DNA of 64,000 bases from Enterococcus moraviensis ATCC BAA-383 (GTDB taxonomy: Bacteria > Bacillota > Bacilli > Lactobacillales > Enterococcaceae), in the NCBI RefSeq assembly GCF_000407445.1, contig NZ_ASWB01000001.1, positions 620,001 to 684,000 of the forward strand, read 5' to 3'. The position numbers were made by a program, and so were the translations under genes. The stretch's first letter is position 1; every line of letters starts with the position of its first letter. Shown piece by piece: positions 1 through 64,000 of this stretch. The notes under the pieces are model-generated. The model saw only the letters and a program-made list of their open reading frames with translations, did no database searches and was not told where the DNA came from.

Positions 1-223
1 AAAAACCTAGGGTAATTTCCCCTTCATAAGTCTTCCCTGAATCAACCATATATTCAATTACTTTCGTCCCTTTTCCGATACAAATTGGCAACACACCCGA
101 AACATCAGGATCCAATGTACCACCGTGACCAATCTTTTTCGTATGTAAAATTTTACGTAGTTTAAAAACACAGTCATGACTTGTCATGCCAGCTTCTTTC
201 CATAAAGGTAAAATACCGTCCAT
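1..223 (-). CDS. truB: tRNA pseudouridine(55) synthase TruB, N-terminal part (runs off the left edge)
   Basis: About 74 codons are visible; the rest lies outside the window. TruB converts U55 of the tRNA T-loop to pseudouridine. The visible protein starts [17 protein letters not shown] and carries the GHGGTLDP block, whose aspartate (D38 here) is the catalytic residue of the family. The ATG at 223 follows a GGAGG ribosome site. In most Firmicutes truB follows rbfA directly. Here two secreted-protein genes and terminators lie between them, so truB probably has its own promoter in 224-334. The family call is secure from the motif; function is inferred from the family. Confidence 0.93.
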
Positions 224-334
224 TGTTTTCCTCCATCTAGATTACTAACTTGTTTATTATAGCATAGAAGACATCAGAATTTCATTTTTTAAATACATAT
301 CCATCTCTTGAAAATGCTTTATACTCTACAAAAA

Positions 335-375
335 AAGCGTAAAACAAAACTAGATAGTAGCTTTGTTTTACGCTT
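335..375 (-). terminator. Intrinsic terminator after the coiled-coil/CAP gene
   Basis: An inverted repeat of about 14 bp (AAGCGTAAAACAAA pairing with its complement at 362-375) is followed on the minus strand by a run of seven T. It lies between the CAP gene stop and truB and should isolate truB from the secreted-protein gene. Confidence 0.85.
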
Positions 376-413
376 ATCCGTTCAGATCTTCGCAATTCGA
401 TTAGATTGTTTTA

Positions 414-1691
414 CTAGGCAGAATGACCTACGATCACATCTCCAGCATAGCCGAAGCCAACACGAGTCATACTAGGATTCATTTCCCAATCTCTATGTCC
501 TGTTCCAGATGGTGATACCATGTTAGTCTCATTATACCAAGCCATGATCACAGAATTACCTGGGGCAAACATAAATGCAATTACTTCGTCCCCTCTATTC
601 CAATGATCTGATGGTATCTGATAATTTTGCATGATCGCTGCTCTACTGCTAGCAGTGGCTGCTAGACCTGCATCCCAACTTACAGGATTCAATCCATTTG
701 CAGTACGCAATGCATTCAATGCTTGGAATGTTGCATCTCCTGATGTAGCTGGTGGTGTTACAGGTACTTCAGGGGTTTCAGTTGTTGGTGTCGTCTCTTG
801 GTTATTTGAATTAGTTTCATTGTTACTCTCGCTAGGTACAGTTGGTGTTGGTTCATTTGAATCATTTGTCGTAGCAGGAGGTGTTACAGTTTCTGTACTA
901 TCAGTTTTAGGTGTACTTGTTTCAGTTGGTGTTTCACTTTTAGCTGTTTCTTTTGCTGGTTTAGCAGCAACTTTCTTTTCTTCTTTTTTCTTCTCTTGAT
1001 TAGCAAGCTGCGTTTTCAACGCTTCTTGTTGCTCTTTTAATAGTTTATTTTTTGAGTTTTCAGCACCAGATGTTTCAGAATCTACTTGTGCTTTTAACAT
1101 ATTTAAATCTGCCTGTTTTGCTACAAGATTTTCTTTTTCTTTTTCTAGCTGAGTTGTTGCCTCTTCAACAGCATCTAAATTCGTTTGAATATCAGATTTT
1201 TTGGTTTCAACAAGTTTCTTATCTTCTTTTTGTTGTTTCACTAAGTCATTGTTTGCATTTATAATTGAAGAAATTGCTTGAACTCGACCAACCGCATCAG
1301 AAATCGATTCTGAATTTAAAATAATATCAAGCATTTGTGTGCCTTGTCCATTTACTTGTACATTTCTTCCTTGATTTTGAATCGCTTCTGTTCGTTTGTT
1401 GATACGTATATCTAATGCCGCGATATCTTTTTTTAGTTCTTCAGATTTTTTAGTTAAATCTGTTTTTTGTCTATTTAAAGTGATTCCTTCATCATATATA
1501 GAAGAGATTTCTTCTTCTAGTGTAGTGATTTGTGACGCTACATCCTTTTGTTTTTCTTTTAGTGCTGAAATTTCTTTGTCTTGCTGCTCTATTTTTTTAT
1601 CGGCTGTTTCAGCCATTGAAGTAATAGGTGTCATTACTCCAGCAATACTAACTAAGCCAACTATTAATACGGTTAATTTTTTATTTTTCAC
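414..1691 (-). CDS. Secreted coiled-coil protein with C-terminal CAP domain (SagA/PcsB-like N-terminus)
   Basis: A 425-residue exported protein. Residues 1-27 form a signal peptide (lysines, hydrophobic core, cleavage near SMA-ET). Residues 28-240 are a long heptad-rich coiled coil like that of the SagA/PcsB peptidoglycan hydrolase family. Residues 240-318 are a T/P/E/S-rich linker. Residues 319-425 look like a CAP (SCP/PR-1-like) domain, with NALRTANGL at its start and a GHRDWEMNPSMTRVGFGY stretch near the end. The usual NlpC/P60 hydrolase domain is absent. Translation starts at GTG 1691 after GGAGGG. It is probably a cell-wall-associated protein; the exact activity of bacterial CAP domains is not established. 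An inverted repeat lies upstream at 1775-1806. Confidence 0.8.
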   Translation of the reverse strand: MKNKKLTVLIVGLVSIAGVMTPITSMAETADKKIEQQDKEISALKEKQKDVASQITTLEEEISSIYDEGITLNRQKTDLTKKSEELKKDIAALDIRINKRTEAIQNQGRNVQVNGQGTQMLDIILNSESISDAVGRVQAISSIINANNDLVKQQKEDKKLVETKKSDIQTNLDAVEEATTQLEKEKENLVAKQADLNMLKAQVDSETSGAENSKNKLLKEQQEALKTQLANQEKKKEEKKVAAKPAKETAKSETPTETSTPKTDSTETVTPPATTNDSNEPTPTVPSESNNETNSNNQETTPTTETPEVPVTPPATSGDATFQALNALRTANGLNPVSWDAGLAATASSRAAIMQNYQIPSDHWNRGDEVIAFMFAPGNSVIMAWYNETNMVSPSGTGHRDWEMNPSMTRVGFGYAGDVIVGHSA

Positions 1692-1774
1692 TATTGACCC
1701 TCCATTTTATTCAACAGTAATACATTGATTCGTATACTTTAAAATAATACCATAAATTTTACTTAAATAATCGA

Positions 1775-1806
1775 TAACTATATTACACTTTCTTTCAATA
1801 TAGTTA
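1775..1806. promoter_or_regulatory. Inverted repeat upstream of the coiled-coil/CAP gene (possible operator)
   Basis: A perfect 10-bp inverted repeat, TAACTATATT and its complement, separated by 12 bp, lies 84-115 bp upstream of the GTG start. On the minus strand the region holds three TGTAAY hexamers (complements of 1782-1787, 1803-1808 and 1821-1826). They resemble single WalR half-sites but are not spaced as the known direct repeat. No regulator can be assigned. Confidence 0.35.
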
Positions 1807-1856
1807 CAAAAGATAATTGTGTTACAAATAGATTGAACTTTTTCGATAATTCTACG

Positions 1857-1895
1857 CAAAAAACCGAAGAGGAGTGACCCTGATCGGCTTTTTTT
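1857..1895 (-). terminator. Probable terminator after the LRR-like gene
   Basis: A short imperfect hairpin (AAACCGA against TCGGCTTT, one bulge) is flanked by A and T tracts on both sides. It sits between the stop of the LRR-like gene and the promoter region of the CAP gene. Confidence 0.55.
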
Positions 1896-1942
1896 GAAAA
1901 ATCACAATATTTATGCGCACACTTTATGTACGCTAGCTTATT

Positions 1943-2788
1943 CTAATACCAGCTTATTGGACATGTATAGCGAAGAGTATGGCTGATATAGTTATTTTTG
2001 GGATCAGTTTTTTCAATTTCAAAAGTCAGAGCATTTGTCTCTTCGTTGATCCCGCTCACAAAAAAGTTATCTCCCGAAACCGTAACAGGCACCTCATTTC
2101 CATCCAAATCATAAGCTCCAACTTTCAAAATAGCATGATCAAATTGCTTAGAATAAGTTACTGGATTTGCAAGAATCGTACTTTTATTTTTTTTCGAAAC
2201 AGCTATAGGCGCTCCACCTTCAACCGTTCCACTCATAAATACTTTCTCAATATTATCTAATGTATTAAAAGGGGTCAAATCTAAAACTGGTAACCCTCCA
2301 CCGTCAAAAATCCTTAATTTTTTAAGCTTTTCTACAAATGAAACATCGACTGATTTTTTTACAGCAGAATCACTATTACTGGTATCTAAATATAACTGAA
2401 TATGTTCTAAATTAGTCATTTCTCCAAGAGGTCGATAATCGATAACGTTATTAAACATCAACAATGATATCCCTTTAGTATTCTTGACTTCTTGAAGTCC
2501 ATCAAGAGAGAAAACCTTTTCATAATTAGTTCCAGCGTCATTTTGCTTGTTTTGAATGATCATATGATCCTTTTCAATTTGAGATAGCTGTAGTGATGTA
2601 GGTAACTCGTTTTCTACGAGATTATTTTCTTCTGCATCCCCAATCTCCATCACTAGTTTTTCACGGATTCCTGCAGAAGGTATATAGATTTTTCTTTCGT
2701 CAGCATCCCCATGCTTCCCCACTAAAATCCCTAAACTAAATAGTGAAACCAATCCAACACCTATTAATAATTTGTGACTCTTTTTCAT
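1943..2788 (-). CDS. Secreted or membrane-anchored protein with leucine-rich-repeat-like segment
   Basis: A 281-residue protein. The start is taken at ATG 2788 because an AAGGAGG site lies 9 nt upstream; an upstream in-frame start lacks one. The N-terminus MKKSHKLLIGVGLVSLFSLGIL is a signal peptide or signal anchor. The middle (roughly residues 95-200) has internalin-like LRR spacing, for example LQEVKNTKGISLL, MTNLEHIQLYL and LKKLRIFDG. The last 80 residues resemble an Ig-like cap. No LPXTG motif or lipobox was seen. The function is unknown; a surface or secreted binding protein is an inference. It sits with another secreted gene between rbfA and truB. Confidence 0.65.
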   Translation of the reverse strand: MKKSHKLLIGVGLVSLFSLGILVGKHGDADERKIYIPSAGIREKLVMEIGDAEENNLVENELPTSLQLSQIEKDHMIIQNKQNDAGTNYEKVFSLDGLQEVKNTKGISLLMFNNVIDYRPLGEMTNLEHIQLYLDTSNSDSAVKKSVDVSFVEKLKKLRIFDGGGLPVLDLTPFNTLDNIEKVFMSGTVEGGAPIAVSKKNKSTILANPVTYSKQFDHAILKVGAYDLDGNEVPVTVSGDNFFVSGINEETNALTFEIEKTDPKNNYISHTLRYTCPISWY

Positions 2789-2865
2789 TAGCACTTTCCT
2801 CCTTTTTCTATTAAATATATTATACATAAAGCATTTTGAAATAACAATAAAATTACGATAAAAAA

Positions 2866-2906
2866 GATAAAAAGCACCTTCTATCAACAAGAAGATACTT
2901 TTTATC
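2866..2906 (-). terminator. Terminator of the rimP-infB-rbfA operon
   Basis: A hairpin with a 9-bp base stem (GATAAAAAG with CTTTTTATC) and further pairing inside is followed by a T-rich tract on the minus strand, just after the rbfA stop. It separates the translation operon from the LRR-like gene. Confidence 0.75.
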
Positions 2907-2927
2907 TTTTATCTTTTATCTTTTATC
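2900..2927. repeat. Four tandem copies of the heptamer TTTTATC
   Basis: Four perfect 7-bp units abut the rbfA stop codon and the terminator stem. The array may be slippage-prone. It does not enter the coding sequence except for its last base. Confidence 0.8.
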
Positions 2928-3274
2928 TATTCTTGATTTAATTTGCGAATCAGCTCATCAATATGATTACCATATTGAACAGATTCATCCTTTTCAAAAA
3001 TAAGCTCTGGCGTTTTATATAGCGTTAAACGTTGTCCTAATTCTTTCCGGATCAATCCTTTTGCTTTATCTAATCCTTGTTGCGCTTTTTGTTGATCAGA
3101 AGCTAGATCAGATAACAAACTGTAATAAATCGTCGCTTGTTGTAGATCCCCAGTTACTCGAACGTCAGTGATTGTAATGTCTTGTACACGCGGGTCTCTT
3201 ACGCGTTTTCTCAATATATCATTGATTTCACGCATAATTTCTTGACCTACTCGGCGGTCACGATAATTTGCCAT
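2927..3274 (-). CDS. rbfA: 30S ribosome-binding factor RbfA
   Basis: A 115-residue protein of normal family length. RbfA is a small KH-fold factor that binds the immature 30S subunit near the 5' end of 16S rRNA and assists late maturation, especially in the cold. The opening [21 protein letters not shown] and the [20 protein letters not shown] block are characteristic. It lies 28 bp downstream of infB in the same operon. A terminator follows at 2866-2906, so the operon ends here and does not run into truB. Confidence 0.96.
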
Positions 3275-3302
3275 ACTGTTTCTCCTTCTCTCTATTTATA
3301 GA

Positions 3303-5864
3303 TTATTGTTTGATTTCTTCCATAACGAAGCCTTCAATTACATCATCGACTTTAAGGTCGTTGAAGTTTTCAACCATCGCACCACATTCAAAGCCAAGTT
3401 TGACTTCTTTGGCATCATCTTTAAAGCGTTTCAAGCTTGATAGTTTCCCTTCAAAGATCACAATACCATCGCGAATCACACGAACGCCGCTATCACGACG
3501 GATAGAGCCTTCCGTTACGTAACAACCAGCAATTGTTCCAACTTTAGATACTTTATAAAGTTCGCGGACTGTCATTTGACCTGTAATTTTTTCCTCAAAT
3601 TCAGGATCAAGCATTCCTTTCATCGCTGTTTCGATTTCTTCGATGGCTTTGTAGATGATACGGTGTAAACGGATATCCACTTCTTCTTGCTCAGCTTGTT
3701 GTTTTGCTTGTGGCGTCGGACGAACGTTAAACCCAATGATGATCGCATTACTTGCTGCGGCAAGCGTTACGTCACTTTCATTGATTGCTCCAACTGCCGA
3801 GTGAACGATTTTCACACGAACACCTGCAACTTCGATTTTTTGTAAACTTGCTGCCAATGCTTCTGCTGTACCTTGTACATCTGCTTTAATAATCACGTTA
3901 ACATCTTTCAACTCGCCTTCTTTTAGGCTTTCGAATAAGTTGTCTAACGTTACACGATTATTTGAAGAACGTTGTTCAAGAACGGCGCGTTTGCCACGTT
4001 CTTCCCCTGCTTGACGAGCTGTTTTTTCATCTTCAAAGACTACAAAACGATCTCCTGCTTGCGGTACATCATTTAGACCAGTGATTTCTACTGGCGTTGC
4101 TGGACCTACTGCCTTATCACGACGACCAATATCATTCGTCATAACACGAACGCGTCCGAATGTATTTCCGACTACGATTGGATCTCCAACTCGTAATGAA
4201 CCTTGTTGAACAAGCAATGTCGCAACAGGGCCTTTTCCTTTATCTAAACGAGCTTCGATCACTGTACCGATTGCGCGTTGCGTTGGGTCAGCTTTCAAGT
4301 CTTCTACTTCAGCAATTAAAAGAATATTTTCTAATAATTCTTCAATGTTTTGATTGAATTTCGCCGAAATATTCACGAAGATCGTATCTCCACCCCATTC
4401 TTCAGGAATCAAGCCATGTTCGCTTAATTCTTGTTTTACGTGATCAGGGTTGGCACCCGGTTTATCAACTTTGTTGACTGCTACGATAATTGGTACTTCT
4501 GCTGCTTTAGCATGATTGATGGCTTCAACAGTTTGCGGCATTACACCATCATCTGCTGCAACAACTAAGATCGTAATATCTGTGATACCAGCTCCACGAG
4601 CACGCATGCTTGTAAACGCCGCATGTCCTGGTGTATCTAAGAAAGTGATTGGTTTGCCATCGATATCGATTTGGTACGCACCAATATGTTGTGTGATACC
4701 ACCCGCTTCACCAGAAGTTACACGTGAATTACGTAAAGTATCAAGCAATGTTGTTTTACCGTGGTCAACGTGACCCATGATCGTTACAACTGGCGGACGT
4801 GTTACAAGATTTTCTTCAACTAATGCTTCTGGTTCGAAGAATTTATCGATATCAGCAACATCGACTTGCACTTTTTCTTGTGGTTCCATTCCGTAATCTA
4901 CTGCCAATAGTTCGATTGTTTCTTTATCTAGGGATTGGTTTTGATTGACCATAACGCCCATCATAAATAGTTTCTTGATGATTTCAGCTGGTTCGCGATG
5001 AATTTTCTTCGCGATATCGGCTACGTTCATTCCTTCAGTATATTCTAATACATCTGGTAATTCACGGAATTTACGCGCTGGTACAGCTGGTTTTGTAGAT
5101 TCTTGGTATTTACCTTTTTTGCCTTTTTTATTGTATCTGTTGCGGTTTTGGTTATTGTAGCCATTACGGTTACGATTTTGGCCTCCGCCACCACCAAAAC
5201 TGTTGTTACGATTTCCAGAATTAGTATTGTTACGGTTTTGATTGCCTTGTGTGTTAGTGCTATTTTGTCCTTGTTGAGCTGGACGGTTTTGATTTGTGTT
5301 TTGACTATTTCCTTGGGTGTTACGGTTTTGGTTATTGTTATTGTTACGGTTTTGAGTATTTTGTTGTCCAGATTGTGCTGGACGATTTTGATTGTTTTGT
5401 TGCGGACGGTTTTGCTGTCCTTGATTTGAACGGTTTTGAGTCATATTTTGGCTGCTTCCTTGCATGTTTCGATTTTGGTTGTTGCGATTTTGATTATTTG
5501 TTTGTCCAGATTGTGCTGGACGATTTTGATTGTTTTGTTGCGGACGATTTTGTTGTCCGTTTTGTTGTTGCGTTCTTTGTTGATTTTGGTTTGGTCTATT
5601 TCCATTTTGGTTAGCTGGTTTTGGATTTGCTGGTTTTGTGTGTGCTTGACCACTTTGCGCTGCTTGTGGTTTAGCCGCAGGTTTTTGTTGTGTATTTGCA
5701 GGTTTGTTTCCTCCAAATGAGTTGCGAAGTTTTGATTCGTCCTCAGAAGAAATTGCGCCCATGTGGTTTTTCACATCCATACCTAAAGCATGTGCTTTTT
5801 CGACAACATCTTTACTCGATTGATTGATTTCTTTTGCTAATTCATAAATTCTTTTTTTTCCCAT
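3303..5864 (-). CDS. infB: Translation initiation factor IF-2
   Basis: An 853-residue GTPase that brings fMet-tRNA to the 30S subunit and promotes subunit joining. Residues 1-50 are an IF2_N module. Residues 53-250 are an extremely N/Q/R-rich low-complexity linker, and a second IF2_N-like module follows near 265-315. The G domain has GHVDHGKT (364-371), DTPGH (410-414) and NKVD (464-467); the C-terminal domains end at [10 protein letters not shown]. The linker contains a direct duplication of about 46 residues (104-149 and 150-199), seen also in the DNA at 5268-5555. The gene follows ylxQ by 12 bp. Confidence 0.98.
5268..5555 (-). repeat. Internal duplication in the infB linker
   Basis: Two adjacent units of about 138 and 150 bp (5418-5555 and 5268-5417) each encode [18 protein letters not shown] followed by an N/Q/R-rich tail with QG. 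The first 55-60 bp of the two units are nearly identical in DNA; the rest has diverged. It looks like an in-frame duplication in a disordered linker. Confidence 0.8.
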
Positions 5865-5876
5865 GCAATCACCTTC

Positions 5877-6179
5877 CTAACCTTTGTTTAGTTCCTTGAA
5901 CTTAGTCGCAAAGCCTTGGTCATTGATTCCGATCACCATTCGCGGTCTACCTATCGCGTGGCTTAACTCTGAATGTAAAAGCGACTCACTACAAGGAACG
6001 TTGTAATAAGAACATTTATCCTTTATTTTCTTTCTTGTATTGTCACTAGCGTCAGATGCAACAAAAACGTACTTTGCTTTATTGCTGCGAATATCACCGA
6101 TAGTCAATTCTTCACCGGTCACTAGTTTTCCAGCTCTCATAGCCAAACCTAATAAATTCAATGTTTTTTCTTTATCCAT
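5877..6179 (-). CDS. ylxQ: YlxQ, ribosomal protein L7Ae-family RNA-binding protein
   Basis: A 100-residue L7Ae/L30e/S12e/Gadd45-fold protein of the nusA-infB operon. The start is placed at ATG 6179 (MDKEKTLNLLGLAMRAGKL), which matches the family and overlaps the ylxR stop by 8 bp. An in-frame start further upstream lies inside ylxR. Typical blocks are GLAMRAGKLVTGEE and KAKYVFVASDASDNT. It probably binds structured RNA and is translationally coupled to ylxR; its exact role is not known. Confidence 0.9.
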   Translation of the reverse strand: MDKEKTLNLLGLAMRAGKLVTGEELTIGDIRSNKAKYVFVASDASDNTRKKIKDKCSYYNVPCSESLLHSELSHAIGRPRMVIGINDQGFATKFKELNKG

Positions 6180-6468
6180 TGCCGAACAACTCATTACGTG
6201 CTTTTTGGTGTTCAACATAACCTAATAATTCTTGATAAAAATCATCTGTCAACGTTGTTTCCAACACGCGGTCTAAAATATGCTTGTCCCAGGCTTCTTG
6301 GACTTCTTTAGGCTCAAGTGAAACATACGCTCCACGTCCAGGCATTTTTCCTGTCGGGTCAATTGCAACTTCGCCCTCTTTTGAACGCGTGATTCGAACT
6401 AATTCTTTTTTGGGTTTCATTTCACCTGAAACAACAGATTTGCGCATCGGGACTTTTCTTTTTTTCAT
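6172..6468 (-). CDS. ylxR: YlxR family RNA-binding protein
   Basis: A 98-residue protein of the DUF448/YlxR family. Key residues seen are the basic start MKKRKVPMRKSVVSGEMKPKKEL, the RITRSKEGEVAIDPTGKMPGRGAYV core with the conserved GRGAY, and a helical C-terminus. It lies 18 bp after nusA and overlaps ylxQ. The family is a nucleic-acid-binding partner of the transcription/translation operon. The cysteine of the CRxC motif found in many YlxR proteins is replaced by S (MRKSVVSG). Confidence 0.92.
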   Translation of the reverse strand: MKKRKVPMRKSVVSGEMKPKKELVRITRSKEGEVAIDPTGKMPGRGAYVSLEPKEVQEAWDKHILDRVLETTLTDDFYQELLGYVEHQKARNELFGNG

Positions 6469-6486
6469 TTGATTCCCTCCAAATCG

Positions 6487-7668
6487 TTAGACTTGTTCTT
6501 CGTCTTCTGCTGTCTTTTCTGCGAATTCAACATTTTCATACTCATCAGCAGTCAAATCAGATGCTACGATTGCGTCATCGTGTACTTCTTCTTCTACAGT
6601 TTCTTGATTGTCTGCACGTTCTGCATAATAAGATTCCATTTCAGATTCTGGTTTGATATCGATTTTAAAGCCAGTTAATTTAGCCGCTAAACGAGCGTTT
6701 TGACCTCTTTTACCGATAGCAAGCGATAACTGATAGTCTGGTACAACCACTGTACATGCTTTACTATTATTTTGATCGAAAATAACATCCACTACTTGTG
6801 CTGGATTCAATGCGTTGCTGATGAAAACTGCTGGGTCTTCACTCCATTCAACGATATCCATGTTTTCGCCTTTTAATTCATTAACGATCGCTTGTACACG
6901 TTGTCCTTTTGGTCCAACACATGTTCCAACAGGATCAATGTTTGGATCTGTCGAACGAACTGAAACTTTTGAACGATCTCCTGCTTCACGAGCAATGCTG
7001 ACGATTTCTACAATACCATCATACACTTCTGGAATTTCTTGTTCAAATAATCGCTTTAACAGGTCTGGATGACTACGACTAACAAATACTTGTGGCCCTT
7101 TTGACGTATTTTCAACTTTAGAAACATACACTTTGATACGATCATGAGGTTGATAAAATTCATTTGGCATTTGGTCTTGTTTAGATAAGACAGCTTCAAT
7201 CTTGCCTAAATTGACATAGATATAACGGCGGTCTTGTCTTTCAACGATTCCTTGCATGATATCATTTTCGTAAGCGCTGAATTCGTTATAGATAATATTT
7301 CGTTCAGCTTCACGAACGCGTTGTAAGATAACTTGCTTAGCCGTTTGCGCTGCAATACGACCAAAATCTTTCGGCGTTACTTCAAAACGGATTTTATCGC
7401 CCATTTCGTAAGCACCATTTACTTCCATCGCTTCTTTTAATGACACTTCAAGTTGTGAATCAAATACTTCTTCGGTTACTTCTTTAACGGCATAAACATG
7501 GATATTTCCTTTTTTACCATCAAATTCTACTTCTACATTTTGGGCTTGCCCATAATGTCTTTTATATGCGGAAACTAATGCTGCTTCCAGTGCATCAATC
7601 ACAATCTCTTTAGAAATACCTTTTTCAGCTTCTAATGCATCTAGTGCATTTAACATTTCTTTGCTCAT
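6487..7668 (-). CDS. nusA: Transcription termination/antitermination factor NusA
   Basis: A 393-residue protein. NusA binds RNA polymerase near the RNA exit channel and modulates pausing and intrinsic termination. Domains in order are the N-terminal RNAP-binding domain (1-125), S1 (about 135-200) and two KH domains (about 200-345, with VGPKGQRVQAIVNEL and AIGKRGQNARLAAKLTG). An acidic C-terminal tail ends in EEQV. The acidic repeats of proteobacterial NusA are absent, as usual for Firmicutes. A 125-bp gap separates it from rimP. In B. subtilis NusA stimulates termination in its own operon leader; terminators sit in the corresponding place here (8318-8423). Confidence 0.97.
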   Translation of the reverse strand: MSKEMLNALDALEAEKGISKEIVIDALEAALVSAYKRHYGQAQNVEVEFDGKKGNIHVYAVKEVTEEVFDSQLEVSLKEAMEVNGAYEMGDKIRFEVTPKDFGRIAAQTAKQVILQRVREAERNIIYNEFSAYENDIMQGIVERQDRRYIYVNLGKIEAVLSKQDQMPNEFYQPHDRIKVYVSKVENTSKGPQVFVSRSHPDLLKRLFEQEIPEVYDGIVEIVSIAREAGDRSKVSVRSTDPNIDPVGTCVGPKGQRVQAIVNELKGENMDIVEWSEDPAVFISNALNPAQVVDVIFDQNNSKACTVVVPDYQLSLAIGKRGQNARLAAKLTGFKIDIKPESEMESYYAERADNQETVEEEVHDDAIVASDLTADEYENVEFAEKTAEDEEQV

Positions 7669-7793
7669 TTTTTTATCATTTCCTCCTACTGTCTAAATGA
7701 AAGGTGAACGGAGCTGATCAACCTTTTGCAGGTCGATTTTTGCATCTCGTGATAAGCCAAAACCAAAAAGTTTAGCTTGGTTTTTATAGTTGT

Positions 7794-8267
7794 TTAAAAC
7801 TGAATTGCTAAACGAGCTTTTGCAATGTTTTTTCGTTCAAATGTATAGTCTTTGACTCTTGTTTTAATTTTGACTGTCAACGTCAACTGATCTTTATCAA
7901 GTGTTTTTAAGATACCTTCAAATTGCTTTTCACCATCGATTGTTTGATAAAGTGAAACATGAATGTATTCTCCAACAGCTTTTTCATAGTCGCTTTCTTT
8001 CTTCAACGGACGTTCCGCTCCCGGAGAGGACACTTCCAGAAAATATGCTTGGGGAATCGGATCAGGATCCATAGCATCAAGCTTTTCATCTAGCTGTTCA
8101 CTAACAAGTGCACAGTCTAAGATATCAATACCGCCTTCTTTATCGATAAAAACACGGAGAAACCAGTCTCTTCCTTCCTTGACAAACTCTACTTCTACAA
8201 GTTCAAAATTTTGTTTTTCTAAGATTGGTGTGACTAACTCGGTAACAGTTTCCACAACAGTACTCAA
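7794..8267 (-). CDS. rimP: Ribosome maturation factor RimP
   Basis: A 157-residue protein needed for 30S assembly. Typical blocks are [43 protein letters not shown] and the [15 protein letters not shown] motif. The start appears to be TTG 8267, with a strong GGAGG site 8 nt upstream; the rare start codon may lower translation. It is the first gene of the rimP-nusA-infB operon. It has a 170-bp leader with promoter 8449-8477 and two terminator-like hairpins. Confidence 0.94.
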
Positions 8268-8317
8268 AATTTTCGCCTCCTTCGAGATTTATGTAACGTA
8301 CTAGATTTTCAGAAAAA

Positions 8318-8336
8318 ATTAGCTTGTTTAGCTAAT
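8318..8336 (-). terminator. Second leader terminator of the rimP-nusA operon
   Basis: A 7-bp perfect stem (ATTAGCT/AGCTAAT) with a 5-nt loop is followed on the minus strand by six T. It lies about 50 bp upstream of the rimP start and downstream of the promoter, so it would attenuate and not end a gene. Confidence 0.65.
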
Positions 8337-8399
8337 CTATGAAAAGCCGATGAAATCAACATTCCATGTTCCTTTCTTCTTATGTTACTCCATTAAAAA

Positions 8400-8423
8400 G
8401 AGTGAGCAGAAATCCGCTCACTC
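8400..8423 (-). terminator. First leader terminator of the rimP-nusA operon
   Basis: An 8-bp perfect stem (GAGTGAGC/GCTCACTC) with an 8-nt loop is followed by TTTTT on the minus strand. It begins roughly 20 nt after the predicted transcription start and 130 bp before rimP. An attenuator role is inferred from its position. Confidence 0.75.
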
Positions 8424-8448
8424 AAACTAGTATCATTACTTATAATGT

Positions 8449-8477
8449 ATTCTAACACACATTTTCTGAAAACTCAA
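8449..8477 (-). promoter_or_regulatory. Promoter of the rimP-nusA-infB operon
   Basis: On the minus strand TTGAGT (8472-8477) and TAGAAT (8449-8454) are separated by exactly 17 bp, a good sigma-A promoter. Transcription would start near 8442 and enter the leader with two terminators. Confidence 0.7.
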
Positions 8478-8539
8478 ATTTGCGTTATTGAAACCCTTTA
8501 ATCACTCTCTACTTCTTCCATATTTCCCGCTCTTGTCCC

Positions 8540-8998
8540 CTATTTATTCACTCTAAGAGTGGCCAACGCAATAATAAGAACAATATGAATCGTAAAAAAG
8601 TGGAATAATCCATAAAGTGGTGCTAACAAATAGCAAAATGGATGTTTAAACATATAATGTACATTTCTAGCATATGCTGACAGACAGGTTAGAAGCAGAC
8701 AAAATAGCCCATCTTGCCAGTCAAGTTTCCAAAATACCAAATCAAATTATAAAATATGGCAACTAAAAAGATAACCCATAATACGATTTCGGTCATTGAC
8801 CATAAAAAGACAATTGGCTTTTTGCATAACTTGATCTAAGACATAATTAACACCGCCAAACTTCCTCAACTGGATAGGTTTGCGTTGCCAGTCCTACTAA
8901 AAGCGTTAAAATTACTTGTTTACTTCATTAAAAAGAGTCTTTCGACGATCAAGTAGTTATCTATTTTCTTCTTATGAGCTTAGTATTTTTTCATAAAA
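8540..8998 (-). pseudogene. Decayed membrane-protein gene, possibly the C-terminus of a family 2 glycosyltransferase
   Basis: The longest open piece (8540-8740) encodes a hydrophobic segment with YMFKHPFCYLLAPLYGLFHFF, which resembles the membrane end of processive GT2 glycosyltransferases. Just upstream, another frame reads KKPIVFLWSMTEIVLWVIF, again membrane-like. Stops and frame changes separate the pieces, and no start codon with a ribosome site was found. I infer a gene remnant; the family assignment rests only on the look of the C-terminal segment. Confidence 0.4.
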
Positions 8999-9226
8999 CA
9001 ACTCCTCCAACAAATTTATTATACTTTTCTCAAAAATGTGTATATATCTTTATTCAAAAAAACAATATTTTATATAAATAATTAATAAAATGAATTTTTT
9101 ATAGAATATTATTTCATCATTGGAAAAATTCGACAGCATTATATCCCACACTTTTCCACTAACTTACTTCCCTTTTAAATCCTTTTGTTTTACTATAAAT
9201 AAGAGTAGTTGAGAGGAGATTTCAAA

Positions 9227-10159
9227 ATGGCACAAATACAAGTTATCAAAGTATCCAAAGAAACAATAAAAAAGATGCAGACCTTCTATGAAAAAAATCG
9301 TTTAAATAAAGCTGTTCCGTATACCGAATTCGTTGCAAAAACAGGTAATACAACCATTACAGCCTATACATCTGGAAAAGTTGTTTTTCAAGGTCCAGAT
9401 GCTGAAAGAGTCGCTGCTAAATGGGGAAAACCAATTCAAAAAAAAGGAAGTAGCACATCTTCTAAAAAAATAATAGACCCGTTACCAGCAAACTTCAGTC
9501 AGCTTTCTGTTTTAGGCAGCGACGAAGTCGGAAACGGTAGTTATTTCGGCCCTGTTACTGTCTGTGCAGCTTATGTTGATAAAACGATGGTCACTAAGCT
9601 CAAAGCACTTGGCGTGAAGGATTCCAAAGAACTGACTGATCCACAAATCGTGCAACTTTCAGCCGTTATAAAAGAATTGATTCCCTATAAATTATTGATC
9701 GTTGAGCCAGAAAAATACAATCAGATTCAGCCAAAATACAACGCCGTCCATATGAAAGTCGCATTGCATAATCAAGCTATCCATTTGTTATTGAAAGAAA
9801 TTGCACCAACGAAACCCGAAGCGATTTTAATTGACCAATTCACCCCAGAAGCCAACTATAAAAAATATGTACACAGCGAACAAAATCAGGTTAGTGAAAA
9901 ATTGTATTTCATTACCAAAGGGGAACAATATCATGTCGCTGTTGCAGCAGCTTCAATCATTAGTCGAGCAGCCTTTTTAGAGGAATTGGACAAAGAATCG
10001 AAAGAATTAGGTATGAAAGTACCCTCAGGAGCTGGAACAACCTCTGATAAAATTGCTGCTAAAGTTTTGGTTAAAGGTGGAATGGAATTACTTGGCAAAT
10101 ATGTAAAACTTCACTTTGCCAACACCGACAAAGCAAAAAAAATTGCAGCAAAAATATAA
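9227..10159 (+). CDS. rnhC: Ribonuclease HIII
   Basis: A 310-residue enzyme that cleaves the RNA strand of RNA/DNA hybrids. Residues 1-90 form the TBP-like substrate-binding domain of HIII enzymes (DUF3378). The RNase H fold begins at LGSDEVGNGSYFGP, with the characteristic DE pair, and continues through GVKDSKELTD and an AAASIISRAAFLEEL block. The start is ATG 9227 after GAGAGGAG; an in-frame upstream start overlaps that ribosome site. It is monocistronic and converges on alsD through a shared terminator. Confidence 0.95.
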   Translation: MAQIQVIKVSKETIKKMQTFYEKNRLNKAVPYTEFVAKTGNTTITAYTSGKVVFQGPDAERVAAKWGKPIQKKGSSTSSKKIIDPLPANFSQLSVLGSDEVGNGSYFGPVTVCAAYVDKTMVTKLKALGVKDSKELTDPQIVQLSAVIKELIPYKLLIVEPEKYNQIQPKYNAVHMKVALHNQAIHLLLKEIAPTKPEAILIDQFTPEANYKKYVHSEQNQVSEKLYFITKGEQYHVAVAAASIISRAAFLEELDKESKELGMKVPSGAGTTSDKIAAKVLVKGGMELLGKYVKLHFANTDKAKKIAAKI

Positions 10160-10160
10160 A

Positions 10161-10199
10161 AAACTACCTAAGACAGCCTCTTCCTGTCTTAGGTAGTTT
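10161..10199. terminator. Bidirectional terminator between rnhC and alsD
   Basis: A perfect 16-bp inverted repeat with a 7-nt loop, A-rich on the left and T-rich on the right, ends both converging genes. Confidence 0.92.
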
Positions 10200-10201
10200 T
10201 T

Positions 10202-10915
10202 TTATTCCGCTTCTTGTATTTCTTTATCTAAATCAGCATAATCGATCGCTGTATGAATGAACGTTTCATCATTTTTTGGAAAATGTTGTAACAACGAATC
10301 CATCGGTGCCATTTCTATCGTACCACTTTCCAATTCATATTCCATTAAATGCCCGCCAAATGTTTGAGCATCATCTATAAAATGCAAGTGAAAGTCTGCC
10401 GCTGCCACTCCTTGGAATAATTCTGGCGTAAAAAAACCAACGATAGTCCCTAGAACATTTTCCTTAATAAATTCTGGCTGCTCTTTAGATACCTCCACTA
10501 ATCGTTTATATGGTTTTTCTTGTTTAGGCATTACACGAATATGGACTGAATTAAATTTTCCATAAAGTTTAACAGCATGAAACAGATTTTCACTTTTTAA
10601 ATGACCATGAATCAATTCATTGACTTTCAGATTATCGATTGGACCCTCAACGGAAACCTTTACCGTCGGCTTAAACATCGTAACAGCCGCATAAGGGGTT
10701 TCTTGTTCATCTTTAACAGGAATCAATGCGCCATCTTCTCTTCCTTGATATGCTTTCCCATCTAAAATGATCAGTTCTCCATCTAACTTAGACAATGTAC
10801 CAATACCAAAATCACCTTTTTTCAAAATAGTTGCGATCGTCTCGGTGCCATCCATAAGACCTGCCATTAAAGCACCTAGTGTCCCATGTTGATATAAAAC
10901 TGTTTCTTTTGTCAT
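10202..10915 (-). CDS. alsD: Alpha-acetolactate decarboxylase
   Basis: A 237-residue enzyme that converts 2-acetolactate to acetoin and CO2. The zinc ligands of the family are visible as H176-x-H178 and H189 in FHLHFIDDAQTFGGH, with the family's spacing. The start is ATG 10915 with AAAGGTG upstream; an in-frame GTG at 10924 overlaps the ribosome site. It lies 13 bp after alsS and is surely co-transcribed. The pair diverts pyruvate into neutral acetoin and so limits acidification. It is also called budA or aldC. Confidence 0.96.
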   Translation of the reverse strand: MTKETVLYQHGTLGALMAGLMDGTETIATILKKGDFGIGTLSKLDGELIILDGKAYQGREDGALIPVKDEQETPYAAVTMFKPTVKVSVEGPIDNLKVNELIHGHLKSENLFHAVKLYGKFNSVHIRVMPKQEKPYKRLVEVSKEQPEFIKENVLGTIVGFFTPELFQGVAAADFHLHFIDDAQTFGGHLMEYELESGTIEMAPMDSLLQHFPKNDETFIHTAIDYADLDKEIQEAE

Positions 10916-10928
10916 TATTATCACCTTT

Positions 10929-12593
10929 CTAATAAAACTGATCTGGTAAAATTGTTTCTCCTAATGTTTCATTGTCTCGATAATCGATTGGAATGTCTAT
11001 CACTACTGGTCCTTGGGTCTTGATTCCAGTCAAAATTGCCGCTTCTAATTCTTTTGCATTTGTAGCTCTTAATCCTTTTGCACCAAACGCTTCAGCATAT
11101 TTCACAAAATCTACCGGACCAAAATCAACGCCCGAGCTTCGATGATATTTGAGTTGTTCTTGAAATTCAACCATATTATATCTGCCATCATTCCAAACCA
11201 AGTGAATGATCTTGAGTTTCTTACGAACCGCTGTTTCAAGGTCTTGCGCCGAAAATAAAAATCCGCCATCACCAGAGATAGATATTATTTGTGTGTTTGG
11301 GCGAACTAATGCTGCAGAAATAGCCCAAGGAAGTGCTACGCCTAATGTTTGCATACCGTTACTAAACAATAAGTGTCTGGGTTCATAGCTTCTAAAATGA
11401 CGAGCCATCCAAATGTAGTGACTACCAACATCCACAGTCACTGTCATCTCATCTGTGACCAGACTTTGCAGTGTCTCTATCACTTCTAGTGGATGGATCA
11501 AGCCATTTGCTGAATGTTCCTTTACAGTATCTCCCTTGATTAGTTTTTCATGTAATGATTCTAAATCATGAGTCGTTTCTTCTGATAGTTTTTTAGCCTC
11601 AATACTCGACAAAAGAACAGTCAATGTTTCTGCAATATCACCGATCAACTCTCTATCTGGTTGAAAGTAATAATCGATTTCAGCTGGCGTATCATCGATC
11701 ACTACAATGGCCGAGTCCCCTTCTGCATTCCAATTTCTAGCTTCATATTCAATTGGGTCATACCCCACAGCAATTACTAAATCACTACGCTTTAGTAACA
11801 TATCTCCTGGTTGATTCCGAAAAAGTCCCACTCGACCAAAAAAATGATTTTCTAATTCTCTAGAAATAACACCTGCTGCTTGAAACGTTTCAACAACTGG
11901 AATATTGGTTTTTTCAACTATTTTCCGAATTGCGTTTGCTTCTTTTTCAGTTGAGGCTCTCATTCCTACTAAAAATACTGGGAGTTCCGCTGCTTGTATT
12001 TTTTTTGAAAGATATTCTATATCTTGTGCGGAAGCTGAACCAATTTTGGGATCACTTAGTGGCTTGATTCCAACTGATTCAACTGGACCATCTACTACAT
12101 CTTGAGGAATACTAATGAAACTGGCACCTTTTTTTGAGGCTTTTGCCAAGCGATACGCATTCGCTAGTACTTCAGAAATAGTCTCTGGGTCTTGAATTTC
12201 TGCACTGTACTTAGTGATAGGTTCAAACAGAGCAGCATTATTCATACTTTGATGTGTCAATTTAAGCAAGTCACGACGTTTCACTTGACCGCCAATTGCT
12301 AATACAGGATCACCTTCTGATGTTGCGGTCACCAAACCTGTTGTTAGATTGCTGGCACCTGGACCGCTAGTTGCAATGACTACACCTGGATTTCCAGTTA
12401 AACGACCCACAGCTGCTGCCATAAATGCAGCGTTTTGTTCATGCCGAGTAACGATCAATTCCGGGCCATCATCAACCAACGCATTAAATAGCCCATCAAT
12501 TTTTGCGCCAGGTATCCCAAAAACATACTCAACTTGATGATTTTTCAAACTTTCTACAATAACATCAGCGCCATTTCTGCTCTTTTCCGCCAT
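10929..12593 (-). CDS. alsS: Acetolactate synthase, catabolic type
   Basis: A 554-residue ThDP enzyme that condenses two pyruvates to 2-acetolactate. The N-terminal ThDP glutamate lies in [13 protein letters not shown]. The central domain has [12 protein letters not shown]. The C-terminal ThDP motif is [17 protein letters not shown] with WNDGRYNMV. It is the AlsS/BudB type: linked to alsD, with no regulatory small subunit nearby, so its role is fermentative and not in branched-chain amino acid synthesis. The start is ATG 12593 after AAGGTG. A palindrome at 12692-12708 may be an operator. Confidence 0.96.
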
Positions 12594-12691
12594 GTGTTAC
12601 ACACCTTCCCTAACTATGTTATATACATACAAAGACCAATAATTAAAGCAAAAAAAGAGATACAACTTTAAAATAAAAGAGTTAAAGTGAC

Positions 12692-12708
12692 ACAGTTTTA
12701 AAACCTGT
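12692..12708. promoter_or_regulatory. Palindrome upstream of alsS (possible operator)
   Basis: GTTTTAAAAC flanked by ACA/TGT forms a near-perfect 17-bp palindrome. It is about 100 bp before alsS and just downstream of a weak candidate promoter on the minus strand (TTAAAC, 18 bp, TATACT at 12720-12725). The regulator is unknown. Confidence 0.35.
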
Positions 12709-12771
12709 ACTACTTTTCAAGTATAGCACTCAAAGTTTTTTTTGTTTAATGATTTGTTCGACAAAAAACTA

Positions 12772-12885
12772 GAGGCTGAGCTATAACTTTATAAAGTTAT
12801 AGCTCAGCCTCCAGAAATCCGAATAAACGACAGGAGCAGAAACAATGTCTTCTAAAATAAACACTCTGCCCGACGTCTGCTCTCA
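12772..12885 (-). repeat. Dispersed terminator-linked repeat, copy A
   Basis: Downstream of the GH3 gene lies a perfect 20-bp inverted repeat (12772-12811) with a T-rich tail on the minus strand, preceded by a second weaker hairpin. Between them is the core ATCCGAATAAACGA (12817-12830). The same arrangement and core recur at 43937-44062. The strong hairpin should terminate GH3 transcription. Confidence 0.75.
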
Positions 12886-15114
12886 TTATTTTTCGTTTCG
12901 ATAGTTTAAACGCTCATCAGCTATTTGACGCTCAAAGTCCATACCATAGCCAAAATCGTAAATGTTTCCAAATTCATCCTCATAGCATTTCATATCCACC
13001 GCTACATCTTCTTTTTGCTGCTCAACAGTTTTCATATCTGCTGGCATTTGAAATGGCAACAAGCCAGATGGTTGATGTTCACCACTCAAAATACTTAATA
13101 CGGCTTGTGTTTGAACACCAAAATCAGCAATGATCACCCCCACAAATGGCTCGAATTCTTTCACGATCGTAGGGTTTTTCATTGTGAGAGAAACAATGAT
13201 GGGCAAATCTGGAAATTCTTTTTTTAAAGTCAAAATCGTTTCAAGATCGCCTACATTTGCTGCTGTGTTACTTTTCCCTAAATAAGACCGATCATCTCCA
13301 GCTAAGCTTTTTTCGCGAGCAAACTCAGCTGTATATTTCTGATAGCGTAAACTTATCGGTAAATAACCATTTCCGCTTGTACCACTCGCATAACCAACTG
13401 TTTTAGGTGATGCCAGAAAGACTAAAGCCACATCAGCTTTTTCTGGTGAATCAACTAGCTGGAAGTATTTCCCAACGATTTCAGGATTGACAGGAAATTT
13501 TTCACACGCTTGCTGTACATTTCCAAACCAATCTGCTGACTCGCCAATTTTTTGTTTCGGAATATAGATTTTCGTTTGCTTTTGTAATGGCAGTAACTGA
13601 TTCTTATTTTTTAATAACACTAACGATTTTAGTTGTGCCTTATAACCACTAGCCATAAATTTAGGATCACCAACTATTTTTTCTGAACGTTCTGGCGATA
13701 CATAAGGATTTTCAAAAAGGCCCGTTTGGAAAATATTTTTTAGTAATCTGCGCGCTGAAATCCGAAATCTTTCTTTCATGACTTGCTCTCCATGCTCAAT
13801 CACACCTAAATGATAGGCCGCCAATACAGGCGCAATCTCATTATTGCCTCCAAATTGGTCTACGCCTGCTTTTAAAGCTTTATAATGCCGCTCTTCAACT
13901 GTTGCCTTTTCAACTCCCCAGCTTTTTCCACCAATAAACTGATCTAATGCCACTGCATCTGCTGTAATAGACCAATCTGTACAAACAACGCCATCGTACG
14001 CATATTTTTTTCGCAATAAATCATTGATGATATACTCACTAAATCCGTTCCCGACATTTTCCCCATTTTTTTGATCTTGATCATAAGAAATAGTGTAATA
14101 CGGCATCACAGCTGATGCTTTTTCGGTGCCTCCACTTAAATCAAACGCTCCAGTTAAAAAAGGTTGGAGATGTTCATCAAAATTATTACCTGGATAAACC
14201 GCATATTTTCCGTAGCCATAATGTCCATCGCGACCCGCTTCACCGCTTCCACCACCTGGCCAATGTTTAACCATTGCGTTGACACTTTCGATCCCCCAAC
14301 CCTTTTTTTCACCGAGGGTCGTTTGAAACCCATCACAATATGCTTTAGCCAAAGCCGAAACTAATTTCACACCTTCACCAAACGTTCCAGAAAAACGCAT
14401 CCAACGTGGTTCTGTTGCCAAATCAATTTGCGGTGATAATGCCGTTGTAATACCCAAGGCGCGATACTCTTTACTAGCAATCTCACCAAATTCTTTCACT
14501 AATTCTGGGTCAAATGTAGCAGCTAAACCTAACTGTTCTGGCCACTTTGAAATATCCCCACCTGCTCCAGCGTTGAATTCTGTATCAGCAGTCGTGCTGT
14601 GTCTTGGATCTGAGCTAACATTTACTGGAATACCTAAATCTAACCCCTCTGCCATTGCTTGTAAATTGTTAGACCACTCAGCAGCAATCCTAGGAGAATC
14701 AACTATTGTCAATAAGACATGACGAATTTTATCTTCCTTTAAGAAAGCTTTTTGCTGATCTGTCAATTTTGTCAAAGAACCGTTATAGTCATCTAATGAT
14801 TTACCGTCATACGTTCCAGAAAACATTTTTACGAAATGATTTTGGCTTTTAGATACAGTTTGATGTCTACTATATAACATCAATCCTGCAATTTGCTCAA
14901 TCGTTAATTTTGCAACTAAATCTTCTATTCTTTCTGCTAAAGGTAAACGCCAGTCTTCATATGGGTCTAAAATACCATTTTTGTTCAAATCTTTGAACGC
15001 GAACCCCTCGTCTTCAATCAATGCAATACCAGATGATTCTGCATAACCAAGCGTTGCACCGTTCTCATTTTTGACGAGAGTCCAATTCTCTTGAGAAATT
15101 TTTGTATAGCTCAT
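12886..15114 (-). CDS. Glycoside hydrolase family 3 beta-glucosidase-like enzyme
   Basis: A 742-residue enzyme. The N-terminal GH3 domain has KHWPGGG (283-289) and the nucleophile aspartate in VVCTDWS (D380). The C-terminal GH3 domain begins near LLKNKNQLLPL and includes ADVALVFLASP. Residues 41-53 (DLNKNGILDPYED) form an EF-hand/dockerin-like calcium loop common in this subgroup. No signal peptide was seen, so it is cytoplasmic and probably acts on imported beta-glucosides or glycosylated plant compounds. No sugar transporter adjoins it. A cre-like site at 15141-15156 suggests carbon catabolite control. Confidence 0.88.
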   Translation of the reverse strand: MSYTKISQENWTLVKNENGATLGYAESSGIALIEDEGFAFKDLNKNGILDPYEDWRLPLAERIEDLVAKLTIEQIAGLMLYSRHQTVSKSQNHFVKMFSGTYDGKSLDDYNGSLTKLTDQQKAFLKEDKIRHVLLTIVDSPRIAAEWSNNLQAMAEGLDLGIPVNVSSDPRHSTTADTEFNAGAGGDISKWPEQLGLAATFDPELVKEFGEIASKEYRALGITTALSPQIDLATEPRWMRFSGTFGEGVKLVSALAKAYCDGFQTTLGEKKGWGIESVNAMVKHWPGGGSGEAGRDGHYGYGKYAVYPGNNFDEHLQPFLTGAFDLSGGTEKASAVMPYYTISYDQDQKNGENVGNGFSEYIINDLLRKKYAYDGVVCTDWSITADAVALDQFIGGKSWGVEKATVEERHYKALKAGVDQFGGNNEIAPVLAAYHLGVIEHGEQVMKERFRISARRLLKNIFQTGLFENPYVSPERSEKIVGDPKFMASGYKAQLKSLVLLKNKNQLLPLQKQTKIYIPKQKIGESADWFGNVQQACEKFPVNPEIVGKYFQLVDSPEKADVALVFLASPKTVGYASGTSGNGYLPISLRYQKYTAEFAREKSLAGDDRSYLGKSNTAANVGDLETILTLKKEFPDLPIIVSLTMKNPTIVKEFEPFVGVIIADFGVQTQAVLSILSGEHQPSGLLPFQMPADMKTVEQQKEDVAVDMKCYEDEFGNIYDFGYGMDFERQIADERLNYRNEK

Positions 15115-15140
15115 CTATTCCACTCCTTATTTTACTTAAA

Positions 15141-15156
15141 AAGAAAACGCATTCTT
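15141..15156. promoter_or_regulatory. Candidate CcpA binding site (cre) before the GH3 gene
   Basis: AAGAAAACGCATTCTT matches 14 of 16 positions of the cre consensus WTGNAARCGNWWWCAW. It is 27-42 bp upstream of the start codon, where bound CcpA would block transcription. Confidence 0.5.
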
Positions 15157-15381
15157 TTCCTTCTTCTATCTTACAATGTTTTTCGGCCAGATGCGATAGT
15201 CATTTTTATTTTTGGCATTTTACGTTTATTTAAGAAAAGGTAAAGAATGGATGTCATCCTATTTTTTTTATTCTTACGTCATTCATATTAAAAGCCTTTA
15301 ACGACAGATTTCGTTGCTTAAAATAACATTTTCCCCTCCCTTTTAACGAAATATATTATAAAAAAATTAACAATTGTCACA

Positions 15382-15410
15382 TTGACTTTACTAGGAATAT
15401 TCACTATATT
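15382..15410 (+). promoter_or_regulatory. Promoter of the M-box/LCP/SEDS operon
   Basis: TTGACT (15382-15387) and TATATT (15405-15410) are separated by exactly 17 bp. The expected start, about 15417, coincides with the beginning of the M-box aptamer. Confidence 0.8.
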
Positions 15411-15411
15411 T

Positions 15412-15600
15412 AAGGCGATCTGAATAACTTGTTAGGTGAGGCTCCTATGGAAACACAGGCTACTGCTCAAAAATGTCGAAAGACAGGAATGGGTAGGACA
15501 GGAATTGTCGAATTAAGGCTTTTCACAAAGTAGCTAAAAGCTCTGCTTTTTACGTTTCATAGTGCTAAAACTCAACGATGAGAATGATGAAAAGCTTTAT
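15412..15600 (+). promoter_or_regulatory. M-box (ykoK-type) magnesium riboswitch aptamer
   Basis: The strand carries the conserved M-box blocks in order: GTTAGGTGAGGCTCCTAT, then ACAGGCTACTGCTCAAAAA, then a GTCGAAAGAC hairpin, AATGGGT and GAATTAAGGCTT, with AGTGCTAAAACTCAACGATG near the end. These are the hallmark elements of the Mg2+-sensing leader of mgtE/ykoK-type genes. An intrinsic terminator follows at 15621-15652, so high Mg2+ would favour premature termination. The gene downstream is an LCP protein and not a magnesium transporter. Confidence 0.92.
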
Positions 15601-15620
15601 TTGTGCTGAAATCAATCCCC

Positions 15621-15652
15621 CTTCGCTGAGTTATTCTAAGCGAAGATTTTTT
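15621..15652 (+). terminator. Riboswitch expression-platform terminator
   Basis: A 7-bp stem (CTTCGCT/AGCGAAG) followed by ATTTTTTG lies 20 bp after the aptamer and about 220 bp before the LCP gene. It is the likely OFF-state terminator of the M-box. The stretch 15653-15870 holds no gene that I can see. Confidence 0.8.
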
Positions 15653-15870
15653 GTTTTGATACATAATGCTGGTACGCTTCAATTATTTTGGGAGGTGAAT
15701 TCGACTATAGATAAGAAAAATAGCCATTTTTTTTAGAAATTTTCTTGTTTATATGAAGCTTCTATCCTCATTATACTAAGCATAAAAACCTTTTTATCCT
15801 GCTATCAAAGTCGATTCCTAATGCCAAACTTTATTGATGATCAATTCATATGATTAGCGAGGAATAGAAA

Positions 15871-16788
15871 ATGAAAAAAGTCTTGATTTGCGTATTTCTT
15901 TGTACACTCCTTATTATTACAGCAATTGGAAGTTACGCCGTAATAAGTTTTCATAATGGGAAAAAGATAGCTAAATCACAAGTAAATAAAACAAAAAACA
16001 CCAATTTTTCTGGTGATCAACAAACTAACATGAAAGAAATCACAATTATGCTGATTGGTGATGATGGTCGTGAAGATGACGAAGACGGCGGACGAGCAGA
16101 TACTTTAATGGTAGCTCACTACAATAGTGAAACCAAACAGCCTAAACTTATTTCAATCATGCGGGACTCTTATGTGGAGATTCCTGATCATGGCTTAGAA
16201 AAAATCAATGCTGCCTATGCTTATGGCGGCGCAGACCTCACGCGAAAAGTGCTCAATGATTCGTTTGGTTTACCGATCAATTATTATATTTCGGTCGATT
16301 TTAATCATTTTATCCGTTTGATCAATGAACTTTACCCAAAGGGCATTGAAATCGATGCAGAAAAAGAGATTGATTTAGACAATGTAGTACTCAAAAAAGG
16401 ACTACAAATCATGGATGGCCATACATTATTGCAATATGCTCGTTTTAGGATGGATGAAGAAGGCGATTTTGGTCGTATTAGAAGACAGCAACAAGTTATG
16501 GATGCTTTGGCCAAACAATCTAAAAAGGCTGTTTCATTTATACAACTTCCTAAAATTGCGGGTGAAGCGATTGGCTATTTGGATACAAATATTCCAGCAG
16601 ATCTACTTGTTGACCTTGCAAAAGATTTTCTTACAGGAAATGTCAAAGATCTTGAAACACTATCAGTACCAGTTAAAGGGAGCTGGTCATTCAATGATTA
16701 TACGGATGCGGGTAGTGTTTTAGAAATCGATGAACAGCAAAATAAAAAGGCCATCCAAGACTTTTTGGCTGACGGAGCATCACAATGA
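15871..16788 (+). CDS. LytR-CpsA-Psr (LCP) family cell-wall glycopolymer ligase
   Basis: A 305-residue membrane protein with one N-terminal TM segment (about 5-27) and an extracellular LCP domain (about 53-215). LCP enzymes transfer wall teichoic acid or polysaccharide from lipid carriers to peptidoglycan using Mg2+. Seen here are RADTLM (75-80), SIMRDSYVEIP with R98, INAAYAYGG, and the YARFR...GDFGRIRRQQQ block (189-208), which hold the polyprenyl-phosphate-binding arginines. The start is ATG 15871 after GAGGAA. The next SEDS gene overlaps its stop by ATGA. It is the first gene under the M-box riboswitch. Confidence 0.9.
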   Translation: MKKVLICVFLCTLLIITAIGSYAVISFHNGKKIAKSQVNKTKNTNFSGDQQTNMKEITIMLIGDDGREDDEDGGRADTLMVAHYNSETKQPKLISIMRDSYVEIPDHGLEKINAAYAYGGADLTRKVLNDSFGLPINYYISVDFNHFIRLINELYPKGIEIDAEKEIDLDNVVLKKGLQIMDGHTLLQYARFRMDEEGDFGRIRRQQQVMDALAKQSKKAVSFIQLPKIAGEAIGYLDTNIPADLLVDLAKDFLTGNVKDLETLSVPVKGSWSFNDYTDAGSVLEIDEQQNKKAIQDFLADGASQ

Positions 16789-17963
16789 AGCAGCCCAAGA
16801 AAATCTCTAAACTACATTATCTTGATTTTTATATTCTACTCCCTTACTTAATCCTTTGTGTTATTGGTATTTTGATGGTGTATAGCTCTAGCTCTTATCA
16901 TCTATTGGATAGTGAATTGGGTACAGCAAGTAAAGCTATCAAGCAAACATCCTATTTTATTTTTAGCCTTATCTGTATGGGCTTTATGTATCGAATCAAC
17001 TTAACTATTTTTAGAAAACCTAAAATAATGTATTTTATTCTCGTCTTGACCTTTCTTACCTTAATTTCGCTGCCGTTGATCGGTACAAGTGTTGGTGGGG
17101 CAAAGCGCTGGATCAATCTTGGAATACTTTTATTTCAGCCATCAGAGTTGGTTCCACTTGTGCTTATCCTTTTTCTCGCAACAAATTTATCAAAAAACAA
17201 TACACTCGTTCCTTTTTCTTTAAAAGATCATAAAGGCTCACTTTTGGTTTCTTTGTTTTTTATGATTTTAGTAGCGCTTCAGCCCAATATTGCAGGTGCA
17301 TCTATGATTTTCATTTTAGTCGCAGTACTATTTTTATCAAGCGGTCTCTCTCCTCTATTCATGTCGCTTGCTTTGATTGGATTTGTTGCACTTAAACGCT
17401 TAGGTACCGTTGTATTATTATCAATTCCAACCGACTGGATGCCAGATAAATTCAGTTATTTAGTTACTCGTTTTGAAGTAATGCAAAATCCTTTCATTGA
17501 TCCAACTGGCAAAGGGTTTCAAACATCCAATGCTTATTACGCGATGCACAACGGTGGATTTTTTGGACGTGGCTTGGGCAATAGCATTCAAAAGAAAGGC
17601 TTTCTCCCAGCTGCTGACACTGACTTTATCTTCGCTATTTGTATTGAGGAATTGGGGTTAATTTTTTCTTTAGTTATTTTATTTTTGGTCTTCTTTATGG
17701 TGGGACGTTTATTTCTATTAGCCATAAAGTCTAAAATCCTTTATTATTCATACCTTTACATTGGTTGTGGCATGTTGTTGTGTTTACAAGTTTCAGTTAA
17801 TGTTGGCAGTCTTTTAGGTTATATCCCGATGACTGGATTAACCTTCCCATTTATTAGTTATGGTGGCTCTAGCTTACTGATACTTAGTATCACTCTAGCT
17901 ATTGCTCTAAATGCTCGTGGATCAGAGCTTCGAGAGCAATATAAACTAGGAGGGATGATATGA
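16785..17963 (+). CDS. FtsW-like SEDS peptidoglycan glycosyltransferase
   Basis: A 392-residue polytopic protein with about ten TM helices. SEDS proteins polymerise lipid II into glycan strands with a partner class B PBP. Diagnostic are GTSVGGAKRWINLG, the ADTDFIFAICIEELG loop with the essential aspartate, and PMTGLTFPFISYGGSS near the C-terminus. It overlaps both neighbours by 4 bp (ATGA), so the three genes are one translationally coupled unit. The housekeeping ftsW is expected elsewhere; this looks like an accessory paralogue, comparable to the FtsW2/RodA3 pair of Listeria. No PBP gene adjoins it. Confidence 0.9.
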   Translation: MKQPKKISKLHYLDFYILLPYLILCVIGILMVYSSSSYHLLDSELGTASKAIKQTSYFIFSLICMGFMYRINLTIFRKPKIMYFILVLTFLTLISLPLIGTSVGGAKRWINLGILLFQPSELVPLVLILFLATNLSKNNTLVPFSLKDHKGSLLVSLFFMILVALQPNIAGASMIFILVAVLFLSSGLSPLFMSLALIGFVALKRLGTVVLLSIPTDWMPDKFSYLVTRFEVMQNPFIDPTGKGFQTSNAYYAMHNGGFFGRGLGNSIQKKGFLPAADTDFIFAICIEELGLIFSLVILFLVFFMVGRLFLLAIKSKILYYSYLYIGCGMLLCLQVSVNVGSLLGYIPMTGLTFPFISYGGSSLLILSITLAIALNARGSELREQYKLGGMI

Positions 17964-19141
17964 GAAGAGCCATTCATTCAAAAAGCGAGCTGATAAATTA
18001 TGCCTTGTTGCTACCAGTATTTCTTCTGATTCTAGTTGGTTTCATTGCACAATACGGTGCATTTCATGCAGATCCTTCTGTCGAGTCTATTGCACCTTTG
18101 TTAAAAAGGCAACTTCTTTGGACACTTCTAGGAATCCTAACAATGTTTGCAACAATGTTTATTCCAATTAAATACTTGTGGAAATTAACACCAGTCATTT
18201 ATGGGGCTTCCTTATTTTTAATGAGTTTACTTATTAAATTTCATGATCCAGTTATGGCTGTAGCAACAGGAACAAAACGTTGGCTTCGCTTAGGTCCAAT
18301 TTCCTTTCAGCCATCAGAATTTATGAAACTTGGCTATATTTTGATGCTCGCTTATATTGTGACAAAATGCCGACAAAATACATCCAATCCGTCAACATTA
18401 AAAGAAGATTTCCGCTTATTAGGAAAGATGTCACTAGTCAGCCTTCCTATTATGGCGTTGATGTTTTATCAAAAGGACTTCGGAACAAGCTTGGTGTTTA
18501 TTTCAATTTTCCTTGGTGTTGTATTGATTTCTGGATGTTCTTGGAAAATTTTAGCAGTCGGGTTCGGTAGTATAGGTGTACTTGGTGTGAGTAGTATTTT
18601 ATTGGTCTTAACAGAACGAGGACAAAAAATCCTTTCGCTGCTTCATTTTCAGCCTTATCAATTTAATCGCATTCACGCATGGCTTAACCCCTTTGAATAT
18701 GCCGATACAATCTCCTTCCAACAAGCGCGTGGTTTAATTGCTATCGGCTCTGGAGAGATGTTAGGAAAAGGACTGACAAATATGCAAATCTATGTACCTG
18801 TCCGAGAATCTGATATGATTTTCACCGTAATAGGTGAAGCTTATGGATTTGTTGGAACATGTGCCTTGATTTTACTTTTCTTTTATTTGATTTATCAAAT
18901 GTTGATTTGTACTTTAAATGCAAAACGGGAGTTTTACGCTTATATTACAACAGGTGTCATCATGTATTTCTTATTTCATATCCTTGAAAACATCGGATCG
19001 AATATTGGCTTACTACCATTGACAGGAATTCCATTACCTTTTATTAGCCAAGGTGGAACAGCATATTTAGCTAATTTTATCGGAGTCGGCTTGATCCTTT
19101 CCATGTATTATCAAAAAGAAAAAGACTATCCATTTCGATAA
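17960..19141 (+). CDS. RodA-like SEDS peptidoglycan glycosyltransferase
   Basis: A 393-residue polytopic SEDS protein, a paralogue of the preceding gene. Diagnostic are GTKRWLRLGPISFQPSEF, the QARGLIAIGSGEMLGKGL segment, the VRESDMIFTVIGEAYGF loop with its aspartate, and PLTGIPLPFISQGGTA. The last block has Q where most FtsW/RodA proteins have Y (SYGGS), which may mark the accessory subgroup. It starts in the ATGA overlap with the FtsW-like gene. A shared terminator at 19143-19184 ends the operon. Confidence 0.88.
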   Translation: MRRAIHSKSELINYALLLPVFLLILVGFIAQYGAFHADPSVESIAPLLKRQLLWTLLGILTMFATMFIPIKYLWKLTPVIYGASLFLMSLLIKFHDPVMAVATGTKRWLRLGPISFQPSEFMKLGYILMLAYIVTKCRQNTSNPSTLKEDFRLLGKMSLVSLPIMALMFYQKDFGTSLVFISIFLGVVLISGCSWKILAVGFGSIGVLGVSSILLVLTERGQKILSLLHFQPYQFNRIHAWLNPFEYADTISFQQARGLIAIGSGEMLGKGLTNMQIYVPVRESDMIFTVIGEAYGFVGTCALILLFFYLIYQMLICTLNAKREFYAYITTGVIMYFLFHILENIGSNIGLLPLTGIPLPFISQGGTAYLANFIGVGLILSMYYQKEKDYPFR

Positions 19142-19142
19142 A

Positions 19143-19184
19143 AAGAACTATGATGCACGCTTCAAAATATGCATCATAGTTCTT
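19143..19184. terminator. Bidirectional terminator after the SEDS operon
   Basis: A perfect 15-bp inverted repeat (AAGAACTATGATGCA) with a 12-nt loop and T tracts serves both converging genes. Confidence 0.92.
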
Positions 19185-19186
19185 TT

Positions 19187-21790
19187 TTATTTTTGTTTAA
19201 ATGCTGCTATATTGCTGACAGGGAAACTTTCCCCTCTTTTTACTAATTGGATTTGTATCGCTTCTAAACGATACCCATATTTTGCTGTTCCAGCAGGTTC
19301 TCCGTTTTTAGCCCAACCTAACCAACCAAACTCTTGAGCATGTACGCGATAATAAACATCGTATTCTTTCGCCATTTGACCTGTTAATCTGATTTTAGTT
19401 GCTTCAAGTCTTAATTTTTCACCAGACGTCCCACTCAACTGATCGTTTGAAACAAAACCTTGCCAGCCTTTATTTTGAATATGCGTACTATATTCAATCG
19501 ATCCTGAATATGGCGTGTTTTTCAATTTGATTTTAAGGCCTTCCAAACGGTAACTTTTGCCAGATGTTCCAGCCGTTTGTCCATTTGATACATAGTTTTG
19601 CCACCCAATATTCTGAACATGAGTTGAATACATGATCCTTGTATTTAATTTTGACGGATTGCTGATTGGTCCTGGTGCAGCCTGTCCTTTTTCTACTAAG
19701 CGGATTTCAATTCCCTCTAGACGATAAGAAAAGCCTTCTGTCCCAGCCATTACGCCATTTTTAGCCCAATCTAACCAGCCAACATTCTGCGCATGAACAC
19801 GATAATAGATATCATATTGCTCCGATAGTTTACCGGTTAGATTAACTTTGATTGCTTCTAAACGGTAGCCTTTTCCTGATGTTCCACTCATGCCATTATT
19901 TTTCACTTCCGTTTGCCAGCCAATGTTTTGAACGTGCGTACTGTATACAATGTCACCTGGCACAGGTTGATTTAACAGTTTGATTTTGATTGCTTCTAAT
20001 CTAAGCGACTTCCCTTTAGTGCCAGACATTTGACCATCTAGCTTGCTTTCTTGCCAACCTTGACTTTGGATGTGGGTTTGATAAGACACACTCGCCTTAC
20101 TTTCGATTACCGTTACAGTGACAATTTTTGTTGTTGTTTTTAAATTACTGTTTGTCACTATATATTCTACTTGATAGGCACCGACTTTTGTCGTATCAAC
20201 GGTATTTTTCTTTATCCCTACTCTATCTGTTAAATCGCCGTCTACCTTATCTGACGCACTAATAATTGCCTCTTTAAAGTTAAATTTTGAGTTCAATGGA
20301 ATCGTAATATTTTTAACATTTAACACAGGAGCATCCGCTACAACTGTAACCATCGCTTTTTTACTAGTTGATACGTTACTCGTATTTTTTACAGTATATG
20401 TTACTTCATATTGTCCAGCTTTCGACACATTGAAAATACTAGCTGTAACTTTAGTTTTCAAATCACCATCTAATTTATCAGTCGCACTTACGATTGCTAC
20501 TTTTGGATCAAAACTAGTCCCCGCTACGATCGACACATTTTTCACTTGAAGTTCTGGTTTTGGCGCTACAAGATTTACTTTGATTGATTTTGTTGTCGTT
20601 CTGTTACCACTATCAGTAACAGAATATGTCACTTGATAAATACCAACTTTTTTGATGTTAACATTATTTGCGGTTACAATCACTTTTGCTTTTAGATTGA
20701 CTCCGTTATAGTCAACAGCGTCAAACAGAACATCTTTCATCGGATCGAATGAATCTCCTGCAGTTTTTGTAACATCATTAACTGTTAATGTTGGTGGTGC
20801 AATTTTATTTTTAACAGTTATGTCATGATTGACCGACCAATTAGGATTTGTTTTGATAGTTCCATTAAGCGTAGTGGTCCCACTCTTTTTTGCAGTTAAT
20901 AAACCATCAGAATTAATGGTTGCAATCGACGCATTTGACACGGTCCAATTTGTACTTTCATTTGAAATTTTAGCTACAGTACCTGTCCAGCCTCTATTCA
21001 AAATAGAAAGAAAGAATTGGTTGCTATCTCCAACGTCCATAGTCCAAGGACTTCTATAATTTAGTATTAATTTATTGCTGACATCCGTACTGATTGCATA
21101 ACTAACTTTTTGATTATCTGTTCTTTTAAAGTCAGCCACTTGTTTGCTTGAAAAGATTTGAGTCCAAAACATTATACCGCCTTGCGTAAACGACCCTATC
21201 CCAACAGTTTTATAGTTTGGACTCAACATATTCCCTTTATGGCCAGGCGAGTTCATCCAGCCAGTAAATACGGCTTCTGGATCGATATAACCAGCAGCGA
21301 TATTCTCACCTAGATAATAATTTGTAGCATAATTATACTTTTTTAATATCATAGAGAACCCTTCTCCGTTCGGTCGATTATGACTAAAATCCACATTTAT
21401 TTCTGCCGAGCGCTCCATAGCAGCTTCTTGTAACGTTTGATCCATTGCTAACGCTGATAGCCCATTTTTCTTACGTTCAGCATTCATCAGCTCCAAAACA
21501 CGATAAGCAAAATCAAACTTTTTAGTCCCCTGAATCGATAAATCCGCAACAGCCACTCGACTGGTTGCTCTATCTGCTTTTTCTGAATCGGATTCACTAT
21601 TTTCAATTGAAACACTTTCTCCAATGACAGATTTTCCACCACTCTCTTCGATTCTACTCTCTTGTGTTTCATTCATTTGATCCTGATATACCACTTCAGC
21701 TTCAACGGTACTATTGTTAAAGACTGTGATACTAAGCAAACTAAAAACACCAACCAAACATTTTTTTAAAACGCTTCCTTTTTTTTCCAT
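19187..21790 (-). CDS. Large secreted CAP-domain protein with Ig-like and six ChW repeats
   Basis: An 867-residue surface protein. Residues 1-31 form a signal peptide. A CAP domain spans about 97-215, with FSHNRPNGEGF, GENIAAG and WMNSPGHKGNML. A BIG2-like region lies at 245-327. Three DUF5011-type Ig-like domains follow at about 333-407, 412-483 and 488-562. Six ChW (clostridial hydrophobic W) repeats are at 570-605, 615-650, 661-698, 719-756, 766-802 and 812-849. Each has an H-x-Q-x-x-GW core and a YRLEAI-like end. Repeats 1-3 and 4-6 form two similar triplets. There is no LPXTG, so ChW repeats may mediate wall or host contact; this is inference. Confidence 0.88.
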   Translation of the reverse strand: MEKKGSVLKKCLVGVFSLLSITVFNNSTVEAEVVYQDQMNETQESRIEESGGKSVIGESVSIENSESDSEKADRATSRVAVADLSIQGTKKFDFAYRVLELMNAERKKNGLSALAMDQTLQEAAMERSAEINVDFSHNRPNGEGFSMILKKYNYATNYYLGENIAAGYIDPEAVFTGWMNSPGHKGNMLSPNYKTVGIGSFTQGGIMFWTQIFSSKQVADFKRTDNQKVSYAISTDVSNKLILNYRSPWTMDVGDSNQFFLSILNRGWTGTVAKISNESTNWTVSNASIATINSDGLLTAKKSGTTTLNGTIKTNPNWSVNHDITVKNKIAPPTLTVNDVTKTAGDSFDPMKDVLFDAVDYNGVNLKAKVIVTANNVNIKKVGIYQVTYSVTDSGNRTTTKSIKVNLVAPKPELQVKNVSIVAGTSFDPKVAIVSATDKLDGDLKTKVTASIFNVSKAGQYEVTYTVKNTSNVSTSKKAMVTVVADAPVLNVKNITIPLNSKFNFKEAIISASDKVDGDLTDRVGIKKNTVDTTKVGAYQVEYIVTNSNLKTTTKIVTVTVIESKASVSYQTHIQSQGWQESKLDGQMSGTKGKSLRLEAIKIKLLNQPVPGDIVYSTHVQNIGWQTEVKNNGMSGTSGKGYRLEAIKVNLTGKLSEQYDIYYRVHAQNVGWLDWAKNGVMAGTEGFSYRLEGIEIRLVEKGQAAPGPISNPSKLNTRIMYSTHVQNIGWQNYVSNGQTAGTSGKSYRLEGLKIKLKNTPYSGSIEYSTHIQNKGWQGFVSNDQLSGTSGEKLRLEATKIRLTGQMAKEYDVYYRVHAQEFGWLGWAKNGEPAGTAKYGYRLEAIQIQLVKRGESFPVSNIAAFKQK

Positions 21791-21993
21791 TTCATTTCTC
21801 CTTCACCTTTTTTTGCGACGTAATTACCAACATTAAAATAAAACAAGTATTATATAATAAATTGTACCTTAGTATAATAAGGAAATCTATATGAAATATA
21901 TAGAAAATATCAATTTAAAAAGGATTATTTTGAAAAACAGCTTTTAATTTTGGGTTATTGATAAGCAATGCATAGTTTCTTCTCATAAAAAAA

Positions 21994-22024
21994 AGCTGAA
22001 CCCTTATGTATCAAGGGTTCAGCT
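21994..22024 (-). terminator. Terminator of the ireB-ruvX-DUF1292 operon
   Basis: A perfect 12-bp stem (AGCTGAACCCTT) with a 7-nt loop is followed by eight T on the minus strand. Confidence 0.93.
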
Positions 22025-22035
22025 ACTCTTTAATT

Positions 22036-22350
22036 CTATTCTTCTTCTTCGGCCATGAATGTATTGAAAACTTCTTCAATCATATCCCATTCAGCGTCTG
22101 TTTCGATTTGTTGTAATTCGCCTTCTGTTCCTTCGTTGTTTTCGATGTAGGCATATGCTTGTAGCTCAACATCTTCCTCTTCTGGAACACCAGCTGGATA
22201 TAGAAGTACGTAATTTTTACCAAATTCTTCTTGTCCATCAACTGTTAAAAGAATTTCGTATAATGTTTCATTTCCTTGTTCATCAACTAACGTGATGTGT
22301 TCATGTCCTTCATGATCGTGATCATGATTGTGATTGTGTTCTTCTGCCAT
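22036..22350 (-). CDS. DUF1292 family protein with histidine-rich N-terminus
   Basis: A 104-residue acidic protein of the DUF1292 (YrzB-like) family, regularly found after ruvX in Firmicutes. The family core is [20 protein letters not shown]...KNYVLLYP, with a trailing acidic helix. The first 18 residues carry seven histidines ([15 protein letters not shown]), suggesting metal binding. The function is not known. It is the third gene of the ireB operon. Confidence 0.85.
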
Positions 22351-22394
22351 TGTTATGCTCTCCTTTTATCTTACACTTGTTTTTTACAAGTCGA

Positions 22395-22823
22395 TTAAAT
22401 TTTATTACCAGCGCCATCTAAATAATTTTGTAAAATCATGACAGCAGCTACTTTATCGATTACTTTCTTTCGTTTGGCTCTAGATGTATTCGCTTGTTCA
22501 ACTAACATCCGTTCTGCTTGAACAGTCGTTAATCGCTCATCTTGATACGTAACCGGAATCTGAAACATGTCTTCGATTTTTTTGCCATAGGCCATAGACG
22601 CCTCGGCTCTTGGTCCTATCGAATTATTCATATTTTTAGGTAAGCCTACGACAAAACGAGTCACTTCATATTCCTTAACTAGTTCTGCTAAACGTTCAAA
22701 CCCAAATTCTTCCTGTTCTTCATTGATTCGAATGATCTCCACACCTTGCGCAGTCCAACCAAACGGATCACTCACAGCAATTCCTACTGTTTTCGACCCT
22801 ACATCAAGTCCCATTACTCTCAT
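22395..22823 (-). CDS. ruvX: RuvX/YqgF, putative pre-16S rRNA nuclease (Holliday junction resolvase-like)
   Basis: A 142-residue RNase H-fold protein. The start [27 protein letters not shown] carries the first conserved aspartate (D7). [18 protein letters not shown] and [16 protein letters not shown] are the other family blocks, and the [13 protein letters not shown] tail holds the last acidic residue. In E. coli YqgF takes part in 16S rRNA 5'-end maturation. It overlaps ireB by 4 bp, consistent with coupling. Confidence 0.94.
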
Positions 22824-23089
22824 CGAATAGTGATCCCATGATCAGATAAGTAGTATTTAACTAGCTCTTCCATGATCTCATCTCGTTCGTGACGACGAAT
22901 CAAATTTCGAGCGTCTTGATAACGAGGAATGTAGGCCGGGTCTCCAGAAAGTAAATAGCCCACAATCTGATTGATCGGATTATATCCTTTTTCCTCTAAA
23001 GCCTTGTATACAGTAGCTAGAGTCTCACTTACTTCCTTCTTACGACTGTCATCAAAATCAAAACGTACAGTTTCATCTGTAAAACCCAT
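22820..23089 (-). CDS. ireB: IreB regulatory phosphoprotein
   Basis: An 89-residue UPF0297 protein. In Enterococcus faecalis IreB is phosphorylated by the Ser/Thr kinase IreK on N-terminal threonines and acts as a negative regulator of cephalosporin resistance. The N-terminus here, [20 protein letters not shown], keeps T4 and T7. The rest ([36 protein letters not shown]) is typical. It is the first gene of the operon with ruvX, preceded by AGGTG. Confidence 0.94.
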
Positions 23090-23343
23090 TTATCTACACC
23101 TCACTTATATTCTATTCATACAGTTTCATTCTACTAAAAACAAGCCAAAACTACAAACAAAACTTAACATTTTCTGCTATATATTAAAGATTTCCTTTAA
23201 TTTTAACAGAATCAACGATTTATTGGACAAATAAATTTGTTTCAAGAGTCATTTAGGTTGAAATAACGAAAGTTTTTTACTACTAGTTGTTTTTTTATTA
23301 TATACTAAATTAAACGCTCTCGGATAAAAGAAAGGAATTTTCT

Positions 23344-23967
23344 ATGCTTATTTTGATTGGAATCATCATCCTACTGTTATTGATTCTCCTTTTTAAAATG
23401 CTATTACAACAATCTAAGAAACCAGCTGGGTTTATTGGTATTTTGATGATGAGGCTTTGGAATAAAACATACTTGCCTCTTGTAAAATGGACCATGGATT
23501 TTATCGAGGTGGACAACTATTCAACGATTTTGGATATTGGTGTTGGTAATGGTGCATCAAGTTTTTATTTATTCAATCAAGATAAGACGTTAAGTATAAC
23601 AGGTATCGATATTTCCAAAGCCGCCATTTTAGAAGCTCATAAAAGAAATCAACAGCAGTTGATTCAATTTGAAATAATGGACATCCATGCACTGACCCTT
23701 GATTCTGAATCGTTCGATCTTGTAACAGCATTCCAAACTCATTTCCATTGGCATGATCTTGATCAGGCTATTAAGGAAATACATCGAGTCTTAAAAGAAA
23801 AGGGTATTGTTGTTTTTGCTTGCGAGAAAACAAAAATACAATATTTTTTGCCAAATTTAAAAAAATCAGTTGATTTTCAAACTTATATGGCAAACTTCGG
23901 TTTTAGCCTAATTGAACAACACGCGACAAATCAATGGATTTTCTATTCGTTTAAAAAACTCAAATGA
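23344..23967 (+). CDS. Class I SAM-dependent methyltransferase with N-terminal membrane helix
   Basis: A 207-residue protein. Residues 2-20 (LILIGIIILLLLILLFKML) form a membrane anchor. The Rossmann methyltransferase core follows, with motif I ILDIGVGNGASSFYLF, TGIDISKAAILEAHKRN, FDLVTAFQTHFHW and EIHRVLKEKGIVVFA. The substrate is unknown. The gene stands alone, has an AAAGGAA ribosome site, and converges on argF. Its last codons lie inside the shared terminator hairpin. Confidence 0.82.
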   Translation: MLILIGIIILLLLILLFKMLLQQSKKPAGFIGILMMRLWNKTYLPLVKWTMDFIEVDNYSTILDIGVGNGASSFYLFNQDKTLSITGIDISKAAILEAHKRNQQQLIQFEIMDIHALTLDSESFDLVTAFQTHFHWHDLDQAIKEIHRVLKEKGIVVFACEKTKIQYFLPNLKKSVDFQTYMANFGFSLIEQHATNQWIFYSFKKLK

Positions 23968-24005
23968 TGCGAAACAAAAATTTTGTCTCGCATCATTTGA
24001 GTTTT
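23955..24005. terminator. Bidirectional terminator overlapping both stop codons
   Basis: A perfect 18-bp inverted repeat with a 15-nt loop spans the last codons of the methyltransferase gene and the stop region of argF, so both transcripts end in the same hairpin. Confidence 0.9.
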
Positions 24006-24939
24006 ATAGATTTGCCATCACTTTGACCATCAAGGCTTTTTGAGCATGTAAACGATTCTCAGCTTCTTGATATATTGCAGAATGCGTGCCATCAATAATA
24101 TCCGCTGACACTTCTTCTCCTCTATGCGCAGGTAAACAATGGAGGAATAGATAGTCTTTTTTTGCTTGAACAGCTAATCGATTGTTGACCTGAAACGTTT
24201 TGAAAACTGCTTCCCGCTCTTTTTGTTCTGACTCATCACCCATACTTGCCCATACATCTGTCACTAAAACATCGGCATTTTTTGCAGCTTGCTCTGGATC
24301 ATTTAGAATTTCGATTTTACTGCCGCTGATTTTTGCATTCTTTTTGGCTAATGCAACAAACTCTTTTTTAGGCTCATATCCTTTAGGTGATGCGATACTC
24401 ACATCCATTCCTACTAAACTTCCACCAAGTAAAAACGAATGCGCCATATTATTACCGTCACCGATATAGGTTAATTTAATTCCTTCTAATTTTCCTTTTT
24501 GTTCATAAATCGTTTGAAAATCTGCTAGGATTTGACAAGGATGATGATTGTCAGTTAATCCATTGATGATTGGTATGGATGCTTCTCCAGCTAATTCTGC
24601 AACCATTTGATCGGAATAAGTCCGGATCATGATTGCATCAACATAACGAGACATGACCTTAGCTGTATCTTTGATTGGTTCCCCTCGACCCATTTGAGTA
24701 CTTTTTGAATCTAAAACAATCGCTTGCCCGCCAAGCTGAATGATTCCTGCTTCAAATGAAACCCGTGTACGTGTACTATTTTTTTCAAAAATCATCGCTA
24801 AAATTTTCCCGGCTAAAACACCACGGTACGCTTCGGGTTTGGCTTTTATTGCAATTGCTAATTCGATGATCGATAAAAATTCTTCTTTTGTTAGTTCTGT
24901 TAAATCTAACACACTTTTTCCATATAATGAATTTATCAT
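24004..24939 (-). CDS. argF: Ornithine carbamoyltransferase
   Basis: A 311-residue enzyme forming citrulline from ornithine and carbamoyl phosphate. The carbamoyl-phosphate site STRTR lies in FEKNSTRTRVSFEAG. HHPCQILADFQT (HPxQ) and FLHCLPAHRGEEV, the ornithine-binding HCLP block, are intact. As the last gene after argD in a biosynthetic cluster it is the anabolic enzyme and not ArcB. The start is ATG 24939 after GGAG. Confidence 0.95.
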   Translation of the reverse strand: MINSLYGKSVLDLTELTKEEFLSIIELAIAIKAKPEAYRGVLAGKILAMIFEKNSTRTRVSFEAGIIQLGGQAIVLDSKSTQMGRGEPIKDTAKVMSRYVDAIMIRTYSDQMVAELAGEASIPIINGLTDNHHPCQILADFQTIYEQKGKLEGIKLTYIGDGNNMAHSFLLGGSLVGMDVSIASPKGYEPKKEFVALAKKNAKISGSKIEILNDPEQAAKNADVLVTDVWASMGDESEQKEREAVFKTFQVNNRLAVQAKKDYLFLHCLPAHRGEEVSADIIDGTHSAIYQEAENRLHAQKALMVKVMANL

Positions 24940-24969
24940 TTATCTTACTCCTATCTCCAAAAAGTTTCT

Positions 24970-26121
24970 CTATGACGCTTCACTATTTAGTACTTTTTCA
25001 AGAATCAATAACCCTTGATTGATTTCTTCTTCGGTGATTGTTAACGGTGGTAACAGTCGCAAGACGGTTTGGCCAGCTTTTAATGTTAGTAACCCAGCGA
25101 TTTGCAATTGATCTACTAGATAGTTTAGCGTATGCGGGTCTTCTACTTCAATACCGATCATTAACCCTTTTCCACGAACTGCTTTGATTTTTGTGTTTTT
25201 TTCGACAATTTTCAATAAACCTGTAAATAATTGCTCGCCTTTTGCTTGAACAGCTTGTAAAAACACAGGTTGATTAATCCGCTCAACAACTTTAGCAGCC
25301 ACACACATCGCTAATTTATTTCCACCAAAAGTTGAACCGTGACTCCCCGGGCTAAAATGACCTGCTAATTCGGCTTTTCCGATCATTGCCCCTACTGGGA
25401 TGCCATTACCTAGCCCTTTTGCTAAAGTAAAAATATCTGGCTCGATTTGGTACTGTTCATACGCGTAAAAAGAACCTGTCCGACCAATTCCTGTTTGAAT
25501 TTCATCAATAATCAGTAAAACGCCAAATTCATGACATAATGCTTGCACCTCTTGAACCCATGACTCTTTTGCAGGTACTACACCGCCTTCACCTTGAATA
25601 AGTTCTAACATGACTGCTGCGGTTTGGTGGTTGATTACGGCTTTTAGTGGTTCGATCTCATTAAATGGAACATAAATAAAATCTGGTACTAAAGGGTCAA
25701 ATCCAGCATGAATACTTGCCTGGCCCGTAGCACTCATCGCCCCATAAGTCCGACCATGAAAAGAATTCGTGAAGGTGATAATTTGGCTTTTTCCAGTTGC
25801 TTTCCGTGCTAATTTTATTGCGGCTTCGTTCGCTTCTGCCCCGCTGTTACAGAAATAACTAACATAGTCTTTCCCATTTGCCAATAACTCAGCCGTTTGC
25901 TCTTGTAAATGGTTCTCATATAAATTAGGGGTATGCCATAATAGATTCGCTTGATCTGACAAAACTTGATTTAATTCAGGATCGTTATAGCCTAAGTTCA
26001 TAACACCAATACCACTAGTAAAATCAAGATAGTTTTTGCCTTTTTGATCGGTCAAGCGATTGGCAGAACCTTTGACCAACTCGAATTCTTTTCTTTGATA
26101 ATTCGGAAATAAATGGCTCAT
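24970..26121 (-). CDS. argD: Acetylornithine aminotransferase
   Basis: A 383-residue class III PLP aminotransferase that converts N-acetylglutamate semialdehyde to N-acetylornithine. It has YFCNSGAEANEAAIKLAR (PLP phosphate site), LIIDEIQTGIGRTG and the PLP lysine in FTLAKGLGNGIP. The GSHGSTFGGN block is also present. The start overlaps the argB stop (ATGA), so it is translationally coupled. Confidence 0.95.
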   Translation of the reverse strand: MSHLFPNYQRKEFELVKGSANRLTDQKGKNYLDFTSGIGVMNLGYNDPELNQVLSDQANLLWHTPNLYENHLQEQTAELLANGKDYVSYFCNSGAEANEAAIKLARKATGKSQIITFTNSFHGRTYGAMSATGQASIHAGFDPLVPDFIYVPFNEIEPLKAVINHQTAAVMLELIQGEGGVVPAKESWVQEVQALCHEFGVLLIIDEIQTGIGRTGSFYAYEQYQIEPDIFTLAKGLGNGIPVGAMIGKAELAGHFSPGSHGSTFGGNKLAMCVAAKVVERINQPVFLQAVQAKGEQLFTGLLKIVEKNTKIKAVRGKGLMIGIEVEDPHTLNYLVDQLQIAGLLTLKAGQTVLRLLPPLTITEEEINQGLLILEKVLNSEAS

Positions 26122-26870
26122 ACAAAAACTCCCTTTCCTTTGATGATCGTACCTGCATGTTGAATTTGATTCGTAATGTGCACTTCTTTTACGCCACCTT
26201 TGATCGCCGTTACCGCACTTTCCAATTTGGGTAACATACCGCCTTTGATGATTTTAGCTGTTTTTAATTTAGGTACATCACTCGTGGAAATTTCCTTCAA
26301 CCACTGATTTTCTTTTTTTACACCTGGAACATCTGTCAGTAAATACAATTGTTCAGCTTGTAATTCTTCTGCGACTTTACAAGCCACGTGATCCGCATTG
26401 ATATTTAACCATTCTCCTGTTTTCGTTAAACCTAAAGGCGCAATGATCGGAATATGTTTTGTTTCAAGTAAATGCTCTAATAGTTCAGTATCGACTTGTT
26501 TGACTTCTCCTACTGAACCCAACCTAGTTTTATCCAAAAATGTACCTGTAATGATTTGACCGCATGACGCGTTTAGCCCAACTACTGAAAAACCCTCTTG
26601 TTGAAAATGTGTTGTAATCATTGGTTGTACTTGACCAATCAAAACCATTCGAGTGATTTTCAAAGTTTCCTCCGTTGTAACCCGCAATCCATCTTGGATT
26701 ACGACAGGCACATTCAAGCGTTGCATCATTTCTGATATGTAGTGTCCACCACCATGAACAATCACAACTTTTTTCCCTGCATTTTGCCACTGTTCAACTT
26801 GTTTAAAAAATGATTTTGTTAAATTATCACTGGCTACTCCGCCCATTTTTATCACAATGACCTTCTTCAT
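26118..26870 (-). CDS. argB: Acetylglutamate kinase
   Basis: A 250-residue amino-acid-kinase-fold enzyme that phosphorylates N-acetylglutamate. The N-terminal KMGG and VIVHGGGHYISEMM blocks are the family's phosphate-binding loops. The INADHVACKVAEEL motif and KGGMLPKLESA are also present. It follows argC by 47 bp. The argJ gene that usually stands between argC and argB is absent. Confidence 0.95.
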   Translation of the reverse strand: MKKVIVIKMGGVASDNLTKSFFKQVEQWQNAGKKVVIVHGGGHYISEMMQRLNVPVVIQDGLRVTTEETLKITRMVLIGQVQPMITTHFQQEGFSVVGLNASCGQIITGTFLDKTRLGSVGEVKQVDTELLEHLLETKHIPIIAPLGLTKTGEWLNINADHVACKVAEELQAEQLYLLTDVPGVKKENQWLKEISTSDVPKLKTAKIIKGGMLPKLESAVTAIKGGVKEVHITNQIQHAGTIIKGKGVFV

Positions 26871-26917
26871 ACTTGTCCCGCCTTCTGTTTTTCATTTCTT
26901 CATTTTTAGTGTATTTT

Positions 26918-27949
26918 TTATGGATAAATCGGTAACTGATCCAATCCACACTGTTCCTCAAATCCTGCATAAAGATTTAAATTTTGGATTGCTTGGCCAG
27001 CAGCACCTTTGCCTAAATTATCGATGACTGTTACGATTGTGACCATATTTGTTTGCGGATTATAGGCAAGTCCGATGTCACAATAATTAGAGCCGATCAC
27101 TTGTTTAAGTGTTGGATAGTGGCCTACTTCTTGTATTCGAATAAAGTGATTATTTTCAAATTGTGTCTTATACAATTGAACTAATTCCTCGTCAGAAATT
27201 GGTTGCTTTAATTTAGCATAGGCTGTCAAAAAGATTCCTCTTGTCACTGGAATCAATGATGTTGAAAATTGAATGGTATTAAGCGTTACGTCCCATTTTT
27301 GTAACTGCTGAATGATTTCGGGAATATGTTGATGGCTATTCATTTTATACAACGTCATATTGTCATGTGTTTCAGAGAAATGAGTTGCAGATGATACGCC
27401 TTTGCCTGCACCAGAAACGCCTGACTTGGCGTCGATCACAATAGAATCTAATTCAATTTTATTGTTTCGTAATAATGGGGCTAAAGCTAATTCAGTTGCC
27501 GTTGCGTAACATCCAGGGTTCGCGATCCATTTTGACTTTGGACTGTCTCTAAACTCAGCTAGGCCATAATCAAATTGTTGAATCAGTTCAAGCGAAGCGG
27601 CAGATGAACCATACCAACTTTCATATTCCCCGGCTTTTTTTAAACGAAAATCACCAGACAAATCAATCACCGGAAAATTTGCTTTAATAAAAGGTAATGC
27701 TAACTCCTTTGATACTCCTGATGGTGTTGCTAATAAAACTAAATCGCTTTTTTCCATAATAATCGTTGGATCGATTTCTTCTAGTGGCAAAGAAATGAGC
27801 TGTTTTAAATGAGGATTAACAGCCTCAAATGATTTTTTATTCATCGAATGGCTATGAATTGAAACAACCTCAACATAAGGATGTTGTCTAAGATACCGTA
27901 ATAGTTCTAACCCGCTATACCCTGTTACACCAACAATCGAAACCTTCAT
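26918..27949 (-). CDS. argC: N-acetyl-gamma-glutamyl-phosphate reductase
   Basis: A 343-residue NADPH-dependent enzyme. MKVSIVGVTGYSGLELLR is the Rossmann loop and the catalytic cysteine lies in WIANPGCYATATELAL. HQHIPEI is also seen. The start is set at ATG 27949; a GTG 9 bp upstream is possible but the family begins at MKVSIVG. It is the first gene of argCBDF, behind a consensus promoter and tandem ARG boxes. Confidence 0.95.
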   Translation of the reverse strand: MKVSIVGVTGYSGLELLRYLRQHPYVEVVSIHSHSMNKKSFEAVNPHLKQLISLPLEEIDPTIIMEKSDLVLLATPSGVSKELALPFIKANFPVIDLSGDFRLKKAGEYESWYGSSAASLELIQQFDYGLAEFRDSPKSKWIANPGCYATATELALAPLLRNNKIELDSIVIDAKSGVSGAGKGVSSATHFSETHDNMTLYKMNSHQHIPEIIQQLQKWDVTLNTIQFSTSLIPVTRGIFLTAYAKLKQPISDEELVQLYKTQFENNHFIRIQEVGHYPTLKQVIGSNYCDIGLAYNPQTNMVTIVTVIDNLGKGAAGQAIQNLNLYAGFEEQCGLDQLPIYP

Positions 27950-28002
27950 AGACTTCACTTCTTTTCATTTTATTTTATTATCATACGAATGTTGTTTTTC
28001 AT

Positions 28003-28031
28003 ATTATAAGTTTTCTACTTGCACAAGTCAA
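28003..28031 (-). promoter_or_regulatory. Promoter of argCBDF
   Basis: On the minus strand TTGACT (28026-28031) and TATAAT (28003-28008) are separated by 17 bp. This is a near-consensus promoter about 50 bp before argC. Confidence 0.85.
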
Positions 28032-28039
28032 CGGTTTTT

Positions 28040-28077
28040 TATTAATTTATTCACAATTTATAAATAATTATTCATTA
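28040..28077 (-). promoter_or_regulatory. Tandem ARG boxes (ArgR/AhrC operator)
   Basis: Two TGAAT-N4-ATTCA-like sites lie just upstream of the -35 box. On the minus strand the stronger reads TGAATAATTATTTA (centre 28067.5) and the weaker TGAATAAATTAATA (centre 28046.5). Their centres are 21 bp apart, the classic spacing of paired ARG boxes. Confidence 0.65.
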
Positions 28078-28109
28078 TAACGCGCTATATACAGAATTAT
28101 ATGTATAAA

Positions 28110-28149
28110 AAAGTCAGAGACAGCCTTGTTGCGGGCTGTCTCTGACTTT
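28110..28149 (-). terminator. Terminator after the effector-binding-domain gene
   Basis: A perfect 16-bp stem (AAAGTCAGAGACAGCC) with an 8-nt loop is followed by T residues on the minus strand. Confidence 0.92.
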
Positions 28150-28169
28150 AAGCTATACTCTTGTGGGAT

Positions 28170-28559
28170 TTAAACAGAAAGATAAATCGTGATTGTTCCA
28201 TCTTTCTTATAATGTTCTACATCACTTAAATACGTACGTCTTGATTCTAAGTCCTTATCTTGCCAGATTTTTTGCCATGCTTCTCCAACACCTTCAGGGC
28301 TAGAAACCGCAACTGGTATTTCTTCATATGTTCCAGCATAGATGACTGATTGATCTAAGAAAACACCTTGTTCATTTCCAATCAACAAGTCATAGTCTCC
28401 TTTAAAATTGCTTTCATAATTTGAATAAACCGCAAAGAACTCCCCTTCCAAATCCATTCCAGGTACGTTACTCCATAACGCAATAATCTCGTCTAATCGA
28501 GCATTGTTCGTGCGAATTTTTTTACCTTTTATTGTCTTTTCTGTCAATTGAATCGTCAT
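28170..28559 (-). CDS. Stand-alone GyrI-like effector-binding domain protein
   Basis: A 129-residue protein of the AraC effector-binding/GyrI-like small-molecule-binding fold without a DNA-binding domain. Features are the MTIQLTEKTIKGKKIRTNN start, an IIALWSNVPG helix, VYSNYESNFKGDYDLLIG and the C-terminal strand GTITIYLSV. The start is ATG 28559, 8 nt after AAAGGAG; a GTG at 28568 is too close to that site. The ligand is unknown. Confidence 0.75.
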   Translation of the reverse strand: MTIQLTEKTIKGKKIRTNNARLDEIIALWSNVPGMDLEGEFFAVYSNYESNFKGDYDLLIGNEQGVFLDQSVIYAGTYEEIPVAVSSPEGVGEAWQKIWQDKDLESRRTYLSDVEHYKKDGTITIYLSV

Positions 28560-28597
28560 AATTCTCACTCCTTTAATTTTCTAAAAAAGTATAACGC

Positions 28598-28628
28598 AAA
28601 AATGATGACAACATTCTGTCATCATTTT
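28598..28628 (-). terminator. Terminator after the DUF554 gene
   Basis: A 12-bp stem (AAAATGATGACA) with a 6-nt loop and an A-rich flank lies just downstream of the DUF554 stop. Confidence 0.8.
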
Positions 28629-28636
28629 ATAAAAAA

Positions 28637-29353
28637 TCATAAATAAAATTGCACTGTAATAATTCCAATCAAAATAAGAATCCCTGGTAAATAGTTTGAT
28701 ACGCGAATCTTCGTAATGCCCATAATATTCAAACTAATCCCTAAGATCATCAATCCACCAATTGCACTTATCTCACCCATTAAAGTATCCATCAATTCTT
28801 TAGGAATATAGCGCATTAAAACACTCGCAAACAAAGCAATGATCCCTTGATAAAGAAATACTGGAACCGCAGAGAAAAGCACGCCCACACCTAATGTAGC
28901 CGTTAACATGATCGACATAAAACCATCCATTACAGCTTTTGTAAATAACGTTTGGTGATTATTAGCCACCCCACTTTCGATTGCACCAATGATTCCCATT
29001 GACCCAATCAGAAAAATCAGCGAAGCAGTCACAAATCCATCAGCAAAATTACTCCCTGGTTTTGCATACCGTTTTTCCAACATTAAACCAAAGTGATTCA
29101 TCTTATCTTCTATCCCTAAAACTTCGCCCAACATTGCCCCCAAGCACAAACTAATCAAAATAATGATAAATGAAGATGTTTTGAATGACATTTGCACGCC
29201 TAAAACTAACACCCCAAGCCCTATTCCTTTTGTTACAGTATCTTTCATTTGCTCTGAAATATTTCGTAAAACAGCGCCAAGTAAACTCCCGAAAATAATT
29301 GCTACTCCATTAACCAACGATCCTAATAAAATCATCTTTCTCATCCCAATCAT
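28637..29353 (-). CDS. DUF554 family membrane protein
   Basis: A polytopic protein of up to 238 residues with six or seven TM segments. The opening MILLGSLVNGVAIIFGSLLGA is typical of the DUF554 (YdfK/YqgA) family, and the GSMGIIGAIESG and DGFMSIMLTATLGVGV blocks follow. Three in-frame ATGs (29353, 29344, 29335) are possible; none has a strong ribosome site. The family resembles small transporters; its function is unknown. Confidence 0.8.
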   Translation of the reverse strand: MIGMRKMILLGSLVNGVAIIFGSLLGAVLRNISEQMKDTVTKGIGLGVLVLGVQMSFKTSSFIIILISLCLGAMLGEVLGIEDKMNHFGLMLEKRYAKPGSNFADGFVTASLIFLIGSMGIIGAIESGVANNHQTLFTKAVMDGFMSIMLTATLGVGVLFSAVPVFLYQGIIALFASVLMRYIPKELMDTLMGEISAIGGLMILGISLNIMGITKIRVSNYLPGILILIGIITVQFYL

Positions 29354-29474
29354 TATATACTTACGTACTTTTTCTTCTTATTATACGATAAGAGACTGGA
29401 AAGTGAAATTCTAATTCGTCTTGCAATAAAATTTTTTCTTTGTGCATACTGTTTGAACAATCATAATCTTTTTA

Positions 29475-29504
29475 TTGTTCTGTGCTATTTTTTCTAGGTA
29501 TAAT
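29475..29504 (+). promoter_or_regulatory. Promoter of the ThrE-type exporter genes
   Basis: TTGTTC (29475-29480) and TATAAT (29499-29504) with an 18-bp spacer lie 51 bp before the first gene. Confidence 0.6.
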
Positions 29505-29555
29505 CAACTATACTAATCATAGATACATGTTAGAACTTAAAAGTGAGGAAATAAA

Positions 29556-30308
29556 ATGACAACAATTGATATAGAAAAAGTCTTAGAGACTTGTTTACTG
29601 GCTGGAAAACTCATGCTAGAAAGCGATGCGGAAATGTATCGTGTAGAAGATACCATGAGTCGAATCGCTTTAGCTTCTGGTAATTACCGACTCGTTAGTT
29701 ACGTCACACAAACTGGGCTTTTTGTCGGTCTAGATGGCACCTCAACCATTCGTATGGTCCAAATTTTGAATCGTTCGATCAATTTGGAAAAAGTCTCTAA
29801 AATCAACCAACTTTCTAGAGAATATGTAAATGGTGACTACTCCTTAGATGCTCTTTTAAAAGAACTAAGAATTGTAGAACAAGAACGTAAATTCTTTCCT
29901 TTATGGATGAGATTCATTAGTGCCGCTATAATTAGCGGTACGATCATGATTTTATTTGGTGGGGTTTGGGCTGATTTACTTTTAACCTGTTTGATTGGAG
30001 GAATTGGTTTTATTCTGTATTATTCTAGTTTGAAAATTTTACGAATCAAATTTCTTTCCGAATTTTTGGCGGCCTTTTTCATCGGCTGTGCTGCACTTTT
30101 AAGTAGCAAAATCGGCTTAGGTGTGAATCAGGATATGATCATTATCGGCTGTGTTATGCCTCTTGTTCCTGGTGTCCAAATCACGAATGCCTTACGTGAC
30201 CTACTAGCTGGGCATTATCTTTCAGGCGTTTCAAGAGGGACTGAAGCAATGATGACTGCTTCTATGATTGGGTTTGCCATCGCTTTTGTTTTCCAATTAT
30301 TTTATTAA
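29556..30308 (+). CDS. ThrE family threonine/serine exporter, large subunit (DUF1212)
   Basis: A 250-residue protein. A soluble N-terminal half has LLAGKLMLESDAEMYRVEDTMSRIA, the conserved DUF1212 start, and about five TM helices follow from residue 118. GCVMPLVPGVQITNALRDLLAGHYLSGVSRG is the family signature. In Corynebacterium ThrE the two halves are fused; here they are separate genes 55 bp apart. Export of threonine/serine is inferred from the family; other small acids are possible. Confidence 0.83.
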   Translation: MTTIDIEKVLETCLLAGKLMLESDAEMYRVEDTMSRIALASGNYRLVSYVTQTGLFVGLDGTSTIRMVQILNRSINLEKVSKINQLSREYVNGDYSLDALLKELRIVEQERKFFPLWMRFISAAIISGTIMILFGGVWADLLLTCLIGGIGFILYYSSLKILRIKFLSEFLAAFFIGCAALLSSKIGLGVNQDMIIIGCVMPLVPGVQITNALRDLLAGHYLSGVSRGTEAMMTASMIGFAIAFVFQLFY

Positions 30309-30363
30309 AAAACATCTTCACCATTTTATGTATCCCATTTAGTTAGAATTTGGAGGGTTTCAT

Positions 30364-30840
30364 ATGCTTAATTTACTGGTCCAATTTTCATTTAGTTTTT
30401 TAGCTTCAGCGGCATACGCTATTATTACAAATGTTCCTAGACGCTCGCTGATTGCTTGTGGCTTATCTGGCGCCGCCGGTTGGATGTTTTACTGGTTTTC
30501 AACTCAATGGGGTGCAAATGCTGCCTTAGGTTCGTTATTGGGCGCTTTGAGTGTTGCTGCCGTCAGTTTTATCTGCTCAAGAAAGCTCAAATTGCCAGTG
30601 ACTATTTTTAATATTCCGGGAATGGTCCCTTTAGTTCCAGGTGGACTTGCCTATCAAGCAGTAAGAAATTTAGTCATCGGTAACTATGACACTGCTATGC
30701 ACTCGACTGTGCAAGCAATCATGATCGCTGGTGCAATTGCACTTGGTTTAGTTTTATCTGAGGTTTTCAACCATAATATCCGAAATTTTAAGGAAAAACG
30801 TGATATAGTTAGTTTAATTCGAAAAAAAGCAGAGAAATAA
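30364..30840 (+). CDS. ThrE family threonine/serine exporter, small subunit (DUF3815)
   Basis: A 158-residue membrane protein with four or five TM helices, the second half of a split ThrE exporter. The GMVPLVPGGLAYQAVRNLVIGNYDTAM block parallels the LVPGVQ signature of the partner. It starts at ATG 30364 after GGAGGG and is co-transcribed with the large subunit. Confidence 0.83.
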   Translation: MLNLLVQFSFSFLASAAYAIITNVPRRSLIACGLSGAAGWMFYWFSTQWGANAALGSLLGALSVAAVSFICSRKLKLPVTIFNIPGMVPLVPGGLAYQAVRNLVIGNYDTAMHSTVQAIMIAGAIALGLVLSEVFNHNIRNFKEKRDIVSLIRKKAEK

Positions 30841-30913
30841 TAAATATAGCGGGGTGAATTGATGAGTGTCTACACTGTTCTTTCATAATGAAACTAAGAA
30901 AGGATCAGCGCAA

Positions 30914-31342
30914 ATGATAAAAAAAATGGATACACTAACAACGGGTGAACTAGAAGAAATACTAGATATTTGGTTGACAGCAAACTATGATGCTCACCCA
31001 TTTATTCCCGATTCTTACTGGCAAGAAAATCTCGCTTTCGTAAGAGAACAACTCCCACTGGCTGAGTTATATATCTATCGTGAACAAAATAAAATCCTTG
31101 GTTTCCTTGGGGTAACCGATTCCTACATTGCAGGCATTTTTGTTCGCAGTGATTATCGGAAACAAGGAATCGGTAAAAAACTTTTGGATACAGTGAAACA
31201 AACTCATGATACATTAAATCTTTCAGTTTACGAAAAAAATAGCAATGCCCTTACTTTTTATGATAAACATGGGTTTCAAAAGAGTAATGAAAGCATCGAC
31301 GAGACGGGTGAACGTGAGTATCATCTTATCTGGAAAAAATAG
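30914..31342 (+). CDS. GNAT family N-acetyltransferase
   Basis: A 142-residue enzyme. The acetyl-CoA-binding block is IAGIFVRSDYRKQGIGKKLLDTVKQ (motif A, R/Q-x-x-G-x-G/A), and the C-terminal NALTFYDKHGFQ is typical of the YjaB/YiaC subgroup. The start is ATG 30914 with AAAGGAT; a longer reading from 30866 lacks a clear site. A 9-codon frame with its own ribosome site (30862-30888) precedes it. The substrate is unknown. Confidence 0.82.
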   Translation: MIKKMDTLTTGELEEILDIWLTANYDAHPFIPDSYWQENLAFVREQLPLAELYIYREQNKILGFLGVTDSYIAGIFVRSDYRKQGIGKKLLDTVKQTHDTLNLSVYEKNSNALTFYDKHGFQKSNESIDETGEREYHLIWKK

Positions 31343-31352
31343 TTTCACGATA

Positions 31353-31388
31353 AAAGCCGCATACTAGAAAAGTCTAGTATGCGGTTTT
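31353..31388. terminator. Bidirectional terminator between the GNAT gene and ycgQ-like gene
   Basis: A 12-bp stem (CCGCATACTAGA) with a 4-nt loop is flanked by A and T runs. Confidence 0.9.
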
Positions 31389-31421
31389 TATCAAATTCAA
31401 TTAATTTAGACACGTTTATTG

Positions 31422-32276
31422 TTAAAACGAACGATAGACATACTGATTTTTTGGTTCTTCAACTTTTTTTACTTTTGTAACATCTACCATGGGAATTTCA
31501 CGTTTAAACGGCGCATAGTAGCCAGAATGAATTGTTCCGGTCAATTCGACCCAGTCATTGTTTTTAAAGCTCTGACCTTCTGGCATATGAGTCATCAAGC
31601 CAAACACTCCTGAATCTGCTACGCAATGAATGATTCCGAAACGAAAGACAAATATATTTGCCTGATCATTTTGTGAAGAATTAAAAGCAAAACCTTTATA
31701 CGTAATCGTTTTTCCAATAAACTCACTCGGATAATTATAAATCAGCTCCATCACTTCTAAATAATTCTCTTCAGTAACAGTTACCTTGTCATCTTTAATA
31801 TATCTCGTCAACGCTTGTTTCATTTGCTTATCATAATCGGTCTTATCAAAATAAATGCTAGTATCTGGTTTCAAGTATTGTGTCTGTACATCTGGATCAC
31901 CTACAGATTCTTTACTTAAAGGAAAATTGAACCCTTTCGCTTCAACAATCGACGTATCTAAACTAACTGTCGGAAACATAAACCCTATAACCAAAGGCAA
32001 CGCTAATAAAAGATACGCAATTCCTCTTTGATAAGGCTTGTTCAGTCCATGGTCATGCTCCTCGCCATGATGGTGAGTGTGCTGGTGCTCTGACGTCTTT
32101 TTACTATCTTCTTTATTCCAAATAATCAATTGAACCATCGCTAAAACAAACGAAAGGGCCATCGATAATATAGCCAAATAACGATAATGAACATTGATAT
32201 ATTGGTCTAATCTGCCCGATACTTGTAAAAACATCATCAACATTGTATAACCAATCAAAATCAAAAATCGAATCAT
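31422..32276 (-). CDS. TIGR03943/YcgQ family permease subunit
   Basis: A 284-residue protein. Two TM helices at the N-terminus (about 2-20 and 33-53) precede a His-rich segment (HQHTHHHGEEHDHG, about 63-76). A third TM follows near 88-106, then an extracellular domain with VMELIYNYPSEFIGKTITYKGFAF and a RFGIIHCVADSGVFGLM block. This family always accompanies the YcgR-type permease encoded 14 bp upstream. The His cluster suggests a metal-related role; the substrate is unproven. Confidence 0.82.
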   Translation of the reverse strand: MIRFLILIGYTMLMMFLQVSGRLDQYINVHYRYLAILSMALSFVLAMVQLIIWNKEDSKKTSEHQHTHHHGEEHDHGLNKPYQRGIAYLLLALPLVIGFMFPTVSLDTSIVEAKGFNFPLSKESVGDPDVQTQYLKPDTSIYFDKTDYDKQMKQALTRYIKDDKVTVTEENYLEVMELIYNYPSEFIGKTITYKGFAFNSSQNDQANIFVFRFGIIHCVADSGVFGLMTHMPEGQSFKNNDWVELTGTIHSGYYAPFKREIPMVDVTKVKKVEEPKNQYVYRSF

Positions 32277-32290
32277 TTACTCTTCCCTCC

Positions 32291-33196
32291 CTAGATTGCT
32301 AATGCATATAAGCTGACAACCACTGTGACAATACCGACAAATTTTAACATGAATGATGTTTTAAAATAGCGTTTCATCATTAATAAATTCTTGATATCTA
32401 CCATTGGACCAAAAACGAGAAATCCTACAACAGGGCCATTACCAAATAGACTCAGCAACGATGATCCAATAAAAGCATCTGCTTCAGAACACAATGACAG
32501 TGTCGCCGCCAAAATAAGCATAACAAGAATAGCTAATAATTTCGTATGACCTAATTGCAACATTGCTCCAGTTGGCAAGTATGTTTGCATGGCAGCTGCA
32601 AGTAAAGAACCAAAAATCAAATAGCGTCCTGTATCAAAAAACTCATCGATTCCATGCGTCAGTACAGACCAACATTTATGCCAAAACGTTTCTTTTTCAT
32701 GAGGATGCTCTTCTTCTTCAAGCACACATGTATTATCAAAAGCGGATTGCTGTAATATAGGTGTTTTATTGATATAAGCCAACCAGACACCTACGACTAA
32801 CGCCACTAACATACTTCCTAAAACACGCCAAATAACAAATTTCACTGAATTGCCAAAAGCGATATACGTAGAAAAAAGTACGATAGGATTAATGATCGGT
32901 GCCGTTATCATAAAAGCAAACGCGGTATATGTCGGCACATCCTTCTTAACAAACTGATGAACAATCGGTACGATCCCACACTCACAAGAAGGGAAAAAAA
33001 AGCCCAAGAAACTTCCGACAATAATCGATAGAAATTTATTTTTAGGTAATATCCTCTTAACTCGCTCTGGCGTTAAAAATACATGTAACGCACCAGATAT
33101 CACGCACCCAAGCATGACGAATGGCAAAGCTTCGATTACGATGGACAAAAAAATCGTACCCATCTGTAAAACTGAATGAGGTAAAAATTGAAACAT
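32291..33196 (-). CDS. YcgR/ArsP-like permease (UPF0718, DUF318)
   Basis: A 301-residue polytopic permease with about eight TM helices. The signatures are FFFPSCECGIVPIVHQFVKK, TAFAFMITAPIINPIVLFST and a TLSLCSEADAFIGSSL block, with cysteines typical of the family. The start is ATG 33196 after GGGAGG; an in-frame start further upstream lacks a ribosome site. It probably forms a transporter with the YcgQ-like partner. Confidence 0.85.
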   Translation of the reverse strand: MFQFLPHSVLQMGTIFLSIVIEALPFVMLGCVISGALHVFLTPERVKRILPKNKFLSIIVGSFLGFFFPSCECGIVPIVHQFVKKDVPTYTAFAFMITAPIINPIVLFSTYIAFGNSVKFVIWRVLGSMLVALVVGVWLAYINKTPILQQSAFDNTCVLEEEEHPHEKETFWHKCWSVLTHGIDEFFDTGRYLIFGSLLAAAMQTYLPTGAMLQLGHTKLLAILVMLILAATLSLCSEADAFIGSSLLSLFGNGPVVGFLVFGPMVDIKNLLMMKRYFKTSFMLKFVGIVTVVVSLYALAI

Positions 33197-33218
33197 CGAA
33201 TTCCTCCCACTGCTAAAG

Positions 33219-33240
33219 ATAACATCTACAATCGTGTTAT
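33219..33240. promoter_or_regulatory. Inverted repeat before the YcgR-like permease gene
   Basis: ATAACA and TGTTAT with a 10-bp spacer lie immediately upstream of the ribosome site and could be an operator. The repeat does not match the Zur or Fur consensus, so no regulator is proposed. Confidence 0.3.
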
Positions 33241-33354
33241 ACCTGTTATTTTTTAACATTCAAAAATATAATTAACTATACTGCACCTCTCGCCAAAAAA
33301 CAAGACAAGGAAAACGTTATTAAAACATCTATAACATATTCAGTGCACAAAAAA

Positions 33355-33393
33355 GAAGTTGGGCCACAACGCTTACAGTTATGTCCCAACTTC
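33355..33393 (-). terminator. Terminator of the wal operon
   Basis: A hairpin with a 9-bp base stem (GAAGTTGGG/CCCAACTTC) and further internal pairing is followed by TTTTTT on the minus strand, just after walJ. Confidence 0.88.
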
Positions 33394-33401
33394 CTATTCG
33401 A

Positions 33402-34208
33402 TCAAAGTGCAAACATTTCTGATGCTGACTCTGGATCTGTATCGTAAACATTGAAATCAAAATTAACGCCGAGTCCTTTTTCTGCTAAAATCGATTCCAT
33501 TGCCATTCTTGCATGCTCTTTCGTATTATTTTCTTTGCTTAAATGCCCTAAATAAATTCGTTTCGTGTGATCCCCAATTACATCCGCCATCGTTAATGCA
33601 CCGTCATCATTCGATAAATGTCCCTTATCACCTAAAATGCGTTGTTTCAAACTCCACGGATAGGGGCCCATTCTTAAAATTTCTAATTCATGGTTACTTT
33701 CAATTAAATAAGCATCCGCATCTTTAATCGTTCCGCGAACATGGTCACTGCAATATCCTGTATCTGTAAGCATCACAAATGACCGGTTGTCTTTAAAGAA
33801 TCGATAAAATTGGGGAGCAGCTGCATCGTGGGAAACACCAAAACTCTCGATGTCCATATCCCCAAATGTCAGGACTTTGCCCATATCAAAAATGTGTTTT
33901 TGTTCAACAGCAACATTTCCTATCAAGGGATCCATAGCTGCCCACGTTTTTTCATTAGCGTAAACATCTAATTTATATTTTCTAGCTAAAACACCTACAC
34001 CATGAATATGATCTCGGTGTTCATGTGTCACTAAAATCGCATCTAAGTCTTCTGGTTTGCGATTGACTTCTGCCAGTAATGATGTAATTTTTTTTCCACT
34101 TAATCCTGCATCTATGAGCAGTTTTTTCTTCTCTGTTTCAATAAAAAGGGAATTACCGGTACTGCCACTAGCAAGAATGCTGATGTTAAAAGCTTGTTCT
34201 TGACTCAT
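33402..34208 (-). CDS. walJ: WalJ (VicX/YycJ) MBL-fold metallohydrolase
   Basis: A 268-residue metallo-beta-lactamase-fold protein. The HEHRDHIHGVG metal-binding motif (THEHRDH), MLTDTGYCSDH and a later GHLS histidine are visible. It is the last gene of walRKHIJ. In B. subtilis and streptococci this protein is linked to DNA-end processing or replication/division coordination, but its substrate is not settled. Confidence 0.93.
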   Translation of the reverse strand: MSQEQAFNISILASGSTGNSLFIETEKKKLLIDAGLSGKKITSLLAEVNRKPEDLDAILVTHEHRDHIHGVGVLARKYKLDVYANEKTWAAMDPLIGNVAVEQKHIFDMGKVLTFGDMDIESFGVSHDAAAPQFYRFFKDNRSFVMLTDTGYCSDHVRGTIKDADAYLIESNHELEILRMGPYPWSLKQRILGDKGHLSNDDGALTMADVIGDHTKRIYLGHLSKENNTKEHARMAMESILAEKGLGVNFDFNVYDTDPESASEMFAL

Positions 34209-34261
34209 TTTTTTCTTCGCTTCCCTTCATTAGTCTACAGCTACTTATTATACAACCATCA

Positions 34262-35143
34262 CTACTGATTTTCCACCTTAGGAACAATATTATTTGTAAT
34301 GATCGTATTGCTCATGGCATTTACTTGTTCAAGCTGTAAATTACTGTCACTTGATTTGATGCCAACAAACCAAACAGGGACGTACACATTTTTCTCACGT
34401 ATTTTATATATTCTAGTATACGCTAATTTCCGAAATGTAATTTTAGCATTACTTGGAATTTTATTATTGATATACAAGGTTTCGATTGCATCTCGTTCCG
34501 AATACAAATCCATCTTATCACGAAGTTCTTCAATCGTTTGGATATGCGTTTGCGTGTATTTATAGATTTTGTGTAGCTCCTCTGGTTCGTCTGACTTTTC
34601 CAATTTCAAAGAAATTTGTGCAGTGTCATCTTTAAAAGGGATCGTCTTGTATTTTTGCGATACAATAATTTCAGGAAATTCCCCATCCAGTATTGAAAAA
34701 TCAGGTAGATACGTATATTCATTCCCGAAAAGCACACTGTCTCTATCATTTAGAAAGGCTTCTAACGATTTCCCGACATTTTTTTCATCAATAAAATAAC
34801 TTGTTTGTGTAATATTTATCTGAGGATAAACAGTTATTGAATTATCCAGTGGTTCGACGCCATTCTTAAAAAAATTACGGTTTCTGGTTTCTCGTTCACG
34901 CTGAATCGCTTCATAAAGGTTCGTTTGTTCCCCGCTTAAATAGTAGCCTTCCATTTTTTCTCCAGAAAGCGTCCCTTTAAACGTAATTCCTTCTTTGCCA
35001 AGACGTTTTTCAATACTATCCGTCTGATCCGAAAAAGAAACACTATTTTCCTCTTTTAAGCCTTCCTGATAAATTCCAAACAGAAACATGTTGAGACCTA
35101 AAAAGGCTAAAAAGAAAATCCATTCTATTCGTTTGAAGTCCAT
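34262..35143 (-). CDS. walI: WalI (YycI) regulatory membrane protein
   Basis: A 293-residue protein with one N-terminal TM helix (WIFFLAFLGLNMFLFGIYQ) and an extracellular YycI domain. In B. subtilis WalI and WalH bind WalK through their TM helices and restrain the kinase. It starts in a TAATG overlap with walH, indicating coupling. Sequence conservation in this family is low; the call rests on size, topology and operon position. Confidence 0.9.
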   Translation of the reverse strand: MDFKRIEWIFFLAFLGLNMFLFGIYQEGLKEENSVSFSDQTDSIEKRLGKEGITFKGTLSGEKMEGYYLSGEQTNLYEAIQRERETRNRNFFKNGVEPLDNSITVYPQINITQTSYFIDEKNVGKSLEAFLNDRDSVLFGNEYTYLPDFSILDGEFPEIIVSQKYKTIPFKDDTAQISLKLEKSDEPEELHKIYKYTQTHIQTIEELRDKMDLYSERDAIETLYINNKIPSNAKITFRKLAYTRIYKIREKNVYVPVWFVGIKSSDSNLQLEQVNAMSNTIITNNIVPKVENQ

Positions 35144-36450
35144 TATTCCACCTCCAAATTCGCCAGTTGCTCTAGTAATTCACCTTCTGAATACCATTTG
35201 TTATCATAGCGAATGTACCATTCTGGAGTTAGATCAACAACTTGGGTCACTTCCTCGATTTTATGCCAAGTATAACCAATCACCATCGAATTGATTTTTT
35301 CTGTATCTGCACCATAGCTCAGCAGCTGTTCCAATAAACTCTCAGTACTTTTCAACACAACTTCTTCTTCAGAAGGAATCGGTACTTGAATCGTATCTAC
35401 GCTTGTTTGAATTATTACAGATGACTTAGCTGCTTTAGCGTTGCTTAGTGTGATTCGAACCTGACCTTTATCATGCTCACTGAAAACAGGAAATCCTTCC
35501 ACGAACGTTCGGTAATCGATCTCTGAATCCGTTCGATCAAAGTAGCGGATATTTCCCATACTTGTTCCTAATTTTTTTATATAAGCAAAACTATCAGAAT
35601 AAATATTATCTTCAGCTGTTCTAGATTCTATCTCGCCGTTAAAATGAATCGTACCAAGATTTTCATCCACCGTTAACCGCTCACTTCCACTTGTATACGA
35701 TAAATCTTTACTATCTTCATTTGTCTGAATATCTTCCGTATTCGAGAAAAACGCATTATGAAACTTTGTTACTGGTTGCGAAGCTAAAATATAACTGTAC
35801 TTTTTCATCTTTAAATCTTCCGACATATAATAATGCTTACCTGCGACAGCTTGTTGCTCTGAAATTTGGCTGTATTGTACGCCAACTTTGTTCATCAAAC
35901 TCAACACTTTTTGACTATCGATCGTGATTGGTGCTTCATAGATATCTTTACGATTAAAATCTAAGAAGCGAATCTTATTTTGAACTAGATCAACTTGGAT
36001 ACACGTAAAGTAAATTTCATCTGCATTTAGATCTGCCGTTTTAAGACCTAAATTATAGACAGAAATATATTCTCCCAACAAAAATGGCCCTTCATACAAT
36101 AACTCTAATCCCGTTTGCATTGATAAGTGTTTTTCAAATTCCACAGTATCCTCAGTGACCGTTTGAACCAATTCACCAAATGAACTATGCTTGATTTCAT
36201 TTTGAATATTGGTTATCAAATTCTCACTTGTATTTAATTCTGATTTTCCATCTTGCATCCGAATCAAACGTAAAGGCAAGAAAACATCCGTATCGACGCG
36301 TTCATTAACAACAGCTGTTGCAACTTGCGAATCATTTTTTATTGGTTGTTCTTTTTTAGAAGAACTAATCCAAATACTCATGGAAAAATACAGACTAAGC
36401 AACACTAAAAAAATCAGCCCGATTCGTAAAACTTTCTCTGTTATTTTCAT
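35143..36450 (-). CDS. walH: WalH (YycH) regulatory membrane protein
   Basis: A 435-residue protein with one N-terminal TM helix (VLRIGLIFLVLLSLYFSMSIWI) and a large extracellular YycH domain. It is a partner of WalI in modulating WalK. The start is ATG 36450 in an ATGA overlap with the walK stop, after GGAGG; an in-frame TTG 9 bp earlier is less likely. Only the fold-level family call is secure. Confidence 0.9.
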   Translation of the reverse strand: MKITEKVLRIGLIFLVLLSLYFSMSIWISSSKKEQPIKNDSQVATAVVNERVDTDVFLPLRLIRMQDGKSELNTSENLITNIQNEIKHSSFGELVQTVTEDTVEFEKHLSMQTGLELLYEGPFLLGEYISVYNLGLKTADLNADEIYFTCIQVDLVQNKIRFLDFNRKDIYEAPITIDSQKVLSLMNKVGVQYSQISEQQAVAGKHYYMSEDLKMKKYSYILASQPVTKFHNAFFSNTEDIQTNEDSKDLSYTSGSERLTVDENLGTIHFNGEIESRTAEDNIYSDSFAYIKKLGTSMGNIRYFDRTDSEIDYRTFVEGFPVFSEHDKGQVRITLSNAKAAKSSVIIQTSVDTIQVPIPSEEEVVLKSTESLLEQLLSYGADTEKINSMVIGYTWHKIEEVTQVVDLTPEWYIRYDNKWYSEGELLEQLANLEVE

Positions 36451-38276
36451 TCCCACCAATCCTCCTCATATGGTTCATAAGGCAAGGATATATAAAAGGT
36501 AGAGCCCTGACCTTCCTGACTTTCCACCCAGATAGCGCCATTATGAGCTTTGACTACTTCTCTTGAAATAGCGAGACCAAGACCTGTTCCACCTTGCTCT
36601 CTTGCACGCGCTTTATCTACGCGATAGAAACGTTCAAAGACTTTATTAACATCTTTTTTAGGAATTCCCAACCCTTGATCTGTTACACTAAAAACAACAT
36701 TATTATGCGTTTCAAGTAATCGACAAGTGATTTCTCCACCATCAGGAGAATACTTGATGGCATTATTTAATATATTATCTAATACTTGGATCACCTTATC
36801 TGTATCTAATTCGACCCATAAATCACGTTTGGTGAATTCACGATGAATTGTATAATTTTTATCATTCGCTTCCACCATCATATCAAAACGGTCTAAAACG
36901 AAATTGATCAATTCATTAAAGTTAACATACTCTAACTGCAATTCGCCATTACCAGAGTCCATTCTTGAAAGATTCAATAAGTCATTAATCATCCGAATCA
37001 TACGATCCGTTTCTTCCAGTGTAACTTTTAGGAAATTGGGTGCAATTTCTGGATTTTCCCAGGCACCTTCGCTTAGTGCTTCAATATAACTTCTCATACT
37101 GGTTAAAGGTGTACGTAGTTCGTGGGAAACGTTTGATACAAATTCTCTACGCTCACGTTCGTTTTTCTCCTGTTCGGTTACATCATGAAGTACACAAACA
37201 AGTCCTGTGATAAAACCAGATTCCCGACGAATCATGGCAAAATCAACACGAATGATCATTTGGTCTTCCTCTCTTGATGAAATAGAACGGTCAATCAAAA
37301 TTTCTTCTGGTTCTTCCAATAATTTGCGCAATGTATAATCTGTTTCGATATCTAATAACTCTAACAAAGAAGAACCTATGACAGCTTCGTCTTTAACGTT
37401 TAATAAAGATAATGCCATTTCATTGATCGTAATCACTTTGCCACGTCTATCGGTAGCGATAACCCCATCTGTCATATGAGCCAAAACGCTATCTAAACGA
37501 TTTCGTTCTGCTTCCATTGTTTCTTGTGCTTCTTCGATTCGTTCTGAAAGCTGATTAAATGTTTCTGCCAATTGGCCCAGTTCATCTTTACCGTAAACTT
37601 TGACTTTCCCACTATAATCACCTTTAGCAATTCTCAAAGCCTGTTCTCGCATTTCACCGATTGGCTGCGTGATCGATCTGGCAATCAAAATCGTAACAAT
37701 AATCGAAATAGCACCAGCAATGAGTGAGGCCGTAAAGAATATCCGAGCTGTGTCAGTGATTTCTTGGTATTTACCTTCAGTATTACTTTTAACATAAAGA
37801 ACCCCGATGACTGTGTCGCCAGTCGGGGATTGGATAGGCTGAACATTGATATAAACTCGTTTGTCATTATCCATAGCAGAGTATTTCTTTGCACTGAAAT
37901 CATTCAAATCACGATAATCGTTTTTCTTACCAACAATTCCTTGACGATTCAAGTCACTCGTCGCTCTGACAATGCCTTTATCGTCTACGACACGCGCTTC
38001 AATTGTTTCAGAAGCTGAAAAATCACTTAATGTCTTTTTTAAATTGGCATCGATTTCCGTACGATCTCGATCTTTTTCACCTAATTTTACACTAAGAGTG
38101 CTAGCCAATTGGGTAACTTGTCGGTCAACATTTTGTTTATAATCATTAATTGTTGTCGATTCTAGTTCACGGATGAAATATCCGCCGATAATCTGAATCG
38201 CAATCAATAATAATAAAATAAAGGACAATGCGATCTTAAAGTTTACCGATTGAAAAAAGTGAACTTTTTTCCTCAT
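36447..38276 (-). CDS. walK: WalK (VicK) sensor histidine kinase
   Basis: A 609-residue kinase of the essential WalRK system that tunes cell-wall hydrolysis. TM1 spans about 13-33, an extracellular sensor 34-177 and TM2 178-199. HAMP covers 200-252 and PAS about 258-370. HisKA has the phospho-acceptor H385 in SNVSHELRTP, and the ATPase boxes are NAIKYSPDGGEI, DQGLGIPKK and GGTGLGLAIS. The extracellular domain is present, unlike in streptococcal VicK. It lies 6 bp after walR. Confidence 0.97.
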   Translation of the reverse strand: MRKKVHFFQSVNFKIALSFILLLLIAIQIIGGYFIRELESTTINDYKQNVDRQVTQLASTLSVKLGEKDRDRTEIDANLKKTLSDFSASETIEARVVDDKGIVRATSDLNRQGIVGKKNDYRDLNDFSAKKYSAMDNDKRVYINVQPIQSPTGDTVIGVLYVKSNTEGKYQEITDTARIFFTASLIAGAISIIVTILIARSITQPIGEMREQALRIAKGDYSGKVKVYGKDELGQLAETFNQLSERIEEAQETMEAERNRLDSVLAHMTDGVIATDRRGKVITINEMALSLLNVKDEAVIGSSLLELLDIETDYTLRKLLEEPEEILIDRSISSREEDQMIIRVDFAMIRRESGFITGLVCVLHDVTEQEKNERERREFVSNVSHELRTPLTSMRSYIEALSEGAWENPEIAPNFLKVTLEETDRMIRMINDLLNLSRMDSGNGELQLEYVNFNELINFVLDRFDMMVEANDKNYTIHREFTKRDLWVELDTDKVIQVLDNILNNAIKYSPDGGEITCRLLETHNNVVFSVTDQGLGIPKKDVNKVFERFYRVDKARAREQGGTGLGLAISREVVKAHNGAIWVESQEGQGSTFYISLPYEPYEEDWWE

Positions 38277-38282
38277 AAATCA

Positions 38283-38987
38283 CTACTCCTGTTCAGGATT
38301 TCGAAGATAATAGCCTACACCTCGACGTGTAACTAGATACGTTGGATGGCTTGGACTGTCTTCGATTTTCTCTCTTAAACGGCGTACGGTCACATCCACT
38401 GTTCGGACATCACCAAAGTAATCATATCCCCAAACCGTTTGCAATAGATGTTCCCGGGTCATAACCTGTCCGATATGTTTAGCAAGGTAATAAAGCAATT
38501 CAAACTCACGATGTGTCAATTCGATTTTACTTCCTCGTTTCGACACCATATAAGCATCAGGATGAATCGTTAAATCTCCTATTGTTAATTCAGATTGAGT
38601 AGTTGATTCTGCTTCTTTAGCACTTGTAGCTCCTCGGCGTAAATTAGCTTTAACACGCGCAACAAGCTCACGATTAGAAAATGGTTTTGTTACATAGTCG
38701 TCTGCGCCTAATTCTAAGCCCAAGACTTTATCGATTTCTGAATCTTTAGCCGTTACCATAATAATAGGCATATCATAGGTTTTCCGAACTTCTCTCGCTA
38801 CTTCCAAGCCATCCATTTTTGGTAACATCAAATCCAGGATAATTAAATCTGGTTCTACTTCTTTAACTTTTTCGACCGCTTCTTCACCATCATACGCGGT
38901 AAAAACTTCGTATCCTTCTTTCGTTAGGTTGTATTTTACAATCTCCGAAATTGGCTTTTCATCATCTACAACTAATATTTTTTTCAT
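38283..38987 (-). CDS. walR: WalR (VicR) response regulator
   Basis: A 234-residue OmpR-family regulator. The receiver has D8/D9, phospho-acceptor D52 ([12 protein letters not shown]) and K101-region [13 protein letters not shown]. The winged helix has [25 protein letters not shown] and the [15 protein letters not shown] recognition helix. WalR is normally essential and controls autolysin genes. It heads walRKHIJ and is divergent from the LD-carboxypeptidase gene. Confidence 0.97.
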
Positions 38988-39110
38988 ATAAGAGGCACCT
39001 CTTTTTTCTTTTGTCTTTTCGTAGTCTAACCATATTCTCCCTTATTATACCTTATTTTGTCCACTGTTTCATCTTTGACAAAATAGTCCTTACTCTTTCT
39101 TATCTATATC

Positions 39111-39140
39111 TTGCAAAAATAAAGGCTTTCTGTCTATAAT
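39111..39140 (+). promoter_or_regulatory. Promoter of the LD-carboxypeptidase gene
   Basis: TTGCAA (39111-39116) and TATAAT (39135-39140) with an 18-bp spacer are 35 bp before the start codon. A minus-strand TATAAT for walR lies nearby at about 39045-39052, but its -35 is unclear. Confidence 0.65.
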
Positions 39141-39174
39141 TAAGTATAAGTTTTTTTCAAAAGGACGCGATAAA

Positions 39175-40134
39175 ATGAAAGCACCACGACTACAAGCAGG
39201 TGACGAAATTCGAGTCATTGCCCCCTCTACAAGTTTTTTAAGTTTAACAGATTCAGGCATTAAATTAGCCGAACAACGCCTAACCGATTTAGGCTTTAAG
39301 ATCACGTTCTCTGAGCATACAAATGAAGTAGATGTGATTGGTTCCTCTTCGATCATGAGCCGTGTCAAGGATCTACATGAGGCTTTTTCAGATGATAATG
39401 TCAAAGGAATCCTAACAGCAATCGGTGGTTTTAATAGTAATGAACTGCTTCCCTATCTTGATTTTGAACTCATCAAACGCCACCCTAAAATTTTTTGTGG
39501 TTATAGTGATATCACAGCGTTATGCAATGCAATTACAACAAAAACGAAGTTATTAACGTATGTCGGCCCTCATTTTTCTAGTTTTCAAATGGATGAATTG
39601 CAACATTATCAGACAGAACATTTCTTGCATGCCGTAATGGATGAAAAGTCTTTCTCAGTCTCTGCATCTGATTCTTGGAGTCAAGACGAATGGTATTTAC
39701 CCAACCCAAAACGTACCTTGTTAGCCAATGACTGGAAAGTCTACAGCCACTCTACCCCCGTGACTGGTACTTGTTACGGTGGCAATTTAGGCACTTTTCA
39801 ACTGCTTTTTGGTACTCGTTTTTTACCTAATCTTGAACGATCTATTTTATTTGTTGAAAATGCTGAAGAAGATGATTATCATGATTTTGCTCGTGGATTA
39901 GCTGCTTTGCTCCAAGTGGTGAGGCATCCTCAAGCCTTACTGATCGGACGCTTTCCCAAAGAAACTAAAATGACGGAAGAACGACTTTTAGCTATTTTAT
40001 CAAAATATCCCTTATTACGTGAAATTCCAGTAATCTATGACATGAATTTTGGTCACACACAACCGATTTTTACAATCCCAATCGGAGATCAAGCGACAGT
40101 CGACACATCAAAAAAAATAATTACCTTTTTCTAA
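39175..40134 (+). CDS. Peptidase S66 family LD-carboxypeptidase (LdcA/MccF-like)
   Basis: A 319-residue cytoplasmic serine peptidase. The nucleophile S111 lies in FCGYSDITAL. The glutamate is in FVENAEEDDYHD and the histidine in MNFGHTQP, completing the Ser-Glu-His triad. LdcA trims the terminal D-Ala from tetrapeptides during wall recycling, while MccF relatives inactivate microcin C-like compounds. By sequence alone the two roles cannot be separated. It is divergent from walR. Confidence 0.88.
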   Translation: MKAPRLQAGDEIRVIAPSTSFLSLTDSGIKLAEQRLTDLGFKITFSEHTNEVDVIGSSSIMSRVKDLHEAFSDDNVKGILTAIGGFNSNELLPYLDFELIKRHPKIFCGYSDITALCNAITTKTKLLTYVGPHFSSFQMDELQHYQTEHFLHAVMDEKSFSVSASDSWSQDEWYLPNPKRTLLANDWKVYSHSTPVTGTCYGGNLGTFQLLFGTRFLPNLERSILFVENAEEDDYHDFARGLAALLQVVRHPQALLIGRFPKETKMTEERLLAILSKYPLLREIPVIYDMNFGHTQPIFTIPIGDQATVDTSKKIITFF

Positions 40135-40136
40135 AT

Positions 40137-40187
40137 AAAAACCCTATACTGTTTGCTTCTTTCAATAGCTAAACAGTATAAGGGTTT
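40137..40187. terminator. Bidirectional terminator between the S66 peptidase and merR genes
   Basis: A roughly 16-bp inverted repeat (CCCTATACTGTTT with its near-complement) is flanked by A and T runs and overlaps the MerR-family gene stop. Confidence 0.87.
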
Positions 40188-40548
40188 ATTTTTTATTTTT
40201 TTCCATCTGTTCATATAATGTAATTTTATTATCCAGTAAGTCAAGATGACTTTTCGCTCTTTCATATTCGGCTAGGATTTTTATTCGATGGTTTAATAAT
40301 AAATTTTTGCGTTCAGTGATCGTTGAATCTCCGAGATTTCTTAACTGAGTGTATGTTTTGATTTCCTTTAGCGAAATACCTGTGTGTTTTAGCTTGATCA
40401 CAAAATTCGCCCACTCCACTTCTTCTTCACCAAAAATACGATAATTCTGTTTATCTCTAGCCGGTTCAATCAACCCTTCTTTTTCATAATACCGTAACGT
40501 ATGCTCACTGATGCCAATTTTTTTTGCAAATTCACTGATTGTATACAT
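40186..40548 (-). CDS. MerR family transcriptional regulator
   Basis: A 120-residue regulator. The winged-helix start MYTISEFAKKIGISEHTLRYYEKEGLIEP and NYRIFGEEEVEWANFVIKLKHTGISLKEI are diagnostic. A dimerisation coiled coil (about 80-115) follows and there is no effector domain. It resembles the AdhR/YfmP group that senses aldehydes or redox stress, but the cysteine of AdhR is not seen. The intergenic promoter toward the SDR gene has the 19-bp spacer of MerR-activated promoters. Confidence 0.88.
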   Translation of the reverse strand: MYTISEFAKKIGISEHTLRYYEKEGLIEPARDKQNYRIFGEEEVEWANFVIKLKHTGISLKEIKTYTQLRNLGDSTITERKNLLLNHRIKILAEYERAKSHLDLLDNKITLYEQMEKNKK

Positions 40549-40572
40549 GTTTTCTCCTTTTTTAATTTTCTC

Positions 40573-40603
40573 TTGCTTTAGAGTCGTCTCTAACCCTTAT
40601 ACT
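40573..40603 (+). promoter_or_regulatory. MerR-type promoter and operator for the SDR gene
   Basis: TTGCTT (40573-40578) and TATACT (40598-40603) are separated by 19 bp, longer than the usual 17. The dyad TTAGAG-TCGT-CTCTAA (40578-40593) fills the spacer. This is the classic layout for activation by DNA untwisting. Confidence 0.75.
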
Positions 40604-40647
40604 TCGATTGTACCACTCAGTTTACGTTTTAACATCATCTTGTTTTA

Positions 40648-40735
40648 CGGGCTAACAATAGCTCTGCTTCGATTTCATCAACCTTAAAATCTGTCAGAGG
40701 TATGTGAGCCCGCCACACGTTTAAATTAGGAGGAA
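40648..40735 (+). repeat. Structured leader element, distant relative, before the SDR gene
   Basis: CGGGCT (40648-40653) pairs with AGCCCG (40707-40712), and the element then runs into TTAAATTAGGAGG, the ribosome site. GGGCTAAC at its start and the GAGCCC-to-AGGAGG end match the dapA leader elements. Homology is likely but short. Confidence 0.4.
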
Positions 40736-40739
40736 TAAT

Positions 40740-41507
40740 ATGAAGTACACAGTCATCACAGGCGCAAGTTCTGGAATTGGTTTGGAAGCCGCCAAAGCAT
40801 TTGCCAAACTAGGAAAAAATCTTATCTTAATTGCTCGAAGAACGAATTTACTTGATCATTTGAAAGAGGAACTTTTAACAGAATATCCTACTCTTGAGAT
40901 CGTGAATAAAACCGTCGACTTATCTCAAAAAGAAAACGTACTTGATTTGTACCAGGATTTAAAAGTTTATGCTATTGAAACATGGATCAATAATGCTGGT
41001 TTTGGCTATTATCATTCAGTGGCTGACCAAGATTTAGAAAAAGCTAGTCAAATGTTGCATTTGAATATTGAAGCTTTAACGTTATTATCTTCTCTTTTTG
41101 TCACAGATTATGAAAACAAAGAGAATACACAATTGATCAACGTTTCTTCTGCTGGTGGATACAAAAATGTTCCAAATGCTGCTACATATTGTGCAACAAA
41201 ATTTTATGTAAGTGCATTTACCGAAGCGATTGCTTTAGAGCTACAAGCCAAAGGTTCCCCCCTTAAAGCAAAGGTTCTAGCGCCAGCCGCTACTGAAACA
41301 GAATTTGCTCAAATTGCTAACGGCTCAAAGTCTTACGACTACGCTAAAGGGTTTGGAACATTTCACTCAGCGAAAGAGATGGCTCAATTTCTCATAGAAC
41401 TTTATCAAAGTCAAGAAGTCGTCGGTCTTGTTGATCGTAATACGTTTAAGTTTGATTTATCTGGTCCAATTTTTGCTCATTATCAAACTGGAATTCAAAC
41501 TATATAA
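40740..41507 (+). CDS. Short-chain dehydrogenase/reductase
   Basis: A 255-residue classical SDR. The cofactor loop TGASSGIG spans 7-14 and NNAG is at 84-87. The catalytic Ser lies in NVSSAGG (136-138), with Y150 and K154 in YCATK. R33/R34 after the second strand suggest NADP(H) preference. The start has a strong AGGAGG. The long 5' leader (about 130 nt) contains a hairpin-forming element. Likely a carbonyl reductase induced through the divergent MerR protein. Confidence 0.88.
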   Translation: MKYTVITGASSGIGLEAAKAFAKLGKNLILIARRTNLLDHLKEELLTEYPTLEIVNKTVDLSQKENVLDLYQDLKVYAIETWINNAGFGYYHSVADQDLEKASQMLHLNIEALTLLSSLFVTDYENKENTQLINVSSAGGYKNVPNAATYCATKFYVSAFTEAIALELQAKGSPLKAKVLAPAATETEFAQIANGSKSYDYAKGFGTFHSAKEMAQFLIELYQSQEVVGLVDRNTFKFDLSGPIFAHYQTGIQTI

Positions 41508-41516
41508 TGCTCTTAC

Positions 41517-41567
41517 AACCAAAAAAGATGCTTGATAGAATGATTCTATCAAGCATCTTTTTTGGTT
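41517..41567. terminator. Bidirectional terminator between the SDR and aquaporin genes
   Basis: A perfect 24-bp inverted repeat with a 3-nt loop ends both converging genes. Confidence 0.93.
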
Positions 41568-42233
41568 TTACTCTTCAGTATCAAGTAAGTATTTGCTAAC
41601 TAAAGCAGCAAGTACACCACCTATTAATGGTGCAACGATAAATACCCAAACTTGAGATAAAGCTTCGCCACCAGCAAAAATAGCTGGAGCCAAGCTTCTC
41701 GCTGGATTGACCGATGTTCCAGTTAATGGAATTCCCACTAAATGAATCATTGTTAAGGTTAAACCAATCACGATTCCTGCAAGTTTTGCATTTCCTTTTT
41801 TGGCACTCGTTACAGTCATGATTACCAATACAAAAATAAATGTTAAAATAATTTCTACTGTCAAGGCGCCTAAGGCACTAAAATCACCAAAACCATTTTG
41901 ACCTAAGTTTGCTGTTTCTCTTCCCGAACCGTTCAAAATAGATAGTAAAGCAAAAGAAGCAATCAAACCACCAATAATTTGACCTACGACATAATAAACC
42001 AAATCCATAGTTGAGATTCGTTTATTAACCCACATACCCAATGAAACTGCTGGATTTAAATGAGCACCAGAGATTGTACCAATGCTGTAAGCTGCTGCAA
42101 TGATTGTCAAACCAAAAGCCAAAGCGATACCAGTCGTACCAATTCCTTCAATCCCGCCACCTAAAACAGCTGTTGCTGTACCAAAGAAGACTAAGATAAA
42201 CGTTCCAAGACATTCTGCAATTGCTTTTTTCAT
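41568..42233 (-). CDS. aqpZ: Aquaporin (AqpZ-type MIP channel)
   Basis: A 221-residue channel with six TM helices. The two NPA motifs are at 60-62 (GAHLNPAVSLG) and 176-178 (TSVNPARSLAPAIF). The selectivity-filter positions H164, T173 and R179, with F40, have the spacing of water-selective AqpZ. The glycerol-facilitator signature is absent. The start is ATG 42233 after GGGAGGG; an upstream in-frame reading has no ribosome site. Confidence 0.92.
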   Translation of the reverse strand: MKKAIAECLGTFILVFFGTATAVLGGGIEGIGTTGIALAFGLTIIAAAYSIGTISGAHLNPAVSLGMWVNKRISTMDLVYYVVGQIIGGLIASFALLSILNGSGRETANLGQNGFGDFSALGALTVEIILTFIFVLVIMTVTSAKKGNAKLAGIVIGLTLTMIHLVGIPLTGTSVNPARSLAPAIFAGGEALSQVWVFIVAPLIGGVLAALVSKYLLDTEE

Positions 42234-42378
42234 ATATTTCCCTCCCTTCACTATATTCTTTACATAGTTTACCATAATCATTAAATTTTTCTGAATACTT
42301 TCAAATGAAATTTCAAGAAAAATTTGATGAGTAATAGATCAATATGATAGATATAATAATAAAAGCTAAATAAAAAAA

Positions 42379-42419
42379 ATACCAATAAAAGGCATTGTAT
42401 AATGCACTTATATTGGTAT
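42379..42419 (-). terminator. Terminator after degV
   Basis: A 9-bp outer stem (ATACCAATA/TATTGGTAT) and an inner GCATT/AATGC stem are followed by eight T on the minus strand. Confidence 0.88.
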
Positions 42420-42426
42420 TTGAAAA

Positions 42427-43284
42427 TTAATCTAAAAGTTGAATCCCGATACCTAAAAGTCCTGGTCCTGTATGAACCACTAATGCAGGACTGATTGTTC
42501 CAAAATAGATTTTTTCAGCCTGTGGGAACTGCGTTTTTAATTTTTCATAAAAAGCTTCAGCTTCTTCAACTGCTTGTCCTTGGGCAACAGCTAATACAAA
42601 TTTCTTATGTTCCCCGACAAAAGCTTTCACTAGTTCAAAGGTTTTATCCAAGCTTTTCTTTCTACCACGTGCTTTGGCTACAGTATGATAAACACCTTCT
42701 CCATTACACGAGATAATAGGATTTAATTTTAAGGCATTTCCCAAAATAGAGGCTACTAAGCCGATTCGTCCACCTTTTTGTAGATATTCTAATGTGGCAA
42801 CATTAAAATACACTTTGGCTTTTGTTACATTATTTGTTAGTTTCAGTTTGATTTCATCCCACGAGATGCCAGCTTCGATCATTTTGGCTGCTTCAATTGC
42901 TTGTAAGCCACTACCGATTCCAATGTTTTTTGTATCTAAAACAAATGTTTCTAAGCCTTCAAACTCTTCCGAAATCAAACGAACAACATTAAATGTTCCG
43001 CTTAGACCACTTGAAATAGTGACCGCTAAAACTTTTTCGTAGCCATCTGCTTTAATTTTTTCGAATATTTTCGTAATTGTTTCACCATCTGGTAATGATG
43101 TACTCGGGATTTCAATTGGTAAACGCTCATAAACCTCTTCTGGTGTAATATCAACTTTATCTGTATAAATACGATCTTTATATATAATCTGCAGCGGTAT
43201 CATGTACATCCCGTATTGTTCAACTAATTCTTGCGGCACATCCGTCCCTGAATCTACTAATAGCGCAATTTTCTCTTTATTCAT
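42427..43284 (-). CDS. DegV family fatty-acid-binding protein
   Basis: A 285-residue DegV protein. These bind a fatty acid and, as FakB, present it to the kinase FakA for phosphorylation. Seen are the ALLVDSGTDVPQEL start, IPSTSLPDGETI, VTISSGLSGTFNV, TKNIGIGSGLQAIEAAKM and a final HTGPGLLGIG. The start is ATG 43284 after GAGGAA, overlapping the upstream gene by 8 bp. The specific lipid is unknown. Confidence 0.9.
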   Translation of the reverse strand: MNKEKIALLVDSGTDVPQELVEQYGMYMIPLQIIYKDRIYTDKVDITPEEVYERLPIEIPSTSLPDGETITKIFEKIKADGYEKVLAVTISSGLSGTFNVVRLISEEFEGLETFVLDTKNIGIGSGLQAIEAAKMIEAGISWDEIKLKLTNNVTKAKVYFNVATLEYLQKGGRIGLVASILGNALKLNPIISCNGEGVYHTVAKARGRKKSLDKTFELVKAFVGEHKKFVLAVAQGQAVEEAEAFYEKLKTQFPQAEKIYFGTISPALVVHTGPGLLGIGIQLLD

Positions 43285-43846
43285 TTTCTTGTTCCTCATT
43301 TTCTTCTAAGTTTTTTTGTGCTAATTCAATGACTTTTTCAGTGAATAATTTTGTTGCAAATGATAATGTCGCACCTTTCACGATCAAAAACTCTACTGGT
43401 ATAGGTCGATCAAATGCCGCAATTGGTTCATTTCCTAACGCTTGAGCAACAACAACTGCTATGGCTGCTTCTTGTTCATCGCAAAATAAGTTGTACGCTT
43501 CACGGATACCAACCGCCGCACCTTGATAAAGGATTCCTTGTTTGATTTCTGGTATTGTCAGAACCTGCTTTAATAAGGTAATAGCGATTAAAAATGCCAA
43601 ATGTTTTTGGTTATAACGTTTTTTGATTGGTGCTGGAATCAAACCTAATTTTACATAATTATTGACCATCGATGATGTCAATAATGTATGTTTTTCTTTT
43701 AAAATAACTGGAGATAAGTAACGTTCAACTAAAGTGATTACTTGATCCATATATAATTCTAATTCGGGTAATTCATGCCATCTTGGTAAATGGACATCTA
43801 CCAATTCCTTTCCCCAAACTTGCAAAGAGGATTTTATTTCATTCAC
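43277..43846 (-). CDS. DUF1836 domain-containing protein
   Basis: A 189-residue protein of the DUF1836 family. The core ILKEKHTLLTSSMVNNYVKLGLIPAPIKKRYNQKHLAFLIAI looks like a MerR-like winged helix, so DNA binding is plausible. It precedes degV in a two-gene operon with overlapping ends, as often seen in Firmicutes. The function is unknown. Confidence 0.82.
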   Translation of the reverse strand: MNEIKSSLQVWGKELVDVHLPRWHELPELELYMDQVITLVERYLSPVILKEKHTLLTSSMVNNYVKLGLIPAPIKKRYNQKHLAFLIAITLLKQVLTIPEIKQGILYQGAAVGIREAYNLFCDEQEAAIAVVVAQALGNEPIAAFDRPIPVEFLIVKGATLSFATKLFTEKVIELAQKNLEENEEQENE

Positions 43847-43936
43847 AAGATCCCTCCTTCTATTTACTAAAACAGTTTAACATTTTTTTCAAAAACATTC
43901 AATCTAGTTTTTAAAACTAGATAAATATTAATAAAA

Positions 43937-44062
43937 AAAAGCCTGGAGCATAACTAAAAAAGTTATGTTTCAGGCTTTTAATATCCGAATAAACGATGGG
44001 CGCAGAAGTAACTCCTTCTTATTTCTCGAAGTTAAACACTTCTGGCCTAACCTCTTTTGGCA
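43937..44062 (-). repeat. Dispersed terminator-linked repeat, copy B
   Basis: This copy lies downstream of the MarR gene. The terminator hairpin at 43937-43979 (AAAGCCTGGAGCATAACT and near-complement, then T tract on the minus strand) is joined to core ATCCGAATAAACGA (43983-43996). A weaker hairpin with GCAGAAGT/ACTTCTGG ends follows. The core is identical to copy A at 12817-12830. Confidence 0.75.
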
Positions 44063-44079
44063 AAACTTATTTATACTTT

Positions 44080-44706
44080 TTAAAAATCATTGAATCCATC
44101 GTCTTCCTTATTGCGCTTGAAAGGATCGAAGCCAAATTTTCCTCTGCTTGGAAAATCATTTGACCCAAACATTTCTCTTGGATCAAAGTCTGGATCGATT
44201 TTGCCTGGACCACCAAACCCACGACCACGCCCTCTATGGCCACCTCTCATATGCGGTCCTCTAAAGTCACGCTCTTCTTCCGGGATCTCTTTTTCTAATG
44301 CTTCGAGAAGTTTATCCATAATTGTTTTAAATGATTCTTGCTCTGATTCTGATAAGCAATCAAATATTGTTTCTTCTTCTTGTTTACTATTATCTGCTGC
44401 TGCCATTCCCGCTTTCGTCAGGCGAATCACCATCACTCGGCGGTCACTTTCTAAAGGTTCACGATTAATATAACCATTTTTTTCTAATTTGCCTAATAGC
44501 TCTCCTAATGATTGTGGGCGCATGTCTAATAGATAGGATAGCTCTTTTTGTGTTGTTTCTGGTTTAAGTTTTAATAAATTCAGAACTCTACCTTGTCCTC
44601 TATGAGGATTACCAAACGGGCCGTGCTCTTTGCGACGTTTCATAAAATAGCGTTGCATCATACCTTGTAAACGTAAAAACTGTTCCATCAATGTTTGTTC
44701 TTCCAT
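44080..44706 (-). CDS. MarR family regulator with glycine/arginine-rich tail
   Basis: A 208-residue protein. Residues 1-140 are a MarR winged helix (GQGRVLNLLKLKPETTQKELSYLLDMRPQSLGELLGKLEKNGYI, with the ESDRRVMVIRLT wing). The tail (about 150-208) is unusual, with HMRGGHRGRGRGFGGPG followed by an acidic/aromatic stretch ending FNDF. The start is ATG 44706 after GGAGG; an ATG 15 bp earlier overlaps that site. Palindromic sites over its promoter suggest autorepression. The ligand and other targets are unknown. Confidence 0.85.
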   Translation of the reverse strand: MEEQTLMEQFLRLQGMMQRYFMKRRKEHGPFGNPHRGQGRVLNLLKLKPETTQKELSYLLDMRPQSLGELLGKLEKNGYINREPLESDRRVMVIRLTKAGMAAADNSKQEEETIFDCLSESEQESFKTIMDKLLEALEKEIPEEERDFRGPHMRGGHRGRGRGFGGPGKIDPDFDPREMFGSNDFPSRGKFGFDPFKRNKEDDGFNDF

Positions 44707-44737
44707 AGTTGATTCCTCCATAAGATAGATTATAAAT

Positions 44738-44782
44738 CAGGTACCTGTTTTATATTATAAAGGCACCTGTTTATAATGTCAA
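44738..44782 (-). promoter_or_regulatory. Consensus promoter with two MarR-type operators
   Basis: On the minus strand TTGACA (44777-44782) and TATAAT (44754-44759) with a 17-bp spacer form a perfect consensus promoter. One operator-like site, AGGTGCCT, lies in the spacer (44761-44768). A second, within the perfect palindrome CAGGTACCTG (44738-44747), follows the -10, with centres 22 bp apart. A third AGGTAGCT-like copy is at 44817-44824. Confidence 0.75.
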
Positions 44783-44837
44783 CATTTTTAGTTCCGATTG
44801 CCTTTTAGCATTACAAAGCTACCTGTCAAATAAAAAA

Positions 44838-44877
44838 AGCCACAGTAACCGATTCGCGAATTGGTCATCTGTGACTA
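44838..44877 (-). terminator. Terminator after the TIGR01906 gene
   Basis: A long hairpin (AGTCACAG and ACCAATTCG paired with their near-complements) is followed by seven T on the minus strand. Confidence 0.9.
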
Positions 44878-44882
44878 ACTAT

Positions 44883-45539
44883 TTATATATTTTTCAATTC
44901 TCTTTTTCCTACTACGATGCCTAAGAAGAAAAAGAGTTCAAGCAGAACAAAAAATAAAATAAAACTATGCATAAAGAATTCTTCTGGCAATACATTGATG
45001 ATCGGGTCAGTTGCAGGATCAAATAACCAAGCATCATTATTAAAAAAAATACCGTGAAATGCTACAAAAAACTGATCAAATCCAATCGCCATCAAGGCAC
45101 CGAAAAATACCGGAATAATCATTCCCCATTGAAATGGACGGATCAAACGCCACATTCTCTTTGATTTGATCAAACGAAAAACAAAAAGAGCACTTGGAAT
45201 TATGGTTACTAATAATACGCCATAACAAAGTAAAAAAAGACGTTTTACTTCATAAAAGTGAAACGCTCCACTTTTTGATGAAGGAAAATCAGATAATTGT
45301 AACACATGGTTGAATGGATTATTTAAATAATTCATCAACTGATCAAAATTCTTTAACAACGTTGCCTTATCCAGATAAACGTAATCTAAGATACCCAATC
45401 TATCAATATCTAAAACGTATAGTGGTCTAAAATTAATCGTAATGGCAATACTCAATGAGATGATTGTTAGGATCAAACACACTATCCCAAAACGCTCTCT
45501 CCAAATCCAACCTTGTTCTTTTCTTTTCATTTTTTTCAT
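44883..45539 (-). CDS. TIGR01906 family integral membrane protein
   Basis: A 218-residue protein with four or five TM helices. It has the family's LGILDYVYLDKATLLKNFDQLMNYLNNPF stretch in the extracellular loop and an HFYEVKRLFLLCYG segment. The start is ATG 45539, one base after the stop of the HAD gene, though ATG 45530 is possible. This family commonly sits next to the NagD-like phosphatase in Firmicutes. The function is unknown. Confidence 0.82.
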   Translation of the reverse strand: MKKMKRKEQGWIWRERFGIVCLILTIISLSIAITINFRPLYVLDIDRLGILDYVYLDKATLLKNFDQLMNYLNNPFNHVLQLSDFPSSKSGAFHFYEVKRLFLLCYGVLLVTIIPSALFVFRLIKSKRMWRLIRPFQWGMIIPVFFGALMAIGFDQFFVAFHGIFFNNDAWLFDPATDPIINVLPEEFFMHSFILFFVLLELFFFLGIVVGKRELKNI

Positions 45540-45540
45540 C

Positions 45541-46311
45541 TTAGAAAGTCCATTCATCCAGATTATCAACAACGTATGTTGGTTGTTCTGGTAAGGTTGG
45601 AACTGCTGATTTTGCAGTAAATCCAGATAGAACAAGTAAACTATCGATACCATTTTGAAGTCCAGATTGAATATCTGTTTCGTAATTGTCGCCAACCATG
45701 ATTACATCTTCCTTATTAAGCTTCATCACTTTCAGCGCTTCATTCATGATAATCGCATTCGGTTTGCCGATCATAATTGGATCCGTCTGAGTTGCCGTTT
45801 GAATCAAGGAAATAAATGAACCAGCCCCTGGCAGCAGACCTCGTTCAGTCGGTATACTTTTATCAGGGTTTGTTCCAATAAAAGTTGCACCTTTACGAAT
45901 ACATAAGGCTGCTAGAGCAAATTTCTCATAGTTAATGTCAGTATCCAAGCCAACAACAACATAATCAGGTTGTTCTTCATCCCACTCAAAACCAGCAGAT
46001 AAAATCAAGTCAACCAGCCCAGATTCACCTATCACATAAACTTTATTTCCCTTGTTTTGTTCTTTCATATAATCGATCGTTGCTAGACTTGCCGTATAAA
46101 CTGCTTTAGACGGTACATGTATATCAAATTCGTTCGCCAAGCGGTCAGCAACTGCCTCTGGTGTTTTTGTGGTGTTATTTGTTACGAATAGAAAGGGTAA
46201 TTTCAATTCTTGTAATCGTTCCACAAATCGTTTACCAGCTGGAATCACTTCTTTGCCTAAGTAAATCGTACCATCCAAATCAATTAAATAGCCTTGATAA
46301 TGTTTTTCCAC
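45541..46311 (-). CDS. NagD-like HAD family phosphatase (TIGR01457)
   Basis: A 256-residue HAD hydrolase with a type II cap. Motif I is YLIDLDGTIYLGKE (two aspartates), motif II LFVTNNTTKTP, the lysine lies in MIGKPNA and motif IV is IMVGDNYETDIQSG. It is related to B. subtilis YutF/AraL and E. coli NagD, which dephosphorylate small sugar phosphates or nucleotides. It lies in yutD-nagD-TIGR01906, 6 bp after yutD. Confidence 0.9.
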   Translation of the reverse strand: MEKHYQGYLIDLDGTIYLGKEVIPAGKRFVERLQELKLPFLFVTNNTTKTPEAVADRLANEFDIHVPSKAVYTASLATIDYMKEQNKGNKVYVIGESGLVDLILSAGFEWDEEQPDYVVVGLDTDINYEKFALAALCIRKGATFIGTNPDKSIPTERGLLPGAGSFISLIQTATQTDPIMIGKPNAIIMNEALKVMKLNKEDVIMVGDNYETDIQSGLQNGIDSLLVLSGFTAKSAVPTLPEQPTYVVDNLDEWTF

Positions 46312-46317
46312 AAATGA

Positions 46318-46977
46318 TTACTCCTCACGTTGACGAATTGTAAATGAACGACCACCAGTCGTGTCTTTTTTCTGATTTCCAACAACTGCTTTTTTCGGTT
46401 CATTTTCTTTACGGTTTTTGATTACTGGTTTTGCTTTATTCGTTACAGGCACACGTTTTTCTTCTGTATGTGCTTGATTTTGATTAAACGGTTTCTTAGT
46501 TGGTTTCTTGCGACGCGTTTGTTGTTTCTCTCGTTTGCCACCAACTCGTTCAATTACAAAATAAGCACAGCCAAAGTTACAGTACTCATACAAATAATCT
46601 TCCAGTGTATCGATTCTTTGTTCAGGGGCAGCTTTACGATTGGATTCGTTGAAAAAGCCTTTCAGACGAAGTTGATCGTACCCCCAATCACCGACAATAT
46701 AATCATATCTTGAAAGAACATCACTAAAACGTTCTCCTAATCGCTCTCCATCAAATGCTTCCCGATGATTTTTTACTAAAAGATATTGGCGTTCTCCAAT
46801 TGTTACGTGAACATCATCAACAAGTGTGACAATTTCGCCTTTTTTCTTTTCTTTGACAGGTTCTTCTTTTATCTCTTCAAGGACAGCTGTAATTTCTTCT
46901 GTAAGTGTAGCCGCCGGTTCTTCTTTATGTTTCGTTGGTTTACTTGATTTATATGGTTTCTTTACTTTTTCTGTCAT
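46318..46977 (-). CDS. yutD: YutD family protein (DUF1027)
   Basis: A 219-residue protein. The YutD core spans about 45-150, with VDDVHVTIGERQYLLVKNHREAFDGERLGERFSDVL, YDYIVGDWGYDQLRLKGFF and YLYEYCNFGCAYFVIE. The flanks are lysine-rich and probably disordered. The core is conserved across Firmicutes but has no proven function. It heads the yutD-nagD-TIGR01906 operon. Confidence 0.87.
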   Translation of the reverse strand: MTEKVKKPYKSSKPTKHKEEPAATLTEEITAVLEEIKEEPVKEKKKGEIVTLVDDVHVTIGERQYLLVKNHREAFDGERLGERFSDVLSRYDYIVGDWGYDQLRLKGFFNESNRKAAPEQRIDTLEDYLYEYCNFGCAYFVIERVGGKREKQQTRRKKPTKKPFNQNQAHTEEKRVPVTNKAKPVIKNRKENEPKKAVVGNQKKDTTGGRSFTIRQREE

Positions 46978-47011
46978 TTTTTCACCGCCTAGACTTTATT
47001 ATACCTTGTTT

Positions 47012-48394
47012 TTATTGGATTGGGTAGTGTGCGTTCAAGTAGTCTCCCAAAACAGTTCGTATAAACTCCGGGAAAAGAAAATCAACCTTCCCAGCTAGCT
47101 CAATCGTTGGGAAAAATGGAATAAACATGAAATGATCTACTGTCGTAAAGCTATACTCCCGTGTTAAATCAATCGCTTGGTCTTGCCACAATACTTGTTT
47201 TGTTCGTTTATTATATGATAAACCGTCATAATAGATTTCTCCAAATACCTTCCCGCGAAACCCCATTCCAGTTATTGGAAATTTTCGTAAATAATGTCGA
47301 TTTTTTTCCATCTCTTTCACCATCCGAATCAGTTCTGATCCTCGTAATGTCACACGAATCAAATGCATCGGATGTGGTAATGTATTATGGAGCTTTTCTG
47401 CATCAACGATTCCTTTAGGAACATCAGATAAAAATAACCCATTATTTAAAATGGCGGCTTCAGTCTGCCCTTTTTCTTTTATTGCGTTTAAAGTCGTAAC
47501 GATCAATGGCTGTTCATCATTTAAATCTACTAATAAAGGTTGTGAAATCTCGGCAATTTTTTGTGCCTTTAATAATTCGTGACCTAAAGCCAAGTAGTTT
47601 TCACTTTCCACTTGATCTTCAGAAAAAGCTGGCAATTCAGCTGTAGAGACTGCTTTAGCTTCACTATGAACGATTTGATGATTATCGATTGTTAAATGGA
47701 CTTCACCGATATAATAACCAAATTTACCTGCAGCAGAAAGTTGCGTATTGTTGATTTTTTCCCCGTATTTAAACAGATGATGTGTATGAGAGCCTAGTAA
47801 AACATTGATTTCTGGAAACTGATTAGCAATTTTAATATCTTCATCGATCCCTAAATGACTCATCAACACTAAAATATCACATTGAGGCTGAACAGTTCTA
47901 ATAAGTTCTGGCAAAAACTCTTTTGTAGAGGAAATGTCCCAGCCATTTGGGTTATACGTTAGTGGAAAAGGAGCTGTTAAGGCAATCAAACCGATTTTTG
48001 TTTGATTTTTTGTTTCTATTATTTTATAAGGCATTGCCCATTCTGGCGCCTTTTTTGTATGTAAATCTCTTAAATTGCCCAAAATAACGTCAAAGTTCCG
48101 ATGATCGTACAAATGATTCAATTGTTCTTTTGAGTTCCCAACACCTTCATTATTTCCAATCGTTGCAGCATCATACTCAACTTCATTCATCAATTCTATA
48201 TTTGCTTGCCCGTTCGTTGCTTCGGTTAAAGGATGCCAACGATCGATAAAATCCCCTAAATCAACTGTTACTACAGTTTTCCCTACACTCTGATACTCTT
48301 CCTTTTTGCTTAGTAGGTATCTTCTTATTTTAGGCCAATTTTCTAAGTGCGAATGTAAATCATTCGTATGAAGTAGGACGATTTCTTCCATCAT
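47012..48394 (-). CDS. YunD-like metallophosphoesterase/5'-nucleotidase
   Basis: A 460-residue enzyme. The calcineurin-like metal motifs are LLHTNDLHSHLENW, TVDLGDFIDRWHP, IGNNEGVGN (GNNE), ILVLMSHLG and LLGSHTHHLF. The C-terminal 5'-nucleotidase domain is about 290-455. No signal peptide is seen, so it is cytoplasmic, unlike secreted UshA-type enzymes. The start is ATG 48394 after GGAGGG; upstream in-frame sequence lacks a site. The probable substrate is a nucleotide or nucleotide sugar. Confidence 0.9.
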   Translation of the reverse strand: MMEEIVLLHTNDLHSHLENWPKIRRYLLSKKEEYQSVGKTVVTVDLGDFIDRWHPLTEATNGQANIELMNEVEYDAATIGNNEGVGNSKEQLNHLYDHRNFDVILGNLRDLHTKKAPEWAMPYKIIETKNQTKIGLIALTAPFPLTYNPNGWDISSTKEFLPELIRTVQPQCDILVLMSHLGIDEDIKIANQFPEINVLLGSHTHHLFKYGEKINNTQLSAAGKFGYYIGEVHLTIDNHQIVHSEAKAVSTAELPAFSEDQVESENYLALGHELLKAQKIAEISQPLLVDLNDEQPLIVTTLNAIKEKGQTEAAILNNGLFLSDVPKGIVDAEKLHNTLPHPMHLIRVTLRGSELIRMVKEMEKNRHYLRKFPITGMGFRGKVFGEIYYDGLSYNKRTKQVLWQDQAIDLTREYSFTTVDHFMFIPFFPTIELAGKVDFLFPEFIRTVLGDYLNAHYPIQ

Positions 48395-48483
48395 TATGTC
48401 CCTCCAATTTTTGTATATAAAATATAGTACCATACTTCTGGATAGAGTATAATAAAGTAACTATAGAAAAAAGGAGATAAAAA

Positions 48484-48951
48484 ATGAAGCTTACCGTACC
48501 ATTCGGCTCGATTTGGTTAAATGCTGACGATGAAGGTCTGACGCGTGTTTCTTTTTTTGAGATCGAAAACCACCAAACAAATCGATTTACTGAACAAGCT
48601 GCTGATGAACTAACAGACTATTTTGCTGGTAAACGAACCCATTTCACAATTCCATTATCCATACATAGCGGCACTGTCTTTCAACAAAATGTTTGGGCTG
48701 CTCTTTATCAGATTCCGTATGGCGAGACTCGCAGTTATTTGGACATCGCTCAAGCAGTCAATTCTCCAAAAGCTGTTCGAGCAATCGGTCAGGCAAATAG
48801 TAAAAACCCGCTACCGATCATCATTCCTTGCCACCGCGTAATTGGTAAAAATGGAAAATTAACTGGTTACTTAGGCAGCTCCGAGCAGGATGGCCTTAGT
48901 ATCAAAAAGTTTCTTCTCCACATTGAAAATGTTCCTGTAAACGACGACTAA
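48484..48951 (+). CDS. ogt: Methylated-DNA--protein-cysteine methyltransferase
   Basis: A 155-residue suicide repair protein that removes the methyl group from O6-methylguanine. The acceptor is C116 in IIIPCHRVIGKNGKLTGYLG, preceded by the helix-turn-helix VNSPKAVRAIGQANSKNPL with the arginine finger R99. It is monocistronic, with AAGGAG upstream. Confidence 0.95.
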   Translation: MKLTVPFGSIWLNADDEGLTRVSFFEIENHQTNRFTEQAADELTDYFAGKRTHFTIPLSIHSGTVFQQNVWAALYQIPYGETRSYLDIAQAVNSPKAVRAIGQANSKNPLPIIIPCHRVIGKNGKLTGYLGSSEQDGLSIKKFLLHIENVPVNDD

Positions 48952-48977
48952 ATCCTTTTATAAAGCACTAAAAAAAA

Positions 48978-49012
48978 TAACGAGAAATCAAGGAAGTCTT
49001 GGTCTCTCGTTA
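48978..49012. terminator. Bidirectional terminator between ogt and gls24
   Basis: An 8-bp stem (TAACGAGA/TCTCGTTA) with an AAG/CTT-type inner pairing is flanked by A and T tracts. Confidence 0.8.
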
Positions 49013-49042
49013 CTTTTGTTATTCTATCACACCATGAACAGA

Positions 49043-49465
49043 TCAGCTATTCGCTTTGCTGTCATCGCTGTCTTTTCCACGATATTTTTCTAAATATTGT
49101 TCTTTCGTCATGACATCATCCACACTCATATTAAACTCAACTAGTTCTAGTCCAGTCATATGTGCGATAGCTTCTTTTACTCTTTCAACAGTTTGATCAA
49201 AAACGTTTGAAATATTAACATCGTATTTGCAAATCACGGATACGTCAACCGCTACTTGTTTTGTGCCCACTTCTACACCAATACCTTTAGTCACGTCTTC
49301 ATTATCTCTAAAACGATCCGCAAAATCTGTAAATAGATTTCCACTCAAGCCTAATATCCCATCGACATCGGAGATCACAACGCCTACGATTTTTTTGATG
49401 ACCACATCACTAAATGTTAATTTCGATTTTAATCCACCTGTATTATTTTCTACTAATTCTGCCAT
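49043..49465 (-). CDS. gls24: Asp23/Gls24 family envelope stress protein
   Basis: A 140-residue protein. The Asp23 core KLTFSDVVIKKIVGVVISDVDGILGLSGNLF and KQVAVDVSVICKYDVNISNVFDQTVERVKEAI is intact. Gls24 is a general stress protein of enterococci linked to bile-salt tolerance and virulence. The start is ATG 49465, 9 nt after AAGGAG; ATG 49471 and an in-frame TTG at 49483 are less well placed. It follows the DUF2273 gene and amaP. Confidence 0.9.
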   Translation of the reverse strand: MAELVENNTGGLKSKLTFSDVVIKKIVGVVISDVDGILGLSGNLFTDFADRFRDNEDVTKGIGVEVGTKQVAVDVSVICKYDVNISNVFDQTVERVKEAIAHMTGLELVEFNMSVDDVMTKEQYLEKYRGKDSDDSKANS

Positions 49466-49492
49466 TTGCATACACTCCTTCAAATTATTTTT

Positions 49493-49726
49493 TTAAATTC
49501 CTATCATAGACCTAACTGAATCTATCAAGGAATAAATATCTAAATCTTCATCTCTCATTTTTCCAATAACAAATCCTACCGCTGAAAAAATCAGTAAGAC
49601 AAGCGTTTTTCCAAATCCAATCAGTAACAAAAGAAGGGCTAAAAGGAAAAACAATGTTGTCCAAATAATCCGGAAACGATAGGGTTTGAGTTGCTTGATC
49701 CAGCGCTCTTTCTTTTCTTTCTCCAT
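49493..49726 (-). CDS. DUF2273 family small membrane protein
   Basis: A 77-residue protein with two TM helices (about 17-50) and a basic N-terminus, MEKEKKERWIKQLKPYRFRI. DUF2273 proteins recur between AmaP and Asp23/Gls24 genes and probably belong to the same membrane-associated complex. The function is unknown. Confidence 0.85.
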   Translation of the reverse strand: MEKEKKERWIKQLKPYRFRIIWTTLFFLLALLLLLIGFGKTLVLLIFSAVGFVIGKMRDEDLDIYSLIDSVRSMIGI

Positions 49727-49738
49727 GACGTCTCCCTC

Positions 49739-50302
49739 CTAGATTACTCGTGATTGCTTTTTACCAAAAGCACTCGATTCTGTTGGTTCTTTTTCTCTTA
49801 GCTGGACAGTTACTTGGCTGTCGATTGATTCTAAAGCCGTATTTAATGTCCGTTGGATTTTTTCTTTGATCTCTTCCCCTAAAGGCTGATAACGCTCTTT
49901 GCTACGAACATCAACTCTTAGTTTGACAGCTACTTTTTCCTTACCTTTAATTTTAACTATCATTTTAGTCTTATCTGGATGAATGATCGTACTATATGCG
50001 TTTTGTACTATTTGTTCTATCGTACTTTTGGGTATATCAATTTGGTTCTTACCTTCTTTGACGACCAGGCGTTTTCTACGGCCAGAAACAGAAAGAACAA
50101 TAAGTAAGCTTAATACTAAAAGGCCACCTAAAATAAGTAAAATCCATTCAAAAAAGGTGAATAGCCACGGATAGCTATAAAGAAGCCCGTCTACTTCGTA
50201 TGACAACCAAGGTATGTCGATTAGCTGACTAAGTAAGCCCAACGTTCCAACAAACAATAGAAGTATGACTAATGCAAAAATAATTTTCAGCAATCGTTTC
50301 AT
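49739..50302 (-). CDS. amaP: Alkaline shock response membrane anchor protein AmaP
   Basis: A 187-residue protein with two N-terminal TM helices (about 6-26 and 46-68) and a C-terminal Asp23-like domain (VEQIVQNAYSTIIHPDKTKMIVKIKGKEKVAVKLRVDV). In Staphylococcus aureus AmaP anchors Asp23 to the membrane. It heads amaP-DUF2273-gls24, after GGAGGG and a good promoter. Confidence 0.88.
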   Translation of the reverse strand: MKRLLKIIFALVILLLFVGTLGLLSQLIDIPWLSYEVDGLLYSYPWLFTFFEWILLILGGLLVLSLLIVLSVSGRRKRLVVKEGKNQIDIPKSTIEQIVQNAYSTIIHPDKTKMIVKIKGKEKVAVKLRVDVRSKERYQPLGEEIKEKIQRTLNTALESIDSQVTVQLREKEPTESSAFGKKQSRVI

Positions 50303-50344
50303 ATACTTCCCTCCTTTGAGATAAATCGCTTTGCTGTTACTTAA

Positions 50345-50373
50345 ATTGTAACGCCTAAAAAAAAGTATTACAA
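50345..50373 (-). promoter_or_regulatory. Promoter of the amaP-gls24 operon
   Basis: On the minus strand TTGTAA (50368-50373) and TACAAT (50345-50350) are separated by 17 bp, 43 bp upstream of amaP. Confidence 0.6.
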
Positions 50374-50426
50374 AAGATATGAATTTCTTTTTTTATAGAT
50401 GGACAACAACGGTTGCTACTATTCTT

Positions 50427-50494
50427 AAAAAAACGATCAAACCGCTCAACATCTGCATACTGTTTGCTGATATTTTGGGTCGAATCGTTTTTTT
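50427..50494 (-). terminator. Probable terminator after the AI-2E family transporter gene
   Basis: AAAAACGAT and ATCGTTTTT pair across about 47 nt with partial inner pairing, and a T run follows on the minus strand. The long loop makes it weaker than the others listed. Confidence 0.55.
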
Positions 50495-50496
50495 AT

Positions 50497-51678
50497 TTAT
50501 TCGTCTAAATATTCTTCCTTCGAAAATTTAGTATCTTCATATTTACCACTATCTCCATAAAACTGATTGTAACGTTGCTTAAATTTACGGAAAATATAGG
50601 TGACTAACACTTTGGCGATCGCATAAATCGGAATACCGAAAATCAAACCAAACATGCCTAATAAATCCCCCATTACAAGCAACACGATCACAATCGTCAA
50701 TGGATGAACCACTAACTTTTTACCCATCACTTGTGGAGAGATCAGATGACCGTTCAACATTTGAACAATCATCCAAACTATAGACATTTTAATAAACATA
50801 CCGAATGACACCATCAACGCCACAATTGCAGCGGGAATAAAGGCAATCACCGGTCCAATATAAGGAATCACTGCTGTCACACCAACGATGATTGATAAGG
50901 TTCCAGAATATGGCACTTTGATTAGCCAAAAACCAATAAACGTTAAAACACCAATCGAAATCGATACTAAGATCTGCCCTTTCAGATAAGCCCCAACCTG
51001 ACTGCTCATCGTTGCGCCAATTTCTTTTGCATCACTTCTAAAACGTGGTGGAATAATATTTAAAACAAAAGAAAAAAACTTTTGATCGTCTTTTAATAAG
51101 AAAAAGGTAATAATTGGTGCTGTGACCATTACTAATGCAAAGCCTGTTAGTGTGGAGAATACCGTAGAAGCACCTTCCACCGCTTTACTAAAATAGCTCC
51201 CTATGCCATCTGATACATTATCAAACCAACGCTGGATTCCATCCAACGCATTTGCTAACGGTTTTTCAAAAGCTGAATTATGGAAAAAGTTCGTAACCAT
51301 CTTGTTTAGATCATTCATATATTGAGGGAAACTCTTAATAAATCCGTCAACTTGTTTTTGTAAAATCGGAACCACTAAAATAATACCCACAATGATCAAT
51401 GTCACTAAAATGATGAAAATGGCTGAAACACCATAGACTCGTTTTATTTTGTGCCGTTCTAACCAGTTAACAACTGGATTGAATAAATAATATAAAATCA
51501 ATGCTAAAATCGTTGGTCCAATAATCGTTTTAAACACTACACCGATTGGTCCAAAAATAAACCCAACCTGGTTAAAAATAAAAATCACTGCCCCTAATAA
51601 TACTAATGCAACTAATGTGAATAATAAATTTTTTCCACCAAGAAATTTGATCCATCTTGTTTCTTGTTTCTTTTCCAT
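50497..51678 (-). CDS. AI-2E family transporter (UPF0118/PerM-like)
   Basis: A 393-residue protein with seven or eight TM helices. FNPVVNWLERHKIKRVYGV, ITFFLLKDDQKFF, GATMSSQVGAYLKGQILVSISIG and a PYIGPVIAFIPAAIVAL segment are typical. Family members include the AI-2 exporter TqsA and several Na+/H+ antiporters, so the substrate is uncertain. luxS lies 6 kb away in the window but is not linked. Monocistronic. Confidence 0.88.
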   Translation of the reverse strand: MEKKQETRWIKFLGGKNLLFTLVALVLLGAVIFIFNQVGFIFGPIGVVFKTIIGPTILALILYYLFNPVVNWLERHKIKRVYGVSAIFIILVTLIIVGIILVVPILQKQVDGFIKSFPQYMNDLNKMVTNFFHNSAFEKPLANALDGIQRWFDNVSDGIGSYFSKAVEGASTVFSTLTGFALVMVTAPIITFFLLKDDQKFFSFVLNIIPPRFRSDAKEIGATMSSQVGAYLKGQILVSISIGVLTFIGFWLIKVPYSGTLSIIVGVTAVIPYIGPVIAFIPAAIVALMVSFGMFIKMSIVWMIVQMLNGHLISPQVMGKKLVVHPLTIVIVLLVMGDLLGMFGLIFGIPIYAIAKVLVTYIFRKFKQRYNQFYGDSGKYEDTKFSKEEYLDE

Positions 51679-51803
51679 CCCCAGCCCTCCTTAAAATAAA
51701 AGTGTACTAACCCTGTTTCACCACTTTATATAGCGTACTTCTTTATTGTACCGAAAAAACAACTATCTGTAAAAAAATAATGATTTCGTTATTTAAACAG
51801 AAA

Positions 51804-51837
51804 ATCACTCAGTCGTTAAGGTAACCGACTGAGTGAT
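51804..51837 (-). terminator. Terminator after rnjB
   Basis: A 12-bp perfect stem (ATCACTCAGTCG) with a short loop, followed by a brief T stretch on the minus strand. Confidence 0.72.
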
Positions 51838-51845
51838 CTTCTCCA

Positions 51846-53534
51846 TTAATTCGCTGCTTTACGGCCTTTGCGTTGTGTAGCTTCCATAATAACAGGAAGT
51901 ATCACAGGACGACGTTTTGTTTGTTCAAACAAGTAGCGGCTCAATTGCTCACGAATATCTTGTTTTAATTTACTCCACTCAAAATCGTTGCTTTCAAGAT
52001 GTTTTTCAACAATCTCTGTTACGATATTGCTGCTTTCTTTCATCAAGTCTTTGCTTGTTTTTACATAGACAAACCCTCTTGATGTGATTTTAGCAGGTGA
52101 GACAATTCTTTTTTCTCGACGATTGATTGTAACGACCGCTACAAAAATACCATCTTCAGATAAAATTCTACGATCCCGCAGGACAATATTTCCGATATCT
52201 CCAACACCGATTCCATCGATCATAATGTTGTCAGCGGTTGTACTGCCGGCAACATTCATTTTTTGTTTCGTGTATTCAAGAATATCTCCTCGACCTGTAA
52301 TGAAAATGTTTTTGTAAGGGATACCTAATTCATGTGCTAAATCTGCATGTGCTGCTAGTTGACGATATTCACCTTGAATAGGAACAAAATATTTGGGTTT
52401 CATCAAGTTCAACATTAGCTGTAAATCATTTGGGCTAGCATGTCCTGAAACACGCATGTTATCAGAAATTTGTTTCACTATCCCACCCGCACGGTAAACG
52501 ATATCTTCGGTTTTAGCTACAGCTGTTTCCATCGCTGTCGTTGGCGTTGTTGTGATATAAACAAGATCGCCTTCTTTGATTTTAACCACACGATGTGTGC
52601 CAGTAGCCATTTTTTGTAAGGACTTGATCGGTTCACCCATTGTTCCCGTTTCTAAAATCACGAGTTGGTCCTCTTGATATTTTTTCATATCTTTCACACT
52701 AACAATCAAATCTTCACTTGGTAATTTTAATTTATCTAATTTGATTGCAGTATTGATAATTCGTTGGAAATCTTGACCCGTTAAAACAATTTTACGGTCA
52801 GAACGATGTGCGGCGTCCAATACTTGCTGCACGCGTTGTAAGTTATTTGCCACACAAGCCACAATAATGCGACCTTCCCAGTATCGAATCGTGTCAAAAA
52901 CTTCGTCTGCAATCTGAAGTTCTGAAACGATTTGTGTTGGATTTTCGGCATTAGACGAATCACTCAATAATGCTAAAACTCCTTCATTACCGATTTCAGC
53001 CAAACGACCAAAGTCTGTTTGGTACATTGGAATCGCACTTTGATCAAATTTGAAGTCACCAGTGTAAACAATGTTGCCTTCTTTTGTTTTCAAATTGATT
53101 CCGATAGAATCTGGAATCGTATGTGTTGTACGGAAGAAACTGATCGTCGCATGTGCAAAATCAATTTCGGTATGTGCATCGACCACATGAAAATCATTGA
53201 AGTCTTTTGAATCTGCGTGATCTCCTACATTTAATTTTGCTAACTCAATTGTCAACTCCGTACCAAATACTGGTACATGAACCTTTGATAAAAGATATGG
53301 TAATGCTCCAATTGCATCGGCATGACCATGTGTTAAGAATATTCCTGCAACACGATCGATATTTTCTACCAAATACGTAAAATCGGGAATCACCACATCA
53401 ATTCCTAGTAGTTCATTTTCTGGATATTTTAATCCACAATCCAGTACAAAAATTTCATCTTCCACTTCTGCGATGTACATATTTTTACCATTTTCACGAA
53501 CGCCGCCTAAGGGAACGATTTTTATTGTACTCAC
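51846..53534 (-). CDS. rnjB: Ribonuclease J2
   Basis: A 562-residue MBL/beta-CASP ribonuclease, 5'-3' exonuclease and endonuclease of the Firmicute degradosome. The metal motif reads HGHADAIGAL (H69, H71, D73, A74), where active J1 enzymes have HxHxDH. Loss of the last His is a known trait of J2, which acts mainly as a partner of J1. The beta-CASP and C-terminal domains are complete. The start is probably GTG 53534 after GAGAGGTG. It follows dapA by 31 bp, the same neighbour as in B. subtilis. Confidence 0.92.
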   Translation of the reverse strand: MSTIKIVPLGGVRENGKNMYIAEVEDEIFVLDCGLKYPENELLGIDVVIPDFTYLVENIDRVAGIFLTHGHADAIGALPYLLSKVHVPVFGTELTIELAKLNVGDHADSKDFNDFHVVDAHTEIDFAHATISFFRTTHTIPDSIGINLKTKEGNIVYTGDFKFDQSAIPMYQTDFGRLAEIGNEGVLALLSDSSNAENPTQIVSELQIADEVFDTIRYWEGRIIVACVANNLQRVQQVLDAAHRSDRKIVLTGQDFQRIINTAIKLDKLKLPSEDLIVSVKDMKKYQEDQLVILETGTMGEPIKSLQKMATGTHRVVKIKEGDLVYITTTPTTAMETAVAKTEDIVYRAGGIVKQISDNMRVSGHASPNDLQLMLNLMKPKYFVPIQGEYRQLAAHADLAHELGIPYKNIFITGRGDILEYTKQKMNVAGSTTADNIMIDGIGVGDIGNIVLRDRRILSEDGIFVAVVTINRREKRIVSPAKITSRGFVYVKTSKDLMKESSNIVTEIVEKHLESNDFEWSKLKQDIREQLSRYLFEQTKRRPVILPVIMEATQRKGRKAAN

Positions 53535-53565
53535 TAACTTCACCTCTCTATATTCCCATACTGAA

Positions 53566-54438
53566 TCAAAGATCCAGTATGCTTAAAATTTTCGCTTTTT
53601 CTTCAGAAGTACAGGATACAAGAGGTAAACGCAGCTCACCTACAGTTATGCCCATCTGGTTCAGCACAGCTTTTACTGGAGCTGGTGATGGTGCTGAAAA
53701 CAACGCATGCATCTTAGGTAATAATTGACGCTGAATCGTCGCTGCTTTTTTGATTTCTCCATGATCCAACGCTTGGAACATGTCGTACATTTCAGTGCCA
53801 AATACATGACTTGCAACAGAAATGACCCCTTGCCCGCCTAAAGCTTTTGTAGAAAATGCTTCAGGATCATCTCCAGTATACACTAAAAAGTCTTTTGGCG
53901 CTCTCTCTATCAACTCAGTCAATGTATCTAAACCAGAACACTCCTTGATTGCTATAATATTTTCCAATTCAGCTAATCGTAAACTTGTTTCTACATCAAG
54001 GCTTGCAACCGTTCGACCTGGTACATTGTATAAAATAATCGGTAGATCGCTTGCCTCTGCAATTGCTTTAAAATGTTGATATAATCCTTCTTGATTTGGT
54101 TTGTTATAGTATGGTACCACAGCCAACCCTGCATCGATTCCTCTAATTGCTGAAATTTCTTTTACAAATTCAACAGAATCTCGTGTGTCATTGGTTCCCA
54201 CACCACAAATAATCGGCACGCGACCATCAACTAACCGAATCACTTCATTGAATAACTCGATTTCCTCATCATGCGTTAATGTTGGTGACTCTCCCGTTGT
54301 ACCAGCTAAAATAATTCCTTCTGTATGATGAGCAAGCAAATGATTGACCAAATGAGGCAGCTGAGCAAAATCGATTGCGCCGCTTTCATCAAAAGGTGTG
54401 ACCATTGCTGTAATTATCGTTGCATTTTCTAAATTCAT
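53566..54438 (-). CDS. dapA: 4-hydroxy-tetrahydrodipicolinate synthase
   Basis: A 290-residue TIM-barrel aldolase that condenses pyruvate with aspartate semialdehyde, the first step toward diaminopimelate and lysine. GTTGESPTL, the active-site tyrosine in ILYNVPGRT and the Schiff-base lysine in IIAIKECSG are present. The start is ATG 54438 after AGGAGG. Its leader holds the duplicated structured element at 54460-54700. Confidence 0.95.
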
Positions 54439-54459
54439 ACTTACTTACCTCCTAATTTT

Positions 54460-54700
54460 AAAGCGTAGTGGGCTCGTCCAACCTCGTAGAAAAATAGGAA
54501 AATAGAAGGGTGGCGCTTTTTGCCACAATCAAATTTTATCTTTTTTCATAGAGGTTAGCCCACAGAACTAGATAACATTTAAAAGCGTAGTGGGCTCGTT
54601 CAACCTCGTAGAAAAATAGGAAAATAGGATGGTGACGCTCTTCGTCACAAACAGATTTTATCTTTTTTCATAGAGGTTAGCCCACGGAGCTAGATAACAC
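54460..54700 (-). repeat. Tandem duplicated structured leader element before dapA
   Basis: Two copies (54460-54579 and 54582-54700) lie at a 122-bp period between asd and dapA. Each folds with an outer GTGGGCT/AGCCCAC stem, an AACCTC/GAGGTT stem and an inner hairpin. The inner stem is GTGGC/GCCAC in one copy and GTGAC/GTCAC in the other, a compensatory change. The copy nearest dapA runs straight into its AGGAGG site. No known riboswitch motif was recognised. Confidence 0.85.
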
Positions 54701-54737
54701 ACGTCATAAAAAACCTCAAAATATCTCTACACTCTAT

Positions 54738-55793
54738 TTAAACTCTCACCAAATCCATTTCATGTAATGTTTCGGCAATCTGAACTGAGTTCCAAGCAGC
54801 TCCTTTTAATAGATTATCTGAAACGACCCACATATGATACCCTTTGTCGATATCGATATCTTGACGAATTCTTCCTACAAAGGTTTCTTTACGGTCAATA
54901 CTTGTTAAGGCTTGCGGATAAAGTTGCTGACTTGGATCATCTTGTAAAACAGCTCCAGGAGCATTAGCAATCAATTCTCTGATTTTCGTCACGTTTGATC
55001 CATCTTCTTTAACTTCAATATAAACCGATTCAGAATGTCCTGATAATACTGGAATACGTACACAAGTAGCAACTACTTTGATACTATCGTCTTCCATGAT
55101 TTTTTTTGTTTCATTGATCATTTTCCATTCTTCATAGGTATAATCAGCATCCGCAAAAACATCGATTTGAGGTAAAGCATTGAATGCGATCGGATAATGT
55201 TTTTTATCTCCACCACTCGGTAAAATTGTAGCCTCTAAAGCATCGGCTGGTGTGCCTTCAACATAGGCCACGGCCTGAGATTTCAACTCTTCCATCGCGT
55301 TGATTCCCGCACCACTAACAGCTTGATAAGTAGAAACAATCAATCGATCCAATCCATAGGCTTGGCGAATCGGTTCAAGCGCGACCATCATTTGAATCGT
55401 CGAACAATTCGGGTTTGCAATGATTCCTTTATGACGCTTTAATGCGTTTGGATTAACTTCTGGCACAACTAAAGGCACCTCGGGATCCATTCTGAAGTGA
55501 CTTGTATTATCAATTACAACAGCCCCTCGTTTAACCGCCTCAGGTGCAAATTGTTTTGAAATATTTCCTCCAGCACTAAATAAAGCAATATCTATATCCG
55601 TAAATGATTCCGGTACTAACTCTTCGATTATAAGAGGGGTTCCCTTAAACATTACCTCTTTTCCCGCTGAACGTTTCGATGCCAAAAGCTTTACCTGATT
55701 CATAGGTAATGATGTTCCTTCTAACATTTCGATCATTTTAGTGCCTACCGCACCAGTTGCGCCTACCACGGCAACATTATACTTTTTTTTCAT
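54738..55793 (-). CDS. asd: Aspartate-semialdehyde dehydrogenase
   Basis: A 351-residue NADP-dependent enzyme of the aspartate pathway, supplying DapA and homoserine synthesis. [16 protein letters not shown] is the Rossmann loop. The catalytic C130 lies in [11 protein letters not shown], and the later HSESVYIE block carries the active-site His. The start is ATG 55793. It precedes dapA on the same strand with 299 bp between, filled by the repeated leader element, so the two may or may not share a transcript. Confidence 0.95.
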
Positions 55794-55975
55794 ACTTATT
55801 GATCTCCTCTCAAATTCCTGAAGAAAGTTGCTTTTCCTATTTTACCATAATATTGTCTTTTACTACATAGGAAGTAAATTGATTTTACTTTATTTTTCGT
55901 CAAAATAGTGAAAGAAAAAAAGGAATTATAACATTTCAAATTTTTCTTTAATGACTTTCTTATCATTCGAGCAAC

Positions 55976-56008
55976 TTAGTCGACTAATTTTTTGTGCGGT
56001 TCTATACT
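55976..56008 (+). promoter_or_regulatory. Promoter and palindromic operator of the keto acid decarboxylase gene
   Basis: TCGACT (55980-55985) and TATACT (56003-56008) are separated by 17 bp. The perfect 12-bp palindrome TTAGTCGACTAA (55976-55987) covers the -35, so a repressor there would block RNA polymerase. The regulator is unknown; it does not match the Rex consensus. Confidence 0.55.
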
Positions 56009-56037
56009 GGCTCTGCAGCTCATTTTTGTGAGTATCA

Positions 56038-56140
56038 GATACGCTCGCTTTTAGAAACGATAAAATAAGCAAAAGGAAAAAATGCCTTAGTCCTATTTTT
56101 TGTCAACGTTGGACGAGCTTATCGCGCTTTTAATTTTAGG
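56038..56140 (+). repeat. Structured leader element, diverged relative, before the keto acid decarboxylase gene
   Basis: It shares with the dapA leader, in the same orientation relative to its gene, the segments TCCTATTTTT, GTTGGACGAGC, and a GCGCTTTTAATTTTAGGAGG end. The outer stem is instead GATAcGCTCG (56038-56047) with CGAGCtTATC (56114-56123): different bases at the equivalent position. Confidence 0.65.
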
Positions 56141-56151
56141 AGGATGATTAG

Positions 56152-57798
56152 ATGTACACAGTAGCAGATTATTTGCTAGATCGTTTAAAGGAATTGGGAA
56201 TTGATGAGGTTTTTGGTGTTCCTGGAGACTATAATTTACAATTTTTAGACCATATCACGGCAAGAAAAGATCTGGAATGGATTGGAAATGCGAATGAGTT
56301 GAATGCTGCTTATATGGCTGATGGATATGCTCGAACAAAAGGGATTTCAGCTTTGGTAACAACGTTTGGCGTGGGTGAACTAAGTGCTATCAATGGTTTA
56401 GCTGGCAGCTATGCTGAGAGTATTCCTGTTATTGAGATCGTTGGTTCACCAACCACTACGGTTCAACAAAACAAAAAACTTGTCCATCATACTTTGGGTG
56501 ATGGTGATTTCTTGCGTTTTGAGCGGATCCATGAAGAAGTAAGTGCAGCAATTGCTCATTTAAGTACAGAAAATGCCCCATCAGAAATCGATCGTGTCTT
56601 AACTGTTGCGATGACAGAGAAACGTCCTGTTTATATCAATTTACCTATTGATATTGCTGAAATGAAAGCTTCTGCTCCTACAACTCCTTTAAACCATACA
56701 ACTGATCAACTAACAACCGTTGAAACTGCTATTTTAACCAAAGTGGAAGACGCATTAAAGCAATCAAAAAATCCAGTCGTTATTGCTGGGCATGAAATTC
56801 TAAGTTATCACATTGAAAATCAATTAGAGCAATTTATTCAAAAATTCAATTTGCCGATAACAGTCCTACCATTTGGTAAAGGTGCATTTAATGAAGAAGA
56901 TGCCCATTATTTAGGAACTTATACAGGTTCAACAACAGATGAGTCTATGAAAAACCGAGTGGATCATGCAGATCTGGTTTTACTTTTAGGCGCAAAACTG
57001 ACCGATTCAGCAACATCAGGTTTTAGTTTTGGTTTTACAGAAAAACAAATGATTTCGATTGGGTCTACAGAAGTTCTATTTTACGGAGAAAAACAGGAAA
57101 CCGTTCAATTAGATCGTTTTGTTTCAGCCTTATCAACACTTTCCTTTTCTCGATTTACCGATGAGATGCCTTCAGTCAAACGTTTGGCAACCCCAAAAGT
57201 CCGTGATGAAAAGTTAACGCAAAAACAGTTTTGGCAAATGGTTGAATCGTTTCTTTTACAAGGTGATACGGTTGTCGGCGAACAGGGTACTTCTTTCTTT
57301 GGCTTAACGAATGTTCCGCTAAAAAAAGACATGCATTTTATCGGTCAACCTTTATGGGGCTCGATTGGCTATACATTCCCTTCTGCATTAGGGAGTCAAA
57401 TTGCAAATAAAGAAAGCCGACATCTGTTGTTTATTGGAGATGGATCATTGCAATTGACGGTTCAGGAACTAGGAACAGCCATAAGAGAAAAATTGACTCC
57501 AATCGTTTTTGTGATCAATAATAATGGTTATACTGTTGAACGAGAAATTCACGGAGCGACAGAGCAATATAATGATATTCCGATGTGGGATTACCAAAAA
57601 TTGCCGTTCGTCTTTGGTGGAACAGATCAAACGGTGGCAACGTATAAGGTATCGACAGAAATTGAGTTAGATAATGCAATGACGCGCGCTAGAACAGATG
57701 TGGATCGCTTACAATGGATCGAAGTTGTAATGGATCAAAACGATGCACCCGTTCTTTTAAAAAAATTAGCAAAGATTTTTGCAAAACAGAATAGCTAA
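56152..57798 (+). CDS. 2-keto acid (pyruvate/indolepyruvate/branched-chain) decarboxylase, ThDP-dependent
   Basis: A 548-residue PDC-family enzyme. E49 lies in WIGNANELNAAYMADGYAR, the catalytic pair is H112-H113 in LVHHTLGDGDF, and the ThDP motif runs from IGDGSLQLTVQEL to INNNGYTVE. It resembles the KdcA/IpdC group of lactic bacteria, which turns 2-oxo acids into aldehydes. The preferred substrate cannot be read from sequence. It is transcribed from its own promoter, with AGGAGG before ATG 56152. luxS follows 91 bp later, also with its own promoter. Confidence 0.9.
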   Translation: MYTVADYLLDRLKELGIDEVFGVPGDYNLQFLDHITARKDLEWIGNANELNAAYMADGYARTKGISALVTTFGVGELSAINGLAGSYAESIPVIEIVGSPTTTVQQNKKLVHHTLGDGDFLRFERIHEEVSAAIAHLSTENAPSEIDRVLTVAMTEKRPVYINLPIDIAEMKASAPTTPLNHTTDQLTTVETAILTKVEDALKQSKNPVVIAGHEILSYHIENQLEQFIQKFNLPITVLPFGKGAFNEEDAHYLGTYTGSTTDESMKNRVDHADLVLLLGAKLTDSATSGFSFGFTEKQMISIGSTEVLFYGEKQETVQLDRFVSALSTLSFSRFTDEMPSVKRLATPKVRDEKLTQKQFWQMVESFLLQGDTVVGEQGTSFFGLTNVPLKKDMHFIGQPLWGSIGYTFPSALGSQIANKESRHLLFIGDGSLQLTVQELGTAIREKLTPIVFVINNNGYTVEREIHGATEQYNDIPMWDYQKLPFVFGGTDQTVATYKVSTEIELDNAMTRARTDVDRLQWIEVVMDQNDAPVLLKKLAKIFAKQNS

Positions 57799-57823
57799 AA
57801 TAGTCTTTAGCGTTCGACATCTA

Positions 57824-57851
57824 TTGACTTTCCATACTATTTTGTTATAGT
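57824..57851 (+). promoter_or_regulatory. Promoter of luxS
   Basis: TTGACT (57824-57829) and TATAGT (57846-57851) with a 16-bp spacer lie 38 bp before the start codon. Confidence 0.6.
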
Positions 57852-57889
57852 TAAAAGCGACATTTACTTAATTTGAAGGAGTGAATAAT

Positions 57890-58348
57890 ATGGCACGAGT
57901 TGAAAGTTTTGAATTAGACCACAATACAGTTAAAGCCCCTTATGTTCGTTTAGCGGGTACTGAAAAAAACGGTGATGTATTAATTGAAAAATATGATCTA
58001 CGTTTTTTACAACCAAATGAAGATGAATTACCAACAGCTGCAGTTCATACACTAGAGCATTTGTTAGCAGTAAATTTACGTGATCATTTAGAAGGAATCA
58101 TCGACATCTCTCCAATGGGATGCCGTACTGGATTTTATATGATCATGTGGAATGAACATTCACCAAAAGAAATTCGTGATGCTTTGGTAAAAGTATTGAA
58201 CTTTATCGCTGAGACAGATTTCGTTCCAGCAGTATCTGCAAAAGAATGTGGCAACTATAAAGACCATTCTTTATTTTCTGCACAAGAATATGCGAAAATC
58301 GTTTTAGCAAAAGGAATTAGTTTAGATCCTTTTGAACGAATTTTGTAA
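57890..58348 (+). CDS. luxS: S-ribosylhomocysteine lyase LuxS
   Basis: A 152-residue metalloenzyme that splits S-ribosylhomocysteine to homocysteine and DPD, the precursor of autoinducer-2. The metal ligands are H53 and H57 (HTLEH) and C120 (ECGNYKDH). C78 in GCRTGFY is the catalytic cysteine. The start is ATG 57890 after GAAGGAG; a GTG 9 bp upstream is too close to the site. Confidence 0.97.
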
Positions 58349-58361
58349 GATAATTTAAAAA

Positions 58362-58392
58362 GAGCCGCTCTGCGTAAATCGCAGGGCGGCTC
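58362..58392. terminator. Bidirectional terminator between luxS and the ZIP gene
   Basis: A 13-bp stem (GAGCCGCTCTGCG with one non-Watson-Crick pair) and 5-nt loop is followed by CTTTTATT. Confidence 0.9.
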
Positions 58393-58399
58393 CTTTTAT

Positions 58400-59227
58400 T
58401 TAACCTAATGCAACATCTAAAATCATCATGATAATGAATCCTAGCATCACACCAAATACAGCAAAATGACGTTTACTTGTAACGGTTTGCTGCGCTTCTG
58501 GAATCAATTCCTCCACAACTACATAAATCATTGCACCTGCAGCAAAAGCCAACGCATAAGGTAACAACAACGTTACTTTAGTAACTAAAACAGCACCGAT
58601 GATGCCTGCAATTGGTTCAACAATCCCGGATGCTTGCCCATAAAGGAACGCTTTTTTTCGACTCAAATTTTCTTGTCTTAATGGAATAGATACTGCAGCC
58701 CCTTCTGGAAAGTTTTGAATACCAATACCCAAGGCTACAGAGATCGCAGCTAAAACAGCTTTTTTCGGATCATCTGCTGAGTTTGCTGCCCCAAATGCAA
58801 CTCCAACCGCTAAGCCCTCGGGAATATTATGCAGTGTGATTGAGAATACCAATAAAATCGTTCTTTTTAAATGACTTGGTAATCCCTCTTTTTCATGGTT
58901 CGGCCCAAAATGCATGTGAGGTAAGGTTTTATCCGCAATATAAAGAAATAACCCACCCAATCCAAAACCAAAACTTACGACAAGCCAAGCAATACTGCCA
59001 TTTTCTTCTGCCTGTTTGATCGCTGGGTCTAATAAAGACCAAAAACTTGCAGCAATCATGACACCTGCTGCAAAACCTAACATCATATTCAGTATATCTT
59101 TTTTAATTTCCTTAAAAAAGAACACTAACCCAGCCCCTAAAGCCGTCATAAAATAAGTAAATCCCGTCCCAACTAATGCTTGTTGCCAAGCCTCTAAAGA
59201 TAACAGCCAGCTCGTTATTATCAACAC
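58400..59227 (-). CDS. ZIP family metal transporter
   Basis: A 275-residue polytopic protein with eight TM helices. The metal site motifs are in TLHNIPEGLAVG (TM4) and NFPEGAAVSIPL (TM5), with an EELIPEA block near the end. It resembles ZupT-like divalent-metal importers with broad selectivity (Zn, Mn, Fe). The start seems to be GTG 59227 after GAGGAA. Monocistronic. Confidence 0.88.
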   Translation of the reverse strand: MLIITSWLLSLEAWQQALVGTGFTYFMTALGAGLVFFFKEIKKDILNMMLGFAAGVMIAASFWSLLDPAIKQAEENGSIAWLVVSFGFGLGGLFLYIADKTLPHMHFGPNHEKEGLPSHLKRTILLVFSITLHNIPEGLAVGVAFGAANSADDPKKAVLAAISVALGIGIQNFPEGAAVSIPLRQENLSRKKAFLYGQASGIVEPIAGIIGAVLVTKVTLLLPYALAFAAGAMIYVVVEELIPEAQQTVTSKRHFAVFGVMLGFIIMMILDVALG

Positions 59228-59310
59228 CCCAACTTCCTCAATTTTTTTCTTAACTTTACTTTATCATACCCATGCTTTTATAACCATGACTAAACTAAAA
59301 ATGCTTTCAT

Positions 59311-59339
59311 TTGGTACCACATTTTAGAAGGAGTATACT
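59311..59339 (+). promoter_or_regulatory. Promoter of the pyruvate oxidase gene
   Basis: TTGGTA (59311-59316) and TATACT (59334-59339) with a 17-bp spacer lie 36 bp before the start. Confidence 0.55.
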
Positions 59340-59375
59340 TAACATAGAAGTAAGTCGAGAAATGGAGTGAACAAA

Positions 59376-61100
59376 ATGACAGAAACAATCAATGCTGCTG
59401 TTGCGATGATCAACGTTTTAGAAAGTTGGGACGTCGATCATATTTATGGAATTCCTGGTGGTTCTTTCAACTCCACGATGGATGCTCTATACAAAGAAAA
59501 AAATAAAATCACCTATATTCAAGTTCGTCACGAAGAAGTTGGCGCATTAGCGGCGGCGGCCGATGCAAAATTAACAGGTAAAATCGGTGTCGCTTTTGGC
59601 TCTGCAGGTCCTGGTGCCACCCATTTGATTAATGGGCTATATGATGCGCAAATGGATCATGTCCCTATTTTAGCTCTCTTAGGACAAGTAGCTACAAGTT
59701 CTATGAACTACAATGCTTTTCAAGAATTAAATGAAAATCCCATGTTTGCTGACGTAAGTGTCTATAACCGTACGGTGATGACTCCGGAAAGTCTCCCTCA
59801 TGTTGTGGATGAAGCAATCAAAGCCGCCTATAAAAACAAAGGTGTTGCAGTCGTTACGATTCCAGTAGATTTTGGAACAAAAGAAATTCCAAATATCGAC
59901 GTTTCTACTGCCAAAAATTATCGAACAGGCTTAGTTATGCCTCATTATAATGACTTAAAAAAAGCCGTTTCATTGATTGAATCGGCCGAAAAACCGATCC
60001 TTTATATTGGACAAGGAACACGTGGGGCATGGCCTGAAATCAGATCATTCTCTGAACATTTTTCAACACCTATTGTTTCCGCTGTTTTAGGGAAAGGAAT
60101 CGTTCCTGACGCCTATGAAAACTTCCTTGGTTTTGCTGGGCGCGTTGCCACTAAGCCTGCTAATGAAGCTTTAGCTGAAACGGATTTGATTGTCTTTACT
60201 GGTAGTGATTTTCCTTTTGCACAGTATTTTTTTAATCCTGAAGCTAAATTTGTTCAGATCGATATCGATGCAACAAAATTTGGACGTCGTCATAAAACGG
60301 ATGTCACCATTTTAGGAGATGCCAAAGAATCTTTAAAACGGCTAGTTGACTTAGGCGAATCTCGCCCTGAGGATCACTGGCTTAACGCCAATCAAAAAAA
60401 CAAAAAAAATTGGGTTGCTTGGTTAAGAAGTTTTGATAATAAAACAGATCAACCACTTCGTGTGGAACCAATATTTAAAGAAATCAGAAGAATCGCTGAT
60501 GAGGAAGCAATTTTTGTAACGGATGTTGGAAATACGACGATCCACGCTATTCGTTTGTTAGAAATGAACGGCAAACAAAAATTTACGACTTCTGGCTGGT
60601 TTGCTACAATGGGTAACGGTATCCCAGGTGGAATTGCCGCTCAGCTTAGCTACCCTAATCGTCAAGTATTCACATTAAGTGGCGATGGCGCATTTGCCAT
60701 GGTCATGCAAGATATTATCACCCAAGTAAAATACAAACTGCCGATTATCAATGTTGTCTTTTCAAATGATTCTTTTGGATTTATTGAAGCGGAACAAGAA
60801 GATAGCGAGCAAAAGAAATTTGGTGTTTATTTAGAAGGAGCTGACTTTGGAAAAGTAGGTGAAGCCCTTGGTGCTAAAGGATTTACGATTACAGAATATA
60901 GTCAACTAGAACCTGCTTTTGAAGCGGCTAAACAAAGTGAGCGACCTGTTGTAATCGATGTAAAAATTAGAAATACTCGCCCATTGCCTGTTGAAGAATT
61001 AATCTTAGATCCTGGAAAATTCAGTGAAGCTGAGATTCAGGCTTTTAAAGAAAAATATGAGGTACATGATATGCCCGTTTTGAAAGAGTTATTATCATAA
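59376..61100 (+). CDS. Pyruvate oxidase (acetyl-phosphate and H2O2 forming)
   Basis: A 574-residue ThDP/FAD enzyme that oxidises pyruvate with O2 and phosphate to acetyl phosphate, CO2 and H2O2. The ThDP glutamate is in QVRHEEVGALAAAADAK. The FAD domain includes LGKGIVPDAYENFLGFAGRV, and the C-terminal ThDP motif is SGDGAFAMVMQDIITQV to SNDSFGFIE. It matches the Pox/SpxB group of lactic bacteria. The start is ATG 59376 after GGAGTG. Monocistronic. It would be active in aerated cells. Confidence 0.93.
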   Translation: MTETINAAVAMINVLESWDVDHIYGIPGGSFNSTMDALYKEKNKITYIQVRHEEVGALAAAADAKLTGKIGVAFGSAGPGATHLINGLYDAQMDHVPILALLGQVATSSMNYNAFQELNENPMFADVSVYNRTVMTPESLPHVVDEAIKAAYKNKGVAVVTIPVDFGTKEIPNIDVSTAKNYRTGLVMPHYNDLKKAVSLIESAEKPILYIGQGTRGAWPEIRSFSEHFSTPIVSAVLGKGIVPDAYENFLGFAGRVATKPANEALAETDLIVFTGSDFPFAQYFFNPEAKFVQIDIDATKFGRRHKTDVTILGDAKESLKRLVDLGESRPEDHWLNANQKNKKNWVAWLRSFDNKTDQPLRVEPIFKEIRRIADEEAIFVTDVGNTTIHAIRLLEMNGKQKFTTSGWFATMGNGIPGGIAAQLSYPNRQVFTLSGDGAFAMVMQDIITQVKYKLPIINVVFSNDSFGFIEAEQEDSEQKKFGVYLEGADFGKVGEALGAKGFTITEYSQLEPAFEAAKQSERPVVIDVKIRNTRPLPVEELILDPGKFSEAEIQAFKEKYEVHDMPVLKELLS

Positions 61101-61102
61101 AA

Positions 61103-61135
61103 AATAGCAGATGCGTAAAAACCGCATCTGCTATT
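61103..61135. terminator. Bidirectional terminator between the pyruvate oxidase and csbD-like genes
   Basis: A 13-bp stem (AATAGCAGATGCG type) with a 7-nt loop is followed by a T-rich tract. Confidence 0.9.
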
Positions 61136-61146
61136 CTTTATTTTAT

Positions 61147-61401
61147 TTATTTATCATCATGTTTATGGAATTTTTCTTTGATATCTTCAAAACCTTCTTT
61201 GATTTTGTCGCCTAATTTTTCAGCGCCATCTTTGATATCATCACCGGCATCACGGGCTTTGTCTTTTACATCGCCAAAAGCTGATTGTGCTTTGCCTTCA
61301 AGCTCTTTGCCTTTATCATCTGTTACTTTACCTTGAACTTCTTTCGCTGTTCCTTCAACTTTGTCTTTTGCATCATTTACGCGTCCATTTAAATCTGCCA
61401 T
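61147..61401 (-). CDS. CsbD family stress protein
   Basis: An 84-residue hydrophilic, lysine- and aspartate-rich helical protein. [42 protein letters not shown] is the CsbD signature, followed by a second similar segment. CsbD proteins are abundant general stress proteins without a defined biochemical role. Monocistronic, after AGGAGGG. Confidence 0.88.
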
Positions 61402-61499
61402 GTGAAAATCCCTCCTAGTTAATTTATACTACATAACTAGCATAGCATCATTTTTAACTTGCTACAAACGATTCGCTTTGTTTTTTATGATCAACCCAT

Positions 61500-62099
61500 T
61501 TAGCGTTCACTCAACCATTTTTTGGCCTGATTGATTTCATCCATGGTTATTTGATGACCAGAATTGGTGGCACTAATCGTAACCGATACATGTCGATTTT
61601 TTAATTGTTCAATCAATTGATTTGAGGCTTCTCGGGAAACAATTGGGTCATTCTCACTCACAGATAACCAGACTGCTTTATCAGAAAGTGGAAATTCTTG
61701 CGTGTCCACGCCTAGAGACATCGGATGTAGTAAGATGGCTTGTTTAATAGCAAAATGGCGTTCCAATAATAGATGTGCCGCAATATTGGCTCCATTTGAA
61801 TAACCGACTATCACCCACTCTTCTATCGGGATACTTTTTTCTTCGCTGACTGTTGTGATCATTTGGATCAATCGATCGCTTTCTTCTTCTAAGCTAACTA
61901 AGTCAAATTGATTCAATCCATTTCTTTTAAAAAAACGATTCATCCCTGATTCTTGTACTGTTCCACGAAAAGAAAGAAGCGTTGCCTCTTCATCTAAGAA
62001 ACGAGCAATATCCAGTAATGATGTTTCATCACCACCCGTACCGTGGAGTAATAATAATTTTTTCCCCTGTGGTTTCCCTTGTTCAAATAGATACTTCAT
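61500..62099 (-). CDS. Alpha/beta hydrolase (phospholipase/carboxylesterase-like)
   Basis: A 199-residue serine hydrolase. The oxyanion block is LLLHGTGGDETSLLDIA, the nucleophile lies in VGYSNGANIAAHLL (GxSxG), the aspartate in VSENDPIV and the histidine in SGHQITMDEI. It resembles the small MhqD/YodD-like esterases found near hydroquinone-resistance genes. No such partner adjoins. Substrate unknown. Confidence 0.85.
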   Translation of the reverse strand: MKYLFEQGKPQGKKLLLLHGTGGDETSLLDIARFLDEEATLLSFRGTVQESGMNRFFKRNGLNQFDLVSLEEESDRLIQMITTVSEEKSIPIEEWVIVGYSNGANIAAHLLLERHFAIKQAILLHPMSLGVDTQEFPLSDKAVWLSVSENDPIVSREASNQLIEQLKNRHVSVTISATNSGHQITMDEINQAKKWLSER

Positions 62100-62195
62100 T
62101 ATTTGCTCATCCTTTCAACTTCCCAAAAGAACTTACTATTAGTAAGTGAAATTCATTTTAACATGTTTTCTTTTCTTTGTCATCTTCCTCTTATT

Positions 62196-63134
62196 TTATA
62201 ATCGCTTCCAATAATTTGCGATAAGCTGCGCTTTTTTTGATACACTTTTTTGCAAGTGTACCGGTTCTATCTGGAGAATTGATTGACCAAATCGAAACAA
62301 GTAGTCTGTTATAAATTCTGACTCTGATCTGTGGTATTGTCCCGTGATGAGGTAATGTTCCTGAATCGCTTCGATTTTCATCGTCGGATAGTTTTCTTTT
62401 GAAAAAATGTCCTTGCCTTTTTCATCCACCTTAATAGAAAACGATAGCAGCTGATCATTTGAGTAAAAGTTTTTTGCTTTTTCTAATGCGATTTCTAGTG
62501 GCATTGACGCAACATTTATCGTTTTATCAAGCGATTGGATTTTATCACAACGAATCACACGAATTTTTTTGCTTTCTACGTTCCAAATTCTAGCATACCA
62601 CTGGCCAAACTTAGAAGATAGCTGTATAAATTGAGCGATGAGTGTTGTGTGTTCATGATTGTTATAGACGATTGTAAAAACCGTTTCCTGAAGGATTCCT
62701 TGTACGATTTCGTTTAAATGGATACTAGTGTTGCTATGATTAACTTGTTCCAACGTGATGACTTTACTCATTAATGAAAGATCTTGTTGTAGTTTTTGCG
62801 GGAGCGCTTGATTGTATTTTAATTCAAGTGTGCTACTTTCCATATTAAACGGTGTAGACTGATAGCCTTTTAGCGTCAATAAAGCAAAATACAAGGCATA
62901 AATCTCTCCTTCTGTAAATAAACCGGGCGCAATGATTCGAGTATCCAATAGTTGATATTTTCCATACCTGCCCAGTTCTGAAAAGATTGGTAAGCCAATT
63001 TCTTCAAGTGATTGTATGTCCCGCAATGCAGTACTCTTTGAAATATTGTATCGGGCCATTAATTCCTTTAAATTGAAACTCTTCTTATCTGCTAAAAAAT
63101 GAATCATAGCATTGATACGCTCTGCTTTTTTCAT
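62196..63134 (-). CDS. YafY-type transcriptional regulator with WYL domain
   Basis: A 312-residue regulator. Residues 1-60 form an HTH (MKKAERINAMIHFLADKKSFNLKELMARYNISKSTALRDIQSLEE). The WYL domain (about 140-220) includes FGQWYARIWNVESKKIRVIRCDKIQSL, and a C-terminal WCX-like domain follows. The start is ATG 63134 after AGGAGG. It is divergent from the VOC gene and a 25-bp palindrome lies between them, so it probably controls both. WYL domains sense nucleic acids or small ligands in other families; here the signal is unknown. Confidence 0.85.
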   Translation of the reverse strand: MKKAERINAMIHFLADKKSFNLKELMARYNISKSTALRDIQSLEEIGLPIFSELGRYGKYQLLDTRIIAPGLFTEGEIYALYFALLTLKGYQSTPFNMESSTLELKYNQALPQKLQQDLSLMSKVITLEQVNHSNTSIHLNEIVQGILQETVFTIVYNNHEHTTLIAQFIQLSSKFGQWYARIWNVESKKIRVIRCDKIQSLDKTINVASMPLEIALEKAKNFYSNDQLLSFSIKVDEKGKDIFSKENYPTMKIEAIQEHYLITGQYHRSESEFITDYLFRFGQSILQIEPVHLQKSVSKKAQLIANYWKRL

Positions 63135-63144
63135 AAATCCTCCT

Positions 63145-63169
63145 AAAGGTATCATCTTTTGATACCTTT
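63145..63169. promoter_or_regulatory. Palindromic operator between the WYL regulator and VOC genes
   Basis: A perfect 10-bp inverted repeat, AAAGGTATCA and its complement, with a 5-bp spacer. It touches the ribosome site of the regulator gene and lies 5 bp before a TATACT (63175-63180) reading toward the VOC gene, which lacks a good -35. Confidence 0.65.
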
Positions 63170-63218
63170 AAGCAGTATACTAAACATGCAAAGAAAATAA
63201 AAGAAATGAGGAATTCAC

Positions 63219-63665
63219 ATGACATTAGAAGTTGCCATATTTTTATCCATGAACGGCCGTGCTAAAGAAGCCTTAACTTTTTATAAAAAACAGTTGGGTG
63301 CTAAAGAATTACTAGTCGTGACATACGAAGAAATGGCGCAAAGAGATCCTAGTTTTCAATTAACAGAAGAAAATAAGCACTTTATTTCTCATTCTGTTTT
63401 ACAAATTGGTAAAACAAAAATAATGATTGCAGAAGAGTCAATGGATCCTACCGAAACAGTTACAATCGGTAACAATTTTTCCTTATGCATTCAAAGTGCA
63501 GACTTAGTTGAAATTCAAACACTCTATTCTAATTTAACATCAGATAAGCGTGTGAAGATCATTCTCCCATTGAATCAAATTATTTTTAGTGGTGCCTACG
63601 CTATTCTCGAAGATCCCTTTGGCGTACAAATCCAGTTGATGCATGATGAACGATTGAATCGTTAA
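63219..63665 (+). CDS. VOC family protein (PhnB/glyoxalase-like)
   Basis: A 148-residue two-repeat VOC-fold protein. The PhnB-like features are VAIFLSMNGRAKEALTFYKKQLGAKEL, ISHSVLQIGKTKIMIAEE and ILEDPFGVQIQLM. Relatives include glyoxalases, antibiotic-binding proteins and many of unknown role. Its divergent arrangement with a WYL regulator suggests induction by a small compound. The start is ATG 63219. Confidence 0.8.
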   Translation: MTLEVAIFLSMNGRAKEALTFYKKQLGAKELLVVTYEEMAQRDPSFQLTEENKHFISHSVLQIGKTKIMIAEESMDPTETVTIGNNFSLCIQSADLVEIQTLYSNLTSDKRVKIILPLNQIIFSGAYAILEDPFGVQIQLMHDERLNR

Positions 63666-63680
63666 TGTGCGACAGCGCGA

Positions 63681-63730
63681 AAAAGAAACAGCCGTTCAAA
63701 TGATTGCTCATTTGAACGGCTGTTTCTTTT
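63681..63730. terminator. Bidirectional terminator between the VOC gene and araA
   Basis: A perfect 23-bp inverted repeat (AAAAGAAACAGCCGTTCAAA start) with a 4-nt loop ends both converging genes. Confidence 0.95.
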
Positions 63731-63736
63731 CAAAAA

Positions 63737-64000
63737 CTATTTAATCAGTACATAGTCTAAATCAACCATTTTAGCCCATGCCACAATTTGTTCTGAAGAA
63801 AGATTTAAGGAAACAACCGTATGATGGCCTCCACCATGTTCAATCCATGAATGAACACCAGCTTTAAAATCTGGTTTTACTTTCCAAAGGACACGAGCAA
63901 CAGGTAAATGTGGAGCAGCCTCCGTTGGTTCAAATGCGTCTACTTCATTAATCAACAAACGATAGTGGGTCCCAAAATCTGCCATTGAAACAACTACCCC
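63737..64000 (-). CDS. araA: L-arabinose isomerase, C-terminal part (runs off the right edge)
   Basis: The last 87 residues of L-arabinose isomerase are visible; the frame is open to the window edge. ADFGTHYRLLINEVDAFEP, LPVARVLWKVKPDFKAGVHSWIEHGGGHHTVVS and the WAKMVDLDYVLIK end match the family, and the GGHHT histidine is the expected metal/substrate residue. The enzyme converts L-arabinose to L-ribulose. It is the promoter-distal end of whatever arabinose operon lies to the right. Confidence 0.9.
   Translation of the reverse strand, partial: GVVVSMADFGTHYRLLINEVDAFEPTEAAPHLPVARVLWKVKPDFKAGVHSWIEHGGGHHTVVSLNLSSEQIVAWAKMVDLDYVLIK

Follow-up and report, generated by a model that had tools for sequence, protein, structure and literature searches.

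Magnesium-sensing M-box riboswitches usually lie upstream of genes for Mg2+ transporters, as in the leader of Bacillus subtilis ykoK (mgtE). The link between magnesium and the Gram-positive wall is an old question, several Bacillus wall mutants being rescued by extra Mg2+. Concerning the wall genes, accessory SEDS genes are dispensable in ordinary media according to two studies (PMC12724132, PMC6686043). In Enterococcus faecalis, FtsW2 and RodA2 (OG1RF_11070/11071) possess polymerase activity and can take the place of FtsW or RodA, although cells in standard media do without them. They are placed under the control of CroS/R in PMC12724132, within the main text of which riboswitch, magnesium, and LytR find no match. 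In Listeria, lmo2689-lmo2686 comprises a Mg2+ ATPase, FtsW2, and RodA3; PMC6686043 describes control of such homologous genes by CesR, as well as a P-lmo2689-lacZ fusion (which may or may not span the leader) on which MgSO4/EDTA had no effect. M-box mutations selected in biofilm lineages of L. monocytogenes are interpreted via mgtA in PMC12824596. For the E. faecium operon ftsW-psr-pbp5, a promoter and a promoter-proximal palindrome are published (PMC13148053). A paper on an M-box-controlled wall regulon was not found in our literature search.

The window, i.e., the whole stretch of 64,000 nt that was analysed, stems from Enterococcus moraviensis ATCC BAA-383 (GCF_000407445.1, NZ_ASWB01000001.1, positions 620,001-684,000, forward strand) and contains an M-box at the head of an LCP-FtsW-RodA operon. 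The aptamer class is already known.

Organization of the leader

The M-box (RF00380, Mg2+ aptamer; 15421-15590, on the + strand as are all features below) scores 148.2 bits (E 1.1e-33) with the Rfam covariance model, for which the gathering score is 44, and is aligned over the full model (1-169). No other match in the window reaches the gathering threshold. The M-box blocks described upstream of the operon in the initial annotation are confirmed. The exactly spaced promoter noted there is likewise present: a sigma-70-type TTGACT-17-TATATT (15382-15410) matches at 10/12 positions, and its hexamers are kept, as TTGAC and TATA(T/G)T blocks, in 17/17 aligned leaders. The aptamer is near-invariant across these 17 leaders, and conservation is lost past the terminator, up to about 100 bases beyond which the alignment extends.

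The aptamer is followed, as had been proposed, by an intrinsic terminator (15621-15652), found by direct folding, in which 15621-15627 pairs with 15639-15645 and six T follow at 15647-15652 (-10.9 kcal/mol, z -4.87; none of 200 shuffles equally good). A simple terminator scan of the region returned no terminator, probably because the scan permits loops of 3-8 only. The 3' strand of P1, AACTCAACG (15569-15577), is predicted by the minimum-energy fold of 15560-15660 and by a duplex test to be also the first strand of an antiterminator, the second strand of which, CGCTGAGTT (15624-15632; 8 of 9 positions paired), lies within the 5' arm and loop of the terminator. This duplex yields -10.4 vs -5.3 for shuffled partners (fraction 0.022). 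The P1 3' strand and the terminator 5' arm thus form a putative expression platform exclusive with P1, which together with score and full length assigns the element to the M-box family. Both the high-scoring aptamer and the platform that reuses P1 for a terminator/antiterminator switch are shared with the ykoK (mgtE) leader of B. subtilis, whereas the targets differ: the usual, though non-defining, transporter gene is replaced in the window by genes for wall-assembly enzymes.

The antiterminator pairing holds at the 0.05 level beyond this locus (13/17 leaders of the LCP-ftsW-rodA operon type; two unrelated platforms). Among the remaining leaders of the window type, L056 lies above the cut with 0.060, and in L068, L113, and L125 a hairpin further downstream was picked and 0.05 was missed, the usual terminator being visible in the alignment. 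Only 2/20 ftsW2-first leaders of other genera and 2/4 leaders of Listeriaceae reach 0.05, which counts against the proposed switch.

Genes of the operon

Three intact genes, with 4-base overlaps between neighbours, follow the terminator: a predicted LCP (LytR-CpsA-Psr) glycopolymer transferase (15871-16788, 305 aa; PF03816, 1e-43), a predicted FtsW2-type SEDS polymerase (16785-17963, 392 aa; PF01098, 9e-75), and a predicted RodA2-type SEDS polymerase (17960-19141, 393 aa; PF01098, 3.9e-76). The initial annotation had named the same three genes and had seen no transporter gene after the aptamer; neither the genes nor the domain matches of the operon include one.

In the LCP protein, PF03816 covers residues 75-218, an aligned Arg/Asp block is common to MsrR (6uex), and an N-terminal membrane segment is recognised by eye. 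Its nearest solved chains are MsrR and TagV/TagT, and it scores under the cut-offs of the TagU and LytR equivalog models. Concerning the putative SEDS proteins, D278 and D280 of the FtsW2-type protein are invariant in 9 homologues, and the ESD motif of the RodA2-type protein aligns with TD of Thermus RodA (6bar); the catalytic role of the conserved Asp is taken from PMC12724132. Together with the PF01098 matches, these residues place both proteins among the SEDS polymerases as judged from sequence. They stay short of the housekeeping proteins as defined by the NCBIfam equivalogs ftsW or rodA (270.6 vs 337.5 and 269 vs 336.7 bits), and FtsW2 forms a separate, accessory clade in the tree.

Distribution of M-box wall units

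The E. moraviensis genome contains six M-boxes, three before units with the Mg2+-ATPase MgtA and three before LCP genes. Behind these six lie 3/5 of its LCP genes and 2/4 of its SEDS genes; at least three LCP genes among six first genes would be expected by chance with a probability of about 3e-8, if 3400 genes are assumed. The survey was extended to 21 genomes of the same genus, which contain 89 M-boxes; LCP, SEDS, or PAP2 genes, including lone LCP and PAP2-LCP genes, follow 46 of them. Across relatives, gene order within the units is shuffled and the gene set retained, LCP and FtsW2 being absent at times. The initial annotation had presented a single odd operon as an underdescribed circuit; the link between M-box and wall genes holds, but the operon is no one-off and belongs to a set of such units spread across the family.

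Among the matches listed, an M-box lies just upstream of the accessory ftsW (FtsW2) in 46 of 49 labelled rows of the family; G023, G033, and G081 have none upstream of FtsW2, which counts against the association. Two further M-box-FtsW2 cases (G102 and G104) come from fetched stretches and are additional to the 49 rows. FtsW2 and FtsW1 labels were assigned by score and copy, apart from G025 and G112, the scores of which are close and the label of which was decided by adjacency; G025 falls within the FtsW2 clade, and G112 was left out of the tree. None of 101 FtsW1-like rows has an M-box, which is weak evidence since the M-box list used was partial. The gap between aptamer and ftsW2 amounts to 75-125 bases in other genera; in one of their leaders (L181), the hairpin picked falls inside the gene.

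Outside Enterococcaceae and Listeriaceae, wall genes after M-boxes are rare in the sample: the first genes of the 60 best-scoring M-box loci include a wall gene in one only, which is enterococcal (L280), and one case each from three more families (L309, L314, L317) was met among further chosen M-boxes (20 fetched stretches and L230).

Comparison with described operons

The E. faecalis ftsW2-rodA2 genes share with the window the pair of FtsW2-like and RodA2-like proteins, whereas G023, which may be E. faecalis, carries this pair without an upstream M-box. In E. faecium (NZ_CP065930.1), M-box-ftsW-LCP-PBP4(5) is the ftsW-psr-pbp5 operon known from E. faecium and E. hirae (PBP4(5), 1075.8 bits). 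As in the window, SEDS and LCP genes form one operon behind an M-box in this E. faecium record; unlike in the window, PBP4(5) comes last and RodA2 is absent. By sequence and position, the published promoter and palindrome of ftsW-psr-pbp5 (PMC13148053) fall on the M-box terminator.

The parallel to Listeria, drawn before from accessory SEDS genes beside a Mg2+-ATPase gene, turned out to be closer than claimed: the sole M-box of L. monocytogenes NZ_CP030101.1 heads MgtA-FtsW2-RodA3, and this order constitutes one operon in Listeriaceae. The SEDS pair behind an M-box is thus common to Listeria and the window, whereas the Listeria operon combines transporter and SEDS genes and has no gene for LCP. 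In a tree with long branches, the enterococcal FtsW2 clade does not include the Listeria protein.

Proposed function and alternative explanations

Covariance model, terminator/antiterminator anatomy, and comparative genomics strongly support regulation of the LCP-FtsW-RodA operon by the M-box, which very probably is a transcription-termination OFF switch of LCP-ftsW2-rodA2, forming a low-Mg2+ unit alongside the MgtA units. Concerning the direction of the response, we infer that ample cytosolic Mg2+ would keep the aptamer folded and the P1 3' strand held, such that the terminator forms and the operon is off; when Mg2+ drops, 15569-15577 would pair with 15624-15632, blocking the terminator and letting the polymerase read through. 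The three LCP-containing and three MgtA units would together constitute a response to low Mg2+ in which Mg2+ import is linked with an additional set of wall enzymes, comprising SEDS polymerases, LCP transferases, and a PAP2-LCP fusion, joined in the E. faecium group by PBP4(5). These back-up enzymes might allow the wall to go on growing, or glycopolymers to be attached, in cells whose wall or housekeeping wall enzymes suffer from a shortage of Mg2+. The Listeria fusion on which MgSO4/EDTA had no effect (PMC6686043) speaks against this response, as does the rarity of wall genes behind M-boxes outside the two families. Control by the M-box would be one input among several, as homologous genes respond to CroS/R or CesR (PMC12724132, PMC6686043).

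That a promoter of its own within 15653-15870 drives the operon, the M-box yielding only a short terminated RNA, is most improbable: one weak + strand site exists at 15748 (9/12), but the 6 sites of the region are within chance (mean 3.3, sd 1.9), no block past the terminator is conserved over the aligned extent of the 17 leaders, and ftsW2 follows the aptamer at a short distance in other genera. A strong internal promoter, named in the initial annotation as a refuting case, is accordingly unsupported. The wall genes might also be a relic of a shared mgtA operon, with envelope-stress signalling (CroS/R, CesR) in control and a small Mg2+ effect. The joint MgtA-FtsW2-RodA operon of Listeriaceae would fit this, as would the regulators of homologous genes (PMC12724132, PMC6686043) and the unresponsive Listeria fusion (PMC6686043). 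We nevertheless regard such hitch-hiking as quite unlikely, as aptamer and promoter are maintained whereas what follows the terminator drifts, lone LCP and PAP2-LCP genes are also found behind M-boxes, and Listeria FtsW2 does not group with its enterococcal counterpart (given long branches).

Magnesium-limited bacilli are said to produce more wall teichoic acid, and zinc-free paralogues stand in during zinc starvation. By analogy with the latter, M-box-run SEDS and LCP paralogues might work at low Mg2+ in place of Mg2+-hungry housekeeping copies, a somewhat doubtful proposal that is a refinement of the low-Mg2+ response rather than its competitor and accounts for why the genes are present. The units do carry paralogues of housekeeping enzymes, FtsW2 forming its own clade; LCP enzymes are Mg2+-dependent (PMC7831098), and the E. 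faecalis pair is active and able to replace FtsW or RodA, yet dispensable (PMC12724132). Units without LCP or FtsW2 argue against it. The teichoic acid response of bacilli favours another reading, suggested in the initial annotation beside compensation for weakened envelopes, that low Mg2+ raises LCP activity and thereby wall anionic polymer, which would hold Mg2+ near the membrane for MgtA. It agrees with the switch common to all three LCP and three MgtA units, but leaves the SEDS, PAP2, and PBP genes unexplained and is rather unlikely.

Returning to the low-Mg2+ response, the M-box wall units of Enterococcus and its relatives suggest that wall building is altered when magnesium is short. It is plausible, if a little short of an even case, that enterococci possess a 'low-magnesium wall' programme, in which falling cytosolic Mg2+ lets M-boxes turn on parallel wall polymerases, glycopolymer ligases, a lipid-carrier phosphatase, and, for the E. 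faecium group, also ftsW-psr-pbp5, where the M-box terminator would be the published promoter-proximal palindrome (PMC13148053). Septal wall synthesis and the amount of the low-affinity PBP would in that case depend directly on cytosolic Mg2+, and accessory SEDS genes would gain a natural condition of use. A Mg2+ riboswitch joined to SEDS, LCP, and PBP genes would constitute a direct genetic wire between Mg2+ and the wall. The regulatory map of E. faecium ftsW-psr-pbp5 can be re-read in that its promoter and palindrome match a riboswitch terminator, and a second reading is offered for the M-box mutations of the L. monocytogenes biofilm lineages, which PMC12824596 discusses through mgtA.

M-box leader of the LCP-ftsW2-rodA2 operon

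The operon at 15871-19141 (+ strand) is preceded on the same strand by an M-box aptamer (RF00380, 15421-15590), which scores 148.2 bits over the complete model (E 1.1e-33; gathering score 44) and is the sole Rfam match at gathering threshold in the whole window. A sigma-70-type promoter (TTGACT-17-TATATT, 15382-15410) is situated upstream. Downstream of the aptamer is a terminator, a hairpin (15621-15627 with 15639-15645; -10.9 kcal/mol, z -4.87, not equalled by any of 200 shuffles) with six T behind it (15647-15652). The 3' strand of aptamer helix P1, AACTCAACG (15569-15577), can form eight of nine pairs with a partner strand, CGCTGAGTT (15624-15632), and this pairing is present in the minimum-energy fold of 15560-15660, in which the 5' part of the aptamer is left out. 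The duplex energy is -10.4, compared to a mean of -5.3 for shuffled partners (fraction as good 0.022). The three following genes, which overlap their neighbours by four bases, encode one LCP-family transferase, one SEDS protein closer to FtsW and another closer to RodA, all intact and with the expected motifs. The initial annotation had described this M-box operon correctly in its coordinates, promoter, terminator and overlapping genes, and the covariance-model run that it had proposed for the leader gave a strong full-length match. As read from the DNA, promoter, aptamer, terminator, predicted mutually exclusive pairing and intact enzymes are thus all present in one operon. Convergent to it, a secreted-looking protein of 867 aa with repeats is encoded at 19187-21790 (- strand).

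When the leader is aligned with those of 16 loci of the same genus, the aptamer is almost without variation, the promoter hexamers are conserved in all 17 leaders, and the sequence 3' of the terminator drifts. Because of this drift a conserved second promoter is disfavoured, which speaks against a separate promoter after the terminator, the case named initially as refuting control by the M-box. The CTTCGCTGAGT terminator is common to 14 leaders; the other three (L054, L087, L109) possess a different hairpin, the 5' arm of which (TTTCGTTGA) is likewise complementary to the P1 strand, and therefore two platforms preserve the same logic. An automatic test for antiterminator pairing was passed by 13 of the 17 leaders at 0.05; in three of the remaining four another hairpin downstream had been picked, and one scored 0.060.

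M-boxes in the window genome and in Enterococcaceae

The window genome (3.59 Mb, six contigs) contains six M-boxes. One is that of the window operon (LCP-FtsW2-RodA2); the other five precede MgtA (C1:613365 and C1:840873), MgtC-GNAT-MgtA (C2:792263), an LCP gene standing alone (304 aa, C2:192240) and a gene for a PAP2-LCP fusion protein (536 aa, C2:725800). Three of the five LCP genes and two of the four SEDS genes of this genome are found behind M-boxes; assuming 3400 genes, the chance of at least three LCP first genes among six M-boxes is near 3e-8. In the 536-aa protein (L036 4404-6014, corresponding to C2:726203-727813), PAP2 phosphatase and LCP domains are fused, and in some relatives the gene is split or the PAP2-sized part stands alone. 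The GNAT acetyltransferase gene (PF00583, L038 4973-5473) lies between mgtC and mgtA, a position occupied by a similar-sized gene in several relatives.

In 21 genomes of the same genus, 89 M-boxes were listed, and their downstream genes were classed by BLAST against the window-genome proteins: 16 precede an FtsW2-RodA2 unit, 17 an LCP gene on its own, 13 a gene of PAP2-LCP type, 41 MgtA or MgtC, one MgtE (L063), and one is unclassified (L129). The gene of PAP2-LCP type is split in L065 and encodes no more than some 225 aa in L051 and L071. LCP is present in 12 of the 16 units, absent from L068, L084 and L113, and shortened in L092. The survey of other enterococcal genomes suggested in the initial annotation thus finds M-boxes upstream of LCP and SEDS genes to recur. 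Across 105 Enterococcaceae genomes, 46 of the 49 FtsW2 genes (those among the listed matches that we labelled FtsW2) have a listed M-box on the same strand no more than 1.7 kb upstream. These are all 17 from the window's genus and 29 of the 32 from other genera, where 75-125 bases lie between M-box and gene. The exceptions belong to genomes G033, G081 and G023; the stretches around these loci agree with this, since L203 and L233 contain no M-box, and L176 has a single one downstream of the FtsW2-RodA2 pair.

The order of the M-box wall units is shuffled and their gene set constant. LCP-FtsW2-RodA2 is found in the window's genus, FtsW2-RodA2-PAP2LCP in L179, L181, L187, L191, L192, L199, L210, L214 and E. 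raffinosus (L231), FtsW2-RodA2-LCP in L184, L195, L196 and L197, and FtsW2-RodA2-PAP2 in L245 (without LCP) and L248 (with LCP). Further arrangements are FtsW2-LCP-PBP (L201, L205, L209, L215; PBP tested in the first two only), LCP-PBP (L212), RodA2-PAP2 (L208) and FtsW2 alone (L178). The PBP of L201, L205 and L212 is NCBIfam PBP4(5), with 1060-1098 bits. In a maximum likelihood tree of 63 SEDS proteins, Enterococcaceae FtsW2 form one clade (26 rows, 98/97) with one protein of a family outside Enterococcaceae and Listeriaceae (f8), apart from five housekeeping FtsW.

The ftsW-psr-pbp5 operon of E. faecium

In E. faecium Dallas 5 p5_70kb (NZ_CP065930.1, L216), a flavin reductase gene and a small gene are followed by an M-box (138.9 bits), FtsW, LCP and PBP4(5); this is the published ftsW-psr-pbp5 operon (PMC5059904, PMC13148053). 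Upstream of ftsW, PMC13148053 reports a palindrome, GAAAAGGT-N5-ACCTTTTC, and a promoter, TCGAAA-19-TATATT, 101 and 76 nt ahead of the start codon. The corresponding positions in L216 are 4200-4220 for the palindrome, 4198-4203 for TCGAAA and, after a spacer of 19 bases, 4223-4228 for TATATT; exactly 101 and 76 bases separate TCGAAA and TATATT from a GTG at 4305, which is out of frame with the annotated FtsW start at 4354. The published motifs coincide with the M-box terminator, the 5' arm of which begins at 4183: TCGAAA lies in the loop region, the palindrome covers the 3' arm and the T tract, and TATATT comes next. The same palindrome directly follows the M-boxes of L201, L205 and L215. We read the motifs described in PMC13148053 as a probable riboswitch expression platform; none of the words riboswitch, magnesium, Mg2+ and ykoK occurs in the main text of that paper. 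According to the same source, nusG and rpoB mutations led to more PBP5 protein, and since operon transcripts were not raised in these mutants, terminator read-through is at most a possible route to it.

Listeria and other families

The L. monocytogenes sequence NZ_CP030101.1 (2.9 Mb, filed as plasmid) contains one M-box (153.3 bits), followed by abutting or overlapping genes for an MgtA-type ATPase (861 aa), FtsW2 and RodA3, which bears out the Listeria parallel drawn initially; five f7 genomes, grouped with Listeriaceae, share this layout (L300-L304). Five M-box mutations in evolved L. monocytogenes biofilm lineages are reported in PMC12824596 and explained there by way of mgtA, and neither rodA nor ftsW is mentioned in the main text; mgtA is labelled lmo0818 there, whereas the ATPase-FtsW2-RodA3 operon is lmo2689-lmo2686 in PMC6686043. 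Listeria FtsW2 falls outside the enterococcal FtsW2 group in the 63-protein tree, which hints at independent recruitment, although branches are long and the tool warned of false joins.

Outside both families, PF01098 proteins are encoded behind M-boxes as LCP-FtsW2 in f8 (L309, 148.1 bits), RodA-like in f6 (L314, 143.8 bits) and MgtA-SEDS in f19 (L317, 151.9 bits). The 60 best-scoring loci of the surveys by order, class and relatives have as first gene MgtA, MgtE, MgtC, an ABC permease or an unassigned gene and, in one case, an enterococcal FtsW2; given the counts in Enterococcaceae and Listeriaceae, M-boxes followed by wall genes are common in these two families and rare elsewhere in the sample. 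Adjoining the M-box-RodA unit of L314, a lysine riboswitch (99.4 bits) is found on the opposite strand at 6939-7115.

Proposed magnesium control and possible purpose of the operon

The M-box aptamer class is already known; its folding depends on Mg2+, and transporter genes are thereby switched off. Such switching of a transporter gene is also described in PMC12824596. Low Mg2+ would switch on the window operon. Against Mg2+ control count a Listeria promoter-lacZ fusion that responded neither to MgSO4 nor to EDTA (PMC6686043), homologous genes answering to CroS/R or CesR, the three FtsW2 loci without an M-box, and antiterminator pairing at 0.05 in only two of the 20 leaders from other genera in which ftsW2 comes first. 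Concerning the purpose, the wall enzymes encoded behind M-boxes have housekeeping paralogues, and Mg2+ is required by LCP enzymes (PMC7831098), in agreement with the initial annotation; together this suggests replacement or reinforcement under Mg2+ shortage. Alternatively, extra anionic polymer may trap Mg2+.

The M-boxes of these wall loci may already be marked by automated annotation. In the open-access full texts searched, we found no paper tying an M-box to FtsW and magnesium, to the cell wall of Enterococcus or to LytR, a ykoK leader to Enterococcus, or a riboswitch to LytR-CpsA-Psr and magnesium; earlier notice in the subscription literature, outside this scope, is possible. Among the matches listed for M-box, peptidoglycan and FtsW, the circuit is absent from titles and abstract openings, neither lytR nor ftsW occurs in the main text of the RNA-regulon survey PMC3766115, and the two riboswitch mentions in PMC7701990, retrieved with pbp5 and faecium, are unrelated.

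Further observations

Three FtsW2 matches (G060:C32:434223, G064:C71:77450, G072:C2:525388) are each listed with one TGA within the open frame. Genes for an ABC permease (PF00528) also follow M-boxes (L177 5482-8122 in G023; L194 625-3261 in G069; L232, L250, L251, L270, L271, L272), and where tested an ABC ATPase is encoded alongside, which makes this a candidate Mg2+-regulated ABC importer. Downstream of four M-boxes (L206 506-656, L236, L307, L312), about 1 kb of sequence holds no same-strand gene of at least 80 aa (for L206, of at least 60 aa); these may be orphan or terminated RNAs.
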